From positions 1 to 34,732 of the forward strand of contig CALBDB010000002.1 of the NCBI GenBank assembly GCA_937927755.1: a stretch of DNA of 34,732 nucleotides. Direction: 5' to 3'. The translations under genes were made by a program, and so were the position numbers. The notes beneath the pieces are model-generated. The model ran no database searches. It was not told the origin of the DNA and saw nothing but the letters and a program-made list of their open reading frames with translations. Shown piece after piece: positions 1-34,732 of this stretch. The DNA comes from an uncultured Lysobacterales bacterium (GTDB lineage: Bacteria > Pseudomonadota > Gammaproteobacteria > Xanthomonadales > SZUA-36). Each line of letters opens with the position of its first letter. Position 1 is the stretch's first letter.

Positions 1-90
1 CGACAAACCCACCCTTTCTGCCAGCGCCTGGCTGGACAGCCTGCCATTTCGCTGAAGCTCGTTGAGAATACGATAGTCTATCTTATCCAT
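1..90 (-). CDS. Lrp/AsnC-family transcriptional regulator (N-terminal fragment, runs off left edge)
   Basis: Only the first 30 codons lie in the window. They read MDKIDYRILNELQRNGRLSS followed by QALAERVGLS, the classic opening of the Lrp/AsnC DNA-binding domain (first helix, then the start of the helix-turn-helix). The C-terminal RAM ligand-binding domain lies outside. The upstream sequence on the minus strand has AAGGATATTTCA before the ATG, a good ribosome binding site. The gene is divergent from phhA, and Lrp-type regulators commonly sit next to and control amino-acid catabolic genes, so control of phhAB is a reasonable inference. The family call is fairly safe; the effector is unknown. 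Confidence 0.8.
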   Translation of the reverse strand, partial: MDKIDYRILNELQRNGRLSSQALAERVGLS

Positions 91-120
91 TGAAATATCC
101 TTGCCAATTATTAAGCAGTA

Positions 121-140
121 ATTAGTATATACATACTAAT
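121..140. promoter_or_regulatory. Perfect inverted repeat in the regulator/phhA divergent region (candidate operator)
   Basis: ATTAGTAT and ATACTAAT form a perfect 8-bp inverted repeat around a 4-base centre (ATAC). It is flanked by direct copies of GCAGTA at 115-120 and 144-149. The whole 91-223 gap is AT-rich, as usual for Lrp-type binding regions. A TATAAA-like box lies at 189-194 before phhA, without a convincing -35. Its role as the binding site of the adjacent regulator is inference. Confidence 0.5.
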
Positions 141-223
141 ATAGCAGTATAACCTGCAAATTATAGAAATTTATTCCGCGTGATTTGGTATAAAATATTA
201 CTTGTACAAACTTGGATTAATAA

Positions 224-1018
224 ATGGCCAAATCAAGCAGCTACACTTCGAAGGAACCGGATGCCAACGGCTTCATCCATTACACGGATGAGGAGAACCA
301 GGTTTGGAATGAACTTATCAATGGCCAGTTATCCTTGCTCAAAGGAAGCGTTTGCCAGGAATACATCGACGCCCTTGATATCATGGATTTCCCGCACGAC
401 CGCATCCCCCAGTTGCACGAGGTTTCACAGGCACTGATGGATCACACCGGTTGGTCAGTTGCCCCGGTCCCCGCCCTGATTGATTTCACCAGCTTCTTCA
501 AGTTGCTCGCCAATCGCCAGTTCCCTGCGGCGACCTTTATCCGCCGCAAGGAAGATATGGGCTACTTGCAGGAACCGGATATTTTTCATGAGATCTTCGG
601 TCACACACCACTTTTAACCGATTACCGCTTTGCCGCCTTTACCGAGGCCTATGGCAAAGCCGGGTTGGCAGCGGACAAGAAAGACCATGCCATGTTGGCG
701 CGTCTGTTCTGGTTTACCGTTGAGTTCGGTCTGATAAACAGCGCCGATGGCCTGCGCTCCTATGGCGCCGGAATCGTTTCGTCGCCGGGTGAACTGGTCT
801 ATGCGCTGGAAAGCGACACCCCGGACCGCAGACCATTCGATGTGCTGGATGCCTTGAGAACACCATATCGCATTGATATCTACCAGCCGGTCTACTTTAC
901 CCTTGATAGTTTTGACACCCTGTTCGAGCTGGCGCAAATGGATTTGATACCATTGGTTAACCAGGCGAGAAAGATGGGTATGCATGCACCGACCTACCCG
1001 CTAAAAGCTACTGCCTGA
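224..1018 (+). CDS. phhA: Phenylalanine 4-monooxygenase (phenylalanine hydroxylase)
   Basis: 264 residues, the normal size for the bacterial monomeric enzyme. It hydroxylates L-phenylalanine to L-tyrosine using O2, non-haem iron and tetrahydropterin in the cytoplasm. The iron-binding motif HEIFGH gives His122 and His127, and Glu167 in FTVEFGL is the third ligand; the His127-Glu167 spacing of 40 matches His290-Glu330 of the human enzyme. The start is the ATG at 224, with a weak GGAT ribosome site upstream. phhB follows 34 bp downstream, so the pair is almost certainly one operon. The divergent Lrp-type gene and the palindrome at 121-140 are the likely control elements. Confidence 0.96.
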   Translation: MAKSSSYTSKEPDANGFIHYTDEENQVWNELINGQLSLLKGSVCQEYIDALDIMDFPHDRIPQLHEVSQALMDHTGWSVAPVPALIDFTSFFKLLANRQFPAATFIRRKEDMGYLQEPDIFHEIFGHTPLLTDYRFAAFTEAYGKAGLAADKKDHAMLARLFWFTVEFGLINSADGLRSYGAGIVSSPGELVYALESDTPDRRPFDVLDALRTPYRIDIYQPVYFTLDSFDTLFELAQMDLIPLVNQARKMGMHAPTYPLKATA

Positions 1019-1052
1019 ACCATTTGATGCCTGAATAATATAAGGATCGCCC

Positions 1053-1397
1053 ATGAGTACTGTTTGTGACCTGACCGATAAACACTGTGTGCCCTGTGAA
1101 GGTGGCGTTGACGCCATTGAGCGTGAACCTGCCGAACAGATGCTGGGCGACGTTCCAGGTTGGAAACTGAGCGATGACGGCAAGATGATCAGCCGCCGCT
1201 TCGAATTCAAGGGGTTTTTCCGCACCATGTCCTTTATCAATGCCATGGCCTGGGTGGTCAACAATGAAAATCACCATCCGGATTTCACTGCCGGTTACAA
1301 CTACTGCGAAGTCGGGTTTACCACCCACGCAATAGACGGGCTGTCCGAGAACGATTTTATCTGTGCTGCAAAGGTCAACGCGCTCGTCGAGGACTAA
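1053..1397 (+). CDS. phhB: Pterin-4-alpha-carbinolamine dehydratase
   Basis: 114 residues, full length. It dehydrates the 4a-hydroxytetrahydropterin made by PhhA so the cofactor can be recycled. The family signature ENHHPDF (residues 71-77) with the adjacent histidines is present, followed by the conserved Y...V...TTHAIDGLSENDF segment. AAGGATCGCCC precedes the ATG as ribosome site. It is the second gene of the phhAB operon. Its TAA stop overlaps the TAG stop of the convergent sulfatase-like gene by 2 bases, so the two transcripts must run into each other or share a terminator that I do not see. Confidence 0.95.
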   Translation: MSTVCDLTDKHCVPCEGGVDAIEREPAEQMLGDVPGWKLSDDGKMISRRFEFKGFFRTMSFINAMAWVVNNENHHPDFTAGYNYCEVGFTTHAIDGLSENDFICAAKVNALVED

Positions 1398-3349
1398 TCA
1401 TCACCTGGAAGCAACTCAACCGGCTTATAGTTTTGAGGACGATACGCCTTTTTCCTGATCATCACATTTGGATACAGCGAGTGCGCAAGCGCCTGTTGCA
1501 TCAGCGCGTGGTCAGGCTCCGGATCCGGTTTCAAACTACCGCCGAACTCATAGATATAAGACTGCATCGGCAGTTTGTGCTGTAGCATGACCACCTTTCC
1601 GGGCACCATCCAGGCCTGGAGGGAATGGAACTGCATCTGTGCACGGCCTGCTCCAAGGTAGTATTCCGGCCTGGTCAGATCATAGCCAATAGCGGGGTGG
1701 CGGCTATCGACACCCATCAATGAAAGCAAGGTGGGCAACAGGTCAACCTGGCTGGTAATACCCGGCACACGTCTCGGCTTGATACCGCTACCCAGGATCA
1801 CACCGGGGATGTGGAATTGTTTAACGGGCACCAGGTGGGCGCTCTTGACGCGTGAATTATGATCAGAGACAACCAGGAAAACCGTATTTTGATAGTAACC
1901 GGACGAGCGGGCCATTTTCAAAAACTCACCGAGCGCATAATCCGCATAGGCAACGGCCGTTTCACGTGCCCCCCCAGGGCCGCTACGGGGCTCGACTTTG
2001 CCGGCAGGAACCTCGAAAGGCTTGTGATTGCTGGATGAGAACACCAGGCTGAAAAACGGCTTGTTACCTTTACCGGTGAAATACTCGTGCGCCCTCTGGA
2101 ACAGATCCTCATCCGAAACGCCCCATGTTGACGTGAACCCGGGATCTTCAAAATCATCCTGGTCGATGACCGTCTGGAAGCCATTGTTAAGAAAGAAACG
2201 CCGCATATTGTCAAAATGGGCTGATCCACCATAGATAAAACTGGTCTCGTAACCTTGAGCCTGCAAAAGACTGGCAATCGTAAAAAAGCCCCGTTGTGTC
2301 TCAGCCAGCTTTACGGCGCTACGTCTTGAAGTGGGTGGAAAACCCGAAATTATCGCCTCAATACCGCGCACAGAACGTGTGCCGGTTGCATAAAGTTGTT
2401 CGAACCAGATACCGTCATCAGCCAATGCGTCAAAATTGGGTGTGAGGTTTTTGCCGCCCAGGCTGCCAACAAATTCGGCGCCCATACTCTCTTCCAGGAT
2501 AATTACCAGGTTTTTTGGACGGTCCAGTCGCCTTGTTGCCGTTTGCATATGCATGGTCGGGGTTTCACTGTCTAGGTCGACGACGTCCGCAAGACCGGCG
2601 TTTTCCACAACGATTCGTAACACATCATCATCATCCATTCTTCCATAGCTGACCGCCCCGTCCCTGGAATCACGCTGTTGTTCATAAATTGCATATATAA
2701 GCGTGTAGGGCGAACTCAGCGCCAATTGGTTGACCATGGAATCGGTCGTGAAAGCCACGGTACTGGGGTTGACCGGGTGGTGGTCGAGGGTCGACCTCAC
2801 CATGGCCAGAATCATGATCAGAACGAAGGGTGACAGTATCAATGCCCCTGGTAAGCGTTTTTGCACCGGGGTCTGCAAGGCACTTCGGGACCATCGCCAG
2901 GCCAGCAAGCCGCCAGCGATTGTTGCAAGCCCCATCAGCAGCATCAGGGTGCCATAGGAGACAACCAGCATTGTGAGCACTTCGCGGGGATATTTCAGAT
3001 ACTCAATGTAGATGTAATTTGGGCGGACATCGTATTGGTCGATGTAGGGGATTGTGCCCAGTTCCACCCACAGAACGAACATGGTCACCACCACCAGGTA
3101 GCAGCGCAGCACGGGCCCGCCGTACCTGTGCCCGGTCACCCAGGGTGCGGCCAGCATGGCAGGTCCGATCAGCATTCCCATCAGGACCACATCGAAGCGA
3201 AGACCCTGCAAAAGGATGAACAAAACCCCGTCAGTTGGCGCTACCCGGCCCCAGTACCACGCGATCAGGGCAGTCCGGGACAGCGTCAGCATCAGCAGCA
3301 GGAATCCAAGCACCCGCACAGGTGCTGAAAATGAGCGCAAATCAATCAT
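1394..3349 (-). CDS. LTA synthase-family sulfatase-like membrane phosphotransferase
   Basis: 651 residues. The N-terminal part has about five hydrophobic segments (roughly residues 10-30, 45-70, 80-105, 125-150 and 168-188), followed by a periplasmic alkaline-phosphatase/sulfatase-fold domain from about residue 275. Family residues are visible: VIILEES (Glu286-Glu287, metal binding), ATGTRSVRG with Thr324 as the likely catalytic threonine, and SDHNSR near residue 510. Relatives transfer phosphoglycerol or phosphoethanolamine onto envelope glycans, lipids or lipoteichoic acid; the substrate here cannot be told. It is the last gene of a minus-strand cluster and overlaps the preceding membrane-protein gene by ATGA (3346-3349), so translational coupling is likely. 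Confidence 0.85.
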   Translation of the reverse strand: MIDLRSFSAPVRVLGFLLLMLTLSRTALIAWYWGRVAPTDGVLFILLQGLRFDVVLMGMLIGPAMLAAPWVTGHRYGGPVLRCYLVVVTMFVLWVELGTIPYIDQYDVRPNYIYIEYLKYPREVLTMLVVSYGTLMLLMGLATIAGGLLAWRWSRSALQTPVQKRLPGALILSPFVLIMILAMVRSTLDHHPVNPSTVAFTTDSMVNQLALSSPYTLIYAIYEQQRDSRDGAVSYGRMDDDDVLRIVVENAGLADVVDLDSETPTMHMQTATRRLDRPKNLVIILEESMGAEFVGSLGGKNLTPNFDALADDGIWFEQLYATGTRSVRGIEAIISGFPPTSRRSAVKLAETQRGFFTIASLLQAQGYETSFIYGGSAHFDNMRRFFLNNGFQTVIDQDDFEDPGFTSTWGVSDEDLFQRAHEYFTGKGNKPFFSLVFSSSNHKPFEVPAGKVEPRSGPGGARETAVAYADYALGEFLKMARSSGYYQNTVFLVVSDHNSRVKSAHLVPVKQFHIPGVILGSGIKPRRVPGITSQVDLLPTLLSLMGVDSRHPAIGYDLTRPEYYLGAGRAQMQFHSLQAWMVPGKVVMLQHKLPMQSYIYEFGGSLKPDPEPDHALMQQALAHSLYPNVMIRKKAYRPQNYKPVELLPGDD

Positions 3350-4128
3350 TGGTCATGCAGCCGGGTGATGATACGCTCGTGAAGAACCGCGGTGTAAAGC
3401 AACAACAGGTAATACATGTTCAGCTCACGGAACTCGGATACATTCTTGTACAGGTTACCGGGCTTGTCGCCAATGACTGAATAACCTGCATCATCGAGAT
3501 AGTGGGCCAGGTACGACATCAACACGATCAGCAAAACGGTAGCAATCATCCACCTGGACGGCACCAGTAAGCGAATGGTCCGGTTTCTCACATTGGAAAG
3601 CAACAGTGGCGCCAGTATGAAACCGGTCAATATGGCGAAATTGGCCGCAAGTTTAATATAGCTGACGTTCTGGACACCACTGGCGCTGGTCTTGTTATGC
3701 CAGTTCCGGCTCCACGTTTCCTGCGCAAGTGAACCGTGCTGACCGGTAAAGTACTCGATAAAGTGCGCGCCGTAGTCGATTTCTTCCAGCAGTGTGAACA
3801 CGCTGACAACAATCAGCCCCAGGGCAAAAAGCTTGACCATGCCCTCGCGCGCAGCCACAAAACAGCGAACCGAATAAAACACAATGCACAACAGGAAGAA
3901 ATCCTGCAGCAACTCTAGGACGCCAAACTCCCTGGCTGAGAAAAGCGGCATGTTATCCATGGCGGGAGCCACGATGTTTTGCAGCCAGGCGTTACCGGAA
4001 AAGTACATACCCATCATCAACAGGCTCAACACGCCCGGCAGGATAACGTGTGAATCAAAGGAATGACCGCGGACCCATTTTGCAAAAATTGATGATCGCA
4101 TGGATTGTTTCCTTATCGCCTCATTCAC
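3346..4128 (-). CDS. Polytopic membrane protein of unknown function (EEIDYG motif)
   Basis: 260 residues with about six hydrophobic segments (near 28-45, 70-88, 100-118, 160-180, 192-212 and 236-250). Two acidic motifs stand out: LLEEIDYGAHFIEY around residues 115-128 and FRELNMYYLL near 235. This pairing of a membrane Glu-Glu motif with a later Glu-rich helix resembles uncharacterised bacterial membrane proteins with an EEISWGQ-type motif, some of which recall ceramidase-like membrane hydrolases; that link is speculative. It is coupled to the LTA-synthase-like gene by a 4-base overlap and follows a secreted barrel-like protein, suggesting a joint envelope role. I do not recognise a specific function. 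Confidence 0.75.
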   Translation of the reverse strand: MNEAIRKQSMRSSIFAKWVRGHSFDSHVILPGVLSLLMMGMYFSGNAWLQNIVAPAMDNMPLFSAREFGVLELLQDFFLLCIVFYSVRCFVAAREGMVKLFALGLIVVSVFTLLEEIDYGAHFIEYFTGQHGSLAQETWSRNWHNKTSASGVQNVSYIKLAANFAILTGFILAPLLLSNVRNRTIRLLVPSRWMIATVLLIVLMSYLAHYLDDAGYSVIGDKPGNLYKNVSEFRELNMYYLLLLYTAVLHERIITRLHDQ

Positions 4129-4158
4129 ATTACTAGCAAATGGTAAATTTGAGTCGGG

Positions 4159-5079
4159 TCACCGCTGAAACAGGTTTGGAAAAACGGGAGTAACGGTGAA
4201 CCTCATCAGCCACTCCGGACCGTATGCATCCGGGCTCACGATATAGTTCTGGATATCCAGGGCCAGGTTCAAAGGCATTTTTCCGATCCTGGTGAGCTTT
4301 GAAACACCCGCACTGATTGGCAACAACAGTTTGTTGCCGCTGACTGCTTCCCAATCATAGGTGATGACCGGGTTTGAAAATATCTGCCAGCCATTTCCCA
4401 GGCTGTAAGAGAAGAAAATCCTTGCGGATGTAAGCTGCGTATCAACTTCGACCCAACCGCTGCCGGAGACATCCACCATGTGGGTCAACCAGGTACCAAT
4501 GACGCCCCAACCGGTCACCTTTCCAAATGCAAACTCCGGCCCCAAGAGGTTCTGGTTCCTGGCCGCTGAGCCGTCTTTGGATGTTCCCAGCACACCGGCA
4601 ACCCCGTACATGGTGATCCAGCCATTGTCGCTGATACCCCCATAAGCGGCGTCATAAAACATGTCACCCTCAAATGAGTGACCGGTTTCGAACTCACCGT
4701 CCCTGGGCATGATATCGGCCCGTTGCCGGATCAGGTGGTCATAGTACTCGTGGTCTGCCACGTATTTCGGTTGGCTCAGGTGGATCGGCACTGCCGCCCG
4801 CAGCATAATATTTCTGCCATTGCGAAGCGGTATCCCTACGGAAGGCCGAAACAGGTACACCTCACTGGTCTGGTCGCCTGCACCCGGCAGATCACCCTGG
4901 TATGTACGGTACTCAAAGTCATTGGCAATATAGCTGATGGCACTGACCGGGTTGCTCAAGTCCCTTGCTATGTCATCAAGGGATTTCGCATCCTGTTCAG
5001 GTTGCGCCAGCGCGAGAGACGGCAGGCACACCAAAACACAAATAAAAATTCGCTTTAAAACACCTGACAATCCATACAT
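4159..5079 (-). CDS. Exported, probably outer-membrane beta-barrel protein
   Basis: 306 residues. The N-terminus is a clear signal peptide: a basic KR, the hydrophobic stretch IFICVLVCLPSLALA, and likely cleavage after ALA near residue 25. The mature part is rich in alternating aromatic/hydrophobic strands (YEYRTYQGD, YLFRPSVGIPL, IMLRAAVPIHL, FEYSLGNGW-like segments) and lacks long hydrophobic helices, as in outer-membrane barrels and MetA-pathway/transporter-like proteins. An internal ISYIANDFEYRTYQ opening resembles proteins annotated as putative transporters, but no substrate can be assigned. It leads the three-gene minus-strand cluster ending in the LTA-synthase-like gene; 30 bp separate it from the next gene. 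Confidence 0.75.
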   Translation of the reverse strand: MYGLSGVLKRIFICVLVCLPSLALAQPEQDAKSLDDIARDLSNPVSAISYIANDFEYRTYQGDLPGAGDQTSEVYLFRPSVGIPLRNGRNIMLRAAVPIHLSQPKYVADHEYYDHLIRQRADIMPRDGEFETGHSFEGDMFYDAAYGGISDNGWITMYGVAGVLGTSKDGSAARNQNLLGPEFAFGKVTGWGVIGTWLTHMVDVSGSGWVEVDTQLTSARIFFSYSLGNGWQIFSNPVITYDWEAVSGNKLLLPISAGVSKLTRIGKMPLNLALDIQNYIVSPDAYGPEWLMRFTVTPVFPNLFQR

Positions 5080-5152
5080 AGATACATTCCATCGGTATCA
5101 ATATTTATGAAGGTCGCTATCTTAACTTGTTTTAGTCAGATCCAATCAGCCT

Positions 5153-5911
5153 TCAGCCCAAAGTTGCACCACCATCCATCACCAGGGTTGTTCCCGTCGT
5201 ATAGGCCGCCTGGCCGGAAACGAGGTACAGGACACCGCCCACCATGTCCTGGGGTTGCCCCACCCTTCCCGCAGGTATCCGGGACAGCCATTTCTGCACG
5301 GAAGGGTCATCCACCAGGCCTGCGGCCAGCCGGGTTTCTACCACCCCCGGCAAAATCGCATTGACCCGTATCCCCTTGACACCATATTCCCTGGCAAATG
5401 ATTTGGTTACACTGATCAGGCCTGCCTTTGTCATGGCGTAGACGGCCTGCCCGGGCAGTGACATCAATGCAGCGATTGATGCCACGTTGACGATGCTTCC
5501 ACCACCACTTTCAGCCATTAAAGGTACGGCCCGGCTGATCATAAAATATGGACCCTTGAGGTTAACATCGACCGTCTTGTCAAAGGCCTCGGGTGACAGT
5601 TCCGCTGCCGGACCAAAGTAAGGGTTTGTTGCTGCATTGTTGATCAGAATATCAAGACGCCCAAATTGATTACCGACAAATTCGAACAACGCATCGATTT
5701 CATCAAGGTGGCCGGCATGACATGCAAAAGCGAATGCTTTGCCACCTTCAGCAACGATGGAGTCCGCAACTTTCTGAACACCATCCAGTCGCCTGCTGCT
5801 CAGCACGACCCGTGCACCGCATGCTGCAAGAGCTCTCGCAATGGCTTCACCGATTCCTCGTGAGGCGCCATTGACCACCGCTACTTTACCGGCAATATCA
5901 ATGCTGTTCAT
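5153..5911 (-). CDS. SDR-family NAD(P)-dependent oxidoreductase
   Basis: 252 residues from the ATG at 5911. Classical short-chain dehydrogenase features are all present: cofactor motif NGASRGIGEA (about 14-23), NNAATNP, and the active-site YAMTK with Tyr158 and Lys162. The C-terminus VMDGGATLG is typical of FabG-like enzymes. The frame stays open upstream to 5995, but GGAG lies 6 bases before the ATG at 5911 and a plausible promoter overlaps the longer version, so I choose the short start. It is divergent from surE. The substrate is unknown; a role in fatty-acid or alcohol oxidation is possible but not shown. Confidence 0.88.
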   Translation of the reverse strand: MNSIDIAGKVAVVNGASRGIGEAIARALAACGARVVLSSRRLDGVQKVADSIVAEGGKAFAFACHAGHLDEIDALFEFVGNQFGRLDILINNAATNPYFGPAAELSPEAFDKTVDVNLKGPYFMISRAVPLMAESGGGSIVNVASIAALMSLPGQAVYAMTKAGLISVTKSFAREYGVKGIRVNAILPGVVETRLAAGLVDDPSVQKWLSRIPAGRVGQPQDMVGGVLYLVSGQAAYTTGTTLVMDGGATLG

Positions 5912-5933
5912 TGTGTTCTCCATTGAATTTTCC

Positions 5934-5962
5934 ATGCTAACAAGTATGCAATAAGGGGTAAA
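5934..5962 (-). promoter_or_regulatory. Candidate sigma-70 promoter for the SDR gene
   Basis: Read on the minus strand, TTTACC (5957-5962) and TAGCAT (5934-5939) are separated by 17 bases, each matching 4 of 6 consensus positions. Transcription would start near 5927, just upstream of the GGAG/ATG at 5911. This is compositional evidence only. Confidence 0.35.
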
Positions 5963-5971
5963 ATATATCTC

Positions 5972-6817
5972 ATGAACGGCACCGAACCCCTGCATATACT
6001 TTTAACCAATGACGATGGCCACGATGCACCCGGCATCCAGGCCCTGAGCCGTATCCTGAAAAAAACCGGCCATCGAGTGAGCATGGTCGCGCCAAGCACG
6101 GAACGGAGCGCTACCGGTACGGCCGTGACCAGCCGCAGGAACCTGGCGCTTGAAAAATTCGAGGAAAACAGCTGGCACCTGGACGGGCAGCCGGCCGATA
6201 CCGTGCTGGTCGCGGTGCGTCACCTGCTCGAAAACGATCCGCCGGACCTGGTAATTTCAGGTATCAATTTTGGCCCGAACCTGGGAAACGACCTGCATAT
6301 TTCCGGCACCATCGGAGCCGCGGTAATCGCAGCCCTGCTGGGCGTGCCTGCCATCGCCGTATCCGCCGGCATGCAGTTTGAAGAGTACAACCATTCGCCG
6401 TTGAAATTTCCGAGCACCTACGATGTGCTCGAGCCTGCAGCAGAATTCACACATTCGGTGGTCGAGGCCTTGCAGGATTCACGCGAACCGCAAGCTCCCC
6501 TGTTACCCAAAAACCTGTTCCTGAATATCAATTACCCGGCTCTGCCAAAGAATAAGATCAAGGGCGTACTGCAACCGGAGATATCCGACGGATACATCAT
6601 CAAGCTAGTTTACGACCGTTGTGCCGAGACCGGCCTGGTGGCGCCCCGCTATGATCTCGGTGTGGATCCAGCACAACCGCACAAGGAGGATGCCGACGTG
6701 CGGGCCCATCTTGAAGGCTACATTACGATCTCGGCCATCAAGCCAAGCTGGAATCCACCCGCCAACGAGGCGGATGAATTACGCCGTCGGCTGGATGGTG
6801 TCAGTGCGGGGTTCTGA
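5972..6817 (+). CDS. surE: 5'/3'-nucleotidase SurE
   Basis: 281 residues, slightly longer than the usual 250 or so. SurE is a metal-dependent phosphatase acting on nucleoside monophosphates and short polyphosphate, associated with stationary-phase survival. The N-terminal metal motif ILLTNDDGHDAPGI is present, as are VAPSTERSATG, the SGINFGPNLGNDLHISGTIGAA-type core (Asn ligand) and VPAIAVS. The usual pcm and rpoS neighbours are absent; here it stands alone, divergent from an SDR gene and convergent with the aldehyde dehydrogenase gene. No good ribosome site is close to the ATG (AAGGGG is 14 bases away), so expression may be modest. Confidence 0.93.
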   Translation: MNGTEPLHILLTNDDGHDAPGIQALSRILKKTGHRVSMVAPSTERSATGTAVTSRRNLALEKFEENSWHLDGQPADTVLVAVRHLLENDPPDLVISGINFGPNLGNDLHISGTIGAAVIAALLGVPAIAVSAGMQFEEYNHSPLKFPSTYDVLEPAAEFTHSVVEALQDSREPQAPLLPKNLFLNINYPALPKNKIKGVLQPEISDGYIIKLVYDRCAETGLVAPRYDLGVDPAQPHKEDADVRAHLEGYITISAIKPSWNPPANEADELRRRLDGVSAGF

Positions 6818-6864
6818 TCAAGCCGGTACCCGGAGCGACGGCCGCTCCCCTGGCCCGATTTCAA

Positions 6865-9252
6865 TTACTCGCCGTAGGGGATCCAGATATTTTTTATCTC
6901 GGTCGCCTTGCGCAGGAAAACCTCACCTTCCCCCTGCAGGCTATCTTCCCAGTCATGGTAACGGCCGTAGTTGACCCATGTGCGCTTCATGGTGGCAGCC
7001 GCCTCGGTTTCGACCAGTTTGCTGCCCTCTGCAGAACCCCAGTACCAAAGCCCTTCTATGTCATAGTGCTTTGCCAATTCAATGGTCAATTCCTGCTGGA
7101 TGCCGGTGACTATGTTAACCGTACCGTCCGGAAGGTCAGAAGTATCCAGAACCTGGTAAAAATCAGTGGCCAGCAAAGCGTACTGCTGTGACGGAACCAC
7201 CACGACCCGGTTACCCATGGCGATGGCCGGCATGACGGTCGAAATCAGCCCCAGAAAACCCGCTTCTTCGGGCGCTACGATGCCTATCACACCAAGTGCT
7301 TCTTTCATGGCCAGCGTTACATTGCGGAATGGTGTCGCATGCACCGCGCTGTCGTATTTGTCCGCCATGGCCGCGTAGGTGAATATCCGGCTGATACACA
7401 GCTCCAGTTCTACAGTGGCGTCCGCTTCACGCTTGCCGCTCAACTGCATGATACGGCGTACAAATTCCTCGCTTCGGGCGGCCAGGTTTTCGGCAATAAA
7501 GTAAAGCACCTGTGCACGATTGTGGGCCGTTGTTTTTGTCCATCCTTCGGCCTTGCGTGCGGCTTCAACAGCATCGCGGATATCTTTGCGTGCACCGCGG
7601 GGATACTCAGCGACAGCGGACCCCAGGGCATCGTGGGCCACCAGGCTGTAACCACCATCGGGCCTCACCTGCTTTCCGCCAATATAGAGTTTTGCCGTGC
7701 GGTCGATGGAAGCGACAGTGTCTGAATCTGAGTCTGTACCCGGCTGATCCACCAACGGATAGAGCGGCTGATCATGCAGACCGGCTTCCCATGCGGCACG
7801 GGTGTATTCGTACAAGCCTTCTTTGCCGCCTTCACGGCCAAAGCCGGACTCACGGTACCCGCCAAAACCCGCAGCGGCATCAAATACATTGGTGCAATTA
7901 ATCCACACGGAGCCGGCCTTGAGCTTGGGCGCCACATCCAGAGCCAGGTTGATGTTCTCTGTCCAAATGCTGGCAGCCAGGCCATAGCGGCTGTTATTTG
8001 CCAGCGCGACTGCTTCGGACGGTGTCCTGAATGTCATTGATACCAATACAGGGCCGAAAATCTCTTCCTGTGCAAGTGTTGACGAGGGCTGCACATCGGT
8101 CAGCAATGTGGGCGGGTAAAAACAACCATCTTCCGGGAGATCGCACTCGGGTTGCCAGACGCGGCCGCCCTCCTCTTCACCCAGCCTGACCATATTCGTG
8201 ATGGTTTGTAACTGAACCGGGTCAACAACCGCACCGATATCGACACCCTTGTCGAGGGAATCACCAATCACCAGCTTTGCCATACGTGCCTTGATCTTCT
8301 CCAACAGGGTTTCTGCAACCGACTCCTGCACCAGCAGACGTGAACCCGCACAACAAACCTGCCCCTGGTTAAACCAGATGGCATCAACCAGGCCTTCTAC
8401 AGCGCTGTCCAGGTCGGCATCCTCGTAAACAATAAATGGTGATTTGCCGCCCAGTTCCAATGTCAGTTTCTTGCCAGTGCCGGCTGTTGCTTTGCGCAGT
8501 ATCCGGCCCACTTCGGTTGAGCCGGTAAAGGCGATCTTCTTGACATCTGCATGATCAACCAGTGCCGCTCCGGCTTTGCCGTCACCCAGCAACAGGTTGA
8601 ATACACCCCTGGGCAGGCCCACCTCTTCACAGATCTGCGCCAGCAGTACAGCCGTCGATGAGGTGAACTCGGCCGGTTTCAATACCACCGTATTGCCCAT
8701 AGCCAATGCCGGGGCTACCTTCCAGGAGGCCATCAAAAGGGGGAAATTCCACGGGATGATCTGCCCGACTACACCCAGTGGCTCATAACCGGGCAACTCG
8801 CTTTCCATGACCTGCGCCCAGCCGGCGTGATAATAAAAGTGGCGGGCCACCAGCGGAATATCGATATCACGTGACTCGCGGATCGGTTTGCCGTTATCCA
8901 GGCTCTCGAGCACCGCGAACAACCGGCTGTGTCTTTGCACCCGGCGTGCAATCGCATAAAGATAACGCGCGCGTTGATGGCCGCTCAGTGCTGCCCAGCC
9001 TGGTGCGGCCGCCGCGGCCGCGGCAACCGCGCGGTTTGTATCTTCCTTATCTCCATCCGCGACCCGCGCCAGAACTTCACCGCGCGCCGGGTTGCTGGTA
9101 TCAAAGAACCCACCACTGGCTGGCTGCTGCCATTCGCCACCAATGAAGTGGAGCAGTTTATTGTCACGTCCGGCATACCACTGTTCAGCCAGATCCGTGC
9201 TTTCGGGCGCCTTGCCATAATCCATGCTGGTGAAAATTTCTTTTATGCTCAT
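6865..9252 (-). CDS. Two-domain aldehyde dehydrogenase (ALDH16-like)
   Basis: 795 residues, about twice a normal aldehyde dehydrogenase. Domain 1 (about 25-490) is a complete enzyme: IIPWNFPLLM, GSTEVG, LELGGKSP with the general-base Glu, and NQGQVCCAGSR with the catalytic Cys. Domain 2 (about 510-795) is a second ALDH fold (KAEGWTKTTAHNRAQVLY, VGIVAPEEAGFLGLIS) that lacks both the LELGGK and the GQ-C motifs, so it should be catalytically dead. This architecture is that of the ALDH16 family, in which bacterial members keep the active cysteine in domain 1. It lies 30 bp after deoC, whose product releases acetaldehyde, so acetaldehyde oxidation is the natural guess. The substrate is not proven. 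Confidence 0.9.
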   Translation of the reverse strand: MSIKEIFTSMDYGKAPESTDLAEQWYAGRDNKLLHFIGGEWQQPASGGFFDTSNPARGEVLARVADGDKEDTNRAVAAAAAAAPGWAALSGHQRARYLYAIARRVQRHSRLFAVLESLDNGKPIRESRDIDIPLVARHFYYHAGWAQVMESELPGYEPLGVVGQIIPWNFPLLMASWKVAPALAMGNTVVLKPAEFTSSTAVLLAQICEEVGLPRGVFNLLLGDGKAGAALVDHADVKKIAFTGSTEVGRILRKATAGTGKKLTLELGGKSPFIVYEDADLDSAVEGLVDAIWFNQGQVCCAGSRLLVQESVAETLLEKIKARMAKLVIGDSLDKGVDIGAVVDPVQLQTITNMVRLGEEEGGRVWQPECDLPEDGCFYPPTLLTDVQPSSTLAQEEIFGPVLVSMTFRTPSEAVALANNSRYGLAASIWTENINLALDVAPKLKAGSVWINCTNVFDAAAGFGGYRESGFGREGGKEGLYEYTRAAWEAGLHDQPLYPLVDQPGTDSDSDTVASIDRTAKLYIGGKQVRPDGGYSLVAHDALGSAVAEYPRGARKDIRDAVEAARKAEGWTKTTAHNRAQVLYFIAENLAARSEEFVRRIMQLSGKREADATVELELCISRIFTYAAMADKYDSAVHATPFRNVTLAMKEALGVIGIVAPEEAGFLGLISTVMPAIAMGNRVVVVPSQQYALLATDFYQVLDTSDLPDGTVNIVTGIQQELTIELAKHYDIEGLWYWGSAEGSKLVETEAAATMKRTWVNYGRYHDWEDSLQGEGEVFLRKATEIKNIWIPYGE

Positions 9253-9282
9253 TCTGGTTTCCGTGATTCTGTAATCAAACGA

Positions 9283-10281
9283 TTAACCCATGGGGTGACG
9301 GTATTGGGCCGAGTAACTACCGGTCAGGCGGTGCTCCAACTGCCGTTCGACATCGCCGAGCAGGCTGCTGGCGCCAAACCTGAACAATTGCGGATTCAGC
9401 CAGTCGTTGCCCAACTCCTCCTTGATCAGTACCAGGTATGCAATGGCATCCTTTGCCTTGCTGATGCCACCGGCGGGTTTGTAGCCCACTTTGTAGCCCG
9501 TTAACCGGTGGTATTCGCGGATCGCGCGCACCATTACGAGGCTGAACGGCAAGGTGGCATTCACACTTTCCTTGCCGGTACTCGTCTTGATAAAGTCGGC
9601 CCCGGCCATCATGCACACCCAGCTGGCCCTGGCCACATTGGTCAGGGTCGCCAACTCACCAGTGGCAAGGATGGTTTTGATATGCGCGTCACCGCAAGCC
9701 TCACGGTAAGCCTTTACCTCGTCGTAAAGACCTTTCCAGTCACCGGTCAGCACCTTTGCACGCGAGATAACGATATCAATTTCAGTGGCTCCCGCCTCTA
9801 CCGAGGCGCGTACCTGGGACAGCTTCAGCGGCAGGGATATCTGGCCGGCAGGAAATCCGGTGGATACGGCCGCTACGGATATTCCAGAGCCCTCAAGCTC
9901 CTTGACCGCCGTTTCGATCAGGTTGTGGTAGACGCACACGGCGCCCGTATGGATATCCATATCCGCAACGCCAAGACCTTCGAGTATGTCCTTGCGAACC
10001 GGCTGGAGGGCTTTCCTGCACAACCGCTTGACCTTGCCCGGCGTATCATCACCGGCTAATGTGGTTAAATCCATACAGGTGATGACCTTCAACAGCCAGG
10101 CCGTCTGGTGGTCTTTCTTCACGGACCGGCGCTTGGCGATAGTCGCGGCACGGCGTTCCACGGCACTGCGGTTGATACGCAGGCCGTTGAATAACTCCGG
10201 TGTAAATTCCATACCGGGGTTTCGGTCCATACCGTGGTCCGGTGTCTGACCCGGTTGCCGTAGGTTTAATACATTTGTCAC
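9283..10281 (-). CDS. deoC: Deoxyribose-phosphate aldolase
   Basis: About 332 residues, of the longer DeoC type. It splits 2-deoxyribose 5-phosphate into acetaldehyde and glyceraldehyde 3-phosphate. The C-terminal TIM barrel shows CMDLTTLAGDDTPG, EIDIVISR, DFIKTSTGK and VGYKPAGGIS, the last holding the Schiff-base lysine. A conserved N-terminal segment (NPGMEF, INRSAVERRAATIAKRRSVKK) precedes the barrel. The frame is open to 10446, but that extension looks non-coding; I choose the GTG at 10281 because GGGGG lies 5-6 bases upstream. The ATG at 10230 is the alternative. The ALDH16-like gene follows 30 bp later, so deoxyribose or nucleoside breakdown is the likely operon role. Confidence 0.9.
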   Translation of the reverse strand: MTNVLNLRQPGQTPDHGMDRNPGMEFTPELFNGLRINRSAVERRAATIAKRRSVKKDHQTAWLLKVITCMDLTTLAGDDTPGKVKRLCRKALQPVRKDILEGLGVADMDIHTGAVCVYHNLIETAVKELEGSGISVAAVSTGFPAGQISLPLKLSQVRASVEAGATEIDIVISRAKVLTGDWKGLYDEVKAYREACGDAHIKTILATGELATLTNVARASWVCMMAGADFIKTSTGKESVNATLPFSLVMVRAIREYHRLTGYKVGYKPAGGISKAKDAIAYLVLIKEELGNDWLNPQLFRFGASSLLGDVERQLEHRLTGSYSAQYRHPMG

Positions 10282-10400
10282 TCTTTGACCCCCGCCTTTG
10301 TTTAACAGAGCCACGTAGTATAAACCTTGACCGGCAAGAGCTACTAGCTTGCTGGTTAGCAGATCACCACCTTTTCTGATTGCGCTCTTCTGGAATTGAA

Positions 10401-10415
10401 GCCGCCAAGGGCGGC
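10401..10415. promoter_or_regulatory. Short GC hairpin in the deoC / TonB-receptor divergent region
   Basis: GCCGCC and GGCGGC form a perfect 6-bp stem with a 3-base loop inside the 185-bp gap 10282-10466. It lies about 50 bp before the TonB-receptor start, near where its promoter should be. I see no strong -35/-10 pair and no cobalamin-type riboswitch boxes. It could be an operator half-site pair or chance. Confidence 0.25.
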
Positions 10416-10466
10416 AGATTTGTGGCAAAATACGCGCTGTTTTCAATCAATGTTTGTTAAAGCCTG

Positions 10467-12560
10467 ATGACACACTTTTTGCGGGCGGGACTACTGGTTT
10501 CGCCCCTCCTTTTATTGCTGTTTCTTACACCTCTGCAGGCGGATGATGATTCCGCTGAAGACATGTATGAGAACGATACCCTGGAACATGTCCAGGTTAC
10601 TGCCACGCGTACCGCAAAGCGTGATATTGATATTGCAGCTGCGGTCACCGCAGTTAATGAAGATGCAATTCTGGCCAGCGCGCCCGATGTGATTGCGGAA
10701 GTATTGCGTGGTGAGCCAGGTACTTTTTTCCAGCAGACCACACCTGGCCAGGGTATCCCGATCATCCGCGGCCTGAAGGGTTCGCAGGTGCTGCACATGG
10801 TCGACGGGATGCGTTTGAACAATGCCTTTTTCAGAAACGCCCCCAACCAGTACCTCGGACTGGTGGATTCGTTTGCCGCAGAACGGATGGAAGTGGTGCG
10901 TGGTTCGCAGGGCTCCCTGTATGGCGCCGATGCCATGGGTGGTGTGTTGAATATTATTACGCCCGAACCGGTTTACGACAGTACGTCCTGGCGACAGGAA
11001 GGAAAGTTGTACGGAAGCTATGACAGTGTTGATAAAGGCTGGATACTAAGTGCCCGCACCCAGGGCGGCAAACAGGGCTGGGGATTTGCCGGGGGCGCAA
11101 GTTACCAGGATCATTCATCCAGGACGTCCGGCAGCGGTGAAAAACTGGTTCCTTCTGCTTACAAATCAAAGGCCGCTGATCTGAAATTTGTAGCCGATAC
11201 CGGAGAGCGCTCCAGCCTGATGCTTTCTGCGCAAATCATGGAGCAGCCTTCAACACCGCGTTACGATGAATTGGTGGCCGGTTATGGTCAGGATGAGCCT
11301 TCTTCCGAGCAGTTTCTGTTTGAACCAAACCGGCGCAGTTTTATTCACGCGCGGTATCGTCTGGAAGGACAATCGCACCTGTTTGATCAGTTTGAAGCCC
11401 ATCTTGCACGCCAGGTCATCACCGATGACAGGCTGACACAGGAATATGGAAACCCGGTCGTTGTCACGGAGCACAATAGCAGCACCCTGGATGGTCTGAC
11501 CCTACAGTTCAATTCATCCCTGTCCTCAGGTATGCAATTTGTCTGGGGTGCCGAATATTACACGGATGCGGTAGACAGCAACCGGTTTGCTGGAGCGGAA
11601 GACAGTGAAATGCAAACCGAAGTGGCCAGCCGTTTTCCGGATGGCTCCTCCATGGACAGCGCTGCCGTATATTTGTCGGGTGACTGGTTTGCCACCGACA
11701 CTTTCGATCTGAGCGCAGGCCTGCGCTACAGCTGGTTTGATATCAGTCTGCCGGCAAGCGATTATCATGATTCAGTGGCACTGACGCCGTCGGACCTAAC
11801 CGGCGATATTCATGTTGTTTATGAACTCAATCCTGGTATCAAACTGGTGGCAAACCTCGGCAGGGGCTTTCGCCCGCCGAATATTTTTGATCTGGCAGCA
11901 CTTGGCCCGCGGCCCGGCAATCGTTTCAATGCGGCCAATACAGAGCTGGATCCGGAAACCGTCTGGAGCTATGACATCGGCTTCAAAATGGAATCCGGCA
12001 GTGTCGAGTTTGAAGTCTTTGCCTTTTACCTCGACTATTCCGACAAGATAACCTCGACGTTTACCGGCGAAGTCACCGAAGACGGCCGCGATATCGTTCG
12101 CAGTGAGAACCTCAACAACGTTGATATTTATGGTCTTGAAGCGGGTGCCTATTGGGCTGTCATGGACGATTTGAATACTTATGCGGTTATCAATTACACC
12201 CGTGGTGAAGAGCAGAACCACCTGGGGCCAGTCTTTCCTGCCGACCGTATTCCGCCCCTGAACGGAAAACTGGGTTTGGAGTATTTCTTCGCGGGTGACT
12301 GGCGTATCGAACCCTACCTGTTGTTTGCAGATGAACAAGACCGCTTAAGCCCACGCGATGTGCGTGATCCGCGCATCAATCCCAACGGCACTGCCGGCTG
12401 GGGCACGCTGAATCTGCTTTTGGATTGGCAGGCCACAGCATCAATGCAACTTGGCCTGAGACTTGAAAATCTTGCCGACAAGTCCTACCGGGAACATGCT
12501 TCCGGAATCGACGCACCCGGGCGCAATGTTGGGGTCTGGCTCAATTACAATTTTAAGTGA
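10467..12560 (+). CDS. TonB-dependent outer-membrane receptor
   Basis: 697 residues with a signal peptide ending LTPLQA (about residue 25). A TonB-box-like EHVQVTATRT follows. The plug domain contains IPIIRGLKGSQVLHMVDGMR, VEVVRG-type MEVVRGSQGSLYGADAMGGVLNI, and the barrel contains the conserved GFRPPNIFDLAALG and SYDIGF segments; it ends in a hydrophobic YNFK strand. Receptors of this build import haem, iron chelates or similar ligands across the outer membrane; the plug and FRPPNIFDL region resemble haem/haemoglobin-type receptors, but I cannot name the ligand. A GTGA overlap couples it to the SGNH hydrolase gene. Confidence 0.9.
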   Translation: MTHFLRAGLLVSPLLLLLFLTPLQADDDSAEDMYENDTLEHVQVTATRTAKRDIDIAAAVTAVNEDAILASAPDVIAEVLRGEPGTFFQQTTPGQGIPIIRGLKGSQVLHMVDGMRLNNAFFRNAPNQYLGLVDSFAAERMEVVRGSQGSLYGADAMGGVLNIITPEPVYDSTSWRQEGKLYGSYDSVDKGWILSARTQGGKQGWGFAGGASYQDHSSRTSGSGEKLVPSAYKSKAADLKFVADTGERSSLMLSAQIMEQPSTPRYDELVAGYGQDEPSSEQFLFEPNRRSFIHARYRLEGQSHLFDQFEAHLARQVITDDRLTQEYGNPVVVTEHNSSTLDGLTLQFNSSLSSGMQFVWGAEYYTDAVDSNRFAGAEDSEMQTEVASRFPDGSSMDSAAVYLSGDWFATDTFDLSAGLRYSWFDISLPASDYHDSVALTPSDLTGDIHVVYELNPGIKLVANLGRGFRPPNIFDLAALGPRPGNRFNAANTELDPETVWSYDIGFKMESGSVEFEVFAFYLDYSDKITSTFTGEVTEDGRDIVRSENLNNVDIYGLEAGAYWAVMDDLNTYAVINYTRGEEQNHLGPVFPADRIPPLNGKLGLEYFFAGDWRIEPYLLFADEQDRLSPRDVRDPRINPNGTAGWGTLNLLLDWQATASMQLGLRLENLADKSYREHASGIDAPGRNVGVWLNYNFK

Positions 12561-13285
12561 GACTTATTTTTACACACATCGCTTTCTGGCTGTGTCTGCC
12601 TCTTTCTGCTGCACAAGGTCTCTGGTTGCGCCGCACGGCCAAACGTTTGCCGGAGGCCACGGGTAAAAGGATTGGTGTAGTTGGCCAGGGTAAGCAACTG
12701 CAACTACTGGCCCTGGGCGACTCGATAATTGCCGGCGTTGGAACGGTCACCATTGAAAACTCTTTTCCTGTGCAGTTTGCACGCGCCCTTGCGGGTTCAC
12801 GAAACTGCGAAGTGAACTGGCAGGTTGCCGGTGAAAACGGTGCAGATATTGCGCGGTTACGCCAGCTGGCTAGTCGATTCGACAAAAGCCAGCGAGCCGA
12901 TGTGATTTTGATTTCAATCGGTGTCAATGATGTCACGGGACTCAGCAGTAAACGACACTGGACATCCCAGTTACAAGGTCTGTTGCGGGACCTGGAGTGT
13001 CGATGGCCTACAGCACACGTAATACTGCTTGGGTTGCCACCCATGTCCAGGTTTCCGTTATTGTCAAATCCCCTGCGATTCGCGTTGGGCTTTCGCGCCT
13101 CAGTATTTGACACGATTGCTGCGAGACTGGTGACCGGTCAGGCAAATGTGGTTCACGTTCCAACCGGAACAGACCCAATTCATCATGAATTTTGTGATGA
13201 CGGGTTTCACCCCTCTGCAAAAGTCTGTGAATTATGGGCTGAAGTACTGGCGCAAAACCTGAAAAGTGATACCTTAAACATATGA
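12557..13285 (+). CDS. SGNH/GDSL-family hydrolase
   Basis: 242 residues starting at a GTG that overlaps the receptor stop (GTGA, 12557-12560). The family blocks are complete: LALGDSIIAG with the nucleophile Ser, the Gly of the oxyanion block, ISIGVNDVTG with the conserved Asn, and DGFHPS with the catalytic Asp and His. The N-terminus is hydrophobic (LIFTHIAFWLCLPLSAAQG), either a signal peptide or an anchor. Members are esterases or lipases acting on lipid or acylated glycan substrates. Its 4-base overlaps with both neighbours imply one transcript with the TonB receptor and aceK, though no shared pathway is obvious. Confidence 0.88.
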   Translation: MRLIFTHIAFWLCLPLSAAQGLWLRRTAKRLPEATGKRIGVVGQGKQLQLLALGDSIIAGVGTVTIENSFPVQFARALAGSRNCEVNWQVAGENGADIARLRQLASRFDKSQRADVILISIGVNDVTGLSSKRHWTSQLQGLLRDLECRWPTAHVILLGLPPMSRFPLLSNPLRFALGFRASVFDTIAARLVTGQANVVHVPTGTDPIHHEFCDDGFHPSAKVCELWAEVLAQNLKSDTLNI

Positions 13286-15060
13286 ACGACAGCCAGGAAA
13301 AATCCGCTCGGGACACAGTGGAAAATCCGCTTGCCATAGCCCAGACAATCCTTGACGGTTTTAACAAACATTACCAGATTTTCCGGGAGTTCAGCGATGA
13401 AGCCCTGTCCTGTTTTGAGCGGGCAGACTGGGCGCGCGTAAGTGCCATCGGCAAAGAGCGTATCCTCGGTTATGAAGAACGTGTATCCGAAGCCGTTGAA
13501 ATCCTCAACAGGCGATTTCCAAGTGCCGCAGAGCACGCGGAATGGTGGCCCGGGATCAAAGCCGCATATATTGCTTTACTGATGAACCACTTGCAATCTG
13601 AATGCGCTGAAACTTTCTATAATTCAGTAGCATGTAGGGTTCTTCATAGAACCTACTATAATAATGAATATATATTTTGGCGACCGGCGCTCAGCACTGA
13701 ACATCTACACGGCTCAAGCCCGACTTACCGCAGCTTTTACCCGCCCACTTTCGGTCTTCGACGCTGCCTGTTGCAGGCGCTTACAGAATTCAACATCCCC
13801 AACCATTTCCAGGACCTGCGGCGGGATATCCGGCGACTGGAAAGGACAATTATGAGCCGCCGGCCAAAAAACTGGAAAGCGCACCCCAATCATCAACTAC
13901 AGGTGCTTAGCTCGCTGTTTTTCCGTAACAAGGCAGCCTATGTCGTCTGCCGCTTGGTTAACGGTGACAACAAACAGGCACTGGTCGTCCCTTTGTTGCA
14001 GGATGAAAACAGAAAGCTATTTGTTGATACGGCACTGATGAAAGCCAAGGACGTTTCGATTGTATTCAGTTTTTCGCGTGCCTATTTCACTGTCGACATG
14101 GAAGTGCCGTCAGCATACGTCAATTTCCTGCAATCGATTATGCCGGGCAAATCAGCCGTAGACCTGTATGCGATGCTGGGCCTGCAAAAGCAGGCCAAGA
14201 CGCTTTTTTACCGGGAAATGCACTACCATCTGACCCATTCACAGGACAACTTTCAGATCGCGCCCGGCATCCGCGGCATGGTTATGCTGGTTTTCACACT
14301 GCCGTCATTTCCCTTTGTTTTCAAATTGATTCGTGACCGCTTTGACCCTCCCAAGACATCCTCCCGGAAAGATGTACGGGACAAGTACCAACTGGTCAAA
14401 TTTCATGACCGTGTTGGCAGAATGGCGGACACGCTCGAGTATTCAAATGTAGCGATTCCCCTTGACCGTATTGAACCTGCACTCTTGGAGGAATTGAACA
14501 AAACAGCAAAGAGTTCACTGGAAACAGTCGGCAATGACCTGGTTATCAGCCACATTTACATTGAACGCCGAATGGAACCGCTGGACCGCTACCTGGCACA
14601 TGCGTCGCCTGCCATGCGCCGCCGCGCAATACGGGATTATGGCCAGTCGATCCGGGACCTGGCCGGCGCCAATATTTTTCCCGGCGATATGCTGAAGAAA
14701 AACTTTGGCGTGACAAGAACCGGCCGTGTCGTTTTTTACGACTACGATGAGATTGCTTACATCACTGAGTGCAACTTCCGCCGAATTCCGCCGGCACGCA
14801 ACTACGAAGATGAAATGTCCGACACACCCTGGTACTCAATCGGGCAAAATGATGTGTTCCCCGAAACATTTGGACCCTTCTTCTTCCCTGACCGTGCGGG
14901 CCTTGAATTATTTAAAAAAGACCATGCCGACCTGTTAAACGCCGATTGGTGGAATGGTATGAAAGAAGACATCCTGGCAGGCAAACAGACAGATGTGTTC
15001 CCCTACTCCATCAAGCGCCGGTTTTCTGTCTGTTTTGGAGATGACTCACCTGCCCGGTGA
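13282..15060 (+). CDS. aceK: Isocitrate dehydrogenase kinase/phosphatase
   Basis: 592 residues, the usual size. AceK phosphorylates and dephosphorylates isocitrate dehydrogenase, switching carbon between the TCA cycle and the glyoxylate bypass. Kinase-site residues align with E. coli AceK: GDMLKKNFGV gives Asp469 and Asn474 (E. coli Asp457, Asn462), and FYDYDEI gives Asp487 (E. coli Asp475). The regulatory N-terminal domain fills residues 1-310. The start ATG overlaps the SGNH hydrolase stop by 4 bases. In enterobacteria aceK ends the aceBAK operon; neither isocitrate lyase nor malate synthase is here. Confidence 0.96.
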   Translation: MNDSQEKSARDTVENPLAIAQTILDGFNKHYQIFREFSDEALSCFERADWARVSAIGKERILGYEERVSEAVEILNRRFPSAAEHAEWWPGIKAAYIALLMNHLQSECAETFYNSVACRVLHRTYYNNEYIFWRPALSTEHLHGSSPTYRSFYPPTFGLRRCLLQALTEFNIPNHFQDLRRDIRRLERTIMSRRPKNWKAHPNHQLQVLSSLFFRNKAAYVVCRLVNGDNKQALVVPLLQDENRKLFVDTALMKAKDVSIVFSFSRAYFTVDMEVPSAYVNFLQSIMPGKSAVDLYAMLGLQKQAKTLFYREMHYHLTHSQDNFQIAPGIRGMVMLVFTLPSFPFVFKLIRDRFDPPKTSSRKDVRDKYQLVKFHDRVGRMADTLEYSNVAIPLDRIEPALLEELNKTAKSSLETVGNDLVISHIYIERRMEPLDRYLAHASPAMRRRAIRDYGQSIRDLAGANIFPGDMLKKNFGVTRTGRVVFYDYDEIAYITECNFRRIPPARNYEDEMSDTPWYSIGQNDVFPETFGPFFFPDRAGLELFKKDHADLLNADWWNGMKEDILAGKQTDVFPYSIKRRFSVCFGDDSPAR

Positions 15061-15087
15061 AAATACGCAGGCATCATTAAAAAATAA

Positions 15088-16161
15088 TCAGGCGTCTTTC
15101 AAGCCAAGTGGGTTCTTTGGGTCAATGCCCTCCATGAACTGCAGCTTGCGATCGAGATTGGTGAGCTTGTAAACCAGCCCAAGCCAGTTGTTGACCATCG
15201 CCTTGGCGGTATCACCCCAGCTGTTATCCAGCAGACTCTCCAGTTCTTCTTCCAGCGAAGCTGGTAAATCCCCGCCTTCCAGTATTGCTTGTTTCGCCTG
15301 CTCGAGAAATTGTTCCGCCAACTGCTCCGCCTCGTTTGAAAAATAGTGATCAGGATATGGCGGTGGCGTGTCCAGTTCACCCGCGACGTAGCGCAACACT
15401 TCGCGCTTGTACTCTTTCAACAGGCTGTTCCGGTCGTACTCCGGGTGACCCTGGAAAAAAATCATACGGAACTGATCCTCGCTGGCAGCCATGTGCACAC
15501 CGCCCTCGCGGCTTTCAACCAGCACGGTCAGGCCTGCATCTTCAAGCTGCTGCCTGGATATCTCGTTATACCGCGAATGTGGTACATCAAATCGCGTATT
15601 GATATCCCTGAGCAAAGGATGCCTGGGTTGCGCAATCCGATGGCTGTAAACACCCCAGCGTTTAGCGGGCAGAGGCTTGCGCTCGATACCATATAGGTAT
15701 TTGAGTAATGCGTGTGTGGCCAGGCAGGAACATAACGTGGAGGCAACGTTCTGTTCAGCCCACCGCACAACTTCCATTAAGGGCTCCCAGAACGGTTCAT
15801 CTTCAAGATTGGGATTCGCCACGTTGGCGCCCGTGATTATCAACGCATCCAGGCCCTGCTCTTTCAGATCATCGAACTTACAGTAATAACGATCAATGTA
15901 CTCAAGCGTCTCCTGACTGCGAGGCAATCCCTGCAGTGAAAAAGGGTAGACGTAAAACTGGGCGATGCGGTTGCAGTTACCTACCAGGCGGATAAATTGC
16001 CGTTCGGTGGCGACCAGTGCCGCGTCCGGCATCATGTTCAGAAAACCGATATGCAGTTCCCGGATATCCTGGTGCACTGCCCGGTCGAGCGGCAACACAT
16101 CGTGCCCCTGCTCTCGCAGACGGGAAAAGGTGGGTAACTTGAGATGTTCGACCAGGGGCAT
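15088..16161 (-). CDS. MetA-family homoserine O-acyltransferase (acyl donor uncertain)
   Basis: 357 residues versus 309 for E. coli MetA. The family normally acylates L-homoserine in methionine synthesis. The catalytic Cys146 (TLCSCLATHALL) and the His239/Glu241 pair (GHPEYD) are in place. Two departures from E. coli are visible. NLMPKK is NMMPDA here, so the lysines are lost; and the residue aligning with Glu111, used to predict succinyl- rather than acetyl-CoA, is Asn118. There is also an insert of roughly 35 residues before the final NNWLGLVY block (AEQFLEQAKQAILEGGD) and a C-terminal tail. It belongs to the large gammaproteobacterial NMMPDAAL-type subgroup usually annotated as homoserine O-succinyltransferase; true donor and acceptor are open. 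It lies behind the fba terminator, so it needs its own promoter. Confidence 0.85.
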   Translation of the reverse strand: MPLVEHLKLPTFSRLREQGHDVLPLDRAVHQDIRELHIGFLNMMPDAALVATERQFIRLVGNCNRIAQFYVYPFSLQGLPRSQETLEYIDRYYCKFDDLKEQGLDALIITGANVANPNLEDEPFWEPLMEVVRWAEQNVASTLCSCLATHALLKYLYGIERKPLPAKRWGVYSHRIAQPRHPLLRDINTRFDVPHSRYNEISRQQLEDAGLTVLVESREGGVHMAASEDQFRMIFFQGHPEYDRNSLLKEYKREVLRYVAGELDTPPPYPDHYFSNEAEQLAEQFLEQAKQAILEGGDLPASLEEELESLLDNSWGDTAKAMVNNWLGLVYKLTNLDRKLQFMEGIDPKNPLGLKDA

Positions 16162-16189
16162 GGATACAGTCTAACTCCGCTTGGCGCAA

Positions 16190-16221
16190 ATAAAATGACC
16201 GGGCCATTACAACCCGGTCAT
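16190..16221 (-). terminator. Rho-independent terminator of fba
   Basis: On the minus strand TGACCGGG pairs with CCCGGTCA (16213-16220 with 16196-16203; a ninth A-T pair closes it) around a 9-base loop, followed by TTTTATTT. It begins 27 bp after the fba stop and separates fba from the metA-like gene. The plus strand also has six T's (16224-16229) after the stem, so it could stop transcription in both directions. Confidence 0.85.
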
Positions 16222-16247
16222 AATTTTTTATGGATAACGGCTATATA

Positions 16248-17327
16248 TCAGGAGCTCGCTATGGACTTGCCCCTGGAGCCGAGATCATCACAGGCTTCCA
16301 GCAGGCGGGCCACGATGCCCTCCTCGCCCTTACGCAGATAAGCCCTGGGGTCATACTGCTTCTTGTAAGGCGTGCCATCGTCCGGATCGATCTGGTACTC
16401 AAAGGCGCGGGCGTGCTGCCTGACAAACTCTCCAACCGGCTTTGAGAATGCAAACTGGGTATCGGTGTCGATATTCATCTTGAATACGCCGTAACCAACC
16501 GCTTCATGAATCTTGGCCTTCTCCGAACCGGAACCGCCATGGAATACCAGGTGCAACGGGTTGTGTCCCGTTCCGCAGGTACTCTGGACCAGGGCCTGGG
16601 AGTTCTTCAGGATTTCAGGGCGCAGCTTTACATTACCGGGCTTGTAGACGCCGTGGACATTACCAAAAGATGCAGCAACGGAGAAATGACCGATCGGGGC
16701 GAGCAACTCATAGGCCCGCAGGACATCTTCAGGCTGGGTGTACAGCTTGGAATTATCCGCACCTTCTTCAAAATCACTGCCGATACCGTCTTCCTCGCCA
16801 CCCGTTACACCGAGCTCGATCTCGAGCGACATGTCAATTTTTGCCATGCGTTCCAGGATGCGGGCGCTTTCACTGAGGTTAAAATCTATCGGGTCGGCAG
16901 ACAGATCCAGCATGTGCGAACTGTACAGGGGCTTGCCGTGTTGCTCGTAGTACTTTTCACCTTCATCCAGCAGGGCCTCTACCCACGGGATCAGTGCCTT
17001 GTTTGCATGGTCGGTATGCATCGCAACGCAAATACCGTAGTACTCAGCCAGCAAATGGACGTGCTGGGCTGCGGACACTGAACCCATCACCTTGGCAGTA
17101 AAAGCATCCTTCATGCCACGGCCTGCGTAGAACTGGCCACCGCTGTTGGACAGCTGGATGATGATATCGGAATTGGCTTCCGCGGCAGCTTCCATTACCG
17201 CGTTGATCGTGTTGGTGCCCGTTACATTGACTGCCGGAAGTGCATAGCCGCCAGACTTGGCCGCCTCTACCAGTGCTTTGTAACCTTCGCCGGTGACGAC
17301 ACCGGGCTTTAATTTACTTGTAGTCAT
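16248..17327 (-). CDS. fbaA: Class II fructose-bisphosphate aldolase
   Basis: 359 residues, exactly the E. coli FbaA length, and closely similar throughout. It interconverts fructose 1,6-bisphosphate with DHAP and glyceraldehyde 3-phosphate using zinc. Visible motifs: HTDHANK (zinc His and catalytic Asp), LEIELGVTGGEEDG, SFGNVHGVYKPGNV and VFHGGSGS, then KMNIDTDTQ. The frame extends 3 codons upstream to a GTG, but that GTG is part of the ribosome site GAGGTG, which sits 6 bases before the ATG at 17327; so the ATG is the start. It is followed by its own terminator and is probably monocistronic. Confidence 0.97.
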   Translation of the reverse strand: MTTSKLKPGVVTGEGYKALVEAAKSGGYALPAVNVTGTNTINAVMEAAAEANSDIIIQLSNSGGQFYAGRGMKDAFTAKVMGSVSAAQHVHLLAEYYGICVAMHTDHANKALIPWVEALLDEGEKYYEQHGKPLYSSHMLDLSADPIDFNLSESARILERMAKIDMSLEIELGVTGGEEDGIGSDFEEGADNSKLYTQPEDVLRAYELLAPIGHFSVAASFGNVHGVYKPGNVKLRPEILKNSQALVQSTCGTGHNPLHLVFHGGSGSEKAKIHEAVGYGVFKMNIDTDTQFAFSKPVGEFVRQHARAFEYQIDPDDGTPYKKQYDPRAYLRKGEEGIVARLLEACDDLGSRGKSIASS

Positions 17328-17430
17328 GGAATTCACCTCGGTTAATGATGACTACCATTCTAGCCCTAATCCTGCATAGGTAGAAGGTGATCGAATAAAG
17401 AAAATTTGTTTAATTCACAGCGCTGTCAAT

Positions 17431-18858
17431 TCACGGCGCGGAGCGAACCTGGCCGCCGGGTTTCACACACAGGTAAAGGCTGCGGTCGCCGTTGTTCACA
17501 TCCCGCCGGTTGCGGATTTCGAAGTGTCGCTTGAGGTTGGTCTCCAGCGATTCACGGCTGTAGTCGCTGTACTTGTCTTCCTTGTTACGCAACAGCGTCT
17601 GTACCTTGTCATCCCTGCGCGACACGTACTCGATCACCAGTTTGTCAGTCAGGCCTGCCAGCCAATCGATAAACTCTGCCAGCGGGATATTTGCCGTGAT
17701 CACCACGTGGTGGATTAGCGCCAGGCACAACACCAGGTCGGGACTGCTACGGGTTTGCAGGTCACTGCGCTCACGGTTACGCCAACCCCAGTTGGGTGAC
17801 GGGTCGGCAACATTTTGTACCAGCGGCAGGATGTTCTCCGGGGTTTCAGGGTTCAGAAAAATCCGCTCTACGGCAACGTGGTCTATGTCGGTGGATACAA
17901 CCCGTTCGCATTCGGCAGCGGCAATTCGCGAAAACTGGCCGGTATTGCAACCGATATCCCACACCATCTCCGGTTTCTGTTCGATAATTGACTCACGAAT
18001 GAAGCCCTCCTTGCGGACATGGTCTTCATCGGAGTAGTTATGGAACTCGGTATAATCACCCCACTCAGATCCCGTTGCTGCCCACTCAAGCTTTCTGACC
18101 AACTTTTGCAGCTTGCGAACGTTCACCAGGATCAGTTCACGGTTAAAGCCGGCGGTTTTCAGACTGGAGCGCACATTTTCAGAAGAACCGCCATAGCGCC
18201 GATCCAGCTTGGACTGCAACCACACGTGGCTCATCACGCCCTTACGGAAACGATCGCGGAACCCGAACAGGGACGCCGCAGCCTGCACGTTGACACCATC
18301 AATGGAGGCGCGCATGAACGGCTGAAAATTGCAGTCCTTGTAAGCCTGAATGAACAGCGGAAACAGGAACATTTCGCAAAACTGCCGGTAACCGGACCAT
18401 GGCTCGCCCTCGTCGAGTGGCTCAAAGGACGGAATATCGATAAATACCGGCTCCCGGCCAACAAACTGGATGTTATAAGGCGTTGCGTCTTTTAGCGTAA
18501 AGCCATTACTGACCGCACGCTCCACCAAGTGCAACTGCAATAACGCTGCAGCCTTCAACATGCTGAAGGTCCACTCGTAGGGATACGAGATTACGGGTAC
18601 CGGGTCGTGCTCAAGAAACCCTGTCCAGGTGGCTTTCACGTCTTCCGGCAATGGGTTCTGCTCGCCGGAAAGCTCGCGCGTGCCGATCACCTTGCCGGAT
18701 TCGGCCAGCTTTGTATAAAAAGGCTTTTGCGTAAGTTGCCGGTAGTTTTCCAGTGCTGATGGGCTCAAGCCGCGGAATACGCGGCCCTGGAAATGATAAA
18801 CACGGCCATCGCGGTCACGAAAAGACCCGGTATTGACCGCGGCACTTGGAATGATCAT
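17431..18858 (-). CDS. SAM-dependent methyltransferase with kinase-like N-terminal half (NoeA-like)
   Basis: 475 residues from the ATG at 18858. The C-terminal part (about 280-440) is a class I methyltransferase: VWDIGCNTGQ (motif I, about 299-308), STDID (Asp324) and LVLCLALIHHV. The N-terminal part contains KDATPYNIQF followed by VFIDIPSFE. Asp124-x4-Asn129 and Asp141 reproduce the catalytic-loop and metal-binding spacing of protein and aminoglycoside kinases (D-x2-P-x-N ... ID). Whether it phosphorylates anything is unknown. The overall type is seen in proteins annotated as methyltransferases or NoeA-related nodulation proteins. The small DPGTGS membrane protein gene ends 7 bases before this start, so the two are a unit. 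Confidence 0.82.
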   Translation of the reverse strand: MIIPSAAVNTGSFRDRDGRVYHFQGRVFRGLSPSALENYRQLTQKPFYTKLAESGKVIGTRELSGEQNPLPEDVKATWTGFLEHDPVPVISYPYEWTFSMLKAAALLQLHLVERAVSNGFTLKDATPYNIQFVGREPVFIDIPSFEPLDEGEPWSGYRQFCEMFLFPLFIQAYKDCNFQPFMRASIDGVNVQAAASLFGFRDRFRKGVMSHVWLQSKLDRRYGGSSENVRSSLKTAGFNRELILVNVRKLQKLVRKLEWAATGSEWGDYTEFHNYSDEDHVRKEGFIRESIIEQKPEMVWDIGCNTGQFSRIAAAECERVVSTDIDHVAVERIFLNPETPENILPLVQNVADPSPNWGWRNRERSDLQTRSSPDLVLCLALIHHVVITANIPLAEFIDWLAGLTDKLVIEYVSRRDDKVQTLLRNKEDKYSDYSRESLETNLKRHFEIRNRRDVNNGDRSLYLCVKPGGQVRSAP

Positions 18859-18865
18859 GTATGAC

Positions 18866-19069
18866 TCAGGCCGATTCGTCTTCCGGATCTGCTTTACGGG
18901 CAAAACCGAATGCTGCCCTCAGCTTGTGCCAGTACAGCTTGATCGCGACACCCACCGCAGCGATACCGCCGAGGATAACCTGCAGTAACATGCTGCCGGT
19001 ACCCGGATCAAGATAAGCCACGGCGTCGGAAAACATCAGTAACAATAAAACGGTGATAAAAACTCTCAT
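18866..19069 (-). CDS. Small membrane protein with DPGTGS motif
   Basis: 67 residues from the ATG at 19069, which has AAGAGA about 7 bases upstream; an ATG at 19087 is a less likely alternative. The N-terminal hydrophobic segment VFITVLLLLMFSDAVA is followed by YLDPGTGSMLLQVILGG, a second membrane segment, and a basic tail (KLYWHKLRAAFGFARK). The Y-(L/I)-DPGTGS motif recurs in short membrane proteins across bacteria, often next to glycan or phosphodiesterase genes, but I know no function. Only 7 bases separate it from the methyltransferase start. Confidence 0.75.
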   Translation of the reverse strand: MRVFITVLLLLMFSDAVAYLDPGTGSMLLQVILGGIAAVGVAIKLYWHKLRAAFGFARKADPEDESA

Positions 19070-19106
19070 ATAAAAATCTCTTTGCATCGGCCCCGGGGAG
19101 CCTGTC

Positions 19107-19610
19107 CTAATGGTCCTGTGAATCGAATCCCGGTTTTCTGCGCTCTCTGAAAAACGCCCTCAGGCGAACTGAGCATTCATCTTCCAGGCAGCCGCCCGCG
19201 ATTACCGGGGCGTGATTGTGTGCCGGATCACACAAAAGGTCAAACTTTCCGCCGGCAGCGCCGGTTTTCGGATCATGAGCACCATACACAATCCGCTCAA
19301 GCCTTGCATGGATCATCGCGCCGGCGCACATTGGGCAGGGTTCCAGTGTCACGAACAAGGTGCAACCGGTCAGTCGGTGGTTTGCAATTGCCGCACCCGC
19401 CTCTCTCATCGCCATGATTTCAGCATGAGCCGACGGGTCATTGAGAGCAATATTCCGGTTCCAGCCGCGACCGATTACATTGCCATCCCTGACTATGACG
19501 GCGCCAATGGGAACTTCACCTTCTTTTCCGGCCCGCTCCGCAAGCAGAAGGGCTTCTCTCATCCATGCATGATCCTGCGGATCGAATGCATTGTTTGTTT
19601 CTGCCGTCAT
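19107..19610 (-). CDS. tadA: tRNA-specific adenosine deaminase
   Basis: 167 residues from the ATG at 19610, the same length as E. coli TadA. It converts A34 to inosine in the anticodon of tRNA-Arg(ACG), an essential wobble modification. The deaminase zinc site is complete: SAHAEIMAM (His and catalytic Glu) and PCPMCAGAM (two Cys), with KTGAAGGKFDLL before the C-terminal helix. The frame is open further upstream into guaA, but TadA homology starts at this Met. It overlaps no gene but lies just after guaA, an arrangement common in gammaproteobacteria. Confidence 0.95.
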   Translation of the reverse strand: MTAETNNAFDPQDHAWMREALLLAERAGKEGEVPIGAVIVRDGNVIGRGWNRNIALNDPSAHAEIMAMREAGAAIANHRLTGCTLFVTLEPCPMCAGAMIHARLERIVYGAHDPKTGAAGGKFDLLCDPAHNHAPVIAGGCLEDECSVRLRAFFRERRKPGFDSQDH

Positions 19611-19635
19611 CTCAATGCCCCGGACATACCACGCA

Positions 19636-21234
19636 CTATTCCCATTCAATGGTGGCAGGCGGCTTCCCTGATATATCATAAACTACACGAGATATACCAG
19701 ATATCTCATTGATTATTCTTAAAGATACTTTCTCAAGGAACTCGTAGGGGAGACGCGCCCAGATTGCGGTCATAAAGTCGATGGTCTCCACTGCGCGCAG
19801 CGCAACCACCCACTCGTAACGGCGCTGGTCGCCTACCACACCGACGGATTTAACCGGCAGGAACACTGCAAACGCCTGGCTGACCTTGTCGTAGAGACCA
19901 TGTTTGCGCAGTTCTTCGATAAAGATGTGGTCGGCGCGCGCAAGGGGTTCCAGGTATTCTTCCCGAACCTCACCAAGGACCCGGACACCCAGGCCAGGAC
20001 CCGGGAAAGGATGGCGGTATACCATTTCAGGCGCGAGCCCCAATTGCATACCGATACGGCGCACTTCATCCTTGAACAGTTCACGAAGTGGTTCGATCAG
20101 CTTCATTTGCATGTAGTCCGGCAGACCGCCGACATTGTGGTGGGATTTGATCACGTGGGCCTTGCCTGTGCGGCTGCCTGCAGATTCGATCACATCCGGG
20201 TAGATCGTCCCCTGCGCCAGCCATTTGACGTGGTGGTCCGATCTTGTGCAGTCCCTGGCCTGCTCTTCAAAAATGTCTATAAACAGGTTGCCGATGACCT
20301 TGCGCTTTTGTTCCGGATCCTCGATACCTGCCAGACCGTCGAGAAAGCGCTGGCGTGCATCCACGCGGATGACATGAACCCCCATGTGGCGGGCAAAGGT
20401 TGCCATCACCTGATCGCCCTCCTTGTAACGCAACAGGCCGGTATCGACGAAAATACAGGTTAACTGGTCACCAATTGCTTCATGCAACAGGGCTGCCACC
20501 ACGCTCGAATCTACGCCGCCTGACAAGCCGAGCAGAACGTGGTCGGCGCCGACATCCTTGCGCACGTTATCAATGGCGCCTTCTATGATATTCGCAGCCG
20601 TCCAATGTGCGTCGCAGTTGCAGATATCAAGCACAAAGCGTTGCAGGATTTCCTTGCCACTTTTGGTGTGGGTAACTTCCGGGTGGAACTGGACACCATA
20701 AAAATGACGCGACTCATCGGCGATGGCGCTAACCGGCGCCGAAGCGGTACGGGCCACCAGGTCGAAACCTGTCGGCAGGCTGGTGACCTTGTCACCGTGA
20801 CTCATCCATACATCGAGCAAGCCTTTTCCGGCATCATCAAGGCGATCGGTGATGCCCTCGAAAAGACCCGAGGAACGGACCAGTTCGACCTCTGCGTAAC
20901 CGAACTCCTTCTCGTGCGATGGCTCTACCTTGCCGCCCAACTGGGCCGCCATCGTGTGCAGACCGTAGCAAATACCGAGGACCGGTACATTCAGTTCAAA
21001 GACTATGGACGGCGCACTTGGGCCCTCCTCCGTGGTTGCTGATTCCGGCCCGCCGGACAATATAACGCCCATGGGTCTGAATTCTGCAACTTCCTCCTCG
21101 CTGACATCCCATGGCCATATTTCGCAGTAGACACCGATTTCACGAATACGGCGGGCAATCAATTGCGTGTATTGGGAACCGAAATCAAGGATCAGCAGTC
21201 GATGCTGGTGAATATCCCGTGTTGTTGATGCCAT
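19636..21234 (-). CDS. guaA: GMP synthase (glutamine-hydrolysing)
   Basis: 532 residues. It aminates XMP to GMP. The class I glutaminase domain (about 15-205) has LGICYGLH with the nucleophilic Cys and FHPEVTHT with the His-Glu pair. The ATP pyrophosphatase domain has the PP-loop GLSGGVDSS, and the dimerisation domain ends in PPATIEWE, the invariant family C-terminus. The ATG at 21234 follows the guaB stop by 11 bases; a TTG overlapping that stop (21249) is an alternative start. It is the second gene of the guaBA operon. Confidence 0.97.
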
Positions 21235-21245
21235 ACCCGGAGCCG

Positions 21246-22795
<1,550 letters not shown>

Positions 22796-22802
22796 ACTGA
22801 AA

Positions 22803-24512
22803 TTACGGTAGCGAATAAACAACCTCACCATCAATCCAGGTTTGTAATATCCTGGTTCCGGGGATGTCTGAAACCGGGGCTTCAAATATATTCGTTTCCA
22901 GAACCACGAAGTCTGCCCGTTTGCCGTCCTCCAGCGAACCAACGCTGTTTTCCATGAAGGCCGAGTAAGCCGCATCCAGGGTAAAACCACGCACGGCTTC
23001 TTCACGGCTCAGCACCTCCTGCGGGTACCAACCGCCCGGCGGCCAGCCTTTTACATCCTGTCGGGTGACCGCGGCGTAGATTCCGAGCATGGGGTTAACT
23101 TCCTCGACCGGAAAATCCGAACCCAGGGCCAGCTTTGCCTTGCTGTCGATCAACTTACGCCAGGCATAGGCATATAACACCCTTTCCGGCCCGAGACGAT
23201 CCTCTACCCAGTACATGTCGCTGGTCGCATGGGTTGGTTGCATTGCGGCAATCACATCCAGCTCAGCAAACCTTGGAATATCTTCCCTGGTCAGCGTCTG
23301 TGCGTGTTCAACGCGGTGCCGGCCGGGATTGTCCGGGTAGTGCATTATCACTGACTCCAACGCATCCAGAACCACGCGGTTGCCACGATCGCCGATAGCG
23401 TGGACACCAACCTGGAAACCGCATGCGAGCACCTTGTCAATACGGGACTCCATGTCTTCAGAAGGCATGAACAGTAAACCGGCATTTCCGGCATCATCTG
23501 AATAATCCGCCAGCAAAGCAGCCCCCCTGCTACCCATGGCGCCATCGATGTACAACTTGACTGCACGCATATACAGACGACCGGATTCATCCTCCACCGC
23601 GCCGTTTTCACACAACCAGTCCAGTGTTTCACCGGCGCCATCCGTGAACGCATAAAGACGGGTCGGGAATGCCCCATCCCCGATGCGTTGCCGGTACAAC
23701 TGAACCACCGATCGGCTGACCCCCATATCGTGCACACCGGTCAAGCCAAGGCTGACCATTTGTTGTAACGCGAGATCAAGGGAAGCCACCAGCAGTTCTT
23801 CAGAGATTTCGGGCACCGTGCTTTCCACCAACTCCATTGCACCATCGATAAGCACACCGCTGGCCTGCCCTTCAGCGTCACGATGGATGTGGCCACCCTG
23901 CGGTTGCCAATCACCGGACAAATCCTGGTCTGCCATCGCCAGTGCCGCACTGTTGGCCCAACCCGCGTGACCGTCAATCCGCCGCAACCAAACGGGGCGG
24001 TCGGGAAATGCCGCATCAAGATCCTCACGGCCTGGAAATTCCTTGACCGGCCAGTCGTTCTGATCCCAGCCCCGGCCGAGCAACCAGTCTCCATCCGACA
24101 GGTGTTGTTCGTGCTCTCGCAACTTCCGGATAACTTCCTCTTTGCTATTGGTGCTACGCAACTGTGCCTGGCTAAGGCTGATCGCCAGGCCATAGAGGTG
24201 CGCGTGGGAGTCGATCAGGCCTGGAATGATGGTTTTGCCGCCCATGTCAATCCGCCTGGCATCGGGGAAGGCGCTGAGCATTGCATCGTTATCACCAAGG
24301 TTGTGAATTTTTCCGCTACTGTCAAACAGCATTGCCGAAGCCGTTGAGAACCCATGGTCCATCGTATATATCCGCGCATTGTGGATCAGTGTCTGCTCAA
24401 TCAGCTGTTCAGGCTCTGGCGAAGCTTGCCCTGTTGCTACCTCCGGTGCCTCTTCAACCTTACAGGCCGTAAAAAACAACACGCAAACCAATAACATGAA
24501 TTTTCTATTCAC
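22803..24512 (-). CDS. Lipoprotein amidohydrolase (YtcJ-like, amidohydrolase_3 family)
   Basis: 569 residues from a GTG at 24512 that has GGAG six bases upstream; a longer frame to 24554 lacks this. The N-terminus (RKFMLLVCVLFFTACK) is a lipoprotein signal with the acylated Cys at residue 17. The metal-dependent TIM barrel follows: GLIDSHAHLYG (HxH), VGVHAIGDRGNR, RVEHAQTL and ALGSDFPVEEVNP with the metal Asp. Relatives are imidazolonepropionase-like or N-substituted amide hydrolases, and substrates are rarely known. Export as a lipoprotein suggests a periplasmic substrate. The gene lies between guaB and xseA, which are direct neighbours in E. coli. Confidence 0.88.
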   Translation of the reverse strand: MNRKFMLLVCVLFFTACKVEEAPEVATGQASPEPEQLIEQTLIHNARIYTMDHGFSTASAMLFDSSGKIHNLGDNDAMLSAFPDARRIDMGGKTIIPGLIDSHAHLYGLAISLSQAQLRSTNSKEEVIRKLREHEQHLSDGDWLLGRGWDQNDWPVKEFPGREDLDAAFPDRPVWLRRIDGHAGWANSAALAMADQDLSGDWQPQGGHIHRDAEGQASGVLIDGAMELVESTVPEISEELLVASLDLALQQMVSLGLTGVHDMGVSRSVVQLYRQRIGDGAFPTRLYAFTDGAGETLDWLCENGAVEDESGRLYMRAVKLYIDGAMGSRGAALLADYSDDAGNAGLLFMPSEDMESRIDKVLACGFQVGVHAIGDRGNRVVLDALESVIMHYPDNPGRHRVEHAQTLTREDIPRFAELDVIAAMQPTHATSDMYWVEDRLGPERVLYAYAWRKLIDSKAKLALGSDFPVEEVNPMLGIYAAVTRQDVKGWPPGGWYPQEVLSREEAVRGFTLDAAYSAFMENSVGSLEDGKRADFVVLETNIFEAPVSDIPGTRILQTWIDGEVVYSLP

Positions 24513-24571
24513 AGGTAGCTCCACTGAGATATGGACAGGACATACTGAAGCCATCAGTTTATCATCAGCTC

Positions 24572-25894
24572 ATGGACCATGACGATAGCCAACACGAAAA
24601 CCAGGCGGAAAACATCTATTCACCCAGTGAATTGAACCACGAGGCCAGGCTGCACCTTGAAGCCGGCTTTGGCCGGATCTGGGTAGAAGGCGAACTTTCA
24701 AACCTGAGCCGGCCCTCGTCCGGACATATGTATTTTTCCCTGAAAGACGACAAAGCACAGGTCAGTTGCGCCCTGTTTCGCTCAAACACATACGGAATGG
24801 GCTTCACACCTGAAAACGGCATGCTGGTCCGGGCGCGCGGCCGTGTCAGCCTGTACGAGGCCCGCGGCAACTACCAGTTGATCGCAGACTCGCTGGTGCG
24901 CTCTGGTGAAGGGCTCCTGAGAGCAAAATTCGAATTACTGAAGAACAATTTGGCCGCCGAAGGCCTGTTTGACGAAGCACAAAAACAACCGTTACCGACC
25001 TACCCGACCCGAATTGCGGTCATCACGTCCCCTTCCGGTGCGGCACTACGGGATATTCTGAATGTACTACAGCGCCGCTGGCCGCTGGCTGCAGTGCGCG
25101 TGTATGGCGTACCGGTGCAAGGCGACGAAGCAGCACCCGCCATCGTGAATGCAATGGCAGCGGCCAATAAACACCAATGGGCCCAGGTCATTGTGACCGG
25201 GCGTGGCGGCGGTTCACTGGAAGACCTGTGGGCCTTTAACGAGGAATCCGTAGCACGTGCGATCTTCGTCTCCGAAATACCCGTGGTATCTGCAGTGGGA
25301 CACGAGATTGATTTCAGTATCAGCGACTTCGTAGCAGACCTCAGAGCGCCCACACCCTCTGCAGCTGCCGAACTGATTTCACCGGACCAGCGGGTTCTGA
25401 AACAAAACCTCTCGGCACTTGGCCAACAGCTTCAACAACGCTGCACATACCAGCTACAACGCCTGTCGCAAAAGCTCGATCACCTTGCCCACCGTCTACG
25501 GCAACAGCACCCGGGACAGCGCTTGCAGCAACACCAGAAACTCCTGCAACAAACCCGCCACCGTTTACTGGTGGCCGGCACACGTATCATTCCCGAACGC
25601 CGGCGGCAGCTGCAGGATCTCACCAGTCACCGGCTGATCCCCGCGGGCAACCGCATCGTTCCCGAACGCAGACGCACCCTGCAGGACCTGGCACGCACGC
25701 TGAACGCCGTCAGCCCTTTACCAACCCTGGCGCGCGGCTACGCCATCGTCATGGATGCAGAGTCCGGCGCCGCCATCAGTACGGTCAAGGACGTGCAAGC
25801 CAAACAGACGTTGCTTACCCAGTTTCATGACGGACAGGTTCTATCGAAAGCTGAAGAAACCAACGAAACCCTAGTTGATTCCGGGGACGATTGA
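24572..25894 (+). CDS. xseA: Exodeoxyribonuclease VII large subunit
   Basis: 440 residues. With XseB it forms exonuclease VII, which degrades single-stranded DNA. The N-terminal OB-fold (IYSPSELNHEARLHLEAGF, IWVEGELSNLSRPSSGHMYFSLKD) and the catalytic domain (RIAVITSPSGAALRDIL, VTGRGGGSLEDLWAFNEE, PVVSAVGHEIDFSISDFVADLRAPTPSAAA) are complete. The long coiled-coil C-terminal half is rich in Gln and Arg and contains a 23-residue near-perfect tandem repeat (residues 330-375). The final segment SPLPTLARGYAIV is the conserved XseB-binding end. It is divergent from the amidohydrolase gene. Confidence 0.96.
   Translation: MDHDDSQHENQAENIYSPSELNHEARLHLEAGFGRIWVEGELSNLSRPSSGHMYFSLKDDKAQVSCALFRSNTYGMGFTPENGMLVRARGRVSLYEARGNYQLIADSLVRSGEGLLRAKFELLKNNLAAEGLFDEAQKQPLPTYPTRIAVITSPSGAALRDILNVLQRRWPLAAVRVYGVPVQGDEAAPAIVNAMAAANKHQWAQVIVTGRGGGSLEDLWAFNEESVARAIFVSEIPVVSAVGHEIDFSISDFVADLRAPTPSAAAELISPDQRVLKQNLSALGQQLQQRCTYQLQRLSQKLDHLAHRLRQQHPGQRLQQHQKLLQQTRHRLLVAGTRIIPERRRQLQDLTSHRLIPAGNRIVPERRRTLQDLARTLNAVSPLPTLARGYAIVMDAESGAAISTVKDVQAKQTLLTQFHDGQVLSKAEETNETLVDSGDD
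25559..25696 (+). repeat. xseA: 69-bp tandem repeat inside xseA
   Basis: Two adjacent 69-bp units (25559-25627 and 25628-25696) encode 23-residue repeats with 16 identical positions, sharing RI(I/V)PERRR and LQDL. They lie in the coiled-coil region of the subunit. The bases have diverged mainly at third positions, so the duplication is not recent and is under selection. Confidence 0.8.
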
Positions 25895-25950
25895 GCCACC
25901 TTTTTCCGTTCGCCTTCCTGAGCAGCTCCGAAGTTGACTCTCGCACAATT

Positions 25951-25973
25951 CGGCGGGCGAGCGCGCCTCCCAC
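25951..25973 (-). repeat. REP-like palindromic element 1
   Basis: On the minus strand it begins GTGGGAGGCGCG and continues CTCGCCCGCC, with GGCG and CGCC as the outer arms of an imperfect stem. GTGGGAG followed by a GC palindrome is the hallmark of REP sequences mobilised by RAYT transposases in pseudomonads and related bacteria. Its first 12 bases are identical to the element at 32750-32761. It lies in the 169-bp gap 25895-26063 between xseA and the VWA gene, where I see no other clear feature. Confidence 0.5.
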
Positions 25974-26063
25974 ATTTAAATCAACCACCATTAACCCCTT
26001 TTTGCTTCTTCCTGCGTACTTAACCAATGCGACACAAACTATTCAGATCACCAGGAGCAAAAA

Positions 26064-27815
26064 ATGAAATTCCATACATTCGTAGTATCACTTTGTATAA
26101 CAACGCTTGCGGCCTGCGCCGTTGAGAAGAACGACGATGAACAGGTTGCTGCCAGCCCGGAGGGAGAGGTATTGATTGAAACCAGGGTGCGTGAATTAAC
26201 CGACAAGGATCCTGCTGACAATCGCCCTTTCGTTGCCATTGAAGCCCAGCAGGAGGAGCAGCATGTATCCGCAGACTACGTGGTCGCAGGCAAACACGCC
26301 CAACCGGGTCTGGCGACGGCTCACATTGTTCCGCACAATATCCGTCACGCGGTTGAACCCCTGTATCGTGAAAATTATCACCACACTGAAAGCCAGACTG
26401 TCATGCGCGTCAGTGAGTTTCCGGTTTCTACGTTTTCAATTGATGTTGATACCGGCGCCTACTCCAACATGCGCCGCTGGCTTAACCAGGGCCAATTGCC
26501 GCCTGAGGATGCAGTCAGGGTCGAAGAGTTTATCAACTATTTCAGCTATGACTACCCCGTGCCGGAAGACAGGCGAGTACCCTTCGAGGTCAATACGGAA
26601 ATCGCCCCGGCGCCATGGAACCGGGAAACACGCCTGTTGCGTATCGGCATCCGGGGTTACGAGGTTCCAAAGGCCGAGTTGCCTGCTTCGAACCTGGTGT
26701 TTTTGATTGATGTATCCGGCTCCATGAGTTCCCCCGACAAGCTGCCGTTATTGCAACAGGCACTGACCATGCTGGTCGGACAGCTTGATGCGCGTGACAG
26801 TATCAGCATGGTTGTCTACGCGGGCGCATCAGGTGTCGTGCTCCCTCCGACCAAAGGTGACCGGAAGGCGGATATCCTTGCCGCCCTGCAGCAATTGCAG
26901 GCAGGCGGGTCAACAAATGGCGCTGCCGGTATAACCCTTGCCTACCAGATGGCTCAGCAGAATTTTATTAAAAACGGAGTTAACCGTGTCATCCTCGCCA
27001 CTGACGGCGACTTCAATGTTGGCCTGGCCAGCACCGAAGAACTGATCGACCTTATCCAACGTAAGCGCAAGGCGGGTATCGCACTGACCACCTTGGGTTT
27101 TGGCAGTGGCAATTACAATGACCACCTGCTCGAGCAACTGGCGGATGAAGGCAACGGCAATCACGCTTACATCGACCGGCTCTCCGAGGCCCAGAAAGTC
27201 CTGGCAGATGAACTTTCAGCAACGCTGCTGACCATCGCCAAAGACGTCAAAATCCAGATCGAGTTTAACCCGGCCAGGGTTTCTGAGTATCGCCTGATCG
27301 GCTATGAAAACCGGATGCTCAATGAAGATGACTTCACCAACGACAAGGTCGATGCAGGTGAAATTGGCGCTGGGCACCGTGTTACCGCCCTCTACGAGAT
27401 CAGCCTTGCCGGCAGCGATGGTCAGCGCTTGCCGCCACGGCGTTACCCGTCGGGGAAGGAAATTACTGAACGTGGCGATGAGTCATTCAACAATGAGCTT
27501 GCTCACCTGCGTATTCGCTACAAATTGCCCGATGAAACGGTATCAAAGCTGATCGAAGCGCCCATAATGGACAGCGGTATCAACGCACAGGGTAGCGATA
27601 GCTTCAACTTCGCCGCATCGGTCGCCGCCTTTGGACAAAAGCTGCGCGGCGGTAAATACCTCGACGATTTCAGCTTTGACGATATCGAAAACCTAGCCCG
27701 CCAATCCAGGGGCAACGACCCGCACGGTTACCGGAGCGAGTTCATGCAACTGGTCAAGCTGGCAGGGACACTGGATCAAACATCCAATATTGCCCGGAAC
27801 GAGGCAAAAAACTGA
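26064..27815 (+). CDS. YfbK-like von Willebrand factor A domain lipoprotein
   Basis: 583 residues. The N-terminus MKFHTFVVSLCITTLAACAV is a lipoprotein signal with lipobox LAAC and acylated Cys18. A conserved N-terminal region (about 100-200: FSIDVDTGAYSNMRRWLNQG, VRVEEFINYF) precedes the VWA domain with its metal site DVSGSMS (DxSxS) and ILATDGDFNVG, then the YfbK C-terminal domain (DDFTNDKVDAGEIGAGH, LRIRYKLP, FAASVAAFGQKLRGG). AGGAG is ideally placed before the ATG. It is followed by ECF sigma and candidate anti-sigma genes, which suggests a role in envelope signalling or remodelling; the biochemical function is unknown. Confidence 0.92.
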   Translation: MKFHTFVVSLCITTLAACAVEKNDDEQVAASPEGEVLIETRVRELTDKDPADNRPFVAIEAQQEEQHVSADYVVAGKHAQPGLATAHIVPHNIRHAVEPLYRENYHHTESQTVMRVSEFPVSTFSIDVDTGAYSNMRRWLNQGQLPPEDAVRVEEFINYFSYDYPVPEDRRVPFEVNTEIAPAPWNRETRLLRIGIRGYEVPKAELPASNLVFLIDVSGSMSSPDKLPLLQQALTMLVGQLDARDSISMVVYAGASGVVLPPTKGDRKADILAALQQLQAGGSTNGAAGITLAYQMAQQNFIKNGVNRVILATDGDFNVGLASTEELIDLIQRKRKAGIALTTLGFGSGNYNDHLLEQLADEGNGNHAYIDRLSEAQKVLADELSATLLTIAKDVKIQIEFNPARVSEYRLIGYENRMLNEDDFTNDKVDAGEIGAGHRVTALYEISLAGSDGQRLPPRRYPSGKEITERGDESFNNELAHLRIRYKLPDETVSKLIEAPIMDSGINAQGSDSFNFAASVAAFGQKLRGGKYLDDFSFDDIENLARQSRGNDPHGYRSEFMQLVKLAGTLDQTSNIARNEAKN

Positions 27816-27837
27816 CGTCCGTGAGGGTTCGGATGGT

Positions 27838-27926
27838 GGTAGTTACTTATGAGACCGTCGCCAACAAGGATGTTGGCGGCCGAGCTTACAGGGAAGTACT
27901 CGCAGCGTGTCTGATAAGTAACTGCC
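27838..27926 (+). repeat. Structured intergenic element able to fold as a three-way junction
   Basis: An outer stem pairs AGTTACTTAT-g-AGAC (27841-27855) with GTCT-g-ATAAGTAACT (27909-27923), extended by three pairs including one G-U. Inside are two hairpins: CGCCAAC/GTTGGCG (27859-27865 with 27872-27878, perfect, 6-base loop) and CGAG-TAC/GTA-CTCG (27881-27889 with 27896-27902, one 2-base bulge, loop AGGGAA). It fills much of the 203-bp gap 27816-28018. The core ACAGGGAAGTACTCGCAGCG resembles a short intergenic repeat I recall from other gammaproteobacteria, but I cannot search. It could be a mobile palindromic repeat, an RNA processing site or a regulatory leader. Confidence 0.6.
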
Positions 27927-28018
27927 ACGGCCCGGACCCCGTGCACGGCCCTCGAATTTCTGGCTGTGCGCACTTCCCCCCACTTGGCGCGCTTATTCGA
28001 ATCGGCTACGCTGCCCAT

Positions 28019-28549
28019 ATGCGGGAATCCACCGACGAACAACTGATGAAGAGATACGCAGATGGTGATGCAAAGGCCTTCGATCAGCTTTATGACAGGC
28101 ATCGCGGGCCGCTATACCGCTACTTCAACCGGCAGGTGAGCGACGCGGCAACGGCCAATGACCTGTACCAGGGCGCCTGGGAGAAAATCATCAAGTCGCG
28201 GCGCAAGTACCGCCCCACCGCGCCATTCACCGCCTGGATGTACCAGATCGCCCACAATCATCTTGTCGACCACTACCGGCGTGTCCGCCCAGGCGGGGCC
28301 GTGGAAAATGACACATTGGCCGATGACCGGGCCAACCCGCAGCAGGATATTATTAATGACGAGAAAAAAGATAATTTGAGGAAAGGTATCATCGCCTTGC
28401 CGGCCGAGCAGCGAGATACGTTATTGCTAAAACTTGAAACCGGTCTCAAATTGGAGGACATTGCAATGGTGACCGGCGTTAGCAAGGAGACTGTAAAAAG
28501 CCGCTTGCGTTACGCGGTCAACAAACTGAAACAGGCCCTGATTGAATGA
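28019..28549 (+). CDS. ECF-type RNA polymerase sigma factor
   Basis: 176 residues from the ATG at 28019. Sigma region 2 is clear (FDQLYDRHRGPLYRYFNRQ, ANDLYQGAWEKI, PFTAWMYQIAHNHLVDHYRR), as is region 4 with its helix-turn-helix (LPAEQRDTLLLKL, KLEDIAMVTGVSKETVKSRLRYAVNKLK). The frame is open to 27821 upstream, but that stretch translates the structured element and has no sigma homology. No strong ribosome site is visible before the ATG. The next gene overlaps by ATGA, the usual sigma/anti-sigma arrangement. Target promoters are unknown; I found no clear autoregulatory promoter. Confidence 0.92.
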   Translation: MRESTDEQLMKRYADGDAKAFDQLYDRHRGPLYRYFNRQVSDAATANDLYQGAWEKIIKSRRKYRPTAPFTAWMYQIAHNHLVDHYRRVRPGGAVENDTLADDRANPQQDIINDEKKDNLRKGIIALPAEQRDTLLLKLETGLKLEDIAMVTGVSKETVKSRLRYAVNKLKQALIE

Positions 28550-29241
28550 ACAGTAATCACAAAAACGGCGGTAACAAAACGCCATTTGAAGATGACCTGG
28601 GCAAAATCAGCCAGGCATACGGACAGATCACACCCGAAGAACCGCCCGAACTGCTGGACCAGGCCATTTTGAACAGCGCGCATCGTGCGGTTGAGAAACA
28701 ATCACACTGGATGCAATTTGGCTGGCTGCACGGGCTGACCACGGCCGCCGTGGTCGTATTGGCGATTTCCATCATCCTGCATCAAAGCGAACCTGTTCCG
28801 GTATTCGAAGACGATATGCTCAGCAACACACCCCTGCAAGCTCCGCTCCAGGAAGCCCCCAAGAAGGAATCCGGAGACCCGGTCATGGAAAGCCGTCGCG
28901 AGATGAGGCTGAGAACTGAACCACTGGATAAAGATAGCGCCGAAAAAGGCTTGGTAGCTGAAGAAGTCAAGTTTCACCAGGCGGAAGTGATGGCAGACGC
29001 ACCACAAGCCGGCGCCGCATTAAAACAGGCGAGTCCTGCGAGCACATCCGAACCGGACAAGAGTGACTTGAGGGCCGAAGCCATGACGGAACCTGAGGCC
29101 GCATATGAGCCTGGAGCTGAAGACGAATTGGCGGCCATAATTAACCTGAAAGAAGCCGGTGATGAATCATGGCGGGAAGCCCTGGAACAATTCCAGCAGC
29201 GCTACCCTGATTACCCCTTGCCCGAAGGACTTAAAGACTGA
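28546..29241 (+). CDS. Single-pass membrane protein, candidate anti-sigma factor without zinc motif
   Basis: 231 residues. The N-terminal cytoplasmic part (1-58) is followed by one hydrophobic segment (about 62-82, LTTAAVVVLAISIILH), then a long Glu/Ala/Pro-rich, probably disordered region, and a compact C-terminal motif ESWREALEQFQQRYPDYPLPEGL. It contains no cysteine, so it is not a classical zinc-binding anti-sigma protein. Overlap with the sigma gene (ATGA, 28546-28549) and topology make it the natural anti-sigma candidate. The function is inferred from context only. Confidence 0.7.
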   Translation: MNSNHKNGGNKTPFEDDLGKISQAYGQITPEEPPELLDQAILNSAHRAVEKQSHWMQFGWLHGLTTAAVVVLAISIILHQSEPVPVFEDDMLSNTPLQAPLQEAPKKESGDPVMESRREMRLRTEPLDKDSAEKGLVAEEVKFHQAEVMADAPQAGAALKQASPASTSEPDKSDLRAEAMTEPEAAYEPGAEDELAAIINLKEAGDESWREALEQFQQRYPDYPLPEGLKD

Positions 29242-29822
29242 TGCTGACCCTGAAGGGCCCCGCTTCTTTTGAAGAGACCATCAAGAAGAGCCGATTCATC
29301 GCCCACGCCGCCCGTGTTTCCTCACAGGCAGAATCACTGGATTTTTACGAGCGGGTCATCGACCCGCAGGCAACACATAATTGCTGGGCTTGGCGCATCG
29401 ATTACCAGGTCCGTTCGAGTGATGACGGCGAACCATCCGGTACCGCAGGCCGGCCAATGCTGAATGTTATTGAGCGCCGTCAGCTTGAAAATGTCATGGT
29501 GGTCGTGACCCGTTATTTTGGCGGTATCAGACTGGGGGTGGGCGGCCTGGTCCGTGCATACTCCGGAACCACGGCCAAGTGTTTCGACAGGGCCGGTGTC
29601 ATCGAGCTTTTTCCGATGAAGGAATACAGGATCAAGGCAGGCTTTGAATGGGCTGCTAGCATCCATGGGCTGCTGGAACAGTTTTCTGCGGAAAAATTGG
29701 AGGAGAGCTATGATAACGACGGTTTGGTTTTGACAGTTCGCTGTCGTGAAACTGACTATGGCAAGTTGGCAGCCGGCCTGAAAAATGCCAGTCGCGGGCA
29801 GGCCGCAATCTTCAGGAACTAG
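29241..29822 (+). CDS. YigZ/IMPACT family protein
   Basis: 193 residues. The conserved N-terminal block is present: KKSRFIAHAARV, THNCWAWRID, DDGEPSGTAGRPML and VVVTRYFGGIRLGVGGLVRAYS. A small C-terminal domain (about 130-193, DUF1949-like) follows. Relatives include bacterial YigZ and eukaryotic IMPACT, a regulator of the Gcn2 kinase; the bacterial role is unclear, with ribosome or translation links suggested. Its ATG shares one base with the stop of the previous gene (TGATG), so it is probably co-transcribed. Its 3' end overlaps the convergent reductase gene by 11 bases. Confidence 0.9.
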   Translation: MLTLKGPASFEETIKKSRFIAHAARVSSQAESLDFYERVIDPQATHNCWAWRIDYQVRSSDDGEPSGTAGRPMLNVIERRQLENVMVVVTRYFGGIRLGVGGLVRAYSGTTAKCFDRAGVIELFPMKEYRIKAGFEWAASIHGLLEQFSAEKLEESYDNDGLVLTVRCRETDYGKLAAGLKNASRGQAAIFRN

Positions 29823-30864
29823 TTTCCATGCCGATACCTGGCAATTTGGTAGCGTAATCTGCGCCCATGAGTAACGACGGCGTATAGAACCCGCCTTCGA
29901 CATCATTTTCCAGCAGGTACTCGACTACTCCCAGGCTTGCGGTCACCGTTACATCGTAACCATCCGGTGTCGTCATGGTCGCGCAGGCGCTGCGGCCGTC
30001 GGCACTTTTTACTTCACCCCACAGTTCCATCTTTGAATTCTCGCGCTCACCCGCTGCCGGGCCGGTGACGGATTTCTCAATACGTCGTTTCATCATATTC
30101 TGTACCCACTGCATGGAAAGCAATGGTTTCATCATTCGCATACGCTTCATACGCAAAACCATCGATGGCGACGCTGCCATGTACACCTCGATGTCGGGAA
30201 CCCCCGTACTGATATAGGCTGTGAAAACATCTCCCCAGGGGATTGTCATTGCAAACTGCTTACCGCTCGCAAATGGTATATCCCTCGACTTCCAGGCCAA
30301 TGGAACCCATTTCAGTTTTCCATCCTGGCGTATGCAACCACCTCCCGCCAGACCTTCAATACTGGTTTTCATGGTTCCCGGACTCATTCTGCCACTGGAC
30401 TTGAAAGCCAGCGCCATCGAGGTCGCAGCAGGTAACAAATCAACCAGTGTTGCCGCCAGGCAGTCGGTGGGTACGACATCGAAACCCACACCCGGAATCA
30501 AGACAATGTCTGCACGCCGGGCCTCGCCTGACTGGCGGTGGGCGTTGGCGAATACGCTAATTTCACCGGTGATATCCAGGTAGTGGCAATTGGTTGCCAG
30601 GCAGGCTTCTATCATCTGCTGGCTGGTTGCGGAGAAAGGGCCGGCACAGTGCAGAACAATCGAAATATCTTTTAAATTTTCGGCCGCTGCCTTGTCTTCG
30701 AGAGCAAATACACGCCCCTCAAAACCGGTTTCCGCGGCCATCGACTCAATCGCTTCGCGGTTACGCCCCGCCAACACGGGCCGCATACCCCGCTTTTTTG
30801 CTTCCTTGACGGTCAGCCGGCCGGTGTAGCCGTTGGCCCCGTAGATCATCCATTGCTTGTTCAT
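29812..30864 (-). CDS. Saccharopine dehydrogenase-like NAD(P)-binding reductase
   Basis: 350 residues. The N-terminal Rossmann motif is YGANGYTGRL (residues 8-17), followed by VLAGRNREAIE, LHCAGPFSATSQQMIEACLATNCHYLDITGE and PGVGFDVVPTDCLA, the typical order of the saccharopine-dehydrogenase/trans-acting enoyl reductase group. The C-terminus is a divergent substrate domain. No substrate can be named; relatives act in lipid or polyketide reduction as well as in lysine metabolism. It lies 36 bp downstream of the winged-helix gene on the same strand, so both are probably transcribed together. Confidence 0.85.
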   Translation of the reverse strand: MNKQWMIYGANGYTGRLTVKEAKKRGMRPVLAGRNREAIESMAAETGFEGRVFALEDKAAAENLKDISIVLHCAGPFSATSQQMIEACLATNCHYLDITGEISVFANAHRQSGEARRADIVLIPGVGFDVVPTDCLAATLVDLLPAATSMALAFKSSGRMSPGTMKTSIEGLAGGGCIRQDGKLKWVPLAWKSRDIPFASGKQFAMTIPWGDVFTAYISTGVPDIEVYMAASPSMVLRMKRMRMMKPLLSMQWVQNMMKRRIEKSVTGPAAGERENSKMELWGEVKSADGRSACATMTTPDGYDVTVTASLGVVEYLLENDVEGGFYTPSLLMGADYATKLPGIGMETSS

Positions 30865-30900
30865 TTTTATTGATCCCTTGAGCTATCTCGCAATAGTTCT

Positions 30901-31398
30901 CTAAAACAGCGATCCCTGCTGTTTTTTTATGGAGTTTTCGACTACAGGTCTTGCCTGTTTCTTTTTTGGTGGCTCGGGTTTGACAAATTCCGGAGGTGTT
31001 TGTGGTGGTTCCGTGCGCTCAGGCTGATCAGGTACAGATTGAATCTGTTCGACGCGGGCGGCTGGGGATTCAGCCACGCCAACCTCCGGCTCCGCTTCCT
31101 TTACGCCTGGCTTGGCACCGGGAATTGAAAGGTTGACAAATTTGACCAGCCCGCCGACTGTACAATGGGCCTCAAGATCATGGCGAAGCGTTTGCTTGTG
31201 ATGAATGCGGTATCGGTTTCTGCGGCCATGTTTGCTGACGCTAAGCATGCCGCAGTCCTGCAAATCACGTACAATTTTCTGTACGGCGCGTTCGGTAATG
31301 CCAACATCTGCGGCCACATCCCGCAGACGGGTTTCCGGATTACGGGCCAGGCAGACCAGGACATGACCATGATTACTAAAAAGTGTCCATTGATTCAT
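30901..31398 (-). CDS. Winged helix-turn-helix regulator with proline-rich tail
   Basis: 165 residues. The first 90 form a MarR/ArsR-like winged helix: HGHVLVCLARNPETRLRDVA, GITERAVQKIVRDLQDCGML (recognition helix), then the wing SKHGRRNRYRIH and LRHDLEAH. The remaining 75 residues are a low-complexity Pro/Glu/Lys tail (PERTEPPQTPPEF, PEPPKKKQARP) of unknown use. A good promoter and a short palindrome precede it. It is divergent from nhaA and upstream of the reductase gene, so it may control either. No ligand site is recognisable. Confidence 0.85.
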   Translation of the reverse strand: MNQWTLFSNHGHVLVCLARNPETRLRDVAADVGITERAVQKIVRDLQDCGMLSVSKHGRRNRYRIHHKQTLRHDLEAHCTVGGLVKFVNLSIPGAKPGVKEAEPEVGVAESPAARVEQIQSVPDQPERTEPPQTPPEFVKPEPPKKKQARPVVENSIKKQQGSLF

Positions 31399-31412
31399 AC
31401 AATTATCACTTT

Positions 31413-31459
31413 ATTACCGTAATTGGGTGAATTATATTTCGTGTTTAACAATTCTTCAA
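31413..31459 (-). promoter_or_regulatory. Promoter and candidate operator of the winged-helix gene
   Basis: On the minus strand TTGAAG (31454-31459) and a perfect TATAAT (31431-31436) are 17 bases apart. Just downstream, ATTAC-C-GTAAT (31413-31423) is a perfect 5-1-5 palindrome overlapping the expected transcription start. That position fits self-repression by the winged-helix protein. The promoter is convincing; the operator role is inference. Confidence 0.6.
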
Positions 31460-31469
31460 TCTACAAATC

Positions 31470-31502
31470 ATGAATAAGACGGAATGGAACATCTATGATT
31501 AA
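31470..31502 (+). CDS. Possible 10-codon leader peptide overlapping nhaA start
   Basis: ATG at 31470 opens a short frame MNKTEWNIYD with stop TAA at 31500-31502, spanning the nhaA ATG at 31495 in another frame. A terminating ribosome could re-initiate at nhaA. No strong ribosome site precedes it and no attenuator structure is visible, so it may be chance. Confidence 0.2.
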   Translation: MNKTEWNIYD

Positions 31503-32694
31503 GGACAAAACCAAGGCGGTGACACAGGCATGGCGCGAGTTTTTACGCTTGGAATCTGCTGGCGGTCTGCTGCTGGTATCTGCAGCAGTACTGGCCGTAG
31601 TGTTGGCAAACTCGCCACTCGCCAGCCTCTACGACACGGTGTTGAACCTGAAACTGACCATGACACTCGAGGGGTTTGGCGTCAGCAAGCCCCTGTTGCT
31701 CTGGATCAATGATGGGCTGATGGCCATCTTCTTTCTGTTGGTCGGGTTGGAATTGAAACGGGAAGTGGTTGAAGGCCAACTATCTAACCCGGACCAGATC
31801 GTGTTACCGGCACTGGCGGCAATCGGCGGGCTGGCAGTGCCTGCACTGGTCTACTGGCTGATCAACAGGAACGACTTCGAGGGCATCAACGGCTGGGCAA
31901 TTCCAACAGCGACGGACATCGCATTTGCGCTCGCCATACTAACTCTGCTCGGCAGCAGGGTCCCAGCCAGCCTGAAAATCTTTCTTACTACGATCGCCAT
32001 ATTCGATGACCTGGCGGCCATTATCATCATCGCGGTATTTTATTCTGCCGACCTGAGCACCTCCGCCCTGGCTGCGGCAGCTGGCGGCATAGCAGTTCTT
32101 TTTGTATTGAATCGGTTAGGAGTTCAAAGTCTTGCCGCCTACCTGATCGTGGGTATATTTATCTGGCTGTTTGTTCTGAAGTCCGGCGTGCATGCGACCC
32201 TTGCCGGCATCGTGGTGGCGGCTTTTATCCCGCTGGACAGCTGCGATGACCATTCACCATCGCGTCACCTGGAGCACATTCTGCACCCGTGGGTTGCCTA
32301 TTGTGTTCTGCCGGTGTTTGCTTTTGCGAATGCTGGCATTTCTTTCTCGGGGGTCAGTGGTGACGTGGTGTTCGGCACTGTCTCCACGGGTATCGTGCTG
32401 GGTTTGTTCCTTGGCAAGCAGGTCGGAGTTTTCGGTATGACCGCACTTGCCATAGGCACAGGTCTTGCCAGGAAACCGGAAGGTTCAAGCTGGCCGATGC
32501 TCTACGGCATAGCAATGATTTGCGGCGTGGGTTTCACCATGAGCCTGTTTATCGGCAGCCTCGCCTTCGAGCACGGTGAATTCACCCAGGGCGCTGCAGT
32601 CCGGATTGGGGTCATTGCCGGGTCGTTGGCGTCGGGCTTTGGCGGTTGGCTGGTATTGCACCTGAGCCTTCCGAAGCATGCTAATGGGGATTAA
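31495..32694 (+). CDS. nhaA: Na+/H+ antiporter NhaA
   Basis: 399 residues, near the E. coli length of 388. It exchanges sodium for protons across the inner membrane for salt and pH homeostasis. The transport site is intact: PTATDIAFALAIL (Asp133 equivalent), AIFDDLAAIIIIAVFY (Asp163-Asp164 equivalents) and the KSGVHATLAGI segment with the His225 equivalent linked to pH response. About 11-12 membrane segments are visible. TGGAAC lies 9 bases before the ATG. No nhaR is adjacent; the divergent winged-helix gene is the only regulator nearby. The gene converges with fadH. Confidence 0.96.
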   Translation: MIKDKTKAVTQAWREFLRLESAGGLLLVSAAVLAVVLANSPLASLYDTVLNLKLTMTLEGFGVSKPLLLWINDGLMAIFFLLVGLELKREVVEGQLSNPDQIVLPALAAIGGLAVPALVYWLINRNDFEGINGWAIPTATDIAFALAILTLLGSRVPASLKIFLTTIAIFDDLAAIIIIAVFYSADLSTSALAAAAGGIAVLFVLNRLGVQSLAAYLIVGIFIWLFVLKSGVHATLAGIVVAAFIPLDSCDDHSPSRHLEHILHPWVAYCVLPVFAFANAGISFSGVSGDVVFGTVSTGIVLGLFLGKQVGVFGMTALAIGTGLARKPEGSSWPMLYGIAMICGVGFTMSLFIGSLAFEHGEFTQGAAVRIGVIAGSLASGFGGWLVLHLSLPKHANGD

Positions 32695-32749
32695 CAGCGA
32701 ATAGCCCCACAGATTACACAGACTTTCTGGTTTGAACCCTGAACCTGAC

Positions 32750-32770
32750 GTGGGAGGCGCGTCTCGACGC
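32750..32770 (+). repeat. REP-like palindromic element 2
   Basis: It begins GTGGGAGGCGCG, identical to the element at 25962-25973, then TCTCGACGC; GCGTC and GACGC form a short palindrome. It abuts the fadH stop codon (32771-32773) in the convergent gap between nhaA and fadH (32695-32770), a typical REP location. No rho-independent terminator is otherwise visible there. Confidence 0.45.
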
Positions 32771-34732
32771 TTAAAGTCGCGCAGCTAATTCACTTCCTTC
32801 ACGGATGGCGTATTTGGCGTCCAGTTCAGCCGCTCTTTCTGCACCGCCAATGACGTGGCAGGATTGGCCCAGTTCGTGCAGCTCTTCGGCCAGGTCGCGG
32901 TTGCTGACCTGGCCTGCGCACACGACCACGTGGTCTACTTCCAGCAATTGGTTCACACCGTCAACACTTATATGCAACCCCTGGTCGTCTATGCGCTCAT
33001 AGCTGACGCCGCCGAGCATGTGCACTCCTCGTTTCTTGAGGCTCAGACGGTGTATCCAGCCGGTGGTTTTGCCCAAAGTCTTGCCGGGCTTGCCCGGTGT
33101 CCGCTGCAAAAGCCATATTTCACGCGCCGATTCAGGCGGCTGCGCCTTGACTCCTTCAACGCCACCACGCGCCGCGAGGCTGCGATCGATCCCCCATTCA
33201 AGTGCAAAGGCTTCGGTCGACTGGCTGCTGTTTGGATGCCCGTCGGCATGGGCCAGAAATTCGGCAACGTCAAAACCTATGCCGCCGGCGCCGATCAGGG
33301 CGACCCTGTCGCCAACTTCAACCTCATTGTTCAGTACCTCGATATATGAAACGACCTTTTCATGATCAATACCGGGGATGTCGAGCTGACGTGGGTAAAC
33401 ACCGGTTGCCAGGATGATCTCGTCATAGCCCTCCAGGTCATCCGGGCTTACCCGAGTGCGGAGTTGCAAATCAACGCCACTTCTGTCCACCTCTCCCCGG
33501 AAGTAGGCAAGGCTCTCGGCAAACTCTTCTTTACCGGGTATTTTTTTTGCCAAATTAAACTGGCCGCCAATTTTGTCCGCCTGGTCGAACAGGCTGACAC
33601 GGTGACCGCGATGTGCTGCGATCGTTGCACAGGCCAGGCCTGCAGGTCCTGCGCCTACGACTGCGACGGCTTTTACGTCTTTCGCAGGCAGGTAGTTCAG
33701 TTCGGTTTCGCGGCAGGCTCTCGGGTTCACCAGGCAGGAGCAGATTTTACGGTTGAAGGTATGGTCCAGGCAGGCCTGGTTGCAGGCGATGCAGATATTG
33801 ATTTCGTCGGCTCGGCCCTCGCGCGCTTTTTTGACAAACTCGGGATCCGCCAACAGGGGTCTTGCCATCGAAACCATATCCGCGTCACCACGGGCCAGGA
33901 TATCCTCGGCAACCTGCGGCGTGTTGATCCGGTTGGTTGTAACCACGGGTATGCTGACTTCCGGACGCATGCGGGCCGTCACCCAGCTGAAGGCGCCACG
34001 CGGAACCATCGTTGCTATCGTCGGGATACGTGCCTCGTGCCAGCCAATTCCTGTATTGATGATCGTTGCACCGGCCGATTCGGCCATTTTCGCCTGCTCG
34101 ACCACCTCGTCCCAACTGTTGCCGTCAGGTAACAGGTCCAGCATGGAAAGCCGGTAGATGATGATAAAATCCCGGCCCGCCGCTTCCCGGCAACGGCTGA
34201 GTATTTCTTCCGCAATCCGGTAGCGGTTGCGGGTGCTGCCACCCCATTTGTCGGTTCTCTTGTTAACGTGCAGCGTTGTGAACTCATTGATGAAATAACC
34301 TTCCGAGCCCATGATCTCAACGCCATCGTAACCAGCTTCACGAGCCAGCCTGGTCGCGCGGATAAAGTTACGAATCTCCACCTCGACACCCCTGGCCGAC
34401 AGGGCTTTCGGTTTGAAAGGCGTAATCGGAGATTTTATCGCGCTGGGGGCAACACTCATGGGGTGGTAGCTATAACGGCCGCCATGCAGAATCTGCATGC
34501 AGATTTTTCCGTCAGCCTCGTGGACAGCCGATGAGACCAGTTTGTGACGCGGCACCTGCAGACGGTTGAACAAACCCGAGGGTGGTGGCGGCAACAATGA
34601 ACCACGCACACCAGGGGCGATACCGCCGGTCACGATCAAACCGACCTCACCTGCCGCGCGCTCGGCAAAATAGGCAGCCAGCTTCGGAAAATCCTTTTTG
34701 TTGTCTTCCAGGCCGGTATGCATGGAACCCAT
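32771..34732 (-). CDS. fadH: NADPH-dependent 2,4-dienoyl-CoA reductase (N-terminus beyond right edge)
   Basis: 654 codons including the stop are in the window; by comparison with the 672-residue E. coli FadH about 22 N-terminal residues lie outside, since MGSMHTG at the edge is internal in the family. It reduces 2,4-dienoyl-CoA in the breakdown of unsaturated fatty acids. The FMN-binding old-yellow-enzyme barrel (QILHGGRYSYHP, IIYRLSMLDLLPDG, NTGIGWHEARIPTIAT) is followed by the 4Fe-4S cluster cysteines (CIACNQACLDH and CSCLVNPRAC), then FAD and NADPH domains (VVGAGPAGLACA, GGQFNLAKKIPGKEEF, ALIGAGGIGFD, KTTGWIHR). All cofactor motifs are intact. Confidence 0.95.
   Translation of the reverse strand: MGSMHTGLEDNKKDFPKLAAYFAERAAGEVGLIVTGGIAPGVRGSLLPPPPSGLFNRLQVPRHKLVSSAVHEADGKICMQILHGGRYSYHPMSVAPSAIKSPITPFKPKALSARGVEVEIRNFIRATRLAREAGYDGVEIMGSEGYFINEFTTLHVNKRTDKWGGSTRNRYRIAEEILSRCREAAGRDFIIIYRLSMLDLLPDGNSWDEVVEQAKMAESAGATIINTGIGWHEARIPTIATMVPRGAFSWVTARMRPEVSIPVVTTNRINTPQVAEDILARGDADMVSMARPLLADPEFVKKAREGRADEINICIACNQACLDHTFNRKICSCLVNPRACRETELNYLPAKDVKAVAVVGAGPAGLACATIAAHRGHRVSLFDQADKIGGQFNLAKKIPGKEEFAESLAYFRGEVDRSGVDLQLRTRVSPDDLEGYDEIILATGVYPRQLDIPGIDHEKVVSYIEVLNNEVEVGDRVALIGAGGIGFDVAEFLAHADGHPNSSQSTEAFALEWGIDRSLAARGGVEGVKAQPPESAREIWLLQRTPGKPGKTLGKTTGWIHRLSLKKRGVHMLGGVSYERIDDQGLHISVDGVNQLLEVDHVVVCAGQVSNRDLAEELHELGQSCHVIGGAERAAELDAKYAIREGSELAARL

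What the first reader, a model, noticed from the sequence alone, without database searches (positions are those of the whole stretch)
27838..27926. 89-nt three-way-junction element between the VWA and ECF sigma genes
A 14-bp outer stem with one G/G mismatch encloses two hairpins, one perfect. This is far more pairing than expected by chance in 89 bases. The second hairpin displays AGGGAA, a ribosome-site-like loop. The core recalls an intergenic repeat I have seen in other gammaproteobacteria, but its function is not known to me. It lies in the 5' region of the sigma gene, so it could also control read-through from the VWA gene.
Basis: partly seen in the sequence, partly recalled or inferred. 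Interest (0 to 1): 0.65.

Follow-up and report, generated by a model that had tools for sequence, protein, structure and literature searches.

The report
Mobile palindrome with paired CsrA-type loops
The element is one copy of a short self-complementary DNA repeat scattered through many gammaproteobacteria; its RNA would fold into a fork whose two tips look like docking sites for the global regulator CsrA, which joins repeat families that had been named separately.

Summary
The structure is real (z about -6.6) and larger than described: arms run to about 27825-27939. It is a dispersed repeat: 29 covariance-model matches in this genome at E<=0.1 and matches in 19 of 299 phylum genomes, all of the same class. 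Pairing is 92%, with 30 of 34 pairs changed on both sides. Both hairpin tips mostly keep C-[ANGGAN]-G, the CsrA/RsmA hexaloop: GGA in 257 (hairpin 1) and 265 (hairpin 2) of 268 copies. The family joins Yersinia YPAL/RU-2 (Rfam Ysr224, opposite strand) and, less firmly, Rfam TwoAYGGAY. CsrA binding by TwoAYGGAY was predicted in 2014 (PMC4333381) and is untested in what I could read. Copies show no orientation bias to genes (63 versus 59), often lie head to head (66 of 100 close pairs), come and go between related species, and change both arms together (8 both-sided, 1 one-sided). So it is a mobile palindrome with CsrA-like loops, not a fixed leader of this sigma gene: 3 of 10 genus genomes have it here, one on the other strand.

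The parts
27825..27855 (+).
   Evidence: RNA fold of 27810-27955 and of 27838-27926
27859..27878 (+). hairpin 1, perfect 8-bp stem CGCCAACA/TGTTGGCG; hexaloop reading C-[AAGGAT]-G at 27865-27872
   Evidence: family-wide loop counts
27882..27903 (+). hairpin 2 (GAGCTTAC-AGGGAA-GTACTCGC); hexaloop C-[AGGGAA]-G at 27889-27896
   Evidence: family-wide loop counts
27909..27939 (+). 3' arm of the long outer stem
26064..27815 (+). upstream gene: VWA/YfbK-type protein, whose stop codon (27813-27815) lies about 10 bases before the outermost arm
   Evidence: Pfam YfbK_C, vWF_A and VWA
28019..28549 (+). downstream gene: ECF sigma factor (the longer GTG start at 27821 would run through the element and is probably wrong)
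   Evidence: Pfam Sigma70_r2, Sigma70_r4 and Sigma70_ECF; orthologues align from 28019

Best explanation
It is one copy of a mobile, non-autonomous palindromic repeat of about 108 bp (two arms of about 20-30 bp around a core of about 65 nt), of the YPAL/RU-2 and TwoAYGGAY kind, inserted just behind the VWA stop codon. SHOWN: dispersed copies, presence and absence at the same place in related species, both arms changing together, frequent head-to-head pairs, and a three-way fold with covariation. INFERRED: when a copy is transcribed on its GGA strand (here, read-through from VWA towards the sigma gene) it folds into a fork whose two C-[ANGGAN]-G tips can be gripped by one CsrA/RsmA dimer. It would then act as a portable CsrA-binding 3' element that protects or marks the upstream RNA and adds to the cell's pool of CsrA sinks. 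CsrA binding would be the reason why the loops stay fixed while the stems drift. The repeat identity I hold at about 0.95; the confidence below is for the whole statement including CsrA.
For: Copies. Covariation: on a MAFFT alignment of 27 copies, 91.9% of cells paired (shuffled 65.7%), 30 of 34 pairs changed on both sides, covariation score 0.718 against 0.201, slid controls at most 0.149; one search agrees on 129 distinct rows, but that alignment is structure-fitted. Loops: in 268 distinct full-length copies CANGGANG stands in hairpin 1 of 217 and hairpin 2 of 261, GGA in 257 and 265. The first N takes all four bases. Shuffled cores give 0.7% and the antisense strand 1 and 5 of 268 (stem diversity). 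In 32 copies on loci brought in by the model rather than the pattern, hairpin 1 has CANGGANG in 29 and hairpin 2 in 31. The E. coli CsrA SELEX consensus is RUACARGGAUGU, mostly in six-base loops (PMC7652899, passages); 12 of 268 hairpin-2 copies match all twelve positions. RsmN and RsmA bind an AAGGAU hexaloop (PMC3791407, passages). All 19 R1-positive and all 27 RF01731-positive phylum genomes (37 distinct) carry CsrA, while 180 of 299 genomes do. Within the class 36 of 67 CsrA-positive genomes and 0 of 20 listed CsrA-negative ones have the repeat; by family 15 of 21 against 0 of 8, P 0.0007. TwoAYGGAY was predicted to bind CsrA from its motif (PMC4333381, passages).
Against: No orientation bias to the neighbouring genes: 30 same, 27 opposite among single copies in tandem regions; 63 and 59 overall. 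A selected cis RNA function should show one. Core flipping could explain this, but I saw only one case of an opposite core between similar arms (L232), and an independent insertion is not excluded there. The family named from Yersinia RNA, Ysr224, is the strand without GGA loops. In the own genome hairpin 1 is exact CANGGANG in only 8 of 22 full-length copies (GGA in 19), hairpin 2 in 20 of 22. Hairpin 1 stems exceed four pairs in 242 of 268 copies, whereas most SELEX ligands had four or fewer. CsrA is common in the lineages concerned, so co-occurrence is phylogenetically confounded; one of the 15 families (f28) rests on a sub-threshold RF01731 match. Hairpin 2 counts are partly circular, because the genome contigs pattern spelled that loop.
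Confidence: 0.5

Rival explanations
1. Purely a DNA-level mobile palindrome (REP/BIME- or MITE-like). The two hairpins and their loops are read as extruded single-stranded DNA by an unknown transposase supplied in trans; any RNA effect is incidental.
For: No orientation bias; 66 of 100 close neighbouring pairs head to head, as reported for many REP families (PMC3733652, passages). Insertions, deletions at short repeats, nested copies and independent insertions in the same intergenic regions. Both-sided arm changes with almost no one-sided intermediates (8 to 1) point to arm-to-arm correction or replacement by another copy, that is DNA processes. The YPAL review reports target duplications and targets at or beside dyad symmetry (PMC2229807, passages).
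Against: It does not predict why both loops should be the CsrA hexaloop with the two N positions free, nor the confinement to CsrA-bearing lineages in the sample. No transposase gene was recognised beside the arrays inspected; that was by eye on predicted protein starts of 14 loci, not a domain search.
Confidence: 0.35
2. A cis-regulatory leader of the ECF sigma gene or an attenuator between VWA and sigma.
For: Position between two co-directional genes, 79 bases from arm end to the sigma ATG.
Against: Found in 3 of 10 genus orthologues of this region, one on the other strand; copies elsewhere lie in both orientations to their neighbours and, in the 14 loci listed, beside varied genes.
Confidence: 0.05
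3. An intrinsic, perhaps bidirectional, transcription terminator.
For: Long stems at gene ends; of regions with a copy 29 of 98 are convergent, against 41 of 241 copy-free gaps of 60 bases or more. At two loci relatives have an ordinary hairpin in the same spot. Three Pseudomonas-type copies end in T runs.
Against: T tracts after the 3' arm in 5 of 274 and before the 5' arm in 12 of 274 copies, background 39 of 1096.
Confidence: 0.07

Closest known systems
YPAL / RU-2 of Yersinia (Rfam Ysr224, RF02770, is its other strand)
   Same: Same order of parts (arm, hairpin 1 with C-[AAGGAT]-G, GAGC, hairpin 2 with C-[ATGGAT]-G, GCGT, arm) in the sequence printed in PMC2759123 Table 1b. Local alignment of the window core to it 40 of 55 identical, score 45 against a shuffled maximum of 32. 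Intergenic, with filled and empty sites described in the review PMC2229807 (passages).
   Different: Different arms and hairpin 1 stem; the window copy scores only 19.5 bits with Ysr224 (gathering 70). YPAL was described in Yersinia and Erwinia. The original YPAL paper (De Gregorio 2006) was not held and was not read.
TwoAYGGAY RNA (Rfam RF01731, type Cis-reg)
   Same: [quoted passage not shown] R1 found Pseudomonas-type copies that pass the TwoAYGGAY gathering score on the same strand (60, 58.2, 52.4 against 43). An own-genome copy (C1:10272-10399; R1 90.3 bits) matches RF01731 full length at E 3.2e-4, below gathering. Also multi-copy, with several close pairs on opposite strands.
   Different: The window copy has AAGGAU and AGGGAA, not AYGGAY, and no RF01731 match at E<=10. 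R1 finds only 2 of 11 RF01731 loci tested. It is filed in Rfam as cis-regulatory, not as a mobile repeat.
REP/BIME palindromic repeats (GTAG- and CGTC-tagged)
   Same: Intergenic palindromes, mostly head-to-head when paired, between unidirectional and convergent genes (PMC3733652, passages).
   Different: About 108 bp with a three-way fold and two conserved GGA loops, against 20-40 bp hairpins with an unpaired tag.
CsrB/RsmY/RsmZ-type CsrA-sequestering sRNAs
   Same: GGA loop hairpins in pairs, CsrA as likely partner.
   Different: Dispersed mobile copies, mostly without T tails, instead of one dedicated sRNA gene. No CsrB or RsmZ match over threshold in 11 genomes searched; sub-threshold matches in 1 and 8 of them.

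Membership tests
YPAL/RU-2 (Ysr224) | sequence homology of the central core | tested here: met
   40 of 55 identical to RU-2, score 45 against shuffled maximum 32; R1 finds enterobacterial L200, which passes Ysr224 gathering at 82.4 bits
YPAL/RU-2 (Ysr224) | Rfam RF02770 gathering score of 70 bits | tested here: not met
   window copy 19.5 bits on the minus strand
YPAL/RU-2 (Ysr224) | mobility: filled and empty sites | tested here: met
   for relatives of the copy, orthologous loci with and without the element; clean target duplications were not resolved
TwoAYGGAY RF01731 | both terminal loops AYGGAY | tested here: not met
   window loops AAGGAU and AGGGAA; in the family the first N is T or C in 136 of 217 hairpin-1 and 124 of 261 hairpin-2 CANGGANG loops
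TwoAYGGAY RF01731 | Rfam gathering score of 43 bits | tested here: not met
   no match of the window copy at E<=10; own-genome sister copy 37.5 bits; Pseudomonas-type sisters 52-60 bits
CsrA/RsmA binding RNA | ANGGA(N) in a hairpin loop, in pairs | tested here: met
   consensus
CsrA/RsmA binding RNA | CsrA encoded by the host | tested here: met
   PF02599 match in G000, E 3.6e-24
CsrA/RsmA binding RNA | physical binding | not testable with these tools
   needs protein and RNA
REP (GTAG/CGTC-tagged) | single hairpin of 20-40 bp with an unpaired tag | tested here: not met
   three-way fold, median full length 108
intrinsic terminator | T tract after the stem | tested here: not met
   5 of 274 copies; none in the window sequence

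The most novel reading that the evidence does not exclude
A mobile DNA palindrome that spreads CsrA docking forks around gammaproteobacterial genomes and can flip its core between its own inverted arms, so that the transcript of one or the other strand carries the CsrA sites. It would be a dispersed, self-renewing CsrA sponge with a per-locus strand switch, and YPAL, Ysr224 and TwoAYGGAY would be its local forms.
Probability: 0.13. Interest if true: 0.85.

Novelty: new variant of a known kind. Interest (0 to 1): 0.56.

Why it matters
Several labels (YPAL/RU-2 repeats, Ysr224 'sRNA', probably TwoAYGGAY 'cis-reg RNA', and copies without an Rfam label in Xanthomonas, Stenotrophomonas, Marinobacter, Microbulbifer and this genome) appear to be one dispersed palindrome with two CsrA-type loops. 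If the loops bind CsrA, mobile DNA would be seeding and diluting a global regulator's targets across a class of bacteria. If they do not, a CsrA hexaloop conserved for DNA movement would itself need explaining. Either way the question is now testable with one gel shift. The nearly exclusive both-sided arm changes, at the two loci where I could count them, also warn that compensatory changes in such palindromes need not mean selection on RNA.

Tried and rejected
Rfam on the whole window: no match at gathering. Rfam sX9, which I suspected for Xanthomonas, lies elsewhere in L074. Plasmid and phage collections: no match to the window copy. E. coli genomes: 5 of 5426 with a partial match to the enterobacterial form, although PMC2847712 tabulates 3 YPAL copies for E. 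coli (passage); I did not resolve this. Terminator reading rejected for lack of T tails. Fixed leader of the sigma gene rejected. Arms as target palindromes considered and dropped: copies at two different loci in two genomes share a 17-base inner arm stretch, so that part of the arms travels with the core. No transposase was recognised by eye beside arrays; no domain search was run on those genes. CsrB and RsmZ models gave nothing over threshold in 11 genomes, so replacement of dedicated sponges by the repeats stays open.

Corrections and limits: one search's locus A count was out of register and is replaced. The loop counts (278 rows) held some copies twice with shifted ends; they are replaced (268 distinct copies of 90-101 letters out of 316 matched rows; nested, cut and identical rows dropped). 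Copy numbers are floors: one search scored 150 of 716 candidates, and searches scored at most 14 and 9 per genome with stricter filters. The orientation tally uses my own simple gene caller on 301 distinct copies, of which 238 were usable: 26 were called inside genes and 37 lacked a neighbour on one side; Xanthomonas is over-represented. After re-checking I lowered the novel case from 0.15 to 0.13, because the one apparent core flip could be an independent insertion.

Full report
OBSERVATION. The arms continue outward on both sides to about 27825 and 27939, so the whole element reaches from about 10 bases behind the VWA stop codon to 79 bases before the sigma ATG. The antisense strand also folds (z -5.43), as expected of a palindrome; only the sense strand shows GGA loops.

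COPIES. BLAST of the element found more copies in the own genome and in relatives (15 of 41 genomes had a match at E<=0.01). Of these hits I dropped duplicates, three chance-looking loci from outside the family (L023-L025) and a truncated one (L006) before aligning 27 copies. The covariance model R1 gives 29 matches in the own genome at E<=0.1, 26 of them at 42 bits or more (150 of 716 candidates scored), and matches in 19 of 299 genomes across the phylum, all of the same class (at most 14 scored per genome).

STRUCTURE. On the MAFFT alignment, which was not fitted to a structure, 91.9% of cells are paired, 30 of 34 pairs have both-sided changes, and the covariation score is 0.718 (shuffles 0.201; slid structures at most 0.149). 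The structure-fitted alignment of 129 distinct further rows agrees. Every helix has pairs that covary; the innermost junction pairs hardly vary.

LOOPS. In 268 distinct full-length copies, hairpin 1 holds CANGGANG in 217 and GGA in 257; hairpin 2 holds them in 261 and 265 (which replaces the 278-row counts). Hairpin 2 was partly selected by the scan pattern, hairpin 1 was not; in 32 copies on loci brought in by the model, the counts are 29 and 31. In the own genome hairpin 1 is weaker: CANGGANG in 8 and GGA in 19 of 22 copies, several with a loop one base shorter, while hairpin 2 has 20 and 22. The first free position takes all four bases, and the stem bases just outside hairpin 1 vary widely. 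Shuffled cores give 0.7%, and antisense 1 and 5 of 268. Distant copies of enterobacterial and Pseudomonas type keep both loops while arms and stems differ. The CsrA SELEX consensus and its six-base loops (PMC7652899, passages) and the ANGGAN recognition by RsmA/RsmN (PMC3791407, passages) match this closely, except that most hairpin 1 stems are longer than those of SELEX ligands (over four pairs in 242 of 268). The window copy has C-[AAGGAU]-G and C-[AGGGAA]-G.

DNA BEHAVIOUR. The VWA-sigma intergenic region of 10 genus genomes carries the element in 3: G000, G007 (core 58 of 63 identical, arms different) and G004 (core on the other strand). In another genus, locus A has it in six species. Five share orientation, and over the inner 26 pairs their arms show 4 both-sided and 0 one-sided variants. 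In the sixth (L232) the core lies on the other strand between similar but not identical arms: a flip, or another insertion. Locus B gives 4 both-sided and 1 one-sided. The G211 arm at locus A shares a 17-base stretch, including a variant not seen in its orthologues, with a copy at another locus in G176, so replacement by another copy is an alternative to arm-to-arm correction. Various relatives lack the element at these loci, have an ordinary hairpin in the same place, or show deletions at short repeats. Nested copies occur in the own genome (read from the folds). Close neighbouring copies are head to head in 66 of 100 pairs.

CONTEXT. With a simple gene caller, 238 usable copies lie in 122 tandem, 72 convergent and 44 divergent regions. 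In tandem regions orientation is 63 with and 59 against transcription (30 and 27 for single copies) (P 0.79). There is no T-tract enrichment. This counts against a cis RNA function that needs one strand, unless flipping randomises orientation.

CsrA LINK. PF02599 was found in 180 of 299 phylum genomes, including all 37 genomes positive with R1 (19) or with RF01731 at E<=0.01 (27, of which 19 over the gathering score). Within the class, 36 of 67 CsrA-positive genomes carry the repeat against 0 of 20 listed CsrA-negative ones; by family 15 of 21 against 0 of 8, P 0.0007. The class and family counts were made by hand from the listing, where 99 further negatives were not shown, so 20 is a minimum; one positive family (f28) rests on a sub-threshold match. 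Relatedness between families is not removed.

KNOWN FAMILIES. RU-2/YPAL of Yersinia is homologous in its core. Rfam Ysr224 is its other strand: L200, found by R1, passes Ysr224 gathering on the strand opposite to R1. Pseudomonas-type copies found by R1 pass TwoAYGGAY gathering on the same strand, and one own-genome copy matches RF01731 at 37.5 bits, below its threshold. But the window copy itself has no RF01731 match at E<=10, and R1 finds only 2 of 11 RF01731 loci tested, one of them a place R1 had already given. By plain sequence the window core and a TwoAYGGAY copy are barely above shuffles (31 against 29). So kinship with YPAL is firm; with TwoAYGGAY it is likely but rests on the models. 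PMC4333381 (passages) predicted that TwoAYGGAY binds CsrA and said that validation was needed. PMC2864571 (passage) rated it probably RNA and probably not cis-regulatory. I found no paper that joins TwoAYGGAY with YPAL or with mobile repeats in the searches, of which I saw listings and selected passages; the library lacks most subscription journals.

VERDICT. It is a real, mobile palindromic repeat spread over many lineages of one class, a new subfamily of the YPAL/TwoAYGGAY kind. CsrA binding is the best explanation for the loops but is unproven, and the lack of strand bias is the main result against it.

Noticed in passing
L121:4195-4953 and L131:3473-5226: Group II intron pieces within a few kilobases of a repeat copy (Shewanella gelidimarina about 100 bases away, Zobellella denitrificans about 2.6 kb away).
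   Followed up: no
L156, L161, L143 (contigs titled Klebsiella pneumoniae MAG): Repeat copies in contigs labelled Klebsiella pneumoniae metagenome bins; possibly mis-binned or mislabelled contigs.
   Followed up: no
G160: Nine CsrA-family matches in one repeat-rich genome, where the other listed genomes have one to three.
   Followed up: no
window 27821-28549: The longest ORF of the sigma gene starts upstream and runs through the element; copies elsewhere often lie in ORFs that look spurious, a likely source of false hypothetical proteins.
   Followed up: partly
L155:2491-3354: Array of six copies in strictly alternating orientation with a period of about 303 bases in Xanthomonas hortorum.
   Followed up: partly
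G000:C138:635-759: Sub-threshold PrrB_RsmZ match (29.4 bits, E 8.2e-5), a candidate CsrA sponge of this genome.
   Followed up: no
L218, L220, L223, L225 (orthologous VWA-sigma intergenic regions): Other genus members carry different large hairpins at the same spot, which looks like a hot spot for palindromes.
   Followed up: partly
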